A DNA stretch of 64,000 bases. It comes from Bacteroidota bacterium. Its GTDB lineage: Bacteria; Bacteroidota; Bacteroidia; Chitinophagales; Chitinophagaceae. The notes under the pieces were generated by a model. The model saw only the letters and a program-made list of their open reading frames with translations, was not told where the DNA came from and made no database searches. The stretch's first letter is position 1. Each line of letters begins with the position of its first letter. The DNA lies in contig JAGWRO010000048.1 of NCBI GenBank assembly GCA_028876495.1, positions 1 to 64,000 on the forward strand, written 5' to 3'. Position numbers and translations under genes: made by a program. Positions 1 through 64,000 of this stretch are shown here, piece by piece.

Positions 1-69
1 AAGGCCACTTTGTTTCCATTGTTCGATGAACTCAAACATTTGCTGCCGCACTTCGGGATCATTGCGCAT
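1..69 (-). mobile_element. N-terminal fragment of a possible IS66-type accessory (TnpA-like HTH) ORF, running off the window edge
   Basis: Reverse strand reads MRNDPEVRQQMFEFIEQWKQSGL..., resembling the N-terminus of IS66-family accessory proteins (…EQWKQSGLSQ…). Only 23 codons are visible. Confidence 0.4.
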
Positions 70-160
70 GATTTATTTTTTTTCATGCAAAACTATCTCT
101 CTTTACTTTTGAAGCCAAGATGTGGTTGGCCGTGAGGATACTTTGTTTTAAATAAAAAAA

Positions 161-178
161 GGGAACCACCTGGCTCCC
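161..178 (-). terminator. Rho-independent-like terminator of the gld operon
   Basis: GGGAACC acct GGCTCCC stem (one internal mismatch) followed on the minus strand by a T-run, just after the gldN stop. Confidence 0.6.
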
Positions 179-204
179 CGTTTTTTGTTTATGAAAATTG
201 ATGA

Positions 205-1239
205 TTAATAACTCCACAAATTTTGTTCGTAATCAAATATTTCGTTTTTTATTTTTTCGCCTTCCAACAACTGAAGTATAGGCCTTCCTTTTAATCCCGT
301 CTGATCTTTTAAATAAGTATCAAATGGATTATCAAGCGTACTTTTAATGATTCTTCCATGAAACATTCGTGATTCAAAAAGATCTTCCCAAGTCATTCTT
401 GCGCCATAGTTTTTACCATTGTATACATAATACTTGGCAAAAATGGGTCGCATATCCGGATAATACACCCAGAAAAGTTCAGTATTACCCAGGTCAACAC
501 CTGAAGCTGTAATCACGCGTTTTACAGGAGCAATTCCCAGTATTCTCCAGAACAATCTTGAACTTTGTTTATCAAATATTACTTCCTCTTTTATCCTGAA
601 TTTATAGAAAGAATCAAGGTTTACTTCCTGCATGGTTTCTTTATTGCCAATTACATTTCCTAATGAATCATAAATAGGAACCGAAACACTTCCACCGGAA
701 ATTGCTTTGGCTACCTCTGCTTTTGTCATCGGGGTTGTAAACCGATCGTCAATAGGACTAAAGGCTGTAACACCTCCATTATCCGGTCCATCCTGTATCG
801 CTTTTAAAAGAATTGAAATGAATCTTTGATTACCATTATCTTCATTAGCAGAATACCTGAAAGGAAGATTTATTTTTTCGCGTGTATCTATTTCCCGCCA
901 GATCCTTTGATCATAGGCTGCGTCTTCCTGCCGTAAAGTCTGGTAAGGAAGAGGAGTCCTGTCAGTGATCAGCCCGTTATGCACATCCAGTGCTGATTCC
1001 GGGCGTAAAGAAGGTTTAATATCAGGAATGGGAAGGCTATCATTCACCGGAGGAGCAACCACTACTGCAGTATCAACCACTGTCGGATTGATAGTAGCTT
1101 TTGTTTTTGCAGCTGTCGTCTTCTTTGCGGTAGATCTTTTTCTTACTGTACGCTTTTTGGTCGTCTGCGCATCTGCCACATTGCATAGTATTCCAAAGGA
1201 AAGTACCAGCATCATACATTTTAAAAAAACAGTTTTCAT
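205..1239 (-). CDS. gldN: Gliding motility / type IX secretion protein GldN
   Basis: 344 aa with signal peptide; position immediately after gldM; GldN-like core (DREKINLPFRY…, ILGIAPVK…). Confidence 0.9.
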   Translation of the reverse strand: MKTVFLKCMMLVLSFGILCNVADAQTTKKRTVRKRSTAKKTTAAKTKATINPTVVDTAVVVAPPVNDSLPIPDIKPSLRPESALDVHNGLITDRTPLPYQTLRQEDAAYDQRIWREIDTREKINLPFRYSANEDNGNQRFISILLKAIQDGPDNGGVTAFSPIDDRFTTPMTKAEVAKAISGGSVSVPIYDSLGNVIGNKETMQEVNLDSFYKFRIKEEVIFDKQSSRLFWRILGIAPVKRVITASGVDLGNTELFWVYYPDMRPIFAKYYVYNGKNYGARMTWEDLFESRMFHGRIIKSTLDNPFDTYLKDQTGLKGRPILQLLEGEKIKNEIFDYEQNLWSY

Positions 1240-1260
1240 AGCCTTTTATTTTATTCTTTT

Positions 1261-2790
1261 TTAATACAATATAAATCCTGGTCCCGGTATACTTCTTATC
1301 ACTCCATCAGGCCCCTGAACCTTTACGTTGTCAAAAGTAACTGAAGTGCCCGGAATTGATCTTTGCAAAAAGCTTTTTACCGACTCCAGGCTACCTCCAC
1401 GAATCTCTGCAGATTGAACGTTAGGGAAGTTAGCGCCTGAAAAATAAAGAGTAGCACTTACGATGTTAAAATGTGCATCGAAATCAAAATTTTCCAGATC
1501 GGCACGAGCAAAATTCTGATTTTTAAAAACTACAGATTGTATCCTCCCGCCACCGCTTGGCCCAACTTTAACCACCGGGTCAGGAATTCTTTTTACCCGG
1601 AAAGGATACGTACTTACTTTACCATCTGCATTAACAGAGATAGAAGCATTACCAACAGAACTTACTTTTACGGTATATTTACCAGGACCGCCTGAAGGAG
1701 TTAAAGTTCCTCCGGACATTGAAACCTTGGTTTTATCCCAACCGGTACCTGAAGAAATGGTAACCGGGTTTGGCACACCAATATAAAACACGTTCATTTT
1801 ATCGAGCATCACTGCTGCACCGCCTGGCGTTCCGACAACATAATTTACTGTTTGATGAATAGGAACTTTTATTCCGTTTTCATTGGTGAATGATCCGTTT
1901 ATCTGGATGGTATGTTCCCCTGCTCCGCTTACGGTTGTTTTATATTGCCCCTGGCCATTTACCATATTTACTGGTTGGCCATTGATTGAAATATCACTTT
2001 TTACACTTGAACTGTAAGCGCCCACACCAGCAGTAACCGTTAATTCCTGGCCGGGCATAAGGTAATTGGAGTTTTGTCCCACCAAAACACCAACCTGGTC
2101 CATATGAACTTCTACAGCGCCAATTTGAGAATGACAATAGGTTACGACCATGTTCTCCGCATTCTTCACATTGTTTTGAAATTTACTAAGTATGGTTAAC
2201 GCAGCAATTGTCGGCGTCATATGGAAGAAAGTTTGAGTAAAATCCTTTTGTTTTCCTTGTTCAGTTTTAGGCGGAATAGTATTTACCGGGAAATTATTGG
2301 CAAATTGAGCTTTAATAGTAGGATCAATATTCAGCATTGCATCTTTATATTCATCAAGTCTATTCTTTAATCTTTCACCTTCACCTTTAGTTTCAAACAT
2401 TCGTGTAGAAGCATCAAGGTTATCTGTACGATAATCCTCTATACTATCTTTTCCATCCCATTTCATCCTCAGGTCAGCAGCCACTTTTAATGCATGTTTT
2501 AGACTATCAAGGTAAATATTCATGGCAGCAGATAACCGACGGGCTTCCATAGCCTTAGGTGCCCATATTTCAGCCTTTTCCTTGGATTGGGGTTCAGTTA
2601 ATTTTTCTTCCAGCGACTTGTATAAAGTATTATTAGATGCTGAAATATTTTGGTTAGAAGTTATTAAACTACTATTTACAACTTTAAATGCAGTAATTAC
2701 CTCATTAGATACGTTTAGGGCAAGAATGGCTGTAAGTACCAGGTACATTACATTGATCATCTTTTGCCGTGGTTCTGCGGGTAGTCCCAT
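1261..2790 (-). CDS. gldM: Gliding motility protein GldM
   Basis: 509 aa; MGLPAEPRQKMINVMYLVLTAILALNVSNEVI N-terminal TM segment typical of GldM. Confidence 0.95.
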   Translation of the reverse strand: MGLPAEPRQKMINVMYLVLTAILALNVSNEVITAFKVVNSSLITSNQNISASNNTLYKSLEEKLTEPQSKEKAEIWAPKAMEARRLSAAMNIYLDSLKHALKVAADLRMKWDGKDSIEDYRTDNLDASTRMFETKGEGERLKNRLDEYKDAMLNIDPTIKAQFANNFPVNTIPPKTEQGKQKDFTQTFFHMTPTIAALTILSKFQNNVKNAENMVVTYCHSQIGAVEVHMDQVGVLVGQNSNYLMPGQELTVTAGVGAYSSSVKSDISINGQPVNMVNGQGQYKTTVSGAGEHTIQINGSFTNENGIKVPIHQTVNYVVGTPGGAAVMLDKMNVFYIGVPNPVTISSGTGWDKTKVSMSGGTLTPSGGPGKYTVKVSSVGNASISVNADGKVSTYPFRVKRIPDPVVKVGPSGGGRIQSVVFKNQNFARADLENFDFDAHFNIVSATLYFSGANFPNVQSAEIRGGSLESVKSFLQRSIPGTSVTFDNVKVQGPDGVIRSIPGPGFILY

Positions 2791-2838
2791 GTTATTTTAA
2801 TTTACTTTGGGTTAGTTTTAGAATTTTGGATTTTCAAA

Positions 2839-3603
2839 TTATTGCCTTCCTTGCATGGCACTTAGCATATTACCATAAACCTGGTTCAATTTACCAAGAT
2901 TATTGGCGAGGGCATTAATTTGATCTTTGGTTGCCTGGGCATCATCAACAGTTGAAACCATTACTTCGCTAGCCTTAGCCATTTTACCGTAAAAACTATT
3001 TAAGGTTTTCAGATGATTATTGCTTTCGGTCAATTCCAGCTCATAAATACTATTTAACGAACCAAGATTTTTGGTTAATACCTGAACTTGTTCATGAAAT
3101 CCTTTTGCACTATCTGCAGCACTGTTAAAGGTGCTCATTGTATTAGCAGAATTAGTATAGGCGTCTTTCATTAAACCAAGCGCGTTAGTAGCCTCTTTGG
3201 TTTTGGCAGAAAAATCGCCGGTTGATTTTACCACATCACCAACTTCGCCAATCTGGGATACAGTAACGCCCAATTTTTGAAAATTTTCTCCAAGTCTTTT
3301 CATATTTGCCGGAGTTATTTCTGCATCTTTCATCATTTTTTCCATAGATTGTAATGCAGGATTTCCTTCCTGTGCAGGAGCGTGAACAGCATGAGCTACT
3401 TCATGAGGTTTGGGTTTTACCCATTCAATAATAGCATAAACCAGGAATATTCCGGTTTCTGTCCACATTCCGACAGTAAGCATAGTATCAGCAAAAGCCT
3501 GGTGGGTTAATTTTGCCCAGGCAGCAAAAATTACGACTGCGGCACCTGCACTTACAAGTACATCTACCAGTGTCAAAAAGTTTCTTTTAGGTTGTTGAAT
3601 CAT
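2839..3603 (-). CDS. gldL: Gliding motility protein GldL
   Basis: Two N-terminal TM segments and coiled-coil C-terminus, upstream of gldM. Start placed at the internal Met (MIQQPKRNFL…) instead of the ORF start at 3654. Confidence 0.9.
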   Translation of the reverse strand: MIQQPKRNFLTLVDVLVSAGAAVVIFAAWAKLTHQAFADTMLTVGMWTETGIFLVYAIIEWVKPKPHEVAHAVHAPAQEGNPALQSMEKMMKDAEITPANMKRLGENFQKLGVTVSQIGEVGDVVKSTGDFSAKTKEATNALGLMKDAYTNSANTMSTFNSAADSAKGFHEQVQVLTKNLGSLNSIYELELTESNNHLKTLNSFYGKMAKASEVMVSTVDDAQATKDQINALANNLGKLNQVYGNMLSAMQGRQ

Positions 3604-3756
3604 AACAGGGTTGGTTTTAAATTTAATTTTGAATTTGCTTTTAGCCTCGCACAAAAAATGCCTATATTAATCAATTTGAAATAACAATTAATACAGGCAA
3701 TAAGATGTTGAGCTAAAATTTTTCTATGGGGTTATATTTAATTATTTAATTGTATT

Positions 3757-5037
3757 CTACTTTTTCTTGCCGGTTGCTGGTGGCAAATCAATTACGCAAC
3801 GGAATCCTATATAAGATTTCGCAGTATCCTCGTACTCAAAAGTACGGGTGCTTGTTTGTAAATAATATCCAACGTCTTTCCAGCTTCCACCACGAATTAC
3901 TTTACGTTTCATTCTTGGAGATTCCTGATCCTTTGCGTTCCAACGGATATCAGGGTTCATATCAGATTGAAAATTATAACTTCCTTCATAATATAAAGAA
4001 GAAGTCCATTCAGCAACGTTTCCGGCCATACAGTATAATCCAAAATCATTAGGCCAGTATGCATCAGCACGCACGGTATAAAAACCTCCATCTTCAGGGT
4101 AATTACCACGGCCAGGCTTAAAATTAGCTAACAAACATCCTTTCCTGTTTCGGAGATAAGGGCCACCCCACGGATAAGGAGATTGGGACCTGCCCCCTCT
4201 TGCTGCATATTCCCATTCTGCTTCTGTGGGCAAACGGAAATCAGTTTCGGTTGATCTCTTTTTGCCAATTAACCAGGAATTTAAAGTTTGGGTTCTCCAT
4301 TCACAAAAAGCAGTAGCTTGTTTCCAGTTAACCCCTACAACGGGATAATTACCAAAAGCAGGATGGCTATAATATTGTTTTGCCATTGGCTCGTTATATG
4401 AGTAAGCAAAATCTCTTACCCACACCAATGTGTCGGGGTAAATAGGAATGTCTTTTTTAACAATGAACGTACTCCGTGGTACATTAGGATCTTTGTTCCC
4501 GGCAGCGGCTGCATAATCAAAAGTTTCAGAATGATATACCAGTTTGGAAGGATCAATTTCTTTTCTGCCAAAAATACGGTTATCAGGAGTAACGATTAGC
4601 GCGTCAATTTTTTCTAATGTTGCCTTATCGTCCCACTTAATCGTTTTAATTTTTTTCCAATCAAGAATTCCGGTTCCATCTGCATCTTGCTTTACATATC
4701 CCATCAGTGTCCCGGCTATTGAATCGCGAACATAATTGGTAAACTGGCGGTACTCGTTATTGGTAATTTCAGTTGCATCCATCCAAAAACCACTTATAGA
4801 AACCTGCTTATTCCTTGCAGTAAAAGTATAATTTATATCCTCGTCGCTCGGTCCCATGTGAAAGGTGCCAGGCGGGATATAAACCATTCCGGGCGGCTTA
4901 GGTAAAATATAACGACCTGCCGGAGCTACTCCATGAAGCTGCCCATCATCTGGTAGCCCTTTGGATTTACCAAATTTACCACAACCAGAGAGGATGAATG
5001 CTGCTACTAGTACTGAAGTGAAAAAAGTGATTTTCAT
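3757..5037 (-). CDS. gldK: Gliding motility lipoprotein GldK (SUMF1/FGE-like)
   Basis: Lipobox LSGCG; FGE-like motifs (LPTEAEWEYAARGG, GLYCMAGNVAEWTSS, IGFRCV); first gene of gldKLMN. Confidence 0.93.
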   Translation of the reverse strand: MKITFFTSVLVAAFILSGCGKFGKSKGLPDDGQLHGVAPAGRYILPKPPGMVYIPPGTFHMGPSDEDINYTFTARNKQVSISGFWMDATEITNNEYRQFTNYVRDSIAGTLMGYVKQDADGTGILDWKKIKTIKWDDKATLEKIDALIVTPDNRIFGRKEIDPSKLVYHSETFDYAAAAGNKDPNVPRSTFIVKKDIPIYPDTLVWVRDFAYSYNEPMAKQYYSHPAFGNYPVVGVNWKQATAFCEWRTQTLNSWLIGKKRSTETDFRLPTEAEWEYAARGGRSQSPYPWGGPYLRNRKGCLLANFKPGRGNYPEDGGFYTVRADAYWPNDFGLYCMAGNVAEWTSSLYYEGSYNFQSDMNPDIRWNAKDQESPRMKRKVIRGGSWKDVGYYLQTSTRTFEYEDTAKSYIGFRCVIDLPPATGKKK

Positions 5038-5061
5038 TATTTTTTACTTTGAGGGTAAGGA

Positions 5062-5069
5062 CAAATGTA
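5062..5069 (-). promoter_or_regulatory. Bacteroidota -7 box (TACATTTG) upstream of gldK
   Basis: Matches the TAnnTTTG consensus 25 nt upstream of the gldK ATG. Confidence 0.45.
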
Positions 5070-5597
5070 ATATTTATTTAAAAAATTCTCTCCGTGCTCT
5101 ACTTCACAAAATTCACTTCATAAAATCATGAAGCGATTTCTATTAAACGAGCAAGGTTTTTAATTATTGTAAAAAAGAATCAAATTTATCTAAATATCTT
5201 TAAAATTAATGAAGCAAACAAAGTAACGAAGTATATGATACATTTTGAAAAATGCTTTTCACATAAAAAGTTAATTCAGGGCTGTCAATCAAAAAATAAA
5301 ACTACGAAAAAACCATTATAAAATACCTTCTATAATTTTTTTTTTACTCAAACCTGCAATCTTATTTTATCGCCACATTTGCACTTTCCTTTTTATAAAA
5401 CTTTTTTTTGTATTAATTATTGTGTTATAAATGTTTTTACATCCTTTAAAATTTAATTTTTTCCCGCAAATAATTATTTTACTAAAATTTTATTAACGTT
5501 ACAATAACAAAAGTAAAATCTTCCCTAAAAGTCATTTCACCGAACTACTAAACCTTCAAATAAGCGGTAATGCAAAAAAAGAAGTAGTTTAATATTG

Positions 5598-5605
5598 TAA
5601 ATTTG
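5598..5605 (+). promoter_or_regulatory. Bacteroidota -7 box (TAAATTTG) upstream of uvrA
   Basis: TAnnTTTG 18 nt before the uvrA ATG. Confidence 0.5.
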
Positions 5606-5615
5606 CAGCCTTCAT

Positions 5616-8519
5616 ATGGCTAATAAAAAGCAAAAAGAAACAGCAGAAATTTTTACGGAAAATAAGCATATTGAGGTGTTTGGAGCAAGGGAACACAATC
5701 TGAAGAATATTGATATTGCTATTCCCAAAAATCAACTCGTGGTAATTACCGGTATCTCCGGCAGCGGAAAATCTTCATTGGCCTTTGATACTATTTTTTC
5801 AGAAGGGCAACGTCGTTACATGGAAAGCTTTTCTGCTTATGCCCGCCAGTTTTTAGGTGATATGGAAAGGCCGGATGTGGATAAAATTACCGGGCTCTCA
5901 CCTGTGATTTCTATAGAACAAAAAACCACCAATAAAAATCCAAGAAGCACTGTAGGAACAGTAACAGAAGTCTATGATTTTTTGAGATTACTATATGCCC
6001 GTATTGGAGAGGCTTTCAGTTATAAAACCGGCAAAAAAATGGTAAAATGGAGCGAAGAAGAAATAGTTGAAAATATTTTAAACCAGTTTTCAGGAAAAAG
6101 AATTGTTGTACTTGCGCCTCTTGTTCGTGGAAGAAAAGGGCATTACCGCGAACTTTTTGAAGAGGTAAGGAAGAAAGGATTTTTAAAAATAAGAATTGAC
6201 GGAGAAATAAAAGACCTTATTCCTAAAATGCAAATTGATCGCTACAAAATTCATGACATTGAATTGGTAGTTGACAGGCTGGCAGCAGATAAAGAACAAA
6301 AAGTAAGACTGAGTGAAAGTGTACAAAAGGCTTTACAATTGGGCAACGGTTTATTGTTTTTGCTGTTGAATGATGAAAACCGTTTGGTTCAATATAGCCG
6401 CCAACTGATGTGTGAAGAAACAGGAATAAGCTATGAAGAACCATCACCAAACGCGTTTTCGTTTAACTCGCCTTATGGCGCATGCCCGGTATGTAAAGGT
6501 CTTGGTAATGTGTACCAGGTAAACATGGATTCAATTATTCCAGATGAGAAATTAAGTATAAACGATGGAGCCATTGCTCCACTCGGTGAAGAAAGAGAAG
6601 CCTACGTTTTTAAACAGGTACAACAGCTTGCAAAGAAGAACAAATTCAGCTTAGACAAACCTATAAAAGACTTGCCACAAAATATTATGAATCTCATTTT
6701 ATACGGAACAAAAAACACGGATAATAATGATGACGCTAATAACTATACACAATTCAATACTTCTTCCGAAGTGGAATATTCTTCAGATGAATATGAAGGA
6801 ATTGTAAACATGATCAGGCGTTGGTTCTATTCTGACAATGTAAATGAAGGCCTGAGATCTTGGGTAGAAAAATTTATGATTCTTGAAAAATGTCCGTCAT
6901 GTGAGGGAAAAAGATTGAAGAAAGAAAGCCTTTGGTTTAAAATTGACGGGAAAAATATTGCAGAAATATCTGAAATAGACCTGGTAAAATTGCTGGACTG
7001 GTTTGACGGCATTGAAAACCGCCTGACCAATAAACAAAACATTATTGCAAGAGACATTTTAAAAGAAATAAGAGAGCGAATACAATTTCTGCTGGATGTG
7101 GGTTTAACTTATCTTTCTTTAAACAGACCGTCAAAAAGTCTGAGTGGTGGAGAATCACAACGCATCAGGCTTGCTACGCAAATAGGTTCTCAACTCCAGG
7201 GAATCACTTATATCCTGGATGAACCCAGCATCGGGCTTCACCAAAGAGATAACCACCAGTTAATAAAAGCGCTAAAGAAATTAAGAGACATTGGCAACAG
7301 TGTTTTGGTAGTAGAGCACGATAAAGACATTATGCTTGCAGCAGATTACCTGGTAGATATTGGGCCGGATGCCGGAAAGCATGGTGGTGAAGTGGTAGCA
7401 AAGGGAACACCTGAAAATTTTCTCAAACTCGATACACTTACCTCATCTTATTTAAATGGAGATGTGCAAATAAAAATTCCACCAAAAAGAAGAAAAGGAA
7501 ACGGGCATGAACTTATTCTTAAAGGAGCTTCAGGAAATAATTTAAAAAATGTTACAGCCACTTTCCCTTTAGGTGAATTCATTTGTGTTACAGGTGTAAG
7601 CGGGAGTGGAAAATCCACATTAATCAATGAAACTTTATACTCTATTTTAAGTATTCATGCTTATAAAAGTAAAATGACTCCTTTGCCTTATGACAGTGTT
7701 GAGGGGCTTGAGCATATTGATAAAGTAGTCGAGATAGATCAATCGCCTATTGGCCGCACTCCACGAAGTAATCCGGCAACTTATTGTGGATTTTTTACTG
7801 ATATAAGAACGCTTTTTGCCGCAATCCCCGAAGCCAAAATCCGCGGTTATAAACCAGGACGTTTTTCATTTAATGTAAAAAGTGGGAGATGCGATGTATG
7901 CCAGGGCGGTGGCATGAGAGTGATAGAGATGAATTTCCTTCCGGATGTGTACGTGGAGTGTGAAAAGTGCAACGGCAAAAGATACAATCGCGAAACGCTT
8001 GAAATACGATATAAAGGAAAATCTATCAGCGATGTTTTAGAAATGACGGTGGACGAAGCAGTAGATTTTTTTCAAAATGTACCTTATCTCTACCGGAAAC
8101 TAAAAGTGTTGCAGGAGGTGGGGCTTGGATACATCACACTAGGGCAAAGCGCAGTAACGCTTAGTGGCGGCGAAGCACAGCGCGTAAAATTAGCTACCGA
8201 GTTAAGTAAGAGAGATACAGGAAAAACTTTTTATATTTTAGATGAACCGACAACCGGCCTTCATTTCAGGGATATTCAACACCTGGCAGATGTGCTTAAT
8301 AAATTGGTGGACAGGGGAAATACTGTTTTGGTAATTGAACATAATATGGACATAATAAAAATTGCCGATTATATAATTGATCTTGGACCTGAAGGCGGCG
8401 ATGGTGGTGGCAAAATCTTATTTGAAGGAACTCCTGAGAAATTGATTGAAAACAAAGAAAGCTTTACCGCTGCTTTTTTGAAAACTGAATTAAGGTCAAA
8501 TAAAAAAGGCAAAGCATAA
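5616..8519 (+). CDS. uvrA: Excinuclease ABC subunit UvrA (paralog 1)
   Basis: 967 aa; two Walker A motifs ([28 protein letters not shown]), [24 protein letters not shown] signatures, zinc-finger Cys motifs. Confidence 0.97.
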   Translation: MANKKQKETAEIFTENKHIEVFGAREHNLKNIDIAIPKNQLVVITGISGSGKSSLAFDTIFSEGQRRYMESFSAYARQFLGDMERPDVDKITGLSPVISIEQKTTNKNPRSTVGTVTEVYDFLRLLYARIGEAFSYKTGKKMVKWSEEEIVENILNQFSGKRIVVLAPLVRGRKGHYRELFEEVRKKGFLKIRIDGEIKDLIPKMQIDRYKIHDIELVVDRLAADKEQKVRLSESVQKALQLGNGLLFLLLNDENRLVQYSRQLMCEETGISYEEPSPNAFSFNSPYGACPVCKGLGNVYQVNMDSIIPDEKLSINDGAIAPLGEEREAYVFKQVQQLAKKNKFSLDKPIKDLPQNIMNLILYGTKNTDNNDDANNYTQFNTSSEVEYSSDEYEGIVNMIRRWFYSDNVNEGLRSWVEKFMILEKCPSCEGKRLKKESLWFKIDGKNIAEISEIDLVKLLDWFDGIENRLTNKQNIIARDILKEIRERIQFLLDVGLTYLSLNRPSKSLSGGESQRIRLATQIGSQLQGITYILDEPSIGLHQRDNHQLIKALKKLRDIGNSVLVVEHDKDIMLAADYLVDIGPDAGKHGGEVVAKGTPENFLKLDTLTSSYLNGDVQIKIPPKRRKGNGHELILKGASGNNLKNVTATFPLGEFICVTGVSGSGKSTLINETLYSILSIHAYKSKMTPLPYDSVEGLEHIDKVVEIDQSPIGRTPRSNPATYCGFFTDIRTLFAAIPEAKIRGYKPGRFSFNVKSGRCDVCQGGGMRVIEMNFLPDVYVECEKCNGKRYNRETLEIRYKGKSISDVLEMTVDEAVDFFQNVPYLYRKLKVLQEVGLGYITLGQSAVTLSGGEAQRVKLATELSKRDTGKTFYILDEPTTGLHFRDIQHLADVLNKLVDRGNTVLVIEHNMDIIKIADYIIDLGPEGGDGGGKILFEGTPEKLIENKESFTAAFLKTELRSNKKGKA

Positions 8520-8645
8520 TAACAAAACTAAAAAAGTTGTGGTTTCAGGGGTTATACGGTGCACAAGAGTATGCAATGTTTTTCCGGCCTTAGCTTTTAT
8601 TATATACTTTGCCATTCAGAGGCAAAAAATCAAAAATTAAATATT

Positions 8646-9647
8646 TTAAAATCTTGGCGGGCAACGCATTCTGCTCGCAACATTTCTATCGTAGCTGTTC
8701 TCAAAAATTGGCCCTAACCTGATTGCAAATTTTAAAAATGTAGTAAAATAAGAATCATTCTGATTGGGATTTCCCCTTTGTGTACCTGGCGAATTTCTGG
8801 TAAGCCCCGGGTTTACTATCGCAAAAACTTTATCAGAAATCTGCCTTGCAATAGCAGCATCATGCGGTGATAAATATTTATTGAATAAATCAGGATTGAT
8901 ATAGGTGGTACTTACATCGTCAATATAATCCGTAAATGATTTTCTTAGCAAAATTTCCAAACTTACATTTACCCTATCGGAAATATAATATTTCAGGCCC
9001 ACTCCCATTGGAATATTTATTTGTGAAAGAGAATACATCTTTCTTTTAGGATATTCAGGAAAACCTTCGCCTTCAGTATGTAATGGCCTTAAATAATACC
9101 ATGTTTTATTACCATTAGCATCTGTTAAAGATCCCTGCGGATTAAAATGAAAATAACCAACTCCAATCACCCCATAAGGCTGTAATCGTGGTGAAAAATC
9201 AGGTTCATTTTTGTACAACAGCATAAAAGGAAAAACTTCGGCAGCAACGTAAGCTTCTGCAATATTAGTCCTGAAATCGAGATTACGCTGCTTGCGGTAT
9301 AATTCATTAGTTCCTTTTGTATTTATAATTTTATCTTCTCCTGATAATTTTCCATATTGTACAGCAGCGCGTATACCAAGCCATTTATTAGGATAATAAG
9401 TAGCGAAAACGCCGGTCATTATTTCGGTAAGAGGCAAATTAAGGTCTTTTATAAATCGCTTCCCTTTACCGCTATGGCCACCTAAATCTCCTAAAAAGAA
9501 AGAAGGCCCTACATTAAAGCCTACCTCAAATCTTGCCTTATTCCCACTGATGATTAAAGATTGAGAATAGCCTTGCTGAGAAAGCAGACAACTGAATGCA
9601 AATAGTATGAAACACGTTAGCCTTAAGGCCTTAATACGCTTCTTCAT
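8646..9647 (-). CDS. Secreted/outer-membrane beta-barrel protein (DUF6089-like)
   Basis: Signal peptide, FEVGFNVGPSFFLGDLGG and WLGIRAAVQYG barrel-like segments. Confidence 0.55.
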   Translation of the reverse strand: MKKRIKALRLTCFILFAFSCLLSQQGYSQSLIISGNKARFEVGFNVGPSFFLGDLGGHSGKGKRFIKDLNLPLTEIMTGVFATYYPNKWLGIRAAVQYGKLSGEDKIINTKGTNELYRKQRNLDFRTNIAEAYVAAEVFPFMLLYKNEPDFSPRLQPYGVIGVGYFHFNPQGSLTDANGNKTWYYLRPLHTEGEGFPEYPKRKMYSLSQINIPMGVGLKYYISDRVNVSLEILLRKSFTDYIDDVSTTYINPDLFNKYLSPHDAAIARQISDKVFAIVNPGLTRNSPGTQRGNPNQNDSYFTTFLKFAIRLGPIFENSYDRNVASRMRCPPRF

Positions 9648-9745
9648 AGCATAATAATTGTTTTTGTAATGGATAATTAATTTATATGCTTCCTGTAAAT
9701 GACCAGGGAAACATATCCATAACGGGAAATTATATGCTTTATTGC

Positions 9746-10198
9746 TTATTTAATATCAAGAAGCATTGAAATATGCTCAATGCCGTCTTCTATATAAACT
9801 CCGCCATTTTGAACGAATGAGAAGGATTCATAAAAATGTTTCAAATAAAGTTGGGCACTTATTCGGATAGGAACTTTTCCAAATAAATTATAGACTTTGT
9901 CGATTGATTGTCGCATTAATTCTTTACCAACATTCTTTCTCCTAACAGAAGGTGAAGTAACCACCCGGCCTATGGAAGCCGCATCATCATAAGAAATACC
10001 TTTGGCAAGTAAGCGTGTATACGCAACTAATTTTTCTCCTTGCCAGCCGGTAAAATGATAAGCTTTTAAATCTTTATCATCCTGATCCTGGTAAACGCAA
10101 TTTTGTTCGACAATAAAGACTTCACTTCTCAATTGAAGAATTTTGTAGAGTTCAAAATTGCTTAAATCGGTAAAATATTTGCATTGCCAGGCGATCAT
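9746..10198 (-). CDS. GNAT family N-acetyltransferase (ElaA-like)
   Basis: 150 aa; LYKILQLRSEVFIVEQNCVYQDQDDKDLKAYH is the ElaA signature; IGRVVTSPSVRRKNVGKELM acetyl-CoA motif. Confidence 0.85.
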   Translation of the reverse strand: MIAWQCKYFTDLSNFELYKILQLRSEVFIVEQNCVYQDQDDKDLKAYHFTGWQGEKLVAYTRLLAKGISYDDAASIGRVVTSPSVRRKNVGKELMRQSIDKVYNLFGKVPIRISAQLYLKHFYESFSFVQNGGVYIEDGIEHISMLLDIK

Positions 10199-10260
10199 AA
10201 CAAATTTCTGAAAAATGAAAGAAAGAAATGTTTGGCAAAATTAGAAATAGAAAATTGAAT

Positions 10261-10278
10261 TTATTTGTTTGTTTACTA
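10261..10278 (-). repeat. Copy of intergenic 18-mer TAGTAAACCAACAAATAA (17/18)
   Basis: Plus strand TTATTTGTTTGTTTACTA. Confidence 0.6.
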
Positions 10279-10350
10279 TATCAATTTAAAATATAAATAA
10301 CACCTGAAGGATCAGAAAATGATATCAGAAAATCAAAATAATAAAATAAT

Positions 10351-10368
10351 TTATTTGTTGATTTACTA
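10351..10368 (-). repeat. Copy of intergenic 18-mer TAGTAAACCAACAAATAA (17/18)
   Basis: Plus strand TTATTTGTTGATTTACTA, 3 nt from the rarA stop codon. Confidence 0.6.
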
Positions 10369-10371
10369 TTA

Positions 10372-11646
10372 TCAATAACCATACTTTTCTTTCCACCTTA
10401 ATTTTAAAAATTTTCTCAATTCTTCTTCTCTTGCATTTTTTCCGGGGTTATATAAAACAGTATTTTTTATTTCATCCGGCATGAATTCCATGTCGGCAAA
10501 ATTATTTTCATAATTGTGTGCATATTGATAATTCTTTCCATAATCCAAATCCTTCATCAATTTGGTCGGCGCATTCCTGATTGCAAGCGGAACCGGCAAG
10601 TCACCAAATTGTTTTACCAAACCTTCGGCTTTGCCAATCGCAGCCACTGCTGCATTGCTTTTGGGCGAAGAGGCTAGATAAGTAGCACATTGAGATAAAA
10701 TAATTTTTGATTCGGGATATCCAATCATATTCACTGCCTGGAAAGTATTGGTTGCTAAAACCAAAGCCGTAGGATTGGCGTTTCCAATATCTTCACTCGC
10801 AAGAATCACCATTCTTCGCGCAATAAATTTTACATCTTCTCCTCCTTCAATCATTCGCGCCAGCCAGTAAACCGCCGCATTGGGATCACTTCCACGAATG
10901 GATTTTATAAATGCCGAAATAATATCATAATGCTGCTCTCCTTTTTTATCATACAAAGCCACTTTTTGTTGCCCTGCGCGAATTACTTCATCATCAGTGA
11001 TCCAAATTTCTTTTTCCATTTTTGAAGAAAGTTGATCTACCGTTAGTTCCAAAAGATTCAACAATCTTCTTGCATCACCACCTGATAAATTTATCAGCGC
11101 CTCCGTTTCCTTTATCTGAATATTTTTTTTTGAAAGAATTGCATCTGCTTTTATTGCATGGTTCATTAACTCAATCAAATCTTCTTTTTTTAAAGATTTT
11201 AAAATATAAACCTGGCAGCGGCTAAGCAAAGCGCTGTTTACTTCAAACGATGGGTTTTCTGTAGTAGCACCAATTAGCGTAATAATTCCTTTTTCTACTG
11301 CTCCCAGCAAAGCATCTTGTTGTCCTTTATTGAAACGGTGAATTTCGTCGATAAAAAGTATCGCATTTTCTTCGTGCCTTGCTTTTTCGATTACTTCACG
11401 CACTTCTTTTACGCCGGATGAAATAGCGCTTAAAGTATAAAAAGGCGCCTTTAAAGTGTGAGCAATAATATTAGCAATAGTTGTTTTTCCTACTCCCGGC
11501 GGCCCCCACAAAATCATCGAAGGAATTTTGTTATTTTCCAATGCAGTGCGCAAAATACTTCCCTTACCCGTAAGGTGTTGCTGGCCGATCAGTTCATTTA
11601 AAGTTTCCGGCCTAAGCCTTTCTGCTAAAGGAGTTGAGGTAGTCAA
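10372..11646 (-). CDS. rarA: Replication-associated recombination protein A (RarA/MgsA AAA+ ATPase)
   Basis: 424 aa; GPPGVGKTTIANIIA, LFIDEIHRFNKGQQDALL, GATTENPSFEVNSALLSR. Confidence 0.95.
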   Translation of the reverse strand: MTTSTPLAERLRPETLNELIGQQHLTGKGSILRTALENNKIPSMILWGPPGVGKTTIANIIAHTLKAPFYTLSAISSGVKEVREVIEKARHEENAILFIDEIHRFNKGQQDALLGAVEKGIITLIGATTENPSFEVNSALLSRCQVYILKSLKKEDLIELMNHAIKADAILSKKNIQIKETEALINLSGGDARRLLNLLELTVDQLSSKMEKEIWITDDEVIRAGQQKVALYDKKGEQHYDIISAFIKSIRGSDPNAAVYWLARMIEGGEDVKFIARRMVILASEDIGNANPTALVLATNTFQAVNMIGYPESKIILSQCATYLASSPKSNAAVAAIGKAEGLVKQFGDLPVPLAIRNAPTKLMKDLDYGKNYQYAHNYENNFADMEFMPDEIKNTVLYNPGKNAREEELRKFLKLRWKEKYGY

Positions 11647-11707
11647 TTGTGAATAGTGAATGGTGAAATTATGAATAAAATTAAATATTAATTGTTTTAA
11701 TTAAAGC

Positions 11708-13000
11708 CTACTTCGGTAAATAAGAAATCACATCTTTCAATGTTACCGGCGCTTGTTTATCATCAATTTCTATCACCACACAATAACCATTTGCGCCACC
11801 GGCTTTCAACAATCCATTTACTAATTTTTGTTGGTCGCTTTCTATTCTTTTTCCGTTCCAGATTTCTTTGGTGCACAAACATCCATCTGTAGGAGTTAAT
11901 GGATAATAGGGCTTTCCTAAATAATAACTGGGATCTATAGTGGTGCCATGAGCGATAATTTCACTTCTTCCGGCAAGGCCCGCATAATAAGATTCGTATA
12001 GCGGCAAAAAATCCTGTAAGTTTTTTGGAATCAGTTTTTGGTAATAATCCATTGTCCAGGTAGAATCCAAAATGTTGGTGTCATCAAAAAACTTTTGCAA
12101 ACTTAATTCAACAGGCATTCCCAATTGCACATTGGCAGTTGGCCCGATAAAATTTCCCATCGAAACTTTAAATCCATACATTTTAAAAATACCTTGTGGC
12201 GTATTTCCATTGGTTAAATAGCCGGGGAGGTTGGTAATACTACGCGCGAGTTGAGTAACGGTAAAAATTTTTCCTGTTGAATCAGTTACAAAATTGCCGT
12301 CAGTATTTCTTATTATAACCATTCCCGGGTAATCGCGATTTTTTCTTTGAAGGCTGTACATCACTTCCTGGTGAGGAAGAAATTCTTTACTAAAAATTTC
12401 GGGGAGAATTTTATTAACAGAATGTTCGTGAATTTTATCCGGCGACAACCTTGTTTGCAACATATAAAGAATAGGATTTTTATAGGCGCTGTCGCTAAAT
12501 TTTTCATGTAACTCTTTTGAAATTCTGTCTTTTACACTTTCGCTTTTATTGCTCTGAATTAAATATTCTGCACACATCGCAAATATTTTCGGATCGCTTG
12601 TTTTCTGTAACAAAGATTCAGAATAAGAAAGAAATTTTCCGGGATAATTACTGTAGGCTACTTCCAATAGCGCCCTCTGAAAAGAAATACTCCTGCTTTC
12701 AAGACTGTCGAACGCCGATCTGACTTTACTTTGGGTAAAAGGAGTACTGTATTCCATTACTTCCATGGCATCAAAAGCTTCTTCCCAGTTTTCTTCAGTA
12801 GAATCAGAAAGTGGCAACAAAAAATTTTGGCCAATACTGTAATTAATTAAGCCTTGCTTCATTTTCGTTCTTGCTACATCAGTTGTGTAAGATGTGTAAA
12901 GTGGTACGTTGTATTGCGCCGCTAATTGCTGGTAGCAAAATAGAATAATAAAAAAAACTATAAAAAACTTACGAAACACAATAAGGAATATTTGGGTCAA
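11708..13000 (-). CDS. Putative secreted L,D-transpeptidase-like (YkuD-like) protein
   Basis: N-terminal signal/TM segment; C-terminal HGTTID…PLTPTDGCLCTKEIW resembles the HG…S/T-x-G-C catalytic motif. Confidence 0.5.
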   Translation of the reverse strand: MTQIFLIVFRKFFIVFFIILFCYQQLAAQYNVPLYTSYTTDVARTKMKQGLINYSIGQNFLLPLSDSTEENWEEAFDAMEVMEYSTPFTQSKVRSAFDSLESRSISFQRALLEVAYSNYPGKFLSYSESLLQKTSDPKIFAMCAEYLIQSNKSESVKDRISKELHEKFSDSAYKNPILYMLQTRLSPDKIHEHSVNKILPEIFSKEFLPHQEVMYSLQRKNRDYPGMVIIRNTDGNFVTDSTGKIFTVTQLARSITNLPGYLTNGNTPQGIFKMYGFKVSMGNFIGPTANVQLGMPVELSLQKFFDDTNILDSTWTMDYYQKLIPKNLQDFLPLYESYYAGLAGRSEIIAHGTTIDPSYYLGKPYYPLTPTDGCLCTKEIWNGKRIESDQQKLVNGLLKAGGANGYCVVIEIDDKQAPVTLKDVISYLPK

Positions 13001-13108
13001 AAATTAAGAAAGAAAATGTTTATGCAAAGTGAAAATCTATCGATGCAAAAAAAGGAATTTATTGGTATTAAATAAAAATTACAGAAAGTTAGTCTGTATA
13101 TTTTTTAT

Positions 13109-13435
13109 TCAATTTATTTTCGGATTGTTTTTGTGCCTTTCCGCATCACGTAGACTTTTCTTTTCAAAATTTTTCTGAAGCGCTGAAGTCAGATCTACGC
13201 CAGTTTGATTGGCAAGACACATTAAAACCCAAAGTACATCCGCCATTTCATCAGCAAGATCTTTTTCATTCTCATTTTCTTTAAAAGATTGCTCCCCAAA
13301 TTTTCTTACCATCAACCTCGAAAGTTCTCCAACTTCTTCCATTAAAATACCCAAATTGGTAAGCTCACTGAAATAACGAACACCGGTGGTTGTTATCCAT
13401 TGGTCAATTTCTTTTTGGGCTTGTTCTATTGTCAT
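13109..13435 (-). CDS. MazG-like nucleotide pyrophosphohydrolase
   Basis: 108 aa; EEVGELSRLMVRKFGE…LADEMADVLWVLMCLAN (ExxE…ExxD MazG motif). Confidence 0.85.
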   Translation of the reverse strand: MTIEQAQKEIDQWITTTGVRYFSELTNLGILMEEVGELSRLMVRKFGEQSFKENENEKDLADEMADVLWVLMCLANQTGVDLTSALQKNFEKKSLRDAERHKNNPKIN

Positions 13436-13451
13436 AATAATTAATTTATTT

Positions 13452-13477
13452 CACGAATTTTAGCGAATTACACGAAT
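13452..13477. repeat. Left arm of 26-bp inverted repeat flanking the GxxExxY gene
   Basis: CACGAATTTTAGCGAATTACACGAAT; reverse complement matches 13870-13895 at 25/26 positions. Confidence 0.9.
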
Positions 13478-13482
13478 ATTTA

Positions 13483-13806
13483 CTATTTGACTATACGTTT
13501 CCATACCAATGACTTTTCGCCAAAATTTATTACCATAGCCAACTTCTGATCTGAAACAGCTAAATAACTTAATGCTTGTGAAAAGTGTGCAGGAATTAAC
13601 GCAACTGTAGATTTAATTTCTAAAATAATTGAATCATAAATAAAGAAATCTGCTGCATAAGGATTACGCAAGGTTTTCCCTTTATATTTTACAGAAAATC
13701 TCTTTTCTCTTTCAAATGGAATATTGTGCTCTAGAAACTCCATTTCCATGGCATCTTTATAGTTAATTTCCTTTAAACCCATTCCAAGCGTTTTATGAAT
13801 TTCCAT
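13483..13806 (-). CDS. GxxExxY family protein (predicted PD-(D/E)XK-like nuclease fold)
   Basis: GLKEINY = GxxExxY; YAADFFIYDSIILEIKS = D…ExK motif; ends SLVWKRIVK. Homology appears to extend upstream of the ATG. Confidence 0.85.
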   Translation of the reverse strand: MEIHKTLGMGLKEINYKDAMEMEFLEHNIPFEREKRFSVKYKGKTLRNPYAADFFIYDSIILEIKSTVALIPAHFSQALSYLAVSDQKLAMVINFGEKSLVWKRIVK

Positions 13807-13869
13807 GCATATATCAATTATTGTAAAAGATTCATTTTTATTAAAAGTTCAGCCATGGGCTATGTTTTA

Positions 13870-13895
13870 ATTCGTGTAATTCGCTAAAATTAGTG
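13870..13895. repeat. Right arm of 26-bp inverted repeat flanking the GxxExxY gene
   Basis: ATTCGTGTAATTCGCTAAAATTAGTG. Confidence 0.9.
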
Positions 13896-13901
13896 TAATA
13901 A

Positions 13902-14354
13902 TTATTCCCTGTTCTTCGAATCAATCATTATTGTAACCGGGCCATCGTTTATTAATTCCACCTTCATGTCTGCGCCAAATTTTCCGGTAGCTATTTCTTT
14001 TTCAAGGTCAGTTTCAAGCTGGTTAATCAACTTTTCATATAGTGGAATGGCAATCACGGGTTTACTCGCTTTAAGATAAGAAGGCCGGTTTCCCTTCTTA
14101 GTAGAAGCCTGGAGGGTAAATTGGCTGACCAGCAAAATATCACCATTAATTTCCTTAACAGAAATGTTCGGCACTTCGTTTTCATCATTAAAAATGCGAA
14201 GGTTTACAATTTTATTACTCAACCATTTGATATCTTCTTCATTATCTGAATCTTCAATACCTGCCAACACCAGTAAACCAACTTTTATTGCAGATTTTAC
14301 AGTATTATCAATGGTTACAGAGGCTTTTGATACCCTTTGAATGACTGTTCGCAT
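13902..14354 (-). CDS. dtd: D-aminoacyl-tRNA deacylase
   Basis: 150 aa; MRTVIQRVSKASVTID, LLVSQFTLQAST, FGADMKVELINDGPVTI. Confidence 0.95.
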   Translation of the reverse strand: MRTVIQRVSKASVTIDNTVKSAIKVGLLVLAGIEDSDNEEDIKWLSNKIVNLRIFNDENEVPNISVKEINGDILLVSQFTLQASTKKGNRPSYLKASKPVIAIPLYEKLINQLETDLEKEIATGKFGADMKVELINDGPVTIMIDSKNRE

Positions 14355-14597
14355 AATTACTTTAAGTTATATATTGTAATAAATTATAATGCCAAAAAAT
14401 GGAAAAACTGTAATTATTTTCTTTATACATTGCATAAAAATCACTTAACTCAATGCCCGCCTGCATTAAAAAATTTTACAAAATTCTTATCCACAGGCTG
14501 TTGATATTTTGAATATTTATTCTGGTTTAGAAAAAATATTTTCGTTCTCCCGCAACCCAAAAAAAAAATAATTTTAAAACAAAAATACTTATTACCC

Positions 14598-17500
14598 ATG
14601 GCTATAAAAAAACAAGCTCAGGCCGGTCTCCGTTTCCCCCGGCATTTTACCAAAGAGGGGCTTACTCCTTTTGAAATGTTCGAATATGATTACCGGACGT
14701 CGATAATAAAAAACACGACCGGTGAGGTTGTTTTTCAAATGGATAATGTGGAAGTGCCGAAGCAATGGAGCCAGATTGCTACCGACATTTTAGCACAAAA
14801 GTATTTTAGAAAAGCCGGAGTTCCACAACCAGACGGAAGTACGGGAAGAGAAACCTCCATAAAACAGGTAGCTCATCGTATGGCTCATTGCTGGCGCGTT
14901 TGGGGCGAAAGAAATAATTATTTTGCTACCAAAGAAGATGCACAAATTTTCTATGACGAATTAGTTTATGCCATTTTAAATCAATCATGTGTCCCTAATT
15001 CTCCACAATGGTTTAATACCGGTTTACATGAAGTATATGGTATCACCGGAAAGCCACAGGGACATTATTATGTTGATGGAAAAGATGGTATTCTTAAAAA
15101 ATCAACTTCCGCATATGAACGTCCACAACCTCATGCCTGTTTTATTTTGAGCGTGGAAGATGACCTGGTGAATGAAGGTGGAATTATGGACTTATGGGTT
15201 CGCGAAGCAAGAATTTTTAAATATGGAAGTGGTGTAGGAACCAACTTCAGCAGTATTCGTGGTGAAGGAGAAAAGCTAAGTGGTGGTGGTACTTCCAGCG
15301 GTTTAATGAGTTTTCTTAAAATTGGTGACAGGGCTGCCGGTGCAATCAAAAGCGGCGGAACTACAAGGCGTGCTGCAAAGATGGTTTGTCTTGATATTGA
15401 CCATCCTGAAATTGAAACTTTCGTAAACTGGAAAGTAGAAGAAGAAAAGAAAGTAGCAGCTTTAATAGCTGCGGGTTACCCCAGCGATTATGAAGGAGAA
15501 GCGTATAAAACAGTAAGCGGACAAAATAGTAATAATTCTGTTCGCATCTCCAACGATTTTTTCCATGCTCTTGAAAAAGATGGCAACTGGGAACTAAAAG
15601 CAAGAAGCGACGGGCATACCATGAAAACCATAAAAGCAAAAAAATTATGGGACGAAATTAATTATGCCGCATGGCGCTGTGCTGACCCTGGAACACAATA
15701 CGATACAACCATCAACGAATGGCACACCTGCCCGGAAGGCGGAAGAATAAGGGCAAGTAATCCATGCAGTGAATATATGTTTCTCGACAACACCGCGTGT
15801 AATCTTGCATCCGTAAATCTTCGCAAATTCTTTAATGAAGATAATAATACATTCGACGTTTCGGGTTTTGAATATACAGTTCGTTTATGGACAACCGTTT
15901 TGGAAATTTCAGTTTTAATGGCACAGTTTCCCAGCAAGGAAGTGGCACAGTTAAGTTATGATTACAGAACGTTGGGATTAGGTTTTGCTAATCTTGGAAG
16001 CATGCTTATGGTAAGTGGCATTCCTTATGACAGCGACAAAGCGCGTGGTATTGCCGGTTCCATATCAGCTATCATGACCGGAATTGCCTACAAAACTTCT
16101 GCAGAACTTGCAGAGCAGTTAGGCGCATTTAGCAGGTATGAAGAAAATAAAAAACATATGCTTCGTGTGATGCGCAATCATCGTGCTGCAGCTTATGATG
16201 CAATGGAAGCGTATGAAGGCATTGAAATAAAGCCACAAGGAATTAATGCAAAAGATTGTCCTGATTATTTATTAAAAGCCGCTACAAAAGCCTGGGACGA
16301 CGCAGTAAGGCTTGGCGAAAAATTTGGATACAGAAATGCACAAACCACAGTAATTGCTCCAACAGGAACGATCGGTTTGGTGATGGATTGCGACACAACC
16401 GGTGTTGAGCCTGATTTTGCATTGGTTAAATTTAAAAAGTTAAGCGGTGGTGGTTATTTCAAAATAATCAACCAAAGTGTTCCGCAGGCATTACGCAACT
16501 TAAAATATTCAGAAACTGAAATTGAAGAAATTGTAAACTACGCAAAAGGGCATGCCACTTTAAAAAATGCGCCTCACATTAACTTCGAATCTCTTGCAAA
16601 AAAAGGGTTTAATACCGTAGATCTGAAAAAAATAGAAGCCGCATTACCTACTGCATTTGAAATCGGGTTTGTTTTCAACGCTTTCAACCTCGGTGAAGAA
16701 TGTTTACAGCGCCTTGGTTTTAAAGCTGAAGACTATAATAATTTTGAATGGAGTTTATTAAACGCTTTAGGATTTACAGATGAACAAATTGATGAAGCGA
16801 ATGTTTATATCTGCGGAACGATGACCGTTGAAGGCGCACCTTATTTAAAAGAAGAACACCTGCCGGTTTTTGATTGTGCTAATAAATGTGGCAATATCGG
16901 CGAAAGATACATTCATTATAGCGGCCACATAAAAATGATGGCTGCAGCACAGCCTTTCTTAAGCGGAGCCATTTCGAAAACCATTAACCTGCCCAACGAA
17001 GCAACCATTGCCGAAATTGAAGAAGCATATTTATTAAGCTGGAAGCTCGGCTTAAAAGCGTGTGCGCTCTACCGTGATGGATCTAAATTGTCGCAGCCGT
17101 TAAGCAATAAAAGTGATAAGAAAAAGAAAGAAGCTGAAGAAGAAAGTGTAGAGCAACAGCACGAAACCGCTTTGGTAAATATGGGCCAGTTAACGATTGA
17201 TGATTTGCTGGAAGAAGTAAACAAACGCGTTCAGAACAGCGCAGATACATCATTAAAACGCCAACTGGCAATGATAGTAGAACGCAGGTCTTTGCCGGCA
17301 AAAAGAAGAGGCTTCACTCAAAAAGCTAAAATAAACGGCCAGGCGTTATTCCTCAGAACCGGCGAATACAGTGACGGTACGTTAGGAGAAATATTTATTG
17401 ATATGGCAAAAGAAGGCGCAACCATGCGCAGTATGCTCAACTGTTTTGCTATCTCAATCTCCATTGGCCTTCAGTATGGTGTGCCTTTGGAAGAGTTTGT

Positions 17501-17942
17501 AGAAAAATTTGTGTTCACCCGTTTTGAACCATCAGGAATGGTAGAACATCCTAATATTAAAACCACTACTTCCATCATTGATTTTATGTTCCGCTCTTTA
17601 GCGTATGAATACCTCGGAAGAAATGACCTCGTTCATGTTCTGGATAAACCCGAAGTTGAAAACCTGGGCAACCAACCATGGGACGAAAGCACGCCTACTA
17701 TTGGCGAGCGCAAACCTGAATTAAGCGAAATACGAGTAACCGGTTCACCGGCAACAAAAGTTCAAAAACAGTACAGGACCGAGCATGTAAAAAAAACAAA
17801 TTCTGATTTAGATGCTGTTAATGCAGCCTCAAAAAATATGCAGAGTGATGCACCTGCCTGTAACACATGCGGACACATAACCATCCGCAGTGGTACCTGT
17901 TACAAATGTTTAAACTGTGGTAATAGTATGGGCTGCAGTTAA
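14598..17942 (+). CDS. nrdJ: Vitamin B12-dependent (class II) ribonucleotide reductase
   Basis: 1114 aa; CVPNSPQWFNTGL, NPCSEYMFLDNTACNLASVNL, C-terminal CNTCGHITIRSGTCYKCLNCGNSMGCS. Confidence 0.95.
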   Translation: MAIKKQAQAGLRFPRHFTKEGLTPFEMFEYDYRTSIIKNTTGEVVFQMDNVEVPKQWSQIATDILAQKYFRKAGVPQPDGSTGRETSIKQVAHRMAHCWRVWGERNNYFATKEDAQIFYDELVYAILNQSCVPNSPQWFNTGLHEVYGITGKPQGHYYVDGKDGILKKSTSAYERPQPHACFILSVEDDLVNEGGIMDLWVREARIFKYGSGVGTNFSSIRGEGEKLSGGGTSSGLMSFLKIGDRAAGAIKSGGTTRRAAKMVCLDIDHPEIETFVNWKVEEEKKVAALIAAGYPSDYEGEAYKTVSGQNSNNSVRISNDFFHALEKDGNWELKARSDGHTMKTIKAKKLWDEINYAAWRCADPGTQYDTTINEWHTCPEGGRIRASNPCSEYMFLDNTACNLASVNLRKFFNEDNNTFDVSGFEYTVRLWTTVLEISVLMAQFPSKEVAQLSYDYRTLGLGFANLGSMLMVSGIPYDSDKARGIAGSISAIMTGIAYKTSAELAEQLGAFSRYEENKKHMLRVMRNHRAAAYDAMEAYEGIEIKPQGINAKDCPDYLLKAATKAWDDAVRLGEKFGYRNAQTTVIAPTGTIGLVMDCDTTGVEPDFALVKFKKLSGGGYFKIINQSVPQALRNLKYSETEIEEIVNYAKGHATLKNAPHINFESLAKKGFNTVDLKKIEAALPTAFEIGFVFNAFNLGEECLQRLGFKAEDYNNFEWSLLNALGFTDEQIDEANVYICGTMTVEGAPYLKEEHLPVFDCANKCGNIGERYIHYSGHIKMMAAAQPFLSGAISKTINLPNEATIAEIEEAYLLSWKLGLKACALYRDGSKLSQPLSNKSDKKKKEAEEESVEQQHETALVNMGQLTIDDLLEEVNKRVQNSADTSLKRQLAMIVERRSLPAKRRGFTQKAKINGQALFLRTGEYSDGTLGEIFIDMAKEGATMRSMLNCFAISISIGLQYGVPLEEFVEKFVFTRFEPSGMVEHPNIKTTTSIIDFMFRSLAYEYLGRNDLVHVLDKPEVENLGNQPWDESTPTIGERKPELSEIRVTGSPATKVQKQYRTEHVKKTNSDLDAVNAASKNMQSDAPACNTCGHITIRSGTCYKCLNCGNSMGCS

Positions 17943-17966
17943 TATTTTTTCTATTGGGATTTTTAA

Positions 17967-17997
17967 AGGGCCATCTTGTAAAAGGATGGCTCTTTTT
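17967..17997 (+). terminator. Terminator after nrdJ
   Basis: AGGGCCATC-N8-GATGGCTCT followed by TTTT. Confidence 0.65.
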
Positions 17998-18042
17998 GCT
18001 TATAATTATCCGGCAATGAAATTCATGGAATAAAAATCTTTG

Positions 18043-18060
18043 TTATTTCCTGGTTTACTA
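18043..18060 (-). repeat. Copy of intergenic 18-mer TAGTAAACCAACAAATAA (16/18)
   Basis: Plus strand TTATTTCCTGGTTTACTA. Confidence 0.45.
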
Positions 18061-18121
18061 CAAAAAAGATTTTGTGAAATGAACTTATCAACTCAACTTT
18101 GCGCCAGTTCTTTGTGATTCA

Positions 18122-18244
18122 CTTATCAAGAAAGGCAGAGGGAAATGGCCCTATGACGCCTTAGCAACCTAAAATATTTTTTGAATATTAAAAGGTGCTA
18201 ACTCCATCCTGTAATCCCGATACAATCGGGGCGGGACAGATAAG
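18122..18244 (+). ncRNA. SAM-I (S-box) riboswitch aptamer
   Basis: CTTATCAAGA…GGCAGAGGGA…GGCCCTATGACGCCTTAGCAACCT…AGGTGCTAACTCCATCC…GGGACAGATAAG; P1 closes CTTATC (18122) with GATAAG (18244). Confidence 0.93.
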
Positions 18245-18290
18245 ACAGACCCAAGTTTGACTTAATAATGGCGCTGCCATAGAATATATT

Positions 18291-18322
18291 AACTCACCTG
18301 ATCTGTCGGGTGAGTTTTTTTT
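18291..18322 (+). terminator. Putative riboswitch expression-platform terminator
   Basis: AACTCACC-N10-GGTGAGTT followed by a T-run, between the aptamer and homoserine dehydrogenase. Confidence 0.75.
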
Positions 18323-18380
18323 TGCGTGAATCTGAAGATGATGGTAAATAAATTAAAAAAAGTAAATAAAAAAACAACAA

Positions 18381-19655
18381 ATGGACACGCACAAGAAATT
18401 AGTTTTAGGGATTTTTGGATTTGGAGTAGTTGGTGAAGGTCTATATAAAGTACTTCATCAAACACCTTCATTGAATGCAACCATTAAAAAAGTTTGCATC
18501 AAACATCCAAACAAAAAAAGAGACGCACCTGCCGATCTATTTACAGTAAACAAAGAAATTTTGCTAAATGATAATGAGATCAACATTATTGTAGAACTGA
18601 TTGACGATGCGGATGCAGCTTATGAAATAGTAAAAACAGCTTTTGCAAATGGCAAATCAGTGGTGAGCGCCAATAAAAAAATGATTGCTGAGCATTTGCC
18701 CGAGTTGCTGGAACTTAGTCAAGAAGCAGAAAAATCCTTTCTTTATGAAGCAGCCTGCTGTGCTTCAATCCCGGTAATTCGCAATCTTGAAGAATATTAC
18801 GACAACGATCTTTTGCATTCCATCAATGCGGTGGTAAATGGTTCTACCAACTATATTCTTACCAAAATGTTTGAAGAAAAGCTTTCTTTCAAAGATGCTT
18901 TGATACAAGCGCAGCAACTGGGCTTTGCAGAAAGCAATCCAACATTGGATGTGGAAGGATTTGATGCGTTAAATAAATGGACTTTTTTATTAACTCATTC
19001 CTACGGCATCCTGCCCAAAAAGGAGGAAATTGTTTTTACAGGTATACAAAATATCACTTCAGAAGATGCGCTGCAGGCAGACAAAAAAGATTGTGTAACC
19101 AAACTGGTAGCCTCCGCAAAAAAACTAAAAAATGGTAAAGTGGCGGCATTTGTATTGCCACAATTTGTAAAAAAAGACGACCCATTGGCTTTTGTTAAAG
19201 ATGAATACAATGGGGTGGTTATTGAAAGTTCATTTGCAGATAAACAATTCTTTTATGGTAAAGGTGCCGGTAGTTTTCCAACGGCTTCGGCTGTATTGAG
19301 CGATATTTCTGCATTACGTTACGACTATAAGTATGAATATAAAAAGCTTTATCATCAACAACAAAATGAGCTAACTAACGATTTTTATGTAAGAACCTAT
19401 GTTGCTTTTACCGATTGGGGTCATGTTCGGAAGGATGATTTTGAAAGCATTGAAGAGTGGCATTCAAATGATCGAAGCAACTATTTGATTGGTATTATTC
19501 ATTTCGAAAAATTACGGGAGAGTGACTGGTGGAAAAAAAATGGTGTATCTCTGATCCTTATTGCCGACCCGATCATTGAATCTCTTGATGTGGCTAAATT
19601 GAAAAAAAGAAGTCTCGAACTTGCCGGAGTTGCCGGAAAATATTCTCTATCGTGA
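18381..19655 (+). CDS. hom: Homoserine dehydrogenase
   Basis: GIFGFGVVGEGLYKVL Rossmann motif; NGSTNYILTKMFEE, LGFAESNPTLDVEGFDALNK. Confidence 0.93.
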   Translation: MDTHKKLVLGIFGFGVVGEGLYKVLHQTPSLNATIKKVCIKHPNKKRDAPADLFTVNKEILLNDNEINIIVELIDDADAAYEIVKTAFANGKSVVSANKKMIAEHLPELLELSQEAEKSFLYEAACCASIPVIRNLEEYYDNDLLHSINAVVNGSTNYILTKMFEEKLSFKDALIQAQQLGFAESNPTLDVEGFDALNKWTFLLTHSYGILPKKEEIVFTGIQNITSEDALQADKKDCVTKLVASAKKLKNGKVAAFVLPQFVKKDDPLAFVKDEYNGVVIESSFADKQFFYGKGAGSFPTASAVLSDISALRYDYKYEYKKLYHQQQNELTNDFYVRTYVAFTDWGHVRKDDFESIEEWHSNDRSNYLIGIIHFEKLRESDWWKKNGVSLILIADPIIESLDVAKLKKRSLELAGVAGKYSLS

Positions 19656-19686
19656 TTATTTTATTTGTTGCTTAATTTTAGAAAAG

Positions 19687-19707
19687 CCATCTGCAGAGAT
19701 GGTTTTT
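19687..19707 (+). terminator. Terminator after hom
   Basis: CCATCT gcag AGATGG then TTTTTG. Confidence 0.5.
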
Positions 19708-19739
19708 GATTTTTATAAGATCATATTTCAGTAAAAAAC

Positions 19740-20318
19740 TTAATGACCTATTTTCAAAAACCTTTTTCGGATCATTTCCAGTTGTCTATCAGTAAGGACA
19801 GACGTTTTTTTAAGAACATTTATAAAATAAGCTACTTCGTCAGGTTCTGTCGGGCAACCAACATTATTTCCCGTAACTTTTCCATCTTCAGAATGCAGCC
19901 TGGAGTCTGCAAGTAATTTACCCTTTTTATCAAGAATAAACCAATAAGGAATTCCCTGTTGGTTGCCATGATAATTTGTTAGCAGTACCGCAGCTCCCGG
20001 ATTTTCAAGATCTTTTTTATCCTTGCTTTCATCCACTGTAAGATGTTTGATCACATAACTTTTATCAAAAAAAGATTTTATGGTTTCATCATTCATTGCC
20101 GTATCCATTCTATGGCACCAAATGCACCAGGAAGCGTGGAACATCACAAAAATGTTCTTATGGGTTTTGGCAGCTTCTACTTTTGCTTCTTTAATCACTT
20201 CACGGGCGCTTGCAGGTTTCTGTGCCTGGAGATTTACAATGATAAAAAAGGGCAACAAAAACCCGATTGCAGATCTTACTATTCTCACTTTGGTAAATTT
20301 TGAGCTCAATATATACAC
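19740..20318 (-). CDS. Thioredoxin-fold protein (thiol:disulfide interchange type)
   Basis: MFHASWCIWCHRMDTAMND (WCxxC) plus signal peptide. Confidence 0.85.
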   Translation of the reverse strand: MYILSSKFTKVRIVRSAIGFLLPFFIIVNLQAQKPASAREVIKEAKVEAAKTHKNIFVMFHASWCIWCHRMDTAMNDETIKSFFDKSYVIKHLTVDESKDKKDLENPGAAVLLTNYHGNQQGIPYWFILDKKGKLLADSRLHSEDGKVTGNNVGCPTEPDEVAYFINVLKKTSVLTDRQLEMIRKRFLKIGH

Positions 20319-20380
20319 TTTTGCTTTTACCTTTTTATTTTCTATTTTTTTAATGTGATTTTAAGAAACCAGGTTCTTAT

Positions 20381-20416
20381 AAAAAGAACAAGCCGGAGTT
20401 GATTCTCCGGCTTGTT
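20381..20416 (-). terminator. Terminator after rplL
   Basis: Perfect 12-bp stem AACAAGCCGGAG ttgatt CTCCGGCTTGTT with a minus-strand T-tract. Confidence 0.85.
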
Positions 20417-20436
20417 ACCTAATTGATTTTAAAAAA

Positions 20437-20808
20437 TTAAGCTATTTCAACTTCAGCACCAGCCTCAGTCAACCTTGTTTTAATTTCTTCAGAAGTGGCT
20501 TTATCTACACCTTCTTTAATTGGTTTTGGTGCATTGTCCACCAAATCTTTCGCTTCTTTCAAACCTAAGCCTGTAAGTTCTTTAACGATCTTAACAATAC
20601 CCAGTTTGTTAGGACCTGCTGCTTTCAGTATCACATCAAAAGATGTTTTTTCTTCTGCTGCGGCCGGGCCTGCTCCTTCAGCGCTGGCAACTACTGTTGC
20701 TGCTGCCGGTTCAATTCCATATTCTGTTTTTAAGAATTCAGCTAATTCCTGAACTTCTTTAACGGTTAAGCCTACTAAGTTTTCAGCTAATGCTTTTACG
20801 TCTGCCAT
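20437..20808 (-). CDS. rplL: 50S ribosomal protein L7/L12
   Basis: [41 protein letters not shown]. Confidence 0.97.
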
Positions 20809-20933
20809 GATTTTTTTGGTTTAATTTTTTCCACCTTCTTTTCATTTACTGATCCGGTGGAGGGTTTTAAAAAAATTGTTTGTTTATTTAATAAGCCAAT
20901 TAGCCAATTCGCTAATCTGCTAATGAAATACAA

Positions 20934-21557
20934 TTACGCTTCCGGGGTTTTTTCTGCATCACCCGATGCTGTTTTTGCTTCCTCTGCTTTTGGTGCTTCT
21001 TCTTTAGGAGCCTCTGCCTTCGGTGATGCTGAAGTTGCTGCTTTTGCTTCAGGAGCTTTTTCTTCTGCGGTTTCCGGCCTGTTTTGCAATGCACCAATTA
21101 CTCTTTGAATTGGTGACATCAACAATCCGATTACTTCACCGATCAATTCGTTCTTCGTTTTGATCTTCGTAAGGTTGATCAATTGATTATCTCCCACGAA
21201 AATATCACCATTAAGAAAAGCGGCTTTCAAAGTTGGTTTTTCTCCATTTTGTGCTTTACGGAAACTGCTGATGATCACAGCAGGATCTTTCGGGCTTTCG
21301 CTGAACATCAATGCTGTTACTTTATGCAAAGAATCGTAAACGCCTGAGTACTTTTCGTTGTCAAGGCTTTCCAATGCTTTTTTGATCAGTGTGTTCTTTG
21401 CCACTTTCATTTCCACCTGCTTATCAAAGCAATGACGGCGGAGATTGGTAATCTGCGCTACTGAAAGGCTTTCTGTATCGGTAATATAGAAATTAGAATA
21501 CTGAGAAAATTTATTTTTCAGTGTTTCTATTACTTCTTGTTTTTCTTCTTTGTTCAT
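20934..21557 (-). CDS. rplJ: 50S ribosomal protein L10 with extended Ala/Glu/Lys/Pro-rich C-terminus
   Basis: MNKEEKQEVIETLKNKFSQYSNFYITDTESLSVAQITNLRR; between rplL and rplA. Confidence 0.95.
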   Translation of the reverse strand: MNKEEKQEVIETLKNKFSQYSNFYITDTESLSVAQITNLRRHCFDKQVEMKVAKNTLIKKALESLDNEKYSGVYDSLHKVTALMFSESPKDPAVIISSFRKAQNGEKPTLKAAFLNGDIFVGDNQLINLTKIKTKNELIGEVIGLLMSPIQRVIGALQNRPETAEEKAPEAKAATSASPKAEAPKEEAPKAEEAKTASGDAEKTPEA

Positions 21558-21613
21558 GTTGTCTGTTTTGTGCTTCTGAATTGTGATTTACAATCTGAAG
21601 CAAATAATTTAAT

Positions 21614-22303
21614 TTAGTTCTGAACTGATTTTGTATCAATCGCAATACCAGGACTCATGGTGCTTGCCATGCTAAGACCTTTTAAATAAATTCCTTTTGA
21701 AGTAGCAGGCTTTAACCTGATGATTGCATTGATCAGTTCCTGGCTGTTGGCTTCAATTTTTTCAGGAGGAAAACTTACTCTTCCGATGGAAGCATGAACG
21801 ATTCCCACTTTATCAACTTTAAAAGCAATCTTACCCCCTTTTACATCGTTTACCGCTGCTGCTACATCATTCGTAACAGTTCCGGTTTTAGGATTCGGCA
21901 TCAGGTTTCTTGGTCCTAAAACTTTACCCAAACGCCCGATTTTAGGCATTACAGATGGAGTCGCAATGATAACGTCTACATCTGTCCAGCCACCTTCGAT
22001 TTTAGTAATATATTCATCAAGTCCAACAAAATCAGCGCCTGCTTCTTTGGCTGCCTCTTCTTTATCCGGAGTGCAAAGCACCAAAACTTTTTTGGTTTTA
22101 CCTGTTCCGTGGGGAAGAGAAACTGTACCACGTACCGCCTGGTCAGCTTTTTTTGGATCAACACCCAAACGGATGTGAAGATCTACAGAACTATCAAATT
22201 TGGTTGTATTAATTTCTTTTACCAGCGCAGAAGCTTCTTTTAATGAATAAGCTTTGTCGGCATCAACCTTGGCGTCGGCTTCTTTTCGTTTTTTAGTAAT
22301 CAT
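21614..22303 (-). CDS. rplA: 50S ribosomal protein L1
   Basis: [46 protein letters not shown]. Confidence 0.97.
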
Positions 22304-22324
22304 TTTATGAAAGTTTTTCGCGAA

Positions 22325-22342
22325 TCCCGATAGCTACCGGGA
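22325..22342. repeat. Intergenic palindrome TCCCGATAGCTACCGGGA
   Basis: Imperfect inverted repeat between rplA and rplK; related to CCCGA-N5-TCGGG at 18216. Confidence 0.6.
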
Positions 22343-22359
22343 CACGGCTCATTTACAAT

Positions 22360-22803
22360 TTAATTTTCCCACGGGGCAGTTCCTTCTACGGTTAAGCCCA
22401 TGCTGCGTGCCGTACCCGCAACCATTTTCATGGCGCTGTTAAGGCTGAAAGCATTAAGATCTGCCATTTTATCTTTGGCGATCTCTTCTACCTGGGCCCA
22501 CGAAACTTTGCCTACTTTATTCCTGTTAGGTTCTTTACTACCTGACTGGATTTTAGCAGCATCCTTCAACTGAACAGCAGCGGGAGGTGTTTTAATGATA
22601 AAATCAAATGATTTATCGCCATAAACTGTAATGAGAACGGGAAGAACTTTCCCTTGTTTATCCTGGGTTCTTGCATTGAATTGCTTGCAGAACTCCATGA
22701 TGTTGATTCCTTTGGAACCGAGTGCAGGGCCTATTGGCGGTGCAGGATTAGCCTGTCCTCCTTTACATTGGAGCTTGACGTAGGCTGTGATTTCTTTTGC
22801 CAT
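22360..22803 (-). CDS. rplK: 50S ribosomal protein L11
   Basis: [41 protein letters not shown]. Confidence 0.97.
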
Positions 22804-22828
22804 TTTTTAAATTTTTGGTGTTAACGTT

Positions 22829-22884
22829 CTTCGACAAGCTCAGAATGACAACTTCGACAAGCTCAGTTTGACATCTTCGGCAAG
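22829..22884. repeat. Tandem CTTCGACAAGCTCAG(AA/TT)TGACA repeat, two full units plus a partial
   Basis: 22829-22850 and 22852-22873, then CTTCGGCAAG at 22875-22884. Confidence 0.85.
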
Positions 22885-22989
22885 TTTTCAAAACTCCCAT
22901 TCAATGATTTCTATAAAGAACTTTTTTGGGAGTGCAAAAGTAGGGGAATAGGTTGGAATAAAAAAGAAAAATTGATGCGCAATCGCTTT

Positions 22990-23170
22990 TTAGCTTTTTG
23001 CTATATTTCCGGGCTTCAGGAAAATTGAAATAATTAAACCTACGCTTACAACTACATCCACTATATTCCAAATTGTCCTGCCCAAAGCAACTTTTATAAA
23101 AGGCTGAAATAATAAGGCCAAGGCGAGATAAATAATTACCGTTAAATTTAAATTTTTGTTTCTTTCATAT
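22990..23170 (-). pseudogene. Frameshifted small membrane protein gene
   Basis: ATG at 23170 opens MKETKI* but the next frame continues NLTVIIYLALALLFQPFIKVALGRTIWNIVDVVVSVGLIISIFLKPGNIAKS* to 22990; total 181 nt (3n+1). Confidence 0.65.
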
Positions 23171-23186
23171 TTTAATTAAGACCACT

Positions 23187-23450
23187 ACTTCCTTCTGTAT
23201 TTTTTTCGAGGATTTCTTCTTGTGTGAAATATAGAATTGATAATAATTATTCCTTCCTTTTTGTAAAATTTATAAATGATTATAAAGGGAAAAGTTCTCA
23301 AAGCTATTTGTCTAAAATTACTATAGATTCAATCTTTTTAGTTACTAAATCACTAAATCTTTCTCCTAAGCCCGGGCTTCTTGTTTCGTATCATTTTGCT
23401 GCTTCCTGAAACTCAATTCGTGCATCTTCAAGAAACTTAATAGTATGCGT
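23187..23450 (-). pseudogene. Decayed RelE/ParE-family toxin gene
   Basis: Reverse strand: TIKFLEDARIEFQEAAK*YETRSPGLGERFSDLVTKKIESI…, then after a frame change LRTFPFIIIYKFYKKEGIIIINSIFHTRRNPRKKYRRK*. Confidence 0.75.
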
Positions 23451-23544
23451 GCAGGCGCATGTTCTCATCATTCTAATTAACAGAAAACCCAATAAAACAG
23501 TAATCAAACAAATAATCCATTTTTCTGTTCTCAAAAAAAACAAC

Positions 23545-26016
23545 CTATTCCTTGTTATCCATCTTCTCCACCGCCATCACCATTCTTATTTCACCATAAG
23601 TAACATCTTCGGGTAAATTTTCTTTTAAAGTTTTATAACTCTCACGCCCATGGATTTTTGCTGCTTCTTTTATTAAGATTTGTTTTTCAGGTGTAACCAT
23701 TTTGTTGATGTCAATTTCGCCGGTTGCCACAAATGAAGCCAGGTGGCCTTCAATAGTTGTAACTGCAAAATTTCTTTCTTTGGCAATTTCTTCAATCGTT
23801 TTTCCTTCTTTAAATAAATTAAAACTGGTAATATTTGAAGGCGTTTTTTCTTCAGGTGATTTTTCTTTCCTTTCTCTTTTTGGATTTTCTTCTTTGGCAG
23901 CCATATTACTTTCAAGATTATTTTGGCTGCAGTATTCCATAACCATATTTAAAATATCATCACCATATTTTTCCGCTTTTGCTCTTCCAAAGCCACTAAG
24001 TTTCATCAAATCTTTTTTAGAGAATGGAAGATAAGTGGCGATTTCATTTAACGCAATTTGATTAGCCACCATGTAAATCGGCGCCCGTGTTTCTTCCACC
24101 ACTTTGTCGCGCCAATTTTTTAAAAAATTATACAATTCCGGATTTGGCACATCCGAAAAATTCTGTTTTTTGCCACTTGCATACGCGGAAACTTTAAGCC
24201 GTGGAAGCGAATATTTTAATTTGTGCTGCAAAAAAGAAGTGACAGAAAAAGGTTCTTTACAATATTGTAAATAGTAATTTTCAAGATCTAAAGCCAATAA
24301 TAATTGGTTTAAATATTCATTAATAATATTAGCCGCTTCCCGGTGCTCGGTAACTACCGGATGATTTTGAAGAGACTGTTGCAGCGTTTGAAATTTCGGC
24401 GCAAAATGAAGAGACGCATCATTTATTCTTTTTTGTAATGGTTTATTATTTTCGATAACTGCCTGATCTTTCATGAAAGCGGCGATATGACTTAAAAATT
24501 TCAAACCAACCGCTCTGTCGGCAGTAAACGAAGTTTTAAGGTCATTTATCCATTTCAAAGATTCGGGGTTGAGTTTTTCTTTTTGTTCATGGATTCTAAA
24601 ATCCAAAACTTCAACCACCGCATTTATTTCATTAAAAGAAAATATGTCTTCCAGTAATTGCTGTGTAAAAATTTGCCTCGCTCCTTCAAACCTTTCTGCC
24701 AACGAACCTTTCGGAGTAAGTGTTTGGTGGCCTTTAATTACATTTTCGTTACTATAAATGGCCGCTGAAGGTATTTTAGATAAAAGCACAATGCCATCAA
24801 GGCTGGTACAACGGCTTAACCCTACATAAACCTGTCCGCTACTGAAAGCTGCGCCGGCATCGATCATAACTTTTTCGAAAGTAAGTCCCTGGCTTTTATG
24901 AATCGTGATGGCCCACGCAAGCCGCAAGGGAAATTGGGTAAATGTTCCCAAAGTTTCCTGTTCCAATTTTCCATCCAGCCTGTTTAAAGTATAGCGCGAA
25001 TTTTCCCAGGTTTCCTGGGACACATAAATCTCCTCTCCGTCACAATCCACCAAAATCTCTTCCTGTTGCAATTTTTTTATCACACCGATTTTACCGTTGA
25101 AATATCTTTTATCCACATCATTTTTTAAGAACATAACCTGCGCGCCTTCTTTCAACACCAAAGTACCTTCTGCAGGGTACATGCTTTCAGGAAAATCACC
25201 TTCAATTTCTGCTTCATAAGAAAAAGACGGCGGCAATAACTTTTGTAACTCGCGATGATTGATCAGATCCGCCTGGTTGTTATGAGAAGTGAGTGTGATA
25301 TATTTTTCTTCCAGGGCCGGCCTGAAATCCGGAAAATATCTTTGGTGCAGATCTTCAAAATCATCAGCATTCATTTGATTGTTGCGCACTTTATTTAAAA
25401 GATAAACAAACGAATCTTCTTTTTGCCGGTAAATTTTGTTCAATTCAATCAGCATCGGCATTTGCTCTTTTATAACCATGCTGTCGAAAAAGAATTCGGA
25501 AGAATAAAATTGTTGCAAAATGTTCATTTCCTCTCTTTTTGCAACCGGCGGCAATTGATATAAATCGCCAATGCACAAAAGCTGAACACCCCCAAAAGGA
25601 AGCTCATGTTTTCTGCGAACAGACCGTAAAATCGTATCGATTGCATCCATCGTATCGCATCGCACCATACTGATTTCATCAATTACCAACAATTCCATTT
25701 TCCTTAAAAGATCGACTCTTTGCCTGTTATATTTCAGCTTGCCGAGCAATTCACTTTTGCTGCCTGACGTTGGTAAAAAAGGGGTAAAAGGCAATTGAAA
25801 CAAACTATGCAATGTAACGCCGCCAGCGTTAATAGCGGCCACTCCTGTGGGCACAGCTACGATAATATTTTTAGAACAATTTTCTTTTAAATACTTAAGG
25901 AAAGTAGTTTTTCCTGTTCCTGCTTTACCCGTAAGAAAAATATTCTCACTCGTTTCTGTCACAAAACGATAGGCAAGATCAAAAACTTCATTATGTTCTA
26001 TCTTCAATTGGTCCAT
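23545..26016 (-). CDS. Pif1-like helicase with C-terminal HRDC and HTH domains
   Basis: GKAGTGKTTFLKYL, LLVIDEISMVRCD, AWAITIHKSQGLTFEKVMIDAG, C-terminal HRDC-like and HTH (EEIAKERNFAVTTIEGHLASFV) segments. Confidence 0.88.
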   Translation of the reverse strand: MDQLKIEHNEVFDLAYRFVTETSENIFLTGKAGTGKTTFLKYLKENCSKNIIVAVPTGVAAINAGGVTLHSLFQLPFTPFLPTSGSKSELLGKLKYNRQRVDLLRKMELLVIDEISMVRCDTMDAIDTILRSVRRKHELPFGGVQLLCIGDLYQLPPVAKREEMNILQQFYSSEFFFDSMVIKEQMPMLIELNKIYRQKEDSFVYLLNKVRNNQMNADDFEDLHQRYFPDFRPALEEKYITLTSHNNQADLINHRELQKLLPPSFSYEAEIEGDFPESMYPAEGTLVLKEGAQVMFLKNDVDKRYFNGKIGVIKKLQQEEILVDCDGEEIYVSQETWENSRYTLNRLDGKLEQETLGTFTQFPLRLAWAITIHKSQGLTFEKVMIDAGAAFSSGQVYVGLSRCTSLDGIVLLSKIPSAAIYSNENVIKGHQTLTPKGSLAERFEGARQIFTQQLLEDIFSFNEINAVVEVLDFRIHEQKEKLNPESLKWINDLKTSFTADRAVGLKFLSHIAAFMKDQAVIENNKPLQKRINDASLHFAPKFQTLQQSLQNHPVVTEHREAANIINEYLNQLLLALDLENYYLQYCKEPFSVTSFLQHKLKYSLPRLKVSAYASGKKQNFSDVPNPELYNFLKNWRDKVVEETRAPIYMVANQIALNEIATYLPFSKKDLMKLSGFGRAKAEKYGDDILNMVMEYCSQNNLESNMAAKEENPKRERKEKSPEEKTPSNITSFNLFKEGKTIEEIAKERNFAVTTIEGHLASFVATGEIDINKMVTPEKQILIKEAAKIHGRESYKTLKENLPEDVTYGEIRMVMAVEKMDNKE

Positions 26017-26105
26017 TCTTATTAATTCTTCGTTTCAGAAAAAAGCCGCGGATTTATCCCCACAAATATCCTTAACAAAATTCCAAAATCCGCGGCATTA
26101 AAACC

Positions 26106-26474
26106 CTAAGCATTAGGTTTCGCGCCGAGAAGTAACAATTCATTCACTACAACTTCCGTCCCATACCTTTTGTTACCATCTTTATCTACATAGTTATTGT
26201 TTACCAGTTTTCCTTCTATTGCAACTTCGGTTCCTTTTGCCAGATATTTTTCTGTAAATTCTGCCAGTTTCCCCCAGGCGATTAATCTATGCCATTGGGT
26301 TTCTTCCACTTTTTCACCTTTAGCGTTGCGATAGATTTCATTTGTAGCCATGGAAAAAATTGCTAATTTTTTTCCGCCTTCAGTTTTCTTTACTTCAGGA
26401 GCGTTTCCTAATTTTCCGATTAATTGAACTTTGTTTTTTAAAGCATTCATGACTTTGAGTTTTGCGTCCATCAT
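26106..26474 (-). CDS. ssb: Single-stranded DNA-binding protein
   Basis: NKVQLIGKLGNAPEVKKTEGGKKLAIFSMATNE…; start may be the internal Met (MNALKNK, near 26450). Confidence 0.93.
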   Translation of the reverse strand: MMDAKLKVMNALKNKVQLIGKLGNAPEVKKTEGGKKLAIFSMATNEIYRNAKGEKVEETQWHRLIAWGKLAEFTEKYLAKGTEVAIEGKLVNNNYVDKDGNKRYGTEVVVNELLLLGAKPNA

Positions 26475-26509
26475 TTTTAATGGACATGTTTTAAAATTGT
26501 TTTTATTTC

Positions 26510-26539
26510 AGTTGATGATTTTTGTTTGTTTCATCAACT
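26510..26539. repeat. 9-bp inverted repeat AGTTGATGA…TCATCAACT upstream of ssb
   Basis: Perfect arms at 26510-26518 and 26531-26539. Confidence 0.6.
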
Positions 26540-26668
26540 CCGCAAAGATGCATTTGGTGAAAAGCGTTATTCGGTTTTTATTCGTTTATAGTTGGATATA
26601 ACCGTTTGTAAGCGATTGTACGTAAAAATTAAATTGTATCTTTCTCTAATAAACAAATACCAAACAGC

Positions 26669-27049
26669 ATGACAGCTACTGAAACTGCCACCTGCCTCAA
26701 CTGCGAAAAACCGCTAAAAGGCCGTACAGATAAGAAATTCTGCGATGACTACTGCCGCAATTCTTACAATAATCAATTAAAAGCAGCTAAAAATAATTTA
26801 GTGCGAAACATTAATAACGCACTGGGAAAGAACCGAAGGGTTTTGGAAAGCTTTTTTAAACCTAAAGAAGACAAGGTTAATATTCATAAAGACAAATTGC
26901 TGGAAAAAGGATTTCAATTTAAATACATCACCCACACTTACACTACACAAAGAGGACATGTCTATTATTTCTGTTACGACATGGGTTACATGCCTTTGGA
27001 TAATGACTGGTATTTATTGGTAAAAAGGAAAGAAGAAAAATCGGCGTGA
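26669..27049 (+). CDS. Small zinc-ribbon protein of unknown function
   Basis: CLNCEKPLKGRTDKKFCDDYC Cys pattern; 126 aa. Confidence 0.7.
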   Translation: MTATETATCLNCEKPLKGRTDKKFCDDYCRNSYNNQLKAAKNNLVRNINNALGKNRRVLESFFKPKEDKVNIHKDKLLEKGFQFKYITHTYTTQRGHVYYFCYDMGYMPLDNDWYLLVKRKEEKSA

Positions 27050-27070
27050 GAGGAAATAGAAATGATTAAA

Positions 27071-27086
27071 ATTTGTTGGTTTACTA
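27071..27086 (-). repeat. Copy of intergenic repeat TAGTAAACCAACAAAT (16/16)
   Basis: Plus strand ATTTGTTGGTTTACTA in a convergent intergenic gap. Confidence 0.6.
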
Positions 27087-27094
27087 GTTCCTCT

Positions 27095-29680
27095 TTACGC
27101 TGAATTTCTCCCTGCATTAATAATTCCAAACGAACAACGCATAACCAGTTTTTCATACGTTGGCTTCAGCGAATCTTTTATATTCTCCTGTTCCATTTCA
27201 CGAATCTTCGCCATGGCAAATTGTTGAATGGTAACCAATGGTAGTATCATTTTTTCGCGCATATCAACAGAAAGCTGCTCCACAGGATATTCAGCCATCA
27301 GTTCGTTGTGGCCGGTGAGTTTAAAAAGATATTTTTTGGTTATCTCATATTCTTCATAGATCATGTTCCATATTTCACTAAACTTGCTATCTTTTGATAA
27401 ATATTCTGTAAGCGGGAAATAACATTTTTTCATTGCCATCTCACAGTTATCGATTAATGTTTTAAAGAACAAAGAACCCTGGTACAATTTTTTTAGCCGT
27501 CCAAATTTTCCTTCCTGCTCCATTTTTTGCAAGGCAGTTCCCAAACCATAATAACCAGTTACATTTTGTTTGATCTGGCTCCACGAACCTACAAAAGGAA
27601 TGGCTCTAAGGTCATCAAGGTTCATTTTGCCTTTTTTTCTTTTAGACGGACGGCTGCCAATATTCGTAGCACCGTAAAATTTTAACGGGCTCACCTGTAC
27701 CAGATAATCCATAAAATCAGGATGATTCTTTAACGCGCTGTACGATTCAAAACTTTGCTCGGCCAGTTGCTGCAACAATTCTTCTTCTTCTTTGTCAAGT
27801 TTGATGTGCCTGTCAGAAAAGATATCGTTTGAAATACCCGCGTGCAGCAATTGTTCCATGTTGTATTGTGCCGAATCGATCGTTCCGAAATTAGAACTTA
27901 CTGTTTGCCCCTGGATAGTTAGTTGTATCTCTTTATTAGAAATATTTTTTCCCATGGCTGCATAAAATTTATGTGTCTTTCCTCCACCTCTTGCCGGCGG
28001 GCCTCCACGTCCGTCAAAAAATACCACAGTCACATTATACTTCCGCGCAATGGATGTCAGTGCTTCTTTTGCCTGGTAAATAGCCCAATTTCCCATTAAA
28101 TATCCGCCATCTTTTGTGCCGTCAGAAAAACCAAGCATAATAGTTTGCTTATCGTTGCGGCGTTTCAAATGCTCGCGGTATTCTTTATTCTCAAGCAAGG
28201 TTTTTAGAATAACAGAAGCGTTTCTCAGGTCTTCAATAGTTTCTATCAGCGGAACAATATCCACATTCATTTTTTCCTTTTTCCAACCACATAAAATAAA
28301 CAACCCATATACTTCAAAAACATTCAGAGCAGAGGCGGAATGGCTGATTATATAGCGATTACAACCTTCTTCCCCGTTATATTGCTGAATCAGTTTAATG
28401 GCTTTTATGCTTTCAAAAGTGTCATTAATGATAGGATCGCCATAATCTTTTTCAGGAAGTACTTTAGTATTTTTAGTAAGAAATTCGATCTTTTTTTCAC
28501 CACTTAATTTGGCATAATCAGCAGGAAAAAAAGTGCCGGAAGCAGCCATGGCGGCAAAAACTTTCTTGTGAATCGAACTATCCTGCCTTATATCCAGCGA
28601 AGCAAAATACAAACCAAAAATGTGCACCTTGTTGATAAGATCATCAATGAGATAGCAGAATAATCCGTTGTGCCTGTAAATTAATATTTCTCTTATATCA
28701 TTTAATACTTTTAAGATGTCTTTCTTGCTGATATCCGTTCGGTTTCCGGGAATAAAAATGTTGTTGTACAATTGCTTTTCAAGATCGAGCAAAAGAACAT
28801 CAACACCTTTAAAAGTAAGGCGCCGCCTCAATCTGCGAATCTCCAGGTAGTAACATTTAATGATAGCACCGCGCAATGCATCGGCCACTTTTAAGGTAGT
28901 ATCAGTACTAACAAAAGGATTTCCATCACGATCGCCTCCGGGCCAAAAACCCATTTTAAGGACTTGGTTATTTTGGAAATCTGCTTCAGGAAATTGATTA
29001 TTCAAAAAAGAAACTATTCTTCCCACTGCTGCAAAAAACACATTTTCCAAATACCAGATCAGGCTCATTGCCTCATCAAATGGGGTAGGTTTTTCTTTTT
29101 TGAAGAATGGTGTTTTGCCCAACTGTTGCAAATACATATTGATGCGGCCGGTATTATTTTCTGAAAGGGATTTTGAAAGATCATTGATAATACCCAAAAC
29201 AGAACCGGGATAAAATTGTGTAGGATGGGCTGTAAGCACAATTTCTACTGAAAAATTATCAAGCTTCTTAACCAGCTCTTTTTCTTTTTTATATTGAGCA
29301 GTTTCTACTTCCAATTGCTTTAAAGTACCGGCTCCGGTGGTATCATGAACAAATTTAAAAGCTGCATCCTCCAGGGCATCAAAGAGTACCACCTGGCGTT
29401 CAACAAACTGTATAAACCTGAAAAGAAGATCAAGCTTTTCTGATTCAGATTTAAAAGAGGTATCCTTTAAAAAAAACTCATCAATAATTTGGGCGGGACT
29501 ATATTTCTTTTTGTATCCTTCTTCACAAATGTTCAAAAACAACGACAACAGCATTCCTGTTTTTTCAATCCGATAAAAAGGAAGAGAGGTAAAAAGGCTG
29601 TTATATAGTTGAAATTTTATGCCAACATAATTTTTAAAATTCTCCAAACTGTGAGACGCATGATGCTCCATCATATTCAA
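27095..29680 (-). CDS. ppc: Phosphoenolpyruvate carboxylase
   Basis: VLTAHPTQFYPGSVLG, MGFWPGGDRDGNPFV, VVFFDGRGGPPARGGG. Confidence 0.95.
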   Translation of the reverse strand: MNMMEHHASHSLENFKNYVGIKFQLYNSLFTSLPFYRIEKTGMLLSLFLNICEEGYKKKYSPAQIIDEFFLKDTSFKSESEKLDLLFRFIQFVERQVVLFDALEDAAFKFVHDTTGAGTLKQLEVETAQYKKEKELVKKLDNFSVEIVLTAHPTQFYPGSVLGIINDLSKSLSENNTGRINMYLQQLGKTPFFKKEKPTPFDEAMSLIWYLENVFFAAVGRIVSFLNNQFPEADFQNNQVLKMGFWPGGDRDGNPFVSTDTTLKVADALRGAIIKCYYLEIRRLRRRLTFKGVDVLLLDLEKQLYNNIFIPGNRTDISKKDILKVLNDIREILIYRHNGLFCYLIDDLINKVHIFGLYFASLDIRQDSSIHKKVFAAMAASGTFFPADYAKLSGEKKIEFLTKNTKVLPEKDYGDPIINDTFESIKAIKLIQQYNGEEGCNRYIISHSASALNVFEVYGLFILCGWKKEKMNVDIVPLIETIEDLRNASVILKTLLENKEYREHLKRRNDKQTIMLGFSDGTKDGGYLMGNWAIYQAKEALTSIARKYNVTVVFFDGRGGPPARGGGKTHKFYAAMGKNISNKEIQLTIQGQTVSSNFGTIDSAQYNMEQLLHAGISNDIFSDRHIKLDKEEEELLQQLAEQSFESYSALKNHPDFMDYLVQVSPLKFYGATNIGSRPSKRKKGKMNLDDLRAIPFVGSWSQIKQNVTGYYGLGTALQKMEQEGKFGRLKKLYQGSLFFKTLIDNCEMAMKKCYFPLTEYLSKDSKFSEIWNMIYEEYEITKKYLFKLTGHNELMAEYPVEQLSVDMREKMILPLVTIQQFAMAKIREMEQENIKDSLKPTYEKLVMRCSFGIINAGRNSA

Positions 29681-29776
29681 TATTTTATAAAAAAAACAAT
29701 AATTTAATTTAATAAAAATCGCGATGAAGTTAAATCAAAAAACACTAAACGTTTTCAAATTTTCCTGATTTGCCCG

Positions 29777-29784
29777 TATATTTG
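29777..29784 (+). promoter_or_regulatory. Bacteroidota -7 box (TATATTTG)
   Basis: TAnnTTTG 17 nt before the ATG at 29794. Confidence 0.5.
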
Positions 29785-29793
29785 CAACCCGGA

Positions 29794-30018
29794 ATGATGA
29801 AAAAAATACTAATTATATTATGTCTGGCCTTCGCCTTTTCTGTTGTTGCATTAAATGCTGATGCACAATGTTCCATCTGCGCCAAAACGGTTATGCAAAT
29901 GGGCAACAAGCCCGCAAAAGGCTTTAATAATGGCATTCTTTACCTGATGACTATTCCTTACCTGGCAATTGGTGTGGTTGGATTCAAATGGTGGCAAAAC
30001 GAAAAAAGAAAATCCTGA
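29794..30018 (+). CDS. Small secreted/membrane protein with CxxC motif
   Basis: MMKKILIILCLAFAFSVVALNADAQCSICAKTVMQMGN… one C-terminal TM. The ORF-track TTG start overlaps the promoter, so ATG 29794 is preferred. Confidence 0.7.
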   Translation: MMKKILIILCLAFAFSVVALNADAQCSICAKTVMQMGNKPAKGFNNGILYLMTIPYLAIGVVGFKWWQNEKRKS

Positions 30019-30044
30019 TATTCAGATTTTCCTATTTTTCACTT

Positions 30045-30926
30045 TCAATAGTTTTTAGCAAAAAGATACATATTAAAACCTGGTTTTAAGGACGCTTCTT
30101 CTATTTCCATTTTCATTTTGTCTTTATCCAGGTCTTTCATCTTTTCATTTTGGATCAAAGACCATATTTTTTCAGCCAGCAGGTTTATTTTATGCGGAGA
30201 ATAATTTTCAATGTTCCATTCTTCTATTTTTTTATACAAATCCCATATCCCTTTTTTTTCAGTGGCCACTGTTTTCAAAACCTGAATTTCTTTTCCTGTA
30301 TGATTAAAGGCAGGGCTAAGCATTTGCATCAAACTGTTATAAAAATTTTCGGAACCGGGCCTGTCTGATTTATTGATGACAAAAATATCCGCCACTTCCA
30401 TGAGGCCTGCTTTCATCGTTTGAATAATATCGCCTCCTTCAGGAACGAGCATCACAATGGTGATATCCGCAATCGCTGCAATATCTACTTCGCTTTGGCC
30501 AACGCCAACCGTTTCAATAATTACATAATCAAAACCGGAACTTTTCACCAGGTCGGCAATCTCAAAAATCTTTGGATGTAACCCACCCAACGAACCTTTA
30601 CTGGCCAATGAGCGGATAAAAACATTGGGATGATTGTACCATTCACTCATACGAATCCTGTCCCCGAGTAAAGCGCCTTTATTGAAAGGTGAAGAAGGAT
30701 CCACACAAAGAACCGCTACTTTTTTCCCCTCTTTGATCATCTCTCCTATTAATGCATCGGTGAGCGAACTTTTGCCTGCGCCTGGCGCACCGGTGATACC
30801 AATGATTTTTGCAGAAGAAGAATTTAAATTCAATAACAGTTCTTCAAAGCCTTCCACCTGGTTTTCAATTAAAGAAATGCCACGCGCAAGAGATTTGAAA
30901 TCAATATGAATAGGGTTTGAAGACAT
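30045..30926 (-). CDS. meaB: Methylmalonyl-CoA mutase-associated GTPase MeaB
   Basis: GITGAPGAGKSSLTDALI, VDPSSPFNKGALLGDRIRM, ETVGVGQSEVDIA. Confidence 0.93.
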   Translation of the reverse strand: MSSNPIHIDFKSLARGISLIENQVEGFEELLLNLNSSSAKIIGITGAPGAGKSSLTDALIGEMIKEGKKVAVLCVDPSSPFNKGALLGDRIRMSEWYNHPNVFIRSLASKGSLGGLHPKIFEIADLVKSSGFDYVIIETVGVGQSEVDIAAIADITIVMLVPEGGDIIQTMKAGLMEVADIFVINKSDRPGSENFYNSLMQMLSPAFNHTGKEIQVLKTVATEKKGIWDLYKKIEEWNIENYSPHKINLLAEKIWSLIQNEKMKDLDKDKMKMEIEEASLKPGFNMYLFAKNY

Positions 30927-30960
30927 TTATATCACCATTAATTAGAAGAGAAGTAAAAGA

Positions 30961-31647
30961 CTATTTTTCCAACTGAAAATATTCGTAAAAATATTCAGCA
31001 GGCTTTAAATTGATCCAGGAAGTGCGGTTTGCATTAAAATCTTCGAAGGTAAATTTATTGATCTGCTCCAATGTATAATTCAATTTATTTTCAGGCTCCC
31101 CGAAGGTTACTATTCCAAGCCCGTGATCACAATCCAAAGTAAAAACATTAATATCATCTCTTAAACTTCGCAAATGCAAAAGGATTCGCCACACATCACC
31201 ATTCCATGTTCCTGTAAAATTTCTTGCTTTCCATTCTTCAAAAGAAACCGAATCTGCTTTCACTTGCGGATTGCAATCGTGCAGAACGATCACACCATGA
31301 TCTGACAAATAATTCAAGCTGTTTTCAACGTCGCGTAAAGCATAATCATATTCATGCATACCGTCGATAAGAGCCATTTCTAATTTTTTATCCGTTAGCA
31401 AACCAGGCGCATCTTCCCTAAAAAAATCATCACTTGTTTTTTCAAAATACTTATTAAATACATTGTAGGGATTTAAAAAAAGCTTTCCTGTTTTTCGCAA
31501 AGTGTCAAATTGAAAATCAGGATCAACCGCTATCTTAAATGTGCTTTTCACCCTGAAAAAAATGTGACCGTTAAATACGCCTATCTCCAAATAATGAGAT
31601 AATTTTTTTTGTTTCATTAAAGTGAGAATCACTTTTTCTCTATCCAT
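30961..31647 (-). CDS. Class I SAM-dependent methyltransferase
   Basis: YLEIGVFNGHIFFRV… MALIDGMHEYDYALRDVENSL… GVIVLHDCNP. Confidence 0.75.
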   Translation of the reverse strand: MDREKVILTLMKQKKLSHYLEIGVFNGHIFFRVKSTFKIAVDPDFQFDTLRKTGKLFLNPYNVFNKYFEKTSDDFFREDAPGLLTDKKLEMALIDGMHEYDYALRDVENSLNYLSDHGVIVLHDCNPQVKADSVSFEEWKARNFTGTWNGDVWRILLHLRSLRDDINVFTLDCDHGLGIVTFGEPENKLNYTLEQINKFTFEDFNANRTSWINLKPAEYFYEYFQLEK

Positions 31648-31829
31648 ACTTATAGTTGATTATTTTAGAAATCCGTGAGGAAAAGGAAGCAGCGCCTGTT
31701 TTTTAGAAGCTAAAATAAAATTTTTATTTTGTTAATAGAAAGTTTTTATCTCTTTCAATTAGCTTTCATCTTTTCTGAAATTATATTTAATGGTAATTTG
31801 CAAACAAGGCATCACCTTTAAATACATTA

Positions 31830-31847
31830 TAGTAAACCAACAAATAA
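31830..31847 (+). repeat. Intergenic 18-mer TAGTAAACCAACAAATAA (reference copy)
   Basis: Identical to the reverse complement of 60902-60919. Confidence 0.8.
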
Positions 31848-31868
31848 AGACAATTTCTATTTATAATT

Positions 31869-32507
31869 ATGACAAATTTTATTCCGATATTTCCTTTATC
31901 CATTGTGGTTTATCCACACGAAACGCTGAACCTGCATATTTTCGAGCCTAAATACAAACAACTCATCAAAGAATGTTACGATCAAAAAAAAATGTTTGGA
32001 ATACCTGTGGTGATCAATAATAAAATGCAGGATATGGGAACACTTTTAGAGATTAAAGAAATAACTAAAGAGTATGAAAATGGCGAAATGGATATCAAAA
32101 CAAGAGGAACAAAGGTTTTCCGAATGCTTGAAGTGATTGATTCAGTTCCGGAAAAACTTTATAGCGGCGCCATCGTTAATTATCCGCACAATCATGAACA
32201 TGGTAATAGATTATTGATGGATAAAGTTTTGACCCTGGTAAAGAACCTTCATGAATTGTTGAAAGTTGAAAAACCTTTACCAAAAAGCAATGAAGAATTA
32301 TGGAGCTATGATGTAGCACACACCGTTGGTCTAAAACTGGAGGAAGAATACGAATTACTCATTTTAATGAATGAACTACAACGGCAGGAATATTTAAAAA
32401 GGCACCTGGCAAAAGTAATACCGGTAGTTGCTGAGATGGAATCTTTAAAAGATAAAATAAAATTGAACGGCCATTTCAAGAATATATCAGGTTTCAATAT
32501 TTCATGA
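31869..32507 (+). CDS. LON substrate-binding domain protein
   Basis: FIPIFPLSIVVYPHETLNLHIFEPKYKQLIKEC. Confidence 0.88.
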   Translation: MTNFIPIFPLSIVVYPHETLNLHIFEPKYKQLIKECYDQKKMFGIPVVINNKMQDMGTLLEIKEITKEYENGEMDIKTRGTKVFRMLEVIDSVPEKLYSGAIVNYPHNHEHGNRLLMDKVLTLVKNLHELLKVEKPLPKSNEELWSYDVAHTVGLKLEEEYELLILMNELQRQEYLKRHLAKVIPVVAEMESLKDKIKLNGHFKNISGFNIS

Positions 32508-32591
32508 AATAGCAAAGTTTTTCATTTCATTTATTTTATTGATTTAATAAAGAACGTTTACTTTGCGGGGCAAAAAAACTGAAAAAGTATT

Positions 32592-33332
32592 TTGAGTACA
32601 ACCACCCTTTGTTTTGATTTTGGAAATACGCTTTTAAAATGTGGTGTATTTATAAACGAACAGTTAACCGAAGTGGTTACATTAGAAAATGACGATTCAG
32701 AAACTATCAACCGGCTTTTGGATAAATATCAACCTGTGCACACTATACTTTCTTCGGTTATTGACCACAATACTGAAATTGAGAAGTTACTGGCTGAAAA
32801 AACCTCTTTTCTAAAATTAAATGCTTCTATAAAATTACCGTTTACTACTCCGGTTGGCAAACCGGAAACCATTGGAGCAGACAGGTTGGCGCTGGCAGCC
32901 TACGCTTCATTTTTTTATAAAGATCAAAATACGCTTGTTATTGCTCTTGGCTCGTGCATTACTTACAACTTTATTAATAAATACAATAGTTTCAACGGTG
33001 GAAGTATTTCGCCGGGAATGGAAATGCGTTTCAAGGCATTAAACCACTATACAGCTAAACTGCCTTTGGTAAAAGTTGACTGGAATTTTCCTTTGACTGG
33101 CTACGATACCACCACCAATATACTCAGTGGCGTACTACAGGGAATGGCATCGGAAATTGATGGAATTATTGATGAATACAAAAAAAAGTTTGAGAAATTT
33201 AACGTGCTTTTAACCGGCGGCGATACCGCCAATTTTGTAAGGCATCTTAAAAATAAGATATTTGCCGACCCCTATTTGATTCTTAAGGGCTTATATGCAA
33301 TCAGCAAATACAATGAAGATATTAAAGATTAA
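32592..33332 (+). CDS. coaX: Type III pantothenate kinase
   Basis: LCFDFGNTLLKCGVF, GADRLALAAYA, GGSISPGMEMRFKALNHYTAKLP; TTG start. Confidence 0.93.
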   Translation: MSTTTLCFDFGNTLLKCGVFINEQLTEVVTLENDDSETINRLLDKYQPVHTILSSVIDHNTEIEKLLAEKTSFLKLNASIKLPFTTPVGKPETIGADRLALAAYASFFYKDQNTLVIALGSCITYNFINKYNSFNGGSISPGMEMRFKALNHYTAKLPLVKVDWNFPLTGYDTTTNILSGVLQGMASEIDGIIDEYKKKFEKFNVLLTGGDTANFVRHLKNKIFADPYLILKGLYAISKYNEDIKD

Positions 33333-34620
33333 ATTCACCTGTTTCATACTGGCTGCGTTACCGCTCTTTTGCTTTGCCCAGTTAAATTCGCCCTATTCAA
33401 GGTACGGAGTTGGCAACCTGGTTTCCCAGGCAAGTATTGGCAATCGTGGTATGGGCGGCATTTCCGCGGCATATACAGACCCCACTTCAATCAATACAAT
33501 CAACCCTGCTAGCTATAGTGACTTGATTTATTCAACTCTTGATATAGGATTGGAATATGATGGTTTAAATTTGAAAAGCAAAACTCCTCAAGGATTTTTC
33601 AAATCCAATGATGGCATCATTCCTTATCTGGAATTTGGATTTCCCCTGTTGAGAGGAAATAAAAAAGCGGAAAATCACAAGATTTCTTTAGGGATGGCCT
33701 TTGGCTTAAAACCTATAACAAGAATCAATTATAAGATTGGTAGCAGCACATTTTCAACAGATAGTTCGCTTACAAGCTATGAAGGATCTGGTGGCGTAAA
33801 CGAAGCTTTTGTGGGTACAGGAATAAGAATTAAAAATTTTAGCATTGGCTTTAATACAGGCTACCTTTTTGGTGAAAAGTCTTATAATACGCGTTTATTA
33901 TTCAACAACGATTCTTTGAATTATTATAAAACGCATTACGGATCGCGTACACGATTTGGAGGAATGTTTCTCGATGCGGGAATGCAATATTTAGTAAAGA
34001 TAAATAAGAGTGCATTAATCTTTGGAGCCTACGGAACGCTGCAAAGAAAATATGGCGGATCGAAAGATAACCTGGTAGAAACATTTAATTATAATGTTCA
34101 GACACTGGCGCCTCAGCCAATAGATACCGTTTCTTATATTTCAGGACAAAAAGGAAAAGTTCAAATGCCTGCAACCTTCGGCGGTGGTATCGCTTATTCT
34201 AACGAACACTTACTGGTTGGCGCTGATTATGAAACTACGAAATGGAGTAATTATAGTTTTTTTGGTCAAAAAGATTTTGTAAAAAACAGTTGGAACGCAA
34301 AAATCGGCATTCAGTATTTGCCTGCTTCATCAGGTAACTCAGGTTATTTTAATTTTGTAAAATACAGGGCTGGTTTTAATTTTGGGCAAGATTATATTGA
34401 TGTGGAAAATTCGCTTCCCTTTTATACAGTAAGCGTAGGAGGTTCTTTTCCCCTTAAATTAAAACGCAGCTTTTATGACAATCAGTACAGCGTTATGAAC
34501 TTCACTTTTGAATATGGTAACCGTGGTAACAATAACAATAATATTACCGAAAATATTTACAAAGTAAGTCTTGGCTTTTCTCTCAGCGATATCTGGTTTC
34601 TCAGGCAGAAATATCGATAG
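33313..34620 (+). CDS. Outer-membrane beta-barrel protein
   Basis: Signal peptide then SPYSRYGVGNLVSQASIGNRGMGGISAAYTDPTSINTINPASYSDL; start moved to the internal Met. Confidence 0.75.
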   Translation: MKILKIKFTCFILAALPLFCFAQLNSPYSRYGVGNLVSQASIGNRGMGGISAAYTDPTSINTINPASYSDLIYSTLDIGLEYDGLNLKSKTPQGFFKSNDGIIPYLEFGFPLLRGNKKAENHKISLGMAFGLKPITRINYKIGSSTFSTDSSLTSYEGSGGVNEAFVGTGIRIKNFSIGFNTGYLFGEKSYNTRLLFNNDSLNYYKTHYGSRTRFGGMFLDAGMQYLVKINKSALIFGAYGTLQRKYGGSKDNLVETFNYNVQTLAPQPIDTVSYISGQKGKVQMPATFGGGIAYSNEHLLVGADYETTKWSNYSFFGQKDFVKNSWNAKIGIQYLPASSGNSGYFNFVKYRAGFNFGQDYIDVENSLPFYTVSVGGSFPLKLKRSFYDNQYSVMNFTFEYGNRGNNNNNITENIYKVSLGFSLSDIWFLRQKYR

Positions 34621-34676
34621 ATGCGATGATGCATTTTCTGCATGACCAATGTTTATCTTCATGCAATATTTTCCAA

Positions 34677-35252
34677 ATGAATGATCTGAAATTCCATACT
34701 TCTTTCTTTTTTTCAGCATTGATTTTTCTCAGTTGCTTTTTAGTTTCATGCGAAAATTCTCTGGAAGATATCAATAAAATTACAGCAAAAAGAATAGGTA
34801 TTGAAACAGCCAAAGACGTAAAAATAATTTACAGTATTGGTAGCGCAACCAAATCGCGGATAACTGCGCCGCTGATGTTACGCCATGAGGAAGCCGTTCC
34901 TTATGTCGAGTTTACAAAAACAATTCATGCTGATTTTTTTGATGACACCTTAGGCATAGAAAGTAAGCTGGATGCGCATTATGCAAAATATTACGAAACA
35001 GAAAGCAAAGTTTTTTTAAAAGATAGTGTGGTGGTCATCAATACAAAAGGTGATACGCTCTATTGCAATGAATTATATTGGGACCGAAAAAGAATCGGCG
35101 AAGAATTTTATACAGACAAACCGGTCCGCATTCGCACGCCCACAGAAATACTTGACGGAGATGGCCTTGATGCACCACAGGATTTTCACAACTGGCATTT
35201 AATAAATGGCAGGGGAATTGTGAGAGTAAATTCATCAGAATTTCCTGAGTAA
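34677..35252 (+). CDS. lptC: LPS export ABC transporter periplasmic protein LptC
   Basis: Lipobox-like LSCFLVSCEN; LDAHYAKYYETESKVFLKDSVVVINTKGDTLYCNELYWD. Confidence 0.8.
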   Translation: MNDLKFHTSFFFSALIFLSCFLVSCENSLEDINKITAKRIGIETAKDVKIIYSIGSATKSRITAPLMLRHEEAVPYVEFTKTIHADFFDDTLGIESKLDAHYAKYYETESKVFLKDSVVVINTKGDTLYCNELYWDRKRIGEEFYTDKPVRIRTPTEILDGDGLDAPQDFHNWHLINGRGIVRVNSSEFPE

Positions 35253-35328
35253 TATTAAAAGAAATTTTTCGACGTGAAATTTTAAATTTAAAAACTTATT
35301 TCTTCATCATTAAAAACAAAATAAAAAA

Positions 35329-35751
35329 ATGAGTAAATATGCAAATGCCGAATGGCAGGGAACTGGAAAAGAAGGTAAAGGAACTTTAACTACAGAAACA
35401 AAATATCTTGATAACACCCCTTTTACCTATGCTACCAGGTTTGGAGAAGCAAAAGATGGCACTAATCCGGAAGAATTGGTAGCTGCCGCACACGCCGGAT
35501 GTTTTTCGATGAAATTAAGTTTCGTTTTGAACGAAGCCGGTTTTACTCCGGAAAAGATAGAAACCAAATGTGAAATCACTTTAGCCAACGGTGCTATCTC
35601 AAAATCTCATCTTACGGTAAATGCAAAAATACCAGGCATAAGCAAAGATAAATTTGATGAATGTGCAAAAAATGCAAAAGAAAATTGCCCTATTTCCAAA
35701 TCTTTAAATACAAATATTGATATTTCAATGGATGCTTCTTTAAGTGAATAG
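35329..35751 (+). CDS. OsmC family peroxiredoxin
   Basis: NPEELVAAAHAGCFSMKLSFVLNEAGF.. KENCPISKSL. Confidence 0.92.
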   Translation: MSKYANAEWQGTGKEGKGTLTTETKYLDNTPFTYATRFGEAKDGTNPEELVAAAHAGCFSMKLSFVLNEAGFTPEKIETKCEITLANGAISKSHLTVNAKIPGISKDKFDECAKNAKENCPISKSLNTNIDISMDASLSE

Positions 35752-35771
35752 CATTTTATTTAAAAGACACA

Positions 35772-35806
35772 AACCGGCCTCGTTTTATCAGAAGCCGGTT
35801 TTTTTA
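35772..35806 (+). terminator. Terminator after the osmC-like gene
   Basis: AACCGGC … GCCGGTT followed by TTTTT. Confidence 0.7.
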
Positions 35807-35958
35807 TTTCTTGTGCAACAAATGGTTTGCAGCAGTAAAACAACAAATAAAATGAATTTCTCTTCTGTCTGCAAAATGGCTCTTACCATTCAACCCAAAC
35901 AATTAGGATTTTTTTTCACACTTCCCTTATATTGCATTATATTTTTTAATCATTGCTT

Positions 35959-36849
35959 ATGTCAATACTCACTGTTGAAAATCTTTCCAAATCTTATGGA
36001 AGAATACAGGCGCTGAAAAACGTAAGTTTTTCAGTTCCCGAAGGAACGGTTTTTGGAATACTTGGACCTAACGGAAGTGGTAAGACAACCACCTTGGGAA
36101 CCATCTGTGATATTTTAAAACCCACTTCAGGAACGTATAGACTTTTTGGTGAACCGGCTTCTGCAGAAAACCGCAGAAGAATCGGAACCTTGTTGGAAAC
36201 GCCCAACTTTTATCATTATCTCTCAGGAATAAAAAACCTTGAAATAGCTGCGGAAATAAAACAACATGGCAAAGAAGATATTGACCACGTTTTGGAAACC
36301 GTAGATCTTACCAAAAGAAAAGATTCAAAATTCAGCACCTATTCTTTAGGAATGAAACAACGGTTGGCCATAGCATCTTGCCTCCTGGGAAGCCCTTCTG
36401 TATTGATTTTTGACGAACCAACCAACGGCCTTGATCCGGTAGGAATTGCAGAAATAAGAGAACTAATGAAAAAATTATATCGGGAAGGAAAAACCATCAT
36501 AATGGCCAGCCATCTTTTGGATGAAGTGGAAAAAGTTTGTACCGACGTGGCCATTTTGAAAAGAGGCGAACTGATCGTGTCAGGAAAAGTAAATGAAATT
36601 TTATCAAATGAAGATATGGTGGAAGTTTCTGCAAAAGATCATGCAAAATTAGTCTCCGTTTTAAATTCCATGGAAGAAAAAACGAGAATTATTGATGAGA
36701 ACAATTTGGTGAAAGTTTTCTTTCCCGTAGGCAAAGCTGATCTTTCTGCAGTAAACAGTTATTGCTTCTATAACGGTGTTGTACTCAATCATCTTACACT
36801 TAAAAAACAAAGCCTGGAAGCAAGGTTTTTTGAACTGACCAATAATTAA
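35959..36849 (+). CDS. ABC transporter ATP-binding protein
   Basis: GPNGSGKTTTLGTICDI, YSLGMKQRLAIASCLLG, VLIFDEPTNGLDP. Confidence 0.95.
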   Translation: MSILTVENLSKSYGRIQALKNVSFSVPEGTVFGILGPNGSGKTTTLGTICDILKPTSGTYRLFGEPASAENRRRIGTLLETPNFYHYLSGIKNLEIAAEIKQHGKEDIDHVLETVDLTKRKDSKFSTYSLGMKQRLAIASCLLGSPSVLIFDEPTNGLDPVGIAEIRELMKKLYREGKTIIMASHLLDEVEKVCTDVAILKRGELIVSGKVNEILSNEDMVEVSAKDHAKLVSVLNSMEEKTRIIDENNLVKVFFPVGKADLSAVNSYCFYNGVVLNHLTLKKQSLEARFFELTNN

Positions 36850-36854
36850 TTGTT

Positions 36855-37643
36855 ATGCTACATCTCCTAAAAATTGAATGGCTTAAAGTAAAAAATTACA
36901 AAGCATTCTGGATATTTATCATTCTTTATTTGTTCGCCATTCTTGGCATTAATTACATTGGCTATTACATCAATGAAGTAACGGTTGAAAGCATGCCGGC
37001 CAGCCAGGTTTTGCTGGGAACGCCTTATGCCTTTCCCAAAGTTTGGCAAACTGTCGGCTTCATGAGCAGCTGGCTTTTATATTTTCCAGGGATACTTTTT
37101 ATCATGCTGCTTACTAACGAATTTAATTTTAAAACCCATCGGCAAAATATTATTGACGGCTGGACAAGAAAAGATTTTGTTACGGTGAAATTTGTTTTCG
37201 CGTTTTTGTTTTCTGCAGCAGCAACTATTTTCATTTTTTTGGTAGCCGTTTTATTCGGAATGATCACAACGGGTTCTCATTTCTCCTTTGCAGGAATTGA
37301 AAACATTGGTTACGTATTTATTCAAACAGTTGCCTATATTACATTTGCCATGTTCCTGGCAATTATTTTCAGGAGAAGTGGTGCTGCCATTGCAGTATTT
37401 TTTTTATATGGATTGATTTTTGAATGGCTGATCACGCTTTTAATTAATATTAAATTTGAATTGGCTCCTGTAGGATATTTTTTGCCGTTGCAGGTAACCG
37501 ATGTGATGCTTCCGATCCCGTTTGGCAACAAAGTGATTTATAAGGATGCGCCTGATGTATGGATCATGGTATTGGCAAGCCTTGTGTATATTGCCGGCTA
37601 CTATTTCTTTGCATTGAAGAAATTTACCACTGAAGATTTGTAG
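36855..37643 (+). CDS. ABC transporter permease
   Basis: Multiple TM segments; immediately follows the ATPase. Confidence 0.88.
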   Translation: MLHLLKIEWLKVKNYKAFWIFIILYLFAILGINYIGYYINEVTVESMPASQVLLGTPYAFPKVWQTVGFMSSWLLYFPGILFIMLLTNEFNFKTHRQNIIDGWTRKDFVTVKFVFAFLFSAAATIFIFLVAVLFGMITTGSHFSFAGIENIGYVFIQTVAYITFAMFLAIIFRRSGAAIAVFFLYGLIFEWLITLLINIKFELAPVGYFLPLQVTDVMLPIPFGNKVIYKDAPDVWIMVLASLVYIAGYYFFALKKFTTEDL

Positions 37644-37659
37644 CAATAACGAGGATTCA

Positions 37660-37671
37660 TAGTAAACCAAC
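37660..37671 (+). repeat. Partial copy of intergenic repeat (TAGTAAACCAAC)
   Basis: 12/12 match to the first 12 nt of the 18-mer, in a convergent gap. Confidence 0.45.
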
Positions 37672-37710
37672 CCCTACCTGAATGATGCAGGGCAGGAATA
37701 ATTCAGATTC

Positions 37711-38652
37711 TTATTTTGAAGGATTGGCAACCAATTCATCAATTGCTGATTCAATGGAAGGGTATAAAAAAGTAAACCCTGTAGCTTTTATTTTTTTATC
37801 ACTAACGGTAGCGCTTTTTAAAATTTCTATACTCCTTTTTCCGAAGATGATCTTTAAAATAAAAGAAGGAACATAAACCGGTATAAAAAACTTGTTGCGT
37901 ATTTTTTGCCCCAACGTTAGGATAAGATCTTTTTGAGTTACAGGTTTAGGCGCTACCGCGTTATAGCTTCCGTGTAAATATCCGTTTTCAATTGCTTCGG
38001 CATACATGCGGCAAAGGTCATCAATATGGATCCAGCTTACTACCTGTTTACCATTACCCAAAATGGGTGCAACACCAAAATTTAATGGCCTTTTGTATTC
38101 TTTAAAAGCTCCGCCTTCGTTAGTCAATACGATTCCGGTTCTCAATTTAACCAGGCGAACGCCAAGCTCTGTAACGGGCTCTGTGCTTGCTTCCCACAAA
38201 ACACACGTTTCTCCCAAAAAATCATTTGAAGGAAGATCTGTTTCAATAAATCCTTCTTTTCTTTCCGGCGATTTACCATCTTCGCCGTACCAACCAATAG
38301 CAGATGCAGATACAAACGTTTTTACGTGATGATGATTTTCTTTTAAGCAATTAATGATCAGTTGAGCGCTTTTAGTACGGCTATCAACAATCAACTTTTT
38401 ATACTCGCTGGTCCATTTTTTATCCATCACACCAGTTCCGGCAAGATGAATTATATAATCTGATTTTTTTATCACTTCAGCATCAATAATTTTATCTTTA
38501 ACACTCCAGTAGCTGTACGATAACTTTGGATTTTCAGAAGACAAATTTTTGCTGCGGGAAAGAATAATAACATCAAAACCTCTTTCAATTAAATGGCTTG
38601 TAAGATGCGAACCAATCAACCCTGTACCACCGGAAATTAAAACAACGGGCAT
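37711..38652 (-). CDS. TIGR01777-type NAD-dependent epimerase
   Basis: VLISGGTGLIGSHLTSHLIERG, SASAIGWYGEDG, LRTGIVLTNEGGAFKEYKRP. Confidence 0.92.
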   Translation of the reverse strand: MPVVLISGGTGLIGSHLTSHLIERGFDVIILSRSKNLSSENPKLSYSYWSVKDKIIDAEVIKKSDYIIHLAGTGVMDKKWTSEYKKLIVDSRTKSAQLIINCLKENHHHVKTFVSASAIGWYGEDGKSPERKEGFIETDLPSNDFLGETCVLWEASTEPVTELGVRLVKLRTGIVLTNEGGAFKEYKRPLNFGVAPILGNGKQVVSWIHIDDLCRMYAEAIENGYLHGSYNAVAPKPVTQKDLILTLGQKIRNKFFIPVYVPSFILKIIFGKRSIEILKSATVSDKKIKATGFTFLYPSIESAIDELVANPSK

Positions 38653-38854
38653 AATTTTTAAATAAATTAGAATTTCAAATTTAGAATTTTTAAACCGACT
38701 TGGTGAATCCCTTGTTAAAAAATGTCATAGGTAAAGAGTTAATAAAAGATTGGCATTTATCACATGCTTATTTTTCATAAATTAGTATAGCTTTATAAAA
38801 ACTATTGAGATAAAAAGAATAGCAACAGACAAACAGAAAAATTACAGATAATTT

Positions 38855-40372
38855 ATGAAAAACCTTTTTCTATTTTTTATATTAATCGCTTCTTATACTT
38901 CCTCTTTTTCACAGCAGATCACGTATTCACAGCCTGAATCGCAGGATTCACGTGCACTTGATTTTGAGATCATCGGAAAAATTAATGATAACTTTTTGAT
39001 CTATAAAAACATAAGAAACAATTATGCTATCTGCGCTTACGATAATTCAATGCGCCTATTAAACCGGGTTGAACTTCGTTTTATGCCCGATAATACTTTG
39101 AATGTTGACTTTGTAACTTATCCTGATTTTGCATGGCTTATTTATCAATATCAAAAAAGAAGTATCATACATTGTATGGCAGTAAAAATTAATGAAGAAG
39201 GAAAATTGTTGAGCGATCCGATAGAATTAGATACCACACACATCAATTTTTTTGCTGACAATAAAATTTACAGTACCATAAAAAGTGAAGACAAGTCGAA
39301 GATCATGATCTATAAGATCCAACGAAAAAACGGCAATTTCAATTTCACTACTTTATTATTTAATGACAGTTTACAGCTACTGCATAAATCGCGTATAGCA
39401 ACGGATTTTGACGACAGGAAAGATTTATTCAGCGATTTTTATGTTGATAACGAAGGAAACTTTGTTTTTACAAAAGGAAATAAATCGACTACAAAAGATT
39501 ATATCCAAGACCTTACATTGGTTACCAAAAAACCTGAGGAGGATAATTTTATTTTAAAAACATTTGATCTTTCCGGAAATTACCTGGATGCCATCAAGTT
39601 AAAAATTGATAATGTAAACAAGCATTACATCATCAACTCTTTGTACTATGAAAAAAAACATGGAAATGTTGAAGGAATTTATACTGCCGTTTGGGATATC
39701 AACAACAAAAATATTATCACACAGGTATTTCAAAATTTGGGCGATTCAATCCGGTCAGTTGCCAAATCGAATGGCAATAATAAACTGGCGCTAAATAATT
39801 ATTTTATCCGTGATGTTGTATTGAAAAAAGATGGCGGTTTTGTTTTAACTGCCGAAGATTTTTATTCCCAATCGCGCTCCAATCCATGGAACCGCTATGA
39901 TTATTTGTATGGTTATCCTTCATTTTCGCCGTATAACTATTACTTGTATTCTCCTTATTCTTCGTATGGATATTACGGAGGTTACCCTTACTATAATTCA
40001 CGTGGCAATAACAGGTACTATTACAACAATATTCTTGTTCTTGACATGGATAAAACGGGAAGAACCGACTGGGCAACAGTGATCAATAAAAGCCAATATG
40101 ACGATGAAACAGATAATTTTCTCTCTTATGTAATCACGCTTACAGGAGGACAGTTGCATTTTCTGTTCAACTCAATAGAAAGACGTTCCTATCTTTTGGT
40201 TGACCATAGTGTATCCGGCTCAGGAAAGCTTACTGTAAACCCTCCTTTTAAAACACTTGACAGGGGTTATCAATTTATGCCCCGTTATGGAAAACAGGTA
40301 AGCGCTTCGCAAATAATTATCCCTTGTGTTTATCGCAATTATATTTGCTTTGCAAAAATTGAATTTCCATAG
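38855..40372 (+). CDS. Secreted protein of unknown function with Tyr-rich insertion
   Basis: Signal peptide; NRYDYLYGYPSFSPYNYYLYSPYSSYGYYGGYPYYNSRGNNRYYYNN insert. Confidence 0.7.
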   Translation: MKNLFLFFILIASYTSSFSQQITYSQPESQDSRALDFEIIGKINDNFLIYKNIRNNYAICAYDNSMRLLNRVELRFMPDNTLNVDFVTYPDFAWLIYQYQKRSIIHCMAVKINEEGKLLSDPIELDTTHINFFADNKIYSTIKSEDKSKIMIYKIQRKNGNFNFTTLLFNDSLQLLHKSRIATDFDDRKDLFSDFYVDNEGNFVFTKGNKSTTKDYIQDLTLVTKKPEEDNFILKTFDLSGNYLDAIKLKIDNVNKHYIINSLYYEKKHGNVEGIYTAVWDINNKNIITQVFQNLGDSIRSVAKSNGNNKLALNNYFIRDVVLKKDGGFVLTAEDFYSQSRSNPWNRYDYLYGYPSFSPYNYYLYSPYSSYGYYGGYPYYNSRGNNRYYYNNILVLDMDKTGRTDWATVINKSQYDDETDNFLSYVITLTGGQLHFLFNSIERRSYLLVDHSVSGSGKLTVNPPFKTLDRGYQFMPRYGKQVSASQIIIPCVYRNYICFAKIEFP

Positions 40373-40446
40373 ATAGAAAGGAATGCCCCTTTTCTATGGG
40401 AAACAATTTTAATTTTTTATTTTTGTTTTTCAATTAACTATTTATT

Positions 40447-41427
40447 GTGACAGGAATTTTCAGGACCAATAATCCACTTAATACTTTCCTGCTTCTTGTG
40501 TATGGAATCCTCTTAAAATTTGTATGGCTACTTCATCCGCAAATTCCTGTAATTCATAAGTCTTATGGATTTTTGTTTAATGATATCATTGAAACAATCA
40601 AACCTTATTTTGATTCTTTTCCAAAGTCTTATTTCGTTATTGCCTATTTATTAATTTTTTTGCAGGCTATCACTTTCAACCAAATCATCATAAGCCGGAA
40701 GATGATGCAAAAGCCAAATTATTTACCGGCGATGAGCTATCTTTTAATTACCTCTTTTTTCCCTGAATGGAATGTATTAAGCGCTCCATTAATTATCAAT
40801 TCAATTCTCATTTGGGTCTGGTCTAAAATGAGCAATCTAAATAATAATACACATCCAAAAGCCACGCTGTTCAATGTAGGAATAGCTATAGGGCTTGCTT
40901 CCTTTTTTTATTTGCCATCCTTTGCATTTGCCCTATTTGTAATTCTTTCTCTCATCATAACAAGGCCACCAAAAGTAGCAGAGTGGCTCGTCACTTTTCT
41001 GGGAATTTTTACTCCATGGTATTTTTTATTTACCTGGCTTTTTTTAACCAACAAGTTATATTCCTTCCATTTTTTTGGGTTGGGGATTACTCAGCCGACT
41101 TATAATTTATTTCACAATGAATGGATAGCAATCATCTTTATAGGATTGATGATTTTCATAGGTATATTTTTTGTTCAATCGTATATGGCAAAACAAATAT
41201 TGCAGGTAAGAAAAAACTGGGGACAAATGTTATTGTATTTACTCCTTTGTATCGGAATTCCTTTCATCATTATAAGCCATAGCCTTGGTTATTGGATGCT
41301 TGCGCTGGTTCCGGCTACTGCTTTTATAGGATGTGCTTTTTATTATCCGCGTATAAGATGGATTCCGATGGTTTTGCAATGGCTTATTGTTGGTTTTACA
41401 CTTTATATGCAGTATTTCAAAAAATAA
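40447..41427 (+). CDS. Polytopic membrane protein (DUF6427-like)
   Basis: About 8 hydrophobic segments; GTG start. Confidence 0.65.
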   Translation: MTGIFRTNNPLNTFLLLVYGILLKFVWLLHPQIPVIHKSYGFLFNDIIETIKPYFDSFPKSYFVIAYLLIFLQAITFNQIIISRKMMQKPNYLPAMSYLLITSFFPEWNVLSAPLIINSILIWVWSKMSNLNNNTHPKATLFNVGIAIGLASFFYLPSFAFALFVILSLIITRPPKVAEWLVTFLGIFTPWYFLFTWLFLTNKLYSFHFFGLGITQPTYNLFHNEWIAIIFIGLMIFIGIFFVQSYMAKQILQVRKNWGQMLLYLLLCIGIPFIIISHSLGYWMLALVPATAFIGCAFYYPRIRWIPMVLQWLIVGFTLYMQYFKK

Positions 41428-41451
41428 AGAAACGGAATGTTTAATTTTGCA

Positions 41452-41459
41452 TTCAAATA
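41452..41459 (+). promoter_or_regulatory. Bacteroidota -7 box (TAATTTTG) upstream of purQ
   Basis: TAnnTTTG 19 nt before the purQ ATG. Confidence 0.5.
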
Positions 41460-41470
41460 AAAAATAGAAA

Positions 41471-42136
41471 ATGAAATTTGGTGTGGTAATTTTTCCGGGG
41501 TCTAATTGCGACAGGGATATGATCGATGCGCTTCAAAATGATCTGGATCAGGAAGTGATTACTTTGTGGCACAAAGACAAAGATCTTTCAATGTTTGATA
41601 CTTCTGATTGTATTGTCCTCCCCGGAGGATTTAGTTTTGGTGATTACCTGAGATGTGGCGCTATTGCACGTTTTAGCCCGATGATGCAAAGTGTGATCGA
41701 ATTTGCCAATAAAGGCGGAAAAGTGTTTGGTGTTTGTAATGGTTTTCAAATTCTTTGCGAAAGCGGCTTGCTTCCTGGAGTTTTACTTCAGAATTCTCAA
41801 ATGAAATTTGTCTGTAAAAACACTTTCATCAAAAACAAAATTACCAATGAAGTTTTAAAAATTCCCGTGGCTCATGGCGAAGGGAGATTTTTTGTAAAGG
41901 AAAAAGAGTTGGAAGAAATTGAAAAAAACAACCGGGTTCTTTATAGTTATTGCAATGAAAATGGTGAGATACACATTGATCATTCACCCAATGGTTCAAT
42001 ACACAGTATTGCAGGAATTACCAATAAAGAAAGAAATGTTTTTGGTATGATGCCACATCCTGAAAGAGCCTCCAGTGAGATTCTGGGCAATACTGATGGC
42101 AAAAAAGTTTTTAAAGAATTGTTTTCAATCAATTAA
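41471..42136 (+). CDS. purQ: Phosphoribosylformylglycinamidine synthase subunit PurQ
   Basis: VVIFPGSNCDRDM, LPGGFSFGDYLRCGAIA, GVCNGFQILCE, MMPHPERA. Confidence 0.95.
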   Translation: MKFGVVIFPGSNCDRDMIDALQNDLDQEVITLWHKDKDLSMFDTSDCIVLPGGFSFGDYLRCGAIARFSPMMQSVIEFANKGGKVFGVCNGFQILCESGLLPGVLLQNSQMKFVCKNTFIKNKITNEVLKIPVAHGEGRFFVKEKELEEIEKNNRVLYSYCNENGEIHIDHSPNGSIHSIAGITNKERNVFGMMPHPERASSEILGNTDGKKVFKELFSIN

Positions 42137-42177
42137 TTCTTTTTCGATTTTATTCTTTTGCGCCTTTATGCGAAAAC

Positions 42178-42195
42178 AGTAAATCAACCAATAAA
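42178..42195 (+). repeat. Degenerate copy of intergenic repeat (AGTAAATCAACCAATAAA)
   Basis: Two mismatches to AGTAAACCAACAAATAA over the first 17 nt; convergent gap. Confidence 0.35.
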
Positions 42196-42215
42196 CATTA
42201 TTTTTATTTTATGCC

Positions 42216-42249
42216 AATAAAAAATCCCTTCGGTTTTTCAAAGGGATTT
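42216..42249 (-). terminator. Terminator of the ECF sigma factor gene
   Basis: AAATCCCTT … AAGGGATTT with a minus-strand T-run. Confidence 0.75.
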
Positions 42250-42274
42250 ACTTTTGTGGGTTCAGAAGCTGATA

Positions 42275-42856
42275 TTATAAAGCAATTTGTTTTTCAATCA
42301 TCATTTTTCTTAAGTTAATAAGTCCATAACGCATGCGGCCAAGAGCAGTATTAATGCTGCAACCGGTAATATTTGCGATCTCCTTAAAACTAAGATCTGC
42401 AAAATGACGCATTACGATTACTTCTTTCTGGTCTTCAGGTAGCATGTCGAGCATTTTTCTCACTCTTTCATGGCTTTGTCCCTGGATCATTTTTTCTTCC
42501 ATTCCGGGTTCAGAAAAATTAAGCACTTCAAAAATGTCATGATCGGTGCTTGTTTTAATTGATGGGCTCCTTTTCACTTTCCTGAAATGATCGATACAAA
42601 GGTTGTGCGCTATGCGCATTACCCATGGCAAAAATTTTCCTTCTTCGTTATAACGGCCACCATTAATGGTATCAATTACTTTAATAAAGGCGTCCTGGAA
42701 AATATCTTCGGCAAGAAATTTATCCTTAACTAATAAATAAATGGAAGTGAAAATTTTGTCTTTGTAGCGTTCTACAAGAGTTGAAAGAGCTTCGCTATCT
42801 CCGTCAAGATAGAAATGGATCAGTTGCTGATCGGTTAAACTGTTCATGGTTTTCAT
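42275..42856 (-). CDS. RNA polymerase ECF-type sigma factor
   Basis: DIFQDAFIKVIDTI, LPWVMRIAHNLCIDHFRK, DQKEVIVMRHFADLSFKEIANITGCSINTALGRM; start set at MKTMNSLTDQQ. Confidence 0.92.
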   Translation of the reverse strand: MKTMNSLTDQQLIHFYLDGDSEALSTLVERYKDKIFTSIYLLVKDKFLAEDIFQDAFIKVIDTINGGRYNEEGKFLPWVMRIAHNLCIDHFRKVKRSPSIKTSTDHDIFEVLNFSEPGMEEKMIQGQSHERVRKMLDMLPEDQKEVIVMRHFADLSFKEIANITGCSINTALGRMRYGLINLRKMMIEKQIAL

Positions 42857-43109
42857 AACCTGTTTGTAATTTAGGCGTTTAGGGATATTGTGTAAGTTCC
42901 AATTTAAGAGAAACAAATGAGGCAACTTAGTGCGGAAGGCAGAAGGTTCTTCATTCTTTCAGGAAAATTGGAATGCTAAAATTAATATAAAACTTTACAC
43001 TTCCAAATGAAATGCTAATTTTTTTTAACAAAAATGTAAAATAGAGGAATACCACTTGGAAAAGCGCGAAATACCACTTTTTAATCAATGCCGTAAAATT
43101 ACTATTCAT

Positions 43110-43117
43110 TAATTTTG
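43110..43117 (+). promoter_or_regulatory. Bacteroidota -7 box (TAATTTTG) upstream of second uvrA
   Basis: TAnnTTTG 17 nt before the ATG at 43127. Confidence 0.5.
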
Positions 43118-43126
43118 CCATCCTAA

Positions 43127-45964
43127 ATGAAGACAAAAAAACTTTCTATCGCAAAAAACAAGATTCCTATTTCAGATAATATTTTTATAAAAGGAGCAAG
43201 AGTTCATAATCTTAAAAATATTGAGGTTGAAATTCCGCGCAATAAACTAATTGTGGTTACGGGTGTTTCAGGCTCCGGTAAATCTTCATTAACCATTGAC
43301 ACCCTATTTGCAGAAGGCCAGCGGCGTTATGCAGAAAGCATGAGCGCCTATGCACGGCAGTTTATGGCAAGAATGAATAAACCCGATGTTGATTACATAA
43401 AAGGCTTGTGCCCGGCAATTGCTATTGAACAGAAAGTGATAACAAGAACGCCAAGATCTACCGTTGGAAGCATGACTGAAATCTACGATTACCTCCGCCT
43501 TTTATTTGCAAGGATTGGAAAAACCATTTCACCGGTTTCTGGAAGGGAAGTGAAAAAAGATGATGTTACCGATGTGGTAAAAGCAATTAACGATTTAAAA
43601 AAAGGCGATAAAGTTCTTTTACTGGTGGCTTTCAGGCAAATGCATCATCGCGATATAAAAGAGGAATTGCACATCCTGATGCAAAAAGGGTTTTCAAGAA
43701 TTTATATTGATAATAAAATTATCCGCATAGAAGATGCGCAGGAAGAAAAAGATTTGGAATCATTTTTTTCTCATAAAACCGTTTATGTTTTAATCGATCG
43801 TTTGGTGGTAAAAGATTTTGATGAGGAAGATAACCATCGCGTCGCAGATTCGGTAAATACCGCTTTTTATGAAGGCGAAGGTGAATTACTTCTTGAAGTA
43901 AATGGGAAAGAACACCTTCATTTCTCCAATAAATTCGAATTGGACGGAATCAAGTTTGAAGAACCTGTTCCTAATTTATTTTCTTTCAATAATCCTTATG
44001 GAGCCTGCCCCGTTTGTGGCGGCTTTTCATTGGTACTTGGCATCGATCCGGATCTTGTTTTTCCTGATAAAAGATTGAGCGTTTTTGAAAATGCCATCGC
44101 ACCATGGCGTGGAGAAAAATCAGGATCCTATAGAGACAGATTGATAAAATCTGCCAAGCATTTTGATTTTCCTATTCACAAGCCCATTATTGATCTTACC
44201 ACTTCACAATATAATTTGCTGTGGACCGGTAACGAATATTTTGAAGGCATCAACGATTTTTTTAAAGATGTTCAGCAAAATTTATATAAGATACAATATC
44301 GTGTTTTACTAAGTCGCTATCGCGGAAAAACGTTGTGTCCTGAGTGCCATGGTTACCGTTTAAGAAAAGAAGCTCTATATATTCATGTTGCTCATAAACA
44401 CATTGGTGAACTTTGTGAAATGCCGGTAAAAGATCTACAGAAATGGTTTACAGAAATTGAATTATCAGATTTTGATACAACAGTTGCCAAAAGAATTTTA
44501 ATTGAGATCAACACAAGATTAAAAATATTATTGGATGTAGGTTTGGGTTATCTTACTTTAAACAGGCTGGCAAATTCGTTGAGCGGTGGCGAAAGCCAGC
44601 GTATACAACTTACAAGAAGTTTGGGAAGCAACCTAACTGACTCGTTATATATTTTGGACGAGCCTTCAATTGGTTTGCATTCCCGTGATACAGAAAACCT
44701 GATAGAGGTTTTGAAAAATTTACAATCTTTAGGAAACACGGTTGTGGTAGTTGAACACGATGAAATGATGATGAGAAAAGCGGATCACATTATTGATATG
44801 GGACCATTGGCAAGCCATCTTGGCGGAGAAGTAATCGCAGAAGGGAATTATAATTCTATTATTAAAAACCCTGAAAGCCTTACCGGCAAATATTTGAAGG
44901 GAGAGTTGAAAATTGAACCTCCCAAAAATATCCGAAAATGGAACCGTTCTATAAAAGTTGAAGGAGCACGCCAGAATAATCTGAAAAATATTGATGTTGT
45001 TTTTCCATTGAATGTTTTGTGCGTGGTAAGCGGTGTAAGCGGAAGCGGAAAAACAACTTTGGTAAAACAAATTTTATATCCCGCTTTAAAAAAATTAAAA
45101 GGAGAATTTGCAGAAAAAGTGGGTTTAAGTAAAGGCCTTTCCGGTGATGTAGATTTTATTGCAGAGGTAGAGATGATCGACCAAAATCCAATCGGAAAAT
45201 CTTCACGAAGTAATCCGGTTACTTACATCAAGGCTTATGACGAAATACGCGAGCTTTTCAGCAAACAACCTTTAAGTAAAATTCGCGGATATCAACCAAA
45301 ACATTTTTCATTTAATGTAGACGGTGGAAGATGTGATGCATGTAAGGGAGAAGGCGAACAGGTGGTGGAAATGCAGTTCCTGGCCGATGTTCATTTGGTT
45401 TGCGATGTATGCCATGGAAAAAGATTTAAAGAAGAAGTGCTTGAAGTAAAATATAATGACAAAAATATTTTTGATGTTTTGGAAATGAGCGTGGATGAAG
45501 CGATCAATTTCTTTGGAAAAGAAAAATTGTCGTCAACAAAAAAAGAAATTTCTGGCATTGATATCGCAAAAAAAATTCAACCACTAAGTAACGTTGGATT
45601 AGGATACATTAAATTAGGTCAATCTTCTGATACGCTTTCTGGTGGAGAAGCGCAGCGTGTTAAGCTCGCTTCATTTTTAGGAAAAGGCAAGGGACAAGGA
45701 CATCTTCTTTTTATTTTTGATGAGCCAACCACCGGCCTACATTTTCACGATATAAAAAAATTACTTGCTTCATTTAATGCATTGATAGAACAAGGGCATT
45801 CTATTATAGTAATTGAACATAATACGGATGTAATAAAATCTGCAGACTGGGTAATTGATTTGGGCCCTGAAGCCGGCGACGAAGGCGGAAATCTTGTTTA
45901 TGCGGGTATTCCTTCAGGATTGAAAAAAGTAAAGGAAAGTTATACAGGAAAATACATAACATAA
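43127..45964 (+). CDS. uvrA: Excinuclease ABC subunit UvrA (paralog 2)
   Basis: 945 aa; [51 protein letters not shown]. Confidence 0.95.
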
Positions 45965-45980
45965 CTCTTTAATTCAACTT

Positions 45981-46457
45981 CTACCTTAACCGATTGCTTT
46001 CTTTGATCAGTTTTGAATCTTTGTAAATGCCTCTTGCAGCCAGCACCAGAAATATAACAATAAGAAAATGAAGGATTGCCCAGATATTAAAATTTCCCTG
46101 TGAAAATTTTTGCGTTTCCCGTATATATAAAAAAACGATAAGACATTCAGCTAAAATTGCAGCAATAATAATACGAATTTGAATGCTGCGATGCTTGAAT
46201 AAAAAAATATTAATAATTATTCCTGTTCCAAGAGCGCTGGTAAGAATTAAAATTAAAAAATTATCAGTGGCGGTTACCAGATGATAACTTCCATCTGTAG
46301 CCATTGAAGTAACTGCATCAGCGGTATTTTGTAAGGCCAAAGTGCCGCTATAAAAAGAAAATTTAATAGTAAGAAAAACAGCAATTGCTGCAAATATCAT
46401 CCATACTGTTTGTATACGTTGTATCATAATAAACAAATTATAGTACAAAGTAAACAC
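45981..46457 (-). CDS. DUF4293-like membrane protein
   Basis: MIQRIQTVWMIFAAIAVFLTIKFSFYSGTL… four TM segments. Confidence 0.75.
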   Translation of the reverse strand: MFTLYYNLFIMIQRIQTVWMIFAAIAVFLTIKFSFYSGTLALQNTADAVTSMATDGSYHLVTATDNFLILILTSALGTGIIINIFLFKHRSIQIRIIIAAILAECLIVFLYIRETQKFSQGNFNIWAILHFLIVIFLVLAARGIYKDSKLIKESNRLR

Positions 46458-46496
46458 AATATGTTTTAGAATAGAAAAATTTCGGTTATTTCCAAC

Positions 46497-47777
46497 TTAG
46501 CCAAGCCCGGGATATAATGGAAAAGCATTCATAAATACTTTTACATCATCTTTCACAGCTAAAATTATTTTTTCATCATCAAGGTTCATCAAAACTTTAT
46601 CTACAAAATCTACTACAGTTTTCATATCACTTTCTTTTAAACCCCTTGTAGTAATCGCAGGAACTCCAACACGAATGCCGGAAGTAACAAACGGGCTTTT
46701 ATCGTCAAAAGGAACGGCATTTTTATTTAACGTGATGGCAGCTCTGTCAAGTGTTTCCTGTGCTTTTTTGCCGGTAATATTTTTGTTGCGAAGGTCGATT
46801 AGCATCAAATGATTATCAGTGCCATTACTTATAAGGTCATACCCTTTTGCATTAAAAGCTTTTGCCATTGCCTGCGCATTTGCCTGTATTTGTTTTGCAT
46901 ATACTGTAAATTCTTCGCTTAATATTTCATAAAACGAAACAGCTTTTGCCGCAATAATATGTTCCAGTGGCCCGCCCTGTGATCCGGGAAAAACAGCCAT
47001 ATCCAAGAGATGGCTCATCATTCTAATTTCACCTTTCGGAGTTTTTAATCCAAACGGATTTTCAAAATCTTTTCCCATCAGCATGATTCCGCCGCGTGGG
47101 CCACGTAACGTTTTGTGCGTTGTGGAAGTTACAAAATGGCAATGCTCAAACGGGGAATTTAATAATCCCTTTGCGATCAAACCTGCAGGATGTGCCATAT
47201 CACACAACACAAATGCGCCTACTTCATCCGCTACTTTCCTGATACGTTCATAATCCCAATCGCGGCTGTAGGCGGATGCGCCACAGACTATCATTTGGGG
47301 TTTTACTTCTCTTGCCTTTTTCTCCAGCATGTCATAATCAACAAGACCGGTTTCTTTTACCACACCATAAAAATGCGGTTCATAAATTTTTCCTGAAAAA
47401 TTCACCGGGGAACCGTGAGTAAGATGGCCGCCCATGCTAAGGTCCAATCCCAGAATTTTATCGCCGGGTTTTAACACAGCAAACATTACCGCAAAATTCG
47501 CCTGTGCGCCGCTATGCGGTTGCACATTAGCATATTCGCAGTTAAATATCTTTTTTACCCGATCAATAGCCAGTTGTTCAGATTCGTCAACAAATTCACA
47601 ACCGCCGTAATATCTTCTACCGGGATAACCTTCTGCATATTTATTGGTAAGAACACTTCCCATTGCCTGAATTACTTCGGGCGAAGTAAAATTTTCTGAA
47701 GCAATCAACTCAATGCCTTCGCGTTGGCGGTTCAATTCTTTATGAATAATGTCAAAAATCTGCTTGTCTTTCTGCAT
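46497..47777 (-). CDS. glyA: Serine hydroxymethyltransferase
   Basis: [51 protein letters not shown]. Confidence 0.97.
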
Positions 47778-47793
47778 GAAATAAAATTTGGCG

Positions 47794-47801
47794 CAAACCT
47801 A
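47794..47801 (-). promoter_or_regulatory. Bacteroidota -7 box (TAGGTTTG) upstream of glyA
   Basis: TAnnTTTG with its 5' T at 47801, 24 nt from the glyA ATG. Confidence 0.45.
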
Positions 47802-48006
47802 CAAAAAGTTGTGGAGTTTAGAAGTTGCGAAGTTTAAAGATTATTCATTTTGTTCGTCAATCGTTTATTAGTTGATTGATTTATAAGTTAAAGGGTAAAA
47901 AAAAGATTAAGCAGTAGTTTATGATTAAAATCAGATGAGAAATTGAAAAGCAAAACATTTACTATATTCACATCCCTTTTAAAAAACGGATGATAAACTT
48001 ACATAC

Positions 48007-48999
48007 ATGAAGGCCATTATACCTGTAGCAGGTGCAGGAACTAAATTGCGTCCGCATACATACACACAACCAAAGGCTCTCATTCCTTTGGCCGGAAAAA
48101 CTATTCTCAGTATAAACGTGGATCAGTTGCACGAAGCCGGCATCAATGAATTTATTTTTATTGTTGGATATCTTGGAGAAAAAATACAGGATTATATCAA
48201 CTCAAAATATCCACAACTTACCTGTCATTTTATTTATCAAAATATCAGAAAAGGAACGGCTCACGCGGTGGATCTTTCCAAAAAACTGGTTGGAGATGAT
48301 GAGGTTTTTATTGCTTTAGGCGATACGATTTGCGAGTATAATATTAAAGAGGTACTTGCTTCCCCTTTTTCAATGCTGGGTGTAAAAAAAGTTGACGATC
48401 CACGCAATTTTGGGGTAGCAGAAATTGATGAAGATTGCATTATTACCAAAGTCGTTGAAAAACCTTCAATACCCAAATCTAATATGGCCTTGGTGGGGCT
48501 TTATAAAATTAAAGATTCGAAATTATTATTCAATTGTCTTTCAACCATAATAACAAAAGGTATAAAAAGCCACGACGAATATAATTTGACAGATGCTCTT
48601 GAATGCATGATTGAAGGAGGAGCCACTTTCAAATCTTTTAAAGTTGAAAACTGGTTTGATTGCGGTAGAAAAGAATCGCTTTTAGAATCCAATTCCATCC
48701 TGCTTGAGAAGTTCGGGGGAACGATTGCTGAGCCGAATAATTTTGAAAATAGCATTTTTATTCCACCGGTAAGTATTGCTGAAGGATGCGATATCAAAAA
48801 CTCAATTATTGGCCCGCATGTAGCAATGGGTGAAAACACGATCGTACATTCCTCCATAATAAAAGCTTCTATTATTGGTTCCTTTTCAAAATTACATGAT
48901 GTAGTGCTGGATGATTCTTTAATTGGTAATGATACAGAAGTGATCGGCGAAACGCGCTCTCTCAATATCGGTGATAACACTGAGATTGATTTGGGATAA
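48007..48999 (+). CDS. Sugar nucleotidyltransferase with left-handed beta-helix C-terminus
   Basis: MKAIIPVAGAGTKLRPHTYTQPKALIPLAGKTIL; hexapeptide-like repeats at the C-terminus. Confidence 0.9.
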   Translation: MKAIIPVAGAGTKLRPHTYTQPKALIPLAGKTILSINVDQLHEAGINEFIFIVGYLGEKIQDYINSKYPQLTCHFIYQNIRKGTAHAVDLSKKLVGDDEVFIALGDTICEYNIKEVLASPFSMLGVKKVDDPRNFGVAEIDEDCIITKVVEKPSIPKSNMALVGLYKIKDSKLLFNCLSTIITKGIKSHDEYNLTDALECMIEGGATFKSFKVENWFDCGRKESLLESNSILLEKFGGTIAEPNNFENSIFIPPVSIAEGCDIKNSIIGPHVAMGENTIVHSSIIKASIIGSFSKLHDVVLDDSLIGNDTEVIGETRSLNIGDNTEIDLG

Positions 49000-49010
49000 T
49001 CGATTAGCTG

Positions 49011-49028
49011 ATTAGCCAATATGCTAAT
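49011..49028. repeat. Intergenic repeat ATTAGCCAATATGCTAAT
   Basis: 16/18 identical to 20899-20916 (ATTAGCCAATTCGCTAAT); inverted arms ATTAGC/GCTAAT. Confidence 0.55.
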
Positions 49029-49082
49029 ATAGTAAACCCAGAGATATTCTTATTTTTTATTTTACTAATTGAAATTAGGGCG

Positions 49083-50033
49083 TTGACGAATTTGGAAAAT
49101 AACCGGGTCACAAAATTGCTGAATGTAGAATATCCTATTATCCAGGCGGGCATGGTTTGGGCCAGCGGTTGGCGTTTATGCAGCGCAGTTAGTAATGCCG
49201 GTGCTTTGGGTGTTATTGGTTCGGGAAGTATGTACCCGGATATTCTTGAAGAAAATATTATTAAATGTAAAGCCGCTACCAATAAACCTTTCGCTGTAAA
49301 CCTTCCAATTTTATATTCAGATATTGAAAATCATCTTGAGATCCTTTTTCGTAATAAAATTGAAATTGTAATTACCTCAGCCGGAAATCCTGCAACTTAT
49401 ACGCCGATTTTAAAAGAGCATGGGATAAAAGTAATTCATGTGGTTAGCAGTAAAAGATTCGCAGAAAAAGCTGAGAAGGCCGGCTGCGATGCGGTTATTG
49501 CGGAAGGTTTTGAAGCCGGCGGCCACAACGGAAGGGAAGAAACCACCAGTATGGTTTTGATTCCTTTGGTTTCATCAGCAGTATCGGTTCCGGTTATTGC
49601 AGCAGGCGGAATTGCCACGGGAAGACAAATGCTGGCAGCAATGGTGTTGGGAGCTGAGGGTGTGCAGGTTGGAAGCAGGTTTGTAGCAAGCGAAGAAGCC
49701 TCTTCACACATCAACTTTAAAAAAGCCATTATTAATAGCTCGGAAGGAGACACTATATTAACCCTCAAAGAACTGGCGCCGGTAAGATTAATAAAAAATA
49801 ATTTTTACGAGGAGATTTTAAAAGCAAAGCAAAACCATGCAACTGTGGAAGTGCTTAGAGAGCTTTTAGGAAAAGGAAGAGCAAAAAGAGGAATGTTTGA
49901 AGGGGATTTAGAGGAAGGTGAATTAGAAATAGGGCAGGTTAGCGCTTTAATAAGAGACATAAAACCCGCTGCAGAAATCGTAAAAGAAATATGGCTGCAA
50001 TTCAGGGAGGCGTTAGGAAACCCCTTAAAATAA
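49083..50033 (+). CDS. Nitronate monooxygenase / FabK-like flavin oxidoreductase
   Basis: YPIIQAGMVWASGWRLCSAVSNAGALGVIGSG, IAEGFEAGGHNGREETTSMVLIPLV; TTG start. Confidence 0.88.
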   Translation: MTNLENNRVTKLLNVEYPIIQAGMVWASGWRLCSAVSNAGALGVIGSGSMYPDILEENIIKCKAATNKPFAVNLPILYSDIENHLEILFRNKIEIVITSAGNPATYTPILKEHGIKVIHVVSSKRFAEKAEKAGCDAVIAEGFEAGGHNGREETTSMVLIPLVSSAVSVPVIAAGGIATGRQMLAAMVLGAEGVQVGSRFVASEEASSHINFKKAIINSSEGDTILTLKELAPVRLIKNNFYEEILKAKQNHATVEVLRELLGKGRAKRGMFEGDLEEGELEIGQVSALIRDIKPAAEIVKEIWLQFREALGNPLK

Positions 50034-50080
50034 AAGTTATATTTGAGCGTTCTTATACTTAATACACAACAAACCCCCTA

Positions 50081-52501
50081 ATGAATCTCCTTACTAAAGG
50101 TATTAATATTAAAAAAGTACTCATACTACTATTTAGTACAGCATTTTTATCGCTATTTACTTGCAGCTACGTATTCGCGCAAATCCCATCTCAACAGGAC
50201 GATCTTCAGATAGATCCTAATGCTTTAAAAAATGCTTCCCCGTCTGACCTGATGAATTTCTTACAAGATTTCAATCAGCAGAAACAAAAGGCAGGAGAAG
50301 ACGTTCATAAAACAAACGACATTTTGCCAAATGCAGACCTCTCGAACAGGAATATTATTGTCAAAGACAGCACACAAAAAGATAATATCAAAAATTCGTT
50401 ATCAGGCCCGCTATCAGTTTACGGAAGAAATATTTTTCAAAACAGCCAGATACTTCAGCTTTCAGAATTATCTACCCCTCCACCTGATTACCCAATTGGT
50501 GTTGGAGATCATATTGTTGTTTCTCTTTGGGGAGGAGCCGATTTTGAACAGGATTATATTGTAGGCCGCGACGGTTCTATTTTCCCGCAAGGTTTAGGGA
50601 AAATTACTGTACAAGGCTTAACTTTTGCGAATGCCAAATCAATAATTTACGATCGCTTTAAAAAAGTAATTCCACAATCAACAAATATTTCTGTAACGCT
50701 TGGCCAGCCTCGTTCAATTGTGGTGCAGGTTTCAGGAAATGTGGCTAACCCGGGACCTATGGTGGTTTCAGCCTTTACCAATGCTTTAAATATTGTGGCA
50801 TTGGCAGGTGGAGTTACCCAATACGGAAACATGCGCAAAATCCTGATTTCACGAAACGGCAACATTATTGACTCTATAGATGTTTACAAATATTTAAGCA
50901 CCGGTGATTTTGGTAAACACCTTTATCTTGAAAATAATGATTTTGTGATCGTTCCTTTCTATGATAAAAAAGTGCTGGCCAGCGGCCAGTTTAAACGACC
51001 CATGTACTATCAGTTAAAACGTGGTGAAGGGTTAGCTGACCTTCTTAAATTTACAGGTGGTTTTACTCCTGACGCCTATGCTTCAGGTGGAATGATCATC
51101 AGGAATATAGACGAAAAACAGACAATAAAAACCATCAACCTCAATGCAATCGGACTTTTAGCAGATGGGAAAAAAACTGATGAACCTTTATACGATGGCG
51201 ATATAGTGGTTGTAAATCCAATCAATCAGGGCTTAAGCAACAAAGTAATTGTAAAAGGTGAAGTAGCTTACCCAAATGTATATGAAGTAAGAAAGGGAGA
51301 TCGTTTGTTTGATGTGATAAACCGGGCAGGAGGCGTTACACCCGATTCGTATTTGGAACGCGCTTATGTCTTTAAAGGTGCTGGTGATTCTACCAACTTA
51401 AAAGCGGATAAAATTGATGTAAATCTTGCCGATCTTAATAAAAATGCCAAGAGTAAATACAACATTCCTATTGAAGCAAATGATGTAATCGAAGTTTTCA
51501 ATAAAAACCAATTTTCTGACAGGCAAATGATTTCAATCGAAGGCGAAGTTCGCAATCCCGGAAAATACCAGAAATATGGCGGCATGACCTTAAAAGATCT
51601 TTTGTACTTTGCCAACGGTCTTAAGCCATCCGCGGAATATGGTAGTATTATTGTTTCAAGTATTGTTGATATTGATTCTTCACAATCAGGATTAAAGCCG
51701 ACAAAAACTGTTGAAAAAATTTATTCAATCAATCAAAATCTAGATCTTGATTCTGTCACAGAAAAGGTGAAGTTGAAACCTTACGACCAGGTTTTTGTTA
51801 GAAAGAATCCTCGTTTTCATTTGCAGGAAAATGTAAAAATAGAAGGACAAGTAGTGTATCCGGGAACTTATCCAAAACTAAATGAAGATGAACACTTATC
51901 TTCTTTTCTCTCAAGAAGTGGCGGGTTAAGAGAAAACTCCAATGCAAACGGAGCAATTCTTTACAGAATGCGCGATAGTTCAATCGCTGGTAGTCCCTCC
52001 CAAAATATTCCTCGTACCAGGTACATAAAAGATTCAAACGGACAAGTAATTGACAGTGTGATTTCCTCACCTTCAGAACCAATAACCATTGATCTGGAAA
52101 AGGCTATTAATAATCCGGGTTCTAAATTTGACCTTGTACTTCAGAATGGAGATATTATTTACGTTCCCGAAATAAACCCAGTGGTAGCTGTGAAAGGAGC
52201 GGTCCAAAATCAGCTAAAAATTTATTTTGATAAAGACCATGCTAATCTTGGCTATTACATTGATCAAGCAGGAGGATTTTCAGTTAGGCCCTGGAGAAAA
52301 AGAATTTATATTACCTATGCAAATGGCAAAAGCCAGAAAACAAGGAATTTCGGGTTCCTGCATTTTTATCCTAAAGTAAAAGAAGGCAGTGTAATCAATG
52401 TGCCCGTAAAGCCGCAGGGAAAAGGGTTTCCATCCGCAATTTCGCAGGGATTTATAAGCACTATTCCTATCGCGCTGATTTATTTAATAACAAAATTGTA
52501 A
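50081..52501 (+). CDS. SLBB-domain polysaccharide export protein (Wza-like)
   Basis: YPIGVGDHIVVSLWGGADFEQDYIVGRDGSIFPQGLGKITVQGLTF plus several SLBB-like repeats (VKGEVAYPNVYEVRKGDRLFDVINRAGGVTPDSY). Confidence 0.9.
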   Translation: MNLLTKGINIKKVLILLFSTAFLSLFTCSYVFAQIPSQQDDLQIDPNALKNASPSDLMNFLQDFNQQKQKAGEDVHKTNDILPNADLSNRNIIVKDSTQKDNIKNSLSGPLSVYGRNIFQNSQILQLSELSTPPPDYPIGVGDHIVVSLWGGADFEQDYIVGRDGSIFPQGLGKITVQGLTFANAKSIIYDRFKKVIPQSTNISVTLGQPRSIVVQVSGNVANPGPMVVSAFTNALNIVALAGGVTQYGNMRKILISRNGNIIDSIDVYKYLSTGDFGKHLYLENNDFVIVPFYDKKVLASGQFKRPMYYQLKRGEGLADLLKFTGGFTPDAYASGGMIIRNIDEKQTIKTINLNAIGLLADGKKTDEPLYDGDIVVVNPINQGLSNKVIVKGEVAYPNVYEVRKGDRLFDVINRAGGVTPDSYLERAYVFKGAGDSTNLKADKIDVNLADLNKNAKSKYNIPIEANDVIEVFNKNQFSDRQMISIEGEVRNPGKYQKYGGMTLKDLLYFANGLKPSAEYGSIIVSSIVDIDSSQSGLKPTKTVEKIYSINQNLDLDSVTEKVKLKPYDQVFVRKNPRFHLQENVKIEGQVVYPGTYPKLNEDEHLSSFLSRSGGLRENSNANGAILYRMRDSSIAGSPSQNIPRTRYIKDSNGQVIDSVISSPSEPITIDLEKAINNPGSKFDLVLQNGDIIYVPEINPVVAVKGAVQNQLKIYFDKDHANLGYYIDQAGGFSVRPWRKRIYITYANGKSQKTRNFGFLHFYPKVKEGSVINVPVKPQGKGFPSAISQGFISTIPIALIYLITKL

Positions 52502-52507
52502 TTGCTC

Positions 52508-53551
52508 ATGTCCTCGCAGGAATTAACGATAGAATTTATTAAGCGGATAAAAAAACACAGACTATTTATCATTTTTTCATCATTGTTTTTTGCTGCCGTA
52601 CTTGTGGTGTATGCTTTAAAAACTCCGGTTACTTACACTTCAACTGCTTCAATTTTTCCTTTAACAGCAGGTAATGATAATAATGCTACTTCTTCAGCCT
52701 TAAGCGCTTTATTCAGCGGTGGGGATAATTCAAGCAATTCTTTTACTGACGAGGCATCAGTTAATATTATTGAACTTGCATTAAGTCGCACAACGCGTGA
52801 CGAAGTGGCTTCGATGAAAGATTCTTCAAGAGAAAATAAAATGATAGCCACCTTGTTGATTGATGACATCAATAATCATCGCAGTTTTTTGGAACCAAAA
52901 ATAGAAATACCTTCTGATAGCTTCAGCCTGATTGCAAAAGCGGCCAGAATTCTGAAGACAGGGTTAACAGCAGCAATAAACCAAAACAACAGTTTTGTAC
53001 TTACCTACACAGGCCGCAGCCCTGAATTGGTAAGAACAATCAGCTATGGTTTTATTGATAAAATTTCAAAATTTTATATTGACCTCAAACGCGAAAAAGC
53101 AAAAACAGATTTTGAATTTGCAACCGGCAAAGTAGATTCTTTAAGGGCCGTGATGAATTCAAAGGACAATCAGCTTATTTCAATTGATAAAAGGACTTTA
53201 TTTACTAATACAGATAAAATGGAATTTAAAGTTCCTACTGAAAATTTAATTACAGAAAAACAAATGCTACGCCAGCAGTATGCTGTAGCAGTAGCCAACC
53301 AACAAAACGCCGCTTATAAATTGCAGAAAGCAACACCAGTAATGAAAGTGCTCGATTATCCTGAGCCACCTTATGATGTGCAAAAAAGATCACCACTTGT
53401 ATATGGCGTTATCGGGTTTTTAATTGGATTGATGCTATCAACTATATTTTTCACTCTCCGGCTTTTGATCAGGTATGCAAAGGAGGAAGCAAATAAAGCC
53501 ATTTATGGTAAAGGAAACGCAACGGATAACCAAAATCATATTGCAGCCTAA
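52508..53551 (+). CDS. Wzz-type chain-length determinant protein
   Basis: N- and C-terminal TM segments with RSPLVYGVIGFLIGLMLS; no kinase domain. Start moved to ATG 52508. Confidence 0.85.
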   Translation: MSSQELTIEFIKRIKKHRLFIIFSSLFFAAVLVVYALKTPVTYTSTASIFPLTAGNDNNATSSALSALFSGGDNSSNSFTDEASVNIIELALSRTTRDEVASMKDSSRENKMIATLLIDDINNHRSFLEPKIEIPSDSFSLIAKAARILKTGLTAAINQNNSFVLTYTGRSPELVRTISYGFIDKISKFYIDLKREKAKTDFEFATGKVDSLRAVMNSKDNQLISIDKRTLFTNTDKMEFKVPTENLITEKQMLRQQYAVAVANQQNAAYKLQKATPVMKVLDYPEPPYDVQKRSPLVYGVIGFLIGLMLSTIFFTLRLLIRYAKEEANKAIYGKGNATDNQNHIAA

Positions 53552-53604
53552 CCAAACATAAATCTTCGCTTATTTATATCCGTTAATTTCAAAGCAACCT
53601 TTTG

Positions 53605-53618
53605 TAGTAAACAAATAA
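53605..53618 (+). repeat. Shortened copy of intergenic repeat (TAGTAAA[----]CAAATAA)
   Basis: Matches the 18-mer with a 4-nt internal deletion; convergent gap. Confidence 0.4.
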
Positions 53619-53643
53619 ATTCAGTAGATTTTTATTTTGATAA

Positions 53644-56505
53644 TTACAAATTCAGTTCACTTTTTCCAACATAAATATTTTGCATCAGAGCGCCTGCTGA
53701 ATATGGCGAAGGAGGCATTGGCGGTATTTTGATAGTTTCATCAGTAGAGACATCTACTTCTTTTCCTTTTTGCTTTTGCTGTGAAGAAAGCCATACAGTT
53801 GCTTCGCCTTTCCAGTCCTTCACTTTATCAGTACTATTAAGTTTCAATTCAAAATTATGATTTCCGGCGCCCGCAACCTGGTAAGAATAAGCTGCCCAAT
53901 TTCCTTTTTGTTGTTGAACTGTCGGTTCAACTTTTTTTCCATCAACACTCAATAAAAAAGAAGGAAAATCTTTACCGTTAAATGAACTATCGGGTTTCAA
54001 AAAAACAATGTACCTGGCAGAAACAATGCCCTCATTCAAATTGATTTTAGTTTTAAGCTCATTGTTATCAAAAGTATTTTGAACTTTCTTCAGGCCTTCT
54101 TCAGGTTTATTGGAAACGATATTTAAATGATCAACATTCTGTTCGTGGTTATTAATTTTTACATCGCGTATCATTGAAGGATTTAAGAATTTTACCTCGT
54201 TGCCATTGTCTAGCAAATGCAATGAATAGTGATGTTCATCGCTTTTAGTTACTTCAAATTCAGCACCTGCAAGCAAAGGCCTTTTTGCATCTTTCAATGG
54301 ATATACTTCATAGATAGCTGCTTCATAACCCTGCAAAGGAAGTGTGATGGTAGCGCCTGCAGCATAAAGATTTGGCGAAATCCAATGCGTAGGATAAGTT
54401 CTTTCCAACACAAGTGAACAAGCGGAATCTGCTATTCCTTTTGCCGGATCGAGCTTAATGGTAATTGACTGTGGCTTCATCACAGGATTTCTGGCTGCAA
54501 TAATTCCACTGTCATTTTTAAAATGCACATAAGCATACGTTTCACCTTTGGTAGGATCGCCACCTTCCATATAAGTTTTGTTCAAAACAGGGAACCGTTC
54601 TTTTGCCCAGGTCAGGGATTTACTGAGTACTTTCCATTCCTGGGGATTTAATAAATCAGGAGAAATATACATCTCATACATACTAACGCCTCTTCCAAAA
54701 TAAAACACGGCATCGTTTGCAAATTTTTCCAGGGGATCATCTTCTCCTCCCAATCTTTCGAGATTGCCTTTTATTACTCCATGAGTCATCATGTTGCTTA
54801 ATGGAAACCATACATCCTGGTTGTGAAAATCATCATACAAAACAAAATCCTTGTAAGTAATAGCGGCATCTCTTTCATTAACGGAAGGCACATCTGCATA
54901 ACCGTAATCCTGCCCCTGCATCCATATCTGATTGGCATATTGCAACCACCACGGACTGAGCCAGGTGCCGGAAGTAATATTTAAATATTCGTTCGGATTA
55001 ATTGCTCTTACCGCTTTACATTTTTCAATCATACTTTCCATTGCTGCACGCTGGGAAAGGTACCCTACAGCGTGGCCGCTTTCCGGTTCACTCGAAGAAA
55101 ATTGTATTCCATCCCATTTAAAATAACCAACTCCTTCTTTGGCAAAATCGGTAGTTCTTTTTTCAAATAAATTACTGTATTTCGGTCCGGCAATGTCCAT
55201 CATTTCATCATTAGGTGTACTTCCTACGGTTTCATAACCATGTTCTTTCATCCAGTTAATTCTTCTCATGCGGTAAGAATAACCGCCGGTTGGGCCAAAC
55301 CAAATTCCCAATGTTGTACCCAGTGGTTTCAAAGCATCTACAATCGGTTTCACGCCATGCGGGAATGTTTCCGGCCGCATCTTCCAATCGCTTTCGTACG
55401 TATCCCAACCGTCATCCAACACAAATGCATCCAGGTTAATTCCATATTTATCAATCATATTTTTTTTGAAAAGATCGATGATGTTGAGGATATTTTTTTC
55501 ATTCATCACATGACTTGCTTCCACATTTGGAAAGGCCGGTGAACGCAAATCATACCAACTGTTATAAAGTGTATAGGGGCGATTGGCTGCAACGCGTACA
55601 TCGGGCAAATAATTAAAAAACCAATCTTTTACGTAATGATCAGGAGCCAATCCTTCCACCACCCAATCACTTTCCACCCAATCTTTTCGAACCACTTTTC
55701 CTATCAGTTCGCGACAAAAAATTTTTACTTTATTTTCATTTCGTTTTGCAAGGTTGGTTGCGGTTGGATATTCGATGCCAAAAAAAACGCCGCCGCTTTT
55801 AAAATCAACTGCACAAGGTTGGCCAAATTCTCCTTTCTTGATAATTTCTGTAGTTTGTCTCTGCGAATTTTCAGCAGTTCCAACCTGCTGGTAATTATTG
55901 CTACTTTCCTGGCGAATCATAGTACTGCTTGCAGCAGACGAAGAAATATCACCAATTTCACCTTTCCTTGAAACAAAAGCCTGAAGCCAGTTTTTCTGCA
56001 AAAGCGAATCTTGTAATGCTATTTTTCTTTTGCTGTAAAATTTTCCAGGCACTAATTGATAGGTTATTCTTAATTGAACCGTATTGCTTTTGTCGAATGG
56101 AGTAAAATATAAATTCAGTTCTTCGCCGCCATCAGTAGTTGCATCAAAATTGTAGCTTTTATATTGATAATCTTTTTTGGTAAAATTAACTTCCAGATCT
56201 CCATTGAACTGTTTTCCGGGAGCGCTCCAATCGGTCCACATCATTTGCAAAACAAAATTTCCATCTGTATAAACTCCATGATCAATATTGTGATATTGGG
56301 CAAGCCAATCTTTATTTCCAATTAATTCATCGGCTTTTAAAACGTCATTTTCAATGATTACTTTTTCAGTAATCTTATCATTTGACAACGTAAAAATTTT
56401 CTGTTTTCCAGCGGCATCATAATTGGTTGCCACCTTTTGAGAAAATAATGACGAAGGAATAAGAAACCACAGACCCATACAATATAACCAATTCATTTTT
56501 TTCAT
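53644..56505 (-). CDS. GH36-like alpha-galactosidase / alpha-N-acetylgalactosaminidase candidate
   Basis: Signal peptide; DAFVLDDGWDTYESDW, TLGIWFGPTGGYSYR, YFKWDGIQFSSSEPESGH. Confidence 0.75.
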   Translation of the reverse strand: MKKMNWLYCMGLWFLIPSSLFSQKVATNYDAAGKQKIFTLSNDKITEKVIIENDVLKADELIGNKDWLAQYHNIDHGVYTDGNFVLQMMWTDWSAPGKQFNGDLEVNFTKKDYQYKSYNFDATTDGGEELNLYFTPFDKSNTVQLRITYQLVPGKFYSKRKIALQDSLLQKNWLQAFVSRKGEIGDISSSAASSTMIRQESSNNYQQVGTAENSQRQTTEIIKKGEFGQPCAVDFKSGGVFFGIEYPTATNLAKRNENKVKIFCRELIGKVVRKDWVESDWVVEGLAPDHYVKDWFFNYLPDVRVAANRPYTLYNSWYDLRSPAFPNVEASHVMNEKNILNIIDLFKKNMIDKYGINLDAFVLDDGWDTYESDWKMRPETFPHGVKPIVDALKPLGTTLGIWFGPTGGYSYRMRRINWMKEHGYETVGSTPNDEMMDIAGPKYSNLFEKRTTDFAKEGVGYFKWDGIQFSSSEPESGHAVGYLSQRAAMESMIEKCKAVRAINPNEYLNITSGTWLSPWWLQYANQIWMQGQDYGYADVPSVNERDAAITYKDFVLYDDFHNQDVWFPLSNMMTHGVIKGNLERLGGEDDPLEKFANDAVFYFGRGVSMYEMYISPDLLNPQEWKVLSKSLTWAKERFPVLNKTYMEGGDPTKGETYAYVHFKNDSGIIAARNPVMKPQSITIKLDPAKGIADSACSLVLERTYPTHWISPNLYAAGATITLPLQGYEAAIYEVYPLKDAKRPLLAGAEFEVTKSDEHHYSLHLLDNGNEVKFLNPSMIRDVKINNHEQNVDHLNIVSNKPEEGLKKVQNTFDNNELKTKINLNEGIVSARYIVFLKPDSSFNGKDFPSFLLSVDGKKVEPTVQQQKGNWAAYSYQVAGAGNHNFELKLNSTDKVKDWKGEATVWLSSQQKQKGKEVDVSTDETIKIPPMPPSPYSAGALMQNIYVGKSELNL

Positions 56506-56660
56506 TTTTTCAATTTATTTAAGTACCAAAAATTATAAACTTATTTCACCATAATTAAAATGCGATGCAGCGATATTAATAAAATTAATGTCTATTAAAG
56601 CCAAAAGGTTGACCGGTTAGAAAATCATCAACGATTTGGCTGCTTGATTATGAAAAATTT

Positions 56661-56697
56661 AGAAGCACCATCGCCCATCGCTAGCGATGGTGTTTCT
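56661..56697. repeat. Long hairpin AGAAGCACCATCGC…GCGATGGTGTTTCT
   Basis: 14-nt arms with one internal mismatch; a second palindrome CCATCGCTAGCGATGG is nested inside. Confidence 0.7.
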
Positions 56698-56832
56698 AAT
56701 ATCTTCAACTTATAATTTTTATAATTCCTCTCATTTACTTATTCCTTTATTTTTTTTACACAATTTCAATTACAACTTATAAAAAGAGTAAAATCAATTC
56801 AATATAAACCAATCAAGAGAATATTGAACATG

Positions 56833-56842
56833 CAACCGGTTG
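56833..56842. promoter_or_regulatory. Possible LacI-family-type operator CAACCGGTTG
   Basis: Perfect 10-bp palindrome; related GACCGGTT at 56611-56618. Confidence 0.3.
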
Positions 56843-56887
56843 TTTGAAAATATTGGTAAAAAGCCCTTTCCTTTAAAATCAAAATCA

Positions 56888-58087
56888 TTACAATTTAAAA
56901 AATATCTTCTTCCTGTAAAGCCAGTAACACAAACCCCATTCAACGGCAAAAATTACAAGCGAAGCAGCGATATTAATAAAATTTTGAGAAACACCAATCG
57001 GGGAAATGACGCCATGTACAATTACTCCAAGATAATCGCCCAGCCATCGACTCACAACAATTTCAAAAAAAACATAAATAAAAATAGAATTCATCCCTAC
57101 GATCAGAAAAAATTTCAGAAATTTTTTGTGATTCAATAAATCGATCCACCAGAAAAGAAAGCCCAAACCCAGCAAACACAATCCGCCGGAAGCTAATGTA
57201 AAGGAAGTGGTAGCAATGCGTTTTATAATCGGGGTGATTCCTGCCCAATCAAGGCCGAAGCCTAATATCAATGTAATTGCCGCCAAAGTAAAAATGCGGG
57301 TAAGTTTACTTTTATTGCCGGGTAAGGTGAGTAACCATTTACCTGCCACTGCTCCCCATATGGTATGTGCGGCAGTAGGAATGCAATTAATAGCCACCCA
57401 GCCACCGGGATTGATTTTATTCATTAGGATCACATCAATGTAGTTGCCAAAATTATGCTGATCAGTAAAAGGCTGATCAAAACCGGGAACATTGGTATAT
57501 CGATAAAGAATTTCGGTAAGAATTAATAAGCCGATACTAAAAAGTAGCTGGTAGCCTGTTTTCCAGCGAAAAATAAGGAACGCCACCAACAAAGTAAAAG
57601 ACAATTGTGTTAACACATCCCACAGTTCAAACGATAAATGATCTCCTCTAACGGCATAATCCAAAACTCCCCAAAAAAACAACCATCCGCTACGCTTCAA
57701 CGCTTTCGAAAATTGTTTGTTCCATGTAACTCCGTTGGCAGTTTGTTTATACAAAGAAAAAGCCATAGCCACACCTGCAATAAACATGAATCCCGGTTGT
57801 ATCAAATCCCAAAAGTGTAAGCCGTGCCACGGATAATGCGTAAACTGGATGGACAACGAATGTAAAAAGGAGCCCGGCGTTGACATTCGAAGAAGATGTT
57901 CATACAAGCCAGTGCTTTCCAGCATCAATAACACCATGATCAATCCACGGTAAAAATCCAACGACGCAAGCCTTACTCCTTTTGCTGAAGTTTTGGCCAA
58001 AACAGTATCGTTGGAAGAAGCAAATAATCCGGAAAGAAGATTCTCATCCTTCTTTTTTAATAATTCACTTTGGTTTGAATCAGGCAT
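56888..58087 (-). CDS. Heparan-alpha-glucosaminide N-acetyltransferase-like membrane acyltransferase (NagX/DUF5009 type)
   Basis: VRLASLDFYRGLIMVLLMLEST, FWDLIQPGFMFIAGVAMAFS, multiple TM segments. Confidence 0.85.
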   Translation of the reverse strand: MPDSNQSELLKKKDENLLSGLFASSNDTVLAKTSAKGVRLASLDFYRGLIMVLLMLESTGLYEHLLRMSTPGSFLHSLSIQFTHYPWHGLHFWDLIQPGFMFIAGVAMAFSLYKQTANGVTWNKQFSKALKRSGWLFFWGVLDYAVRGDHLSFELWDVLTQLSFTLLVAFLIFRWKTGYQLLFSIGLLILTEILYRYTNVPGFDQPFTDQHNFGNYIDVILMNKINPGGWVAINCIPTAAHTIWGAVAGKWLLTLPGNKSKLTRIFTLAAITLILGFGLDWAGITPIIKRIATTSFTLASGGLCLLGLGFLFWWIDLLNHKKFLKFFLIVGMNSIFIYVFFEIVVSRWLGDYLGVIVHGVISPIGVSQNFINIAASLVIFAVEWGLCYWLYRKKIFFKL

Positions 58088-58213
58088 GATAAAAAGGATT
58101 TATAGAATTTCCATTAAAGCAATAAGTTTACAAATTAAAGCAGTAGTTAAAGTTAGGGGAATTTAAAATTCATCATCCCTAAATTTTTTGAATTTACTTT
58201 TATAAAAAATTAC

Positions 58214-58942
58214 ATGAAATTATTTGTTTACGAAACGTACGAAAGCATGTCTGCAAGAGCTGCAGAAGCGGTGATGTACGTTATTAATTCAAAAAAAAAT
58301 GCAGTACTTTGTCCAGCTTCCGGAGATTCACCTGCAGGCTTGTATAAAAAGCTGGTGGCCCACATAAAAGAAAATGAGATTGACATTTCAGGTTTATATT
58401 TTATTAGCCTCGACGAATGGCTGGGCATGAATGGAAATGATGAGGGAAGTTGCCGCTATCATTTAAACAATCAATTGTTTCATCCGCTGTATGTGAGCGA
58501 AAACAACATTGCTTTTTTTGATGGCAGAGCACTTGATCCTCAAATGGAATGCGAAAGAATAGACGATGCTATTGAAGCGCATGGTGGAATTGATATGGCG
58601 ATTGTAGGGCTTGGAATGAACGGACATGTAGGAATGAATGAGCCCGGAACTTCTCCTCATCTGCATTCGCATGTTGCGGAAATAGATCCCATCACGCAGC
58701 AGGTTGGGCAAAAATATTTTAAAGAAAAAAAAGAAATTGGTGGAGGTCTCACATTAGGGATTGCCAATTTGATGGAAGCAAAAAATGTGATACTTGTAGT
58801 AAGTGGAAATAAAAAAGCAGGTATTCTTAGAAAGATTTTAGAAGAAGAAATTTCAGAAGAACTTCCGGCAAGTTTATTAAGAAATCATCCCAATTTCAGT
58901 GTGTATTTGGATGCCGAAGCAGCAAGTCTTTTAAAAAAATAA
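58214..58942 (+). CDS. Glucosamine-6-P deaminase / galactosamine-6-P isomerase family
   Basis: SLDEWLGM, VGLGMNGHVGMNEPG. Confidence 0.9.
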   Translation: MKLFVYETYESMSARAAEAVMYVINSKKNAVLCPASGDSPAGLYKKLVAHIKENEIDISGLYFISLDEWLGMNGNDEGSCRYHLNNQLFHPLYVSENNIAFFDGRALDPQMECERIDDAIEAHGGIDMAIVGLGMNGHVGMNEPGTSPHLHSHVAEIDPITQQVGQKYFKEKKEIGGGLTLGIANLMEAKNVILVVSGNKKAGILRKILEEEISEELPASLLRNHPNFSVYLDAEAASLLKK

Positions 58943-58944
58943 AT

Positions 58945-59787
58945 ATGAGAAACCAGGTAATTGGTATCGATCTCGGCGGAACAAAAATTTCTGCAGGAAT
59001 AGTCACGGGAGATGAACTCAACCACATTTCTTCAAAAAAAATAACTAAAGAAGGTTCAGTAGAAAAAGTATTGGAAGATTTGTTTTCAGTAACAGATGAA
59101 TTGATGAATGATACTGTTAGATCAATTGGAATCGGCGTTCCTGGATTGGTTGACACGGAAAGAGGGATAGTTTACGATGTTATGAATATTCCTTCATGGC
59201 AGGAAGTGCCTTTACAGAAATTAATGCATGAGCGTTATCATTTACCGGTATATGTTAATAACGACGCCAACTGTTTTGCGCTCGGCGAATATTATTTTGG
59301 TAAAGGGAAAGGTTATAATTCAGTTATCGGGCTTACCATCGGTACAGGTCTTGGGGCAGGTTTGATTCTAAATAAAAAATTATTTGTAGGCAAAAATTTT
59401 GGTGCGGGAGAATTTGGGATGATCGATTACATGGATCATGTTTATGAATATTATGCAAGCGGTCAATATTTTAATAATGTTTACGGAATTGATGGAGAAA
59501 TTGTTTTTCAAAATGCGAAACACGGCGATGCCGAAGCTTTAAGAATGTATGAAGAAATGGGAACGCATTTGGGCAACGCAATAAAAACAATTATTTATGC
59601 TTTAAATGTCGAATTGATTGTGTTAGGTGGTTCTGTACGTCACGCTTATCCATATTTTTCAAAAACAATGTGGCAGCAAATTAAAACATGTGGCTTTAAA
59701 AAATCGGCCGAAGATTTAAAAATAGAAGTCTCTGAACTAAACAACAGCGGCATACTCGGCGCTGCTGCACTGGCTTTTGACCAATAG
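58945..59787 (+). CDS. ROK family sugar kinase
   Basis: IGIDLGGTKISAGIV, GIGVPGLVDTERG, VNNDANCFALGEYYFGKGKG, GLTIGTGLGAGLI. Confidence 0.93.
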   Translation: MRNQVIGIDLGGTKISAGIVTGDELNHISSKKITKEGSVEKVLEDLFSVTDELMNDTVRSIGIGVPGLVDTERGIVYDVMNIPSWQEVPLQKLMHERYHLPVYVNNDANCFALGEYYFGKGKGYNSVIGLTIGTGLGAGLILNKKLFVGKNFGAGEFGMIDYMDHVYEYYASGQYFNNVYGIDGEIVFQNAKHGDAEALRMYEEMGTHLGNAIKTIIYALNVELIVLGGSVRHAYPYFSKTMWQQIKTCGFKKSAEDLKIEVSELNNSGILGAAALAFDQ

Positions 59788-59830
59788 TAATTATTACGTG
59801 AACTGTTTTAAGTTTTTTATAAAATCAAAA

Positions 59831-60892
59831 ATGATTAACGAGGAAGTATTTGTAGCTTATGGTTTGGATAGCAAAAAGGTGGAGATAGCATCTTTGCAAA
59901 ATGGTCTTATCAACTCAACATGGAAAATAAAAAACGATGATCAGTATTTTATTTTACAAAAAATAAACCAGGCCATTTTTAAAAACCCTGAAGCCATTGC
60001 ATCCAACATTAGGTTGATTGCTGATTATTTACACTCAACTGATCCGGAATATTTATTCGTTGCTCCTGTAAAAACCAGGACGGGTGAAGAAATGGTGAAA
60101 ACTACTACCCATAATTACTTCCGCCTATTTCCGTTTGTAGAAAACTCTCACACAATTGCTACTGTTGAAAAGCCACAGCAGGCATTTGAAGCGGCAAACA
60201 AATTTGGAGAATTCACAAAATTATTAGCCAGTTTTCCGGTAGACAAACTACAGAAAACCTTACCGGATTTCCATAACCTTACACTTCGCTATCAACAGTT
60301 TTTAGATGCATTACAGTCAGAAAACAAAGACCGTTTGCAACAATCAACCGAATTGATACAATTGATCGAAGCAAATAAAAATATTGTAGATACTTATGAA
60401 AATATTTTACAAAATCCTTCTTTCAAATTGCGCGTTACACATCACGACACTAAGATCAGTAATGTGTTATTTGACAATAACAACAAAGGTTTGTGTGTGA
60501 TAGATCTTGATACAGTAATGCCGGGTTATTTCATCAGTGATGTTGGGGACATGATGCGCACTTACCTATCCCCGGTAAATGAAGAAGAAAAAGATTTTTC
60601 GAAAATTGAAGTGAGAGAAGACTATTTTAAATCCATTTGGGATGGCTACATGGGCCAAATGAACAACGAATTAAATGAAGAAGAAAAGCAACATTTTATT
60701 TACTCCGGCAAATTCATGATTTACATGCAGGCGCTACGCTTTCTTACAGATCATTTGAATAATGATATTTATTACGGCGCAAAATATGAAGGACAAAATT
60801 TTGTAAGAGCAGAAAACCAAATAGTTTTGCTACAACGATTGATCGAAAAAGAAAAATCATTACAAAAGATGTTGGATGAATCTGCAGAATAA
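59831..60892 (+). CDS. N-acetylhexosamine 1-kinase-like phosphotransferase
   Basis: LQNGLINSTWKI, HHDTKISNVLF, VIDLDTVMPGYFISDVGDMMRTY; start moved to MINEEV. Confidence 0.85.
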   Translation: MINEEVFVAYGLDSKKVEIASLQNGLINSTWKIKNDDQYFILQKINQAIFKNPEAIASNIRLIADYLHSTDPEYLFVAPVKTRTGEEMVKTTTHNYFRLFPFVENSHTIATVEKPQQAFEAANKFGEFTKLLASFPVDKLQKTLPDFHNLTLRYQQFLDALQSENKDRLQQSTELIQLIEANKNIVDTYENILQNPSFKLRVTHHDTKISNVLFDNNNKGLCVIDLDTVMPGYFISDVGDMMRTYLSPVNEEEKDFSKIEVREDYFKSIWDGYMGQMNNELNEEEKQHFIYSGKFMIYMQALRFLTDHLNNDIYYGAKYEGQNFVRAENQIVLLQRLIEKEKSLQKMLDESAE

Positions 60893-60901
60893 GATTGTAA
60901 A

Positions 60902-60919
60902 TTATTTGTTGGTTTACTA
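60902..60919 (-). repeat. Intergenic 18-mer TAGTAAACCAACAAATAA (exact copy)
   Basis: Plus strand TTATTTGTTGGTTTACTA, perfect reverse complement of 31830-31847. Confidence 0.8.
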
Positions 60920-60951
60920 AAAAGATTTTTATCTAAATCAAAAACAAAAAG

Positions 60952-61932
60952 ATGGAAAAGATCAAATGGGGAATGATCGGTTGCGGGGATGTAACTGAAG
61001 TTAAAAGCGGACCTGCTTTTAATAAGGTCAATCATTCTTCCCTTGTTGCTGTAATGCGCAGGGATGGAGCAAAGGCTAAAGATTATGCAGAGAGGCATCA
61101 CGTTCAAAAATGGTACAACGATGCAAACCTGCTAATCAACGATGAAGAAGTCAATGCCATCTATATTGCCACTCCGCCTTCCTCACATGAAGAATATGCG
61201 CTGGCTGCAATCCATGCAGGAAAACCTGTTTATATTGAAAAACCAATGACGTTAAATTATGCTTCTGCTAATATGATCACAAAAGTGGCCAAAGAAAAAA
61301 ATATAAAATTATCAGTTGCGCATTATCGTCGTGGCCAACCGCTTTTTAATAAAGTAAAACAACTTATTAAAGAAAAAGTAATTGGAGAAGTACGCTTTGT
61401 GAAATTGGAATTTTATAAGCAACAGTTGGATAAAGAATCGCTTTCCATTCCAAAAGTTGCGTGGAGGATTAATCCTGAAATAGCTGGCGGTGGCTTGTTT
61501 CACGATTTGGCACCGCATCAGTTGGATCTTATGTATTGGTTTTTTGGCGATGTGGAAAAAGCCTCCGGATATTCTACTAACCAGTCAAAGTTTTATGGTG
61601 CAGATGATATTGTTTCAGGAAATATTTTATTTAAATCCGGAGTAATTTTTAATGGCCTCTGGTGCTTTAATGTCGCGCCGGAAAGCGAAAAAGACCTTTG
61701 TGAAATTTATGGTTCTGAAGGGAAATTATCCTTTCCGATCTTTGAACATAAAAAAATAGAAATTTTTAAAAACGGGGAAAAAAACATCATTCCATTCGAG
61801 CCTTTACAACATGTGCAGCAACCTCTGATACAGGAAGTGGTTAATTATTTCCTGGACAAAAGTCCCAATCCCTCCAGCGGCGAAGATGCATCTGAGGTGA
61901 TGAAATTATTAGACGAGTTTACAGAAAGATGA
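60952..61932 (+). CDS. Gfo/Idh/MocA family oxidoreductase
   Basis: IKWGMIGCGDVTEVKSGPAFNKV, YIATPPSSHEEYALAAIHAGKPVYIEKPMTLN. Confidence 0.93.
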   Translation: MEKIKWGMIGCGDVTEVKSGPAFNKVNHSSLVAVMRRDGAKAKDYAERHHVQKWYNDANLLINDEEVNAIYIATPPSSHEEYALAAIHAGKPVYIEKPMTLNYASANMITKVAKEKNIKLSVAHYRRGQPLFNKVKQLIKEKVIGEVRFVKLEFYKQQLDKESLSIPKVAWRINPEIAGGGLFHDLAPHQLDLMYWFFGDVEKASGYSTNQSKFYGADDIVSGNILFKSGVIFNGLWCFNVAPESEKDLCEIYGSEGKLSFPIFEHKKIEIFKNGEKNIIPFEPLQHVQQPLIQEVVNYFLDKSPNPSSGEDASEVMKLLDEFTER

Positions 61933-62031
61933 AATGGAAAAGATTTATGAAAAATCGAACATAAATGTGATTAACTTTGAATCACAATTATTTAATTCGT
62001 TTGTTTTTTACCTCAAAATAAATATCCCTTA

Positions 62032-62247
62032 ATGAAAGTACTACTTGACATTAAAGAAAATAATCGCGTTCCTTTTTTTATGGAAATGGTTAAAAGCCTC
62101 GATTATGTGACCGTTCTAAAAGAAATAAAAGATAAACGCAAAAGCAGGTTTATCGCAGATCTTGCAGAAGCTTTCGAAGAAGTAAAACTTCATGAAGAGG
62201 GCAAGAAAAAACTTAAATCTGCAAAAGATCTTTTAAATGAGTTTTGA
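62032..62247 (+). CDS. Antitoxin-like small protein upstream of a RelE-like ORF
   Basis: 71 aa charged helical protein overlapping the next ORF, typical TA architecture. Confidence 0.7.
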   Translation: MKVLLDIKENNRVPFFMEMVKSLDYVTVLKEIKDKRKSRFIADLAEAFEEVKLHEEGKKKLKSAKDLLNEF

Positions 62248-62568
62248 TGTAATTGCTACAAGTCCCTTTGAACGCAAATTAAAACGACTTTCAAAGAAAT
62301 ATAAATCACTCCCAAAGGATCTTTTGCCAATAATTGAAAAGTTATCTGAACAACCAACCCTTGGCACTCCTCTTGGTAAAAATTGTTTTAAAATAAGAAT
62401 TGCCATCACTTCAAAAAGTAAAGGCAAAAGCGGGGAGGACGACTTATAACATACGTTCGAATCGTTCAAAATTCAGTTTTTCTTCTTGATATTTACGACA
62501 AATCAGAACAACCTAATATCTCTGATAAAGAATTAAAATTATTGATAGAAATTCTTTCCACTGACTAA
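62237..62568 (+). pseudogene. RelE-family toxin gene interrupted by a 1-nt frameshift
   Basis: MSFDVIATSPFERKLKRLSKKYKSL…KIRIAITSKSKGKSG, then frame change, then RLITYVRIVQNSVFLLDIYDKSEQPNISDKELKLLIEILSTD*; total 332 nt (3n+2). Confidence 0.8.
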
Positions 62569-62654
62569 TTTTCAACCAACTTTTATTTCTATTTATTAAA
62601 CCAATTTACATTCCTTGTACAGGAATATTGCTAATCGCTAACTTCGCGGAAAAT

Positions 62655-63686
62655 ATGTACAAAACACTTCGCAACATATTATTTTGGTTTGATGCAGAAG
62701 ACGTGCATTATTTTGCAATGAACATGCTGACTTTCTTTTGCAGTATTTCTTTCACTAAAAAGATTTTAAAAAATAAATTCACTCCCCGCAATTCAGGCGT
62801 TACAAAAGAAGTTTTCGGGCTTACCTTTTCTAATCCTGTCGGACTTGCAGCCGGTTTTGACAAGAATGCAAAATACCTTGAAGAACTGGAAACTTTGGGT
62901 TTTGGCTTTGTTGAAATCGGAACCGTAACGCCTTTACCACAGCCTGGAAATAAGAAACCACGGCTCTTTCGTTTACCAAAAGATAAGGCCTTAATCAACC
63001 GAATGGGATTTAATAATGAAGGAGCAAAAGCCGCAGCAGAAAGAGTTGAAAAATTCAGGTTTAAAAACAAAAATAGTAAGCTGATTATCGGTGGCAACAT
63101 CGGAAAAAATAAAATAACACCTAACGAAAACGCATGGAAAGACTATGAAATTTGTTTTAATGAATTACATGAGGTAGTTGATTATTTTGTAGTGAATGTA
63201 AGTTCGCCAAATACTCCGGGTTTAAGAGATCTGCAACAAAAAGATTCTTTAAAAAAAATCCTTACTCATCTTCAATCTATCAATCAAACAAAAAAAAATC
63301 AGAAGCCTTTATTATTAAAAATCTCTCCTGATCTAAATCAAAACGATTTGGATGACATTATTGATCTTGCTTTGGAAATTAAACTGGACGGATTGGTAGC
63401 GGCCAACACAACCATTAGCAGAAACCATTTAATTACTTCAAAAGATGAGATTGAAAAGATCGGTGACGGAGGATTAAGTGGCAAACCTTTAAAAGAAGAA
63501 TCAACGCGCATCACCAACTATATTTATAAAAAAACAAACAGAACTATTCCGGTAATCAGCAGCGGTGGTATTTTTTCTGCAAATGATGCAAAAGAAAAAT
63601 TTGAAAATGGAGCCGAGTTGATCCAGGTATGGACGGGCTTTATTTATGAGGGTCCTGCAATTGTGAAAAAAATTCTTTCAAGATAA
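62655..63686 (+). CDS. pyrD: Quinone-dependent dihydroorotate dehydrogenase
   Basis: GLTFSNPVGLAAGFDKNAKYLEEL, FVEIGTVTPLPQPGNKKPRLFRLPKDKALINRMGFNNEG; start set at MYKTLRN. Confidence 0.95.
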   Translation: MYKTLRNILFWFDAEDVHYFAMNMLTFFCSISFTKKILKNKFTPRNSGVTKEVFGLTFSNPVGLAAGFDKNAKYLEELETLGFGFVEIGTVTPLPQPGNKKPRLFRLPKDKALINRMGFNNEGAKAAAERVEKFRFKNKNSKLIIGGNIGKNKITPNENAWKDYEICFNELHEVVDYFVVNVSSPNTPGLRDLQQKDSLKKILTHLQSINQTKKNQKPLLLKISPDLNQNDLDDIIDLALEIKLDGLVAANTTISRNHLITSKDEIEKIGDGGLSGKPLKEESTRITNYIYKKTNRTIPVISSGGIFSANDAKEKFENGAELIQVWTGFIYEGPAIVKKILSR

Positions 63687-63688
63687 TA

Positions 63689-63991
63689 TTACTTTGCCTG
63701 GTCTTCCAGGTTCACTTCATCAACCGGGTAATTCGGCTCATCCAATTGAACCACTCTCCTGTTTTGCTTTTTCATCATCACCATATTCAGTACTTCAACC
63801 ACAAATGAAAAGGCCATTCCAAAATAAATATAATTTTTTAGATGAAGATCTTCTGCCTTCTCCGAATCCCATCCCTCTATCACAAGGCTCAGGCCAATCA
63901 TAACCAAAAAAGACAGTGCAAGCATTTTAAAAGTAGGATGTTTATGAATAAACCCGGCAATGAAAGGGCTGAAAGAAAACATCATAATCAT
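63689..63991 (-). CDS. C-terminal part of a TerC-family membrane protein (continues past window end)
   Basis: LALSFLVMIGLSLVIEGWDSEKAEDLHLKNYIYFGMAFSFVVEVLNM; upstream portion lies beyond the window. Confidence 0.7.
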   Translation of the reverse strand: MIMMFSFSPFIAGFIHKHPTFKMLALSFLVMIGLSLVIEGWDSEKAEDLHLKNYIYFGMAFSFVVEVLNMVMMKKQNRRVVQLDEPNYPVDEVNLEDQAK

Positions 63992-64000
63992 CGCGATAAT

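Follow-up and report, generated by a model that had tools for sequence, protein, structure and literature searches.

A GxxExxY gene between inverted repeat arrays at a dtd-mazG junction, a probable relic of a minimal mobile cassette

Layout of the dtd-mazG locus

The window, i.e. the whole 64-kb stretch of DNA that was analysed, includes a dtd gene and a MazG-like gene separated by a single open reading frame (ORF) for a GxxExxY protein, which lies between two inverted arms. The features of the locus are as follows, arms and parts of arms being given without strand.

13109..13435, minus strand: MazG-like gene, downstream neighbour, outside the putative mobile unit
13446..13901, minus strand: putative mobile unit of ~456 bp, arm - GxxExxY gene - arm
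13446..13477: outer arm on the mazG side, downstream of the GxxExxY ORF, TTATTTCACGAATTTTAGCGAATTACACGAAT
13446..13477: units of the mazG-side arm, (C)ACGAATT / GCGAATT / ACGAATT, spaced 9-10 nt
13483..13806, minus strand: GxxExxY ORF as called, 107 aa, starting at an internal ATG
13807..13856, minus strand: ancestral N-terminus (MAELLIK.ESFTIIDIC), separated from the ORF by the loss of 1 nt near 13834-13838
13870..13901: outer arm on the dtd side, upstream of the GxxExxY ORF, inverted copy of the mazG-side arm
13886..13901: part of the dtd-side arm, and all that is left of the cassette between dtd and mazG in the related genome G018
13902..14354, minus strand: dtd (D-aminoacyl-tRNA deacylase), upstream neighbour, context
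G000:C24:93497-93541: solo copy of the mazG-side window arm

The arms (13446-13477 and 13870-13901) are 32 nt each, complementary at 30 of 32 positions, with 392 nt between them. The mazG-side arm lies 5 nt from the GxxExxY stop codon, and the dtd-side arm abuts the dtd stop codon. An earlier note on this DNA had reported inverted 26-nt copies matching at 25 positions; their location and match were confirmed, and the arms were found to extend further, to 32 nt. In an inverted-repeat scan (score at least 16, loop of 60-1300 nt) the arm pair was unique in the window, and the same scan of a shuffled window gave no inverted repeats. The pair is 94% complementary, as compared with at most 83% in the other 24 longest pairs. 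In a single-stranded DNA fold the arms close the unit, and the fold is better than that of 100 of 100 shuffles (z -3.75). No Rfam family matched the unit. A generic repeat was rejected as the identity of the 26-mer, given that at up to three mismatches only its two arms match in the source genome, to which one solo arm is added.

The GxxExxY protein

The ORF matches TIGR04256 (GxxExxY; 3.6e-32, 111 bits, cut-off 35) and PF13366 (PDDEXK_3; 1.2e-27, 97 bits, cut-off 22). In the numbering of a 121-aa frame, it carries G24-x-x-E27-x-x-Y30, D67, E77-x-K79 and Q91xxxY95. With both family cut-offs passed and D67 and E77-x-K79 present, its first assignment as a GxxExxY protein with a D...ExK motif holds. 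Residues G24, E27, Y30, D67, E77 and K79 are present in 99-100% of 118 GxxExxY copies, and H18, D67, E77, K79, Q91 and Y95 are invariant or nearly so across the copies.

No relatives of GxxExxY were found in the PDB by sequence. The structure closest to its AlphaFold model (pLDDT 94) is Cas4 SSO0001 (4ic1; TM 0.60, 103 columns), and further structural matches are to LHK and lambda exonucleases and RecB-type nuclease domains. The set of H, D, ExK and QxxxY residues fits those that we take to be typical of the RecB/Cas4/lambda-exonuclease branch. As judged by the predicted fold, GxxExxY would be a PD-(D/E)XK nuclease like those of this branch, sharing that fold and the residue set with them but differing in being a single 120-aa domain that is associated with its own repeat arms. 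Pairwise dN/dS values of 0.02-0.15 point to strong purifying selection, by which the function of the protein would be kept. GxxExxY had no match among the defence and phage families of PADLOC and PHROG, and carriage by phages or plasmids was rejected, with 0 of 50,697 phage records and 7 of 72,556 plasmids positive.

The ATG at 13806, listed at first as the start of the ORF, proved to be internal, the true family N-terminus lying upstream and being cut off by a frameshift. Relatives start with M(A/S)EL-LFKEE..., and the window carries ATGGCTGAACTTTTAATAAAAATGAATC, which is the same start minus one base near 13834-13838; the intact counterpart in G016 is MAELLFKEESFKIIGIC. The family start in the window, an ATG at 13856-13854 (MAELLIK...), is consequently out of frame with the rest of the ORF. 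An intact in-frame N-terminal helix is absent from the window copy, and its family membership is unaffected. The frameshift may be a draft-assembly error.

The dtd-mazG junction and a second site in related genomes

The dtd-mazG junction carries the cassette in G000, G016, L009 and L027. The G016 cassette is 71% identical to the window copy and has an intact start, with ExK changed to KVK. The closest relative, G018, whose mazG is 93% identical, has a junction of only 38 nt without a cassette. An empty site in relatives, which the earlier note had proposed to look for, is thus nearly realised in G018, but a remnant of ~16 nt of the dtd-side arm, and of that arm only, stays in place. The simplest history to fit these junctions would be one old insertion that was inherited with its neighbours and is decaying or lost in branches; alternatively, insertion at the junction may have been repeated. 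Given the N-terminal frameshift, the loss of the catalytic Glu in the G016 orthologue and the age of the insertion, the window copy is probably a relic and unlikely to be an active element.

In G022, the dtd-mazG junction (L042) holds a different inverted array, AAGTTACGAAGTACGAAGTACC ... GTACTTCATACTTCGTAACTCGTACTT, and the junction therefore seems to attract such elements. At a second site, L096, the GxxExxY ORF is present in G000 and G003 and missing in G001, G002, G004, G007 and G008. The downstream arm of L096 (G000:C64:50468-50809), like that of L206 in G003, contains an ATG that shares the reading frame of the following gene (AAATCATGGTTCAGAC...), whose start codon the insertion may have supplied.

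Inverted arms at other GxxExxY loci

Of 119 related genomes, 80 have GxxExxY genes, at up to 15 copies each, the comparison genomes being one per species and many of them drafts. A first set, drawn from related genomes and from public contigs, comprised 116 loci, of which 70 have an inverted pair with a score of at least 13 within 250 nt of the gene, as compared with 0 of 58 control windows (none above 12). In a second set, 24 of 29 loci scored above 12, leaving 20 of 24 new loci when five already seen were removed; the new loci include Acidobacteria, Geomonas, Opitutia and one MAG labelled Bdellovibrio. Inverted arms are the rule for GxxExxY genes (140 genes, several phyla), and the conservation of the arms across loci that the earlier note had suggested for inspection is borne out by both sets.

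The arms are built of units such as CACGAATT, CGCAAAG, CACAGAG, CGCAGAT, CACTAAG, CACATAG and ACAGGAT, most of which roughly fit the degenerate consensus CRCNRAK and which, on both sides, read toward the gene. The density of CRCNRAK is 10.7 per kb beside the GxxExxY gene versus 1.4-1.9 per kb at a distance of 500-700 nt, and 0.4-2.1 per kb in four-helix-bundle and mazG controls. Some of the loci tested had also served to derive the consensus, a circularity lessened by the second set and by the 46 loci under the inverted-repeat threshold, where the density is also high (10.5 per kb). The palindrome TCCCGATAGCTATCGGGA next to L113/L116 was not counted as an arm, since it is probably terminator-like.

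The closer two GxxExxY proteins are in sequence, the more similar are their arms (Mantel rho 0.49; maximum of 500 permutations 0.09). When only pairs from different genomes and with unrelated flanks were considered, rho was 0.40 (null maximum 0.15), and all 4 such pairs with a protein identity above 80% have common arms. Among pairs from the same genome whose proteins are less than 60% identical, arms are common to 0 of 21. Since the coupling persists across genomes and none of the divergent pairs within a genome match, arm type is not set by the genome; arm sequence follows the protein lineage.

Boundaries and replacement of the cassette

At loci L010 and L011, in two other genomes, a cassette related to that of the window has different neighbours: it follows a gene for an MlaE-like permease and, in L011, precedes an ABC ATPase gene (names read from translations). 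Their similarity to the window spans 13452-13897 and 13445-13900, respectively, and ends at the arms on both sides. Other non-orthologous pairs, for example L096/L108 and L101/L119, behave in the same way, with similarity bounded by the arms. The unit thus recurs at another site with similarity confined to the arm-to-arm span, and the view that arms and ORF form a single unit is upheld. As far as sequence comparison goes, mobility of the arm - gene - arm unit is well supported. GxxExxY is the sole ORF between the arms of the window unit, which had no match to Y1 (PF01797), in agreement with the earlier description of a cassette lacking a transposase. The proposal that TAATAATTA is a target duplication was rejected, because 53 cassettes with clear arms had no consistent direct repeat outside them (mean anchored 0.64 nt).

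A Flavobacterium site flanked by trpS and a plsC-like gene (names read from translations) carries the cassette in forward orientation in G128, G225, G145, G172 and others, and inverted in G208, G237, G136, G217 and G186; the ORF is missing in many genomes. Between G128 and G208, which have opposite orientations, dS is 1.37 for the cassette gene and 0.20 and 0.14 for the flanking genes. The pair G192/G136 is similar, with flank dS of 0.23 and 0.41 and a saturated cassette, and the same-orientation pair G145/G172 has equal values for flanks and cassette. A simple inversion is ruled out, as the divergence between inverted and forward genes far exceeds that of the flanks: the cassette was replaced independently of its flanks by a divergent, reverse-oriented copy. 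The arms in G128 are 103 nt long and 84% identical, and the exchange could be ordinary homologous recombination across such ~100-nt arms. Sites without the ORF often keep arm-like arrays, and not all are clean, G179 having an assembly gap. At L307, L309 and L312 (G212, G206 and G238), CGCAAAG-type arms are present and the GxxExxY gene is gone; in its place lies a short doublet with arms of a different type (CCACAGATT ... AATCTGTGG), a nesting of different doublet families.

Gene-less inverted doublets

Related genomes contain scattered pairs of arms that lack a gene and measure ~105 nt. Copies of the L096 arm (TGTCTGAACCATGATTTGGGG) are scattered over G009, G007 and G010, in many cases as inverted pairs ~90-110 nt apart, and GTCTGAACC-type arms form gene-less doublets in G016, G009 and G007. 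Within 400 kb of G016, 33 matches to the L096 arm family were found, about a dozen as inverted pairs; the doublets are clustered, with ends 86-90 nt apart and with conserved left and right ends. Doublets are located on both sides of a GxxExxY gene in G016 (C1:500348), and two near-identical doublets directly flank one in G009. On visual comparison, a doublet corresponds in its left half to the arm upstream of the cassette gene and in its right half to the one downstream. For the window-type arm, one doublet is known (G016 C1:655592-655712), together with a few solo arrays. In G007, doublets are present and the GxxExxY gene was not detected, so that doublets either persist without the nuclease or are moved by another factor.

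Comparison with known elements

In the REPIN-RAYT system (Bertels and Rainey 2011, PMC3116915), a RAYT gene, which encodes an HUH (Y1) tyrosine transposase, is flanked by inverted short repeats. Dispersed, hairpin-capable inverted doublets of ~100 nt occur without the gene, and a genome has several repeat types, each tied to one gene lineage (PMC3116915). The GxxExxY gene is likewise flanked by inverted copies of short repeats, gene-less doublets accompany the GTCTGAACC-type arms (with a single doublet for the window-type arm), and a genome has several arm types, each with its own GxxExxY lineage and no target duplication. However, GxxExxY is predicted to be a PD-(D/E)XK nuclease and not an HUH enzyme (Y1_Tnp, PF01797), its arms are arrays of 7-8 nt degenerate units and not one short palindrome, and it is often multicopy in a genome. 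As the defining HUH transposase is absent, the cassette was not filed under REPIN-RAYT, which is nearest to it by organisation.

Terminal inverted repeats and short gene-less derivatives are also known from MITEs and insertion sequences, but the cassette has neither a DDE or HUH transposase nor a target duplication. The replacement of cassettes between the same arms is compatible with a homing endonuclease element, in which an empty allele would be cleaved by the nuclease and then repaired from an occupied one. Intervening sequences of 23S rRNA (S23/TIGR02436) are similarly small elements with a single ORF, inverted repeats and no transposase, but GxxExxY is an unrelated protein with no S23 assignment and the window unit lies outside rRNA.

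The analogy with four-helix-bundle elements flanked by inverted repeats, drawn in the earlier note, is supported in the same genomes. Four TIGR02436 genes (L185-L188; G000:C87:40224, C33:16607, C27:4288 and C21:9446) sit between inverted arrays. These arrays, and those at L155-L204, consist of strict 7-nt repeats (TAGTTCG, AGCTATG, GGTTGAT, AAGTTTA and others), with a mean self-identity of 0.61 and 0.63 at lags of 7 and 14 versus ~0.45 at most others, and so differ from the GxxExxY arms in period and in unit sequence. As judged from these arrays, the four-helix-bundle genes are a parallel class.

Proposed mechanism and alternatives

Arms and gene move and evolve jointly, and cassettes are lost or are replaced in either orientation between the same neighbours. 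On this basis, we consider it fairly probable that the window feature is the relic of a widespread, REPIN-RAYT-like minimal mobile cassette with a RecB/Cas4-type nuclease between inverted arrays. The GxxExxY nuclease would recognise its own arms as a hairpin or in paired form and cut there, and cassette and doublets would spread via recombination with the arms as homology, an overall strategy that may be REPIN-RAYT-like or homing-like but uses another enzyme. The cassette would have entered the dtd-mazG junction of the window lineage long ago and then decayed, by frameshift in the window, loss of the catalytic Glu in G016 and deletion in G018. The minimal mobile nuclease cassette of the earlier note is thus retained as a mobile unit but probably not as an active one at this locus; we infer that the nuclease itself drives the movement.

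An unlikely alternative is that the arms are MITE- or REPIN-like ends moved in trans, for example by an HUH/Y1 TnpA, with GxxExxY captured between them as a passenger. Y1 transposase matches, several of them intact, were found in 10 of 10 genomes tested, gene-less doublets outnumber the genes and occur in G007 with no detected GxxExxY, and target duplication is absent, as for HUH elements. A captured gene, though, should not have arms that track its own protein lineage and differ within a genome. G000 has just two Y1 matches, both of them weak (26 and 32 bits) and one interrupted by two internal stops, and arrays of a degenerate unit are unlike single REP hairpins. The strong purifying selection, like the long common occupancy of the dtd-mazG junction, is also in line with a gene that the host maintains. 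That GxxExxY is such a nuclease, or a defence-like one, whose arms are regulatory or terminator hairpins or binding sites for self-control, with exchange by ordinary homologous recombination, seems less likely still. The low dN/dS and the location of arms near start and stop codons agree with it, as do many copies per genome with the fast allele turnover of defence genes and arms long enough to recombine unaided, as in G128. On the other hand, PADLOC and PHROG gave no match, regulatory sites need neither dispersed gene-less doublets nor two-sided mirror arrays, and the similarity of L010 and L011 ends at the outer arm ends, like that of a transposable unit.

It is very improbable that the unit is an RNA element of the intervening-sequence type, with arms that pair in the transcript and are excised and a gene that spreads by reverse transcription or gene conversion. 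The closure of the single-strand fold on the arms and the inverted arrays around four-helix-bundle genes, i.e. those of intervening-sequence proteins, in the same genomes would be expected, but the insertions are intergenic and not in rRNA, with no RNA that needs cutting or rejoining, no Rfam family was matched, and the predicted RecB/Cas4-like fold is of a DNA type.

GxxExxY has no assigned function in the databases searched, and the arms and doublets give it a testable role, that of a mobilising nuclease. With the mobile nuclease cassette as the preferred reading, GxxExxY cassettes would be a second route to the REPIN-RAYT lifestyle, one that does without an HUH enzyme, and could explain where a common type of intergenic repeat comes from, and the matched arm-protein pairs are ready substrates for biochemistry. 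Among open PMC papers, none was found on GxxExxY elements, on the arm sequences or on a nuclease-plus-repeat system of this kind. More tentatively, GxxExxY may be a large unrecognised class of mobilising enzymes that move themselves and doublets via heptamer-like mirror arrays, with a sister class of four-helix-bundle proteins using strict 7-nt arrays. If so, the two classes would explain many short tandem or inverted intergenic repeats in Bacteroidota, Geobacterales, Acidobacteriota and Verrucomicrobiota.

Other units with inverted ends

Two further units, on contig C24 of G000, have inverted ends. A 546-bp unit (G000:C24:174025-174570; L235-L250) has perfect 20-nt inverted ends (GGTAGTGTCTCAGTTTGAAA) and one ORF inside, which looks like a small lipoprotein. 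At G000:C24:240855-241976, imperfect 46-nt inverted ends lie ~1 kb apart around an NmrA-like oxidoreductase gene.
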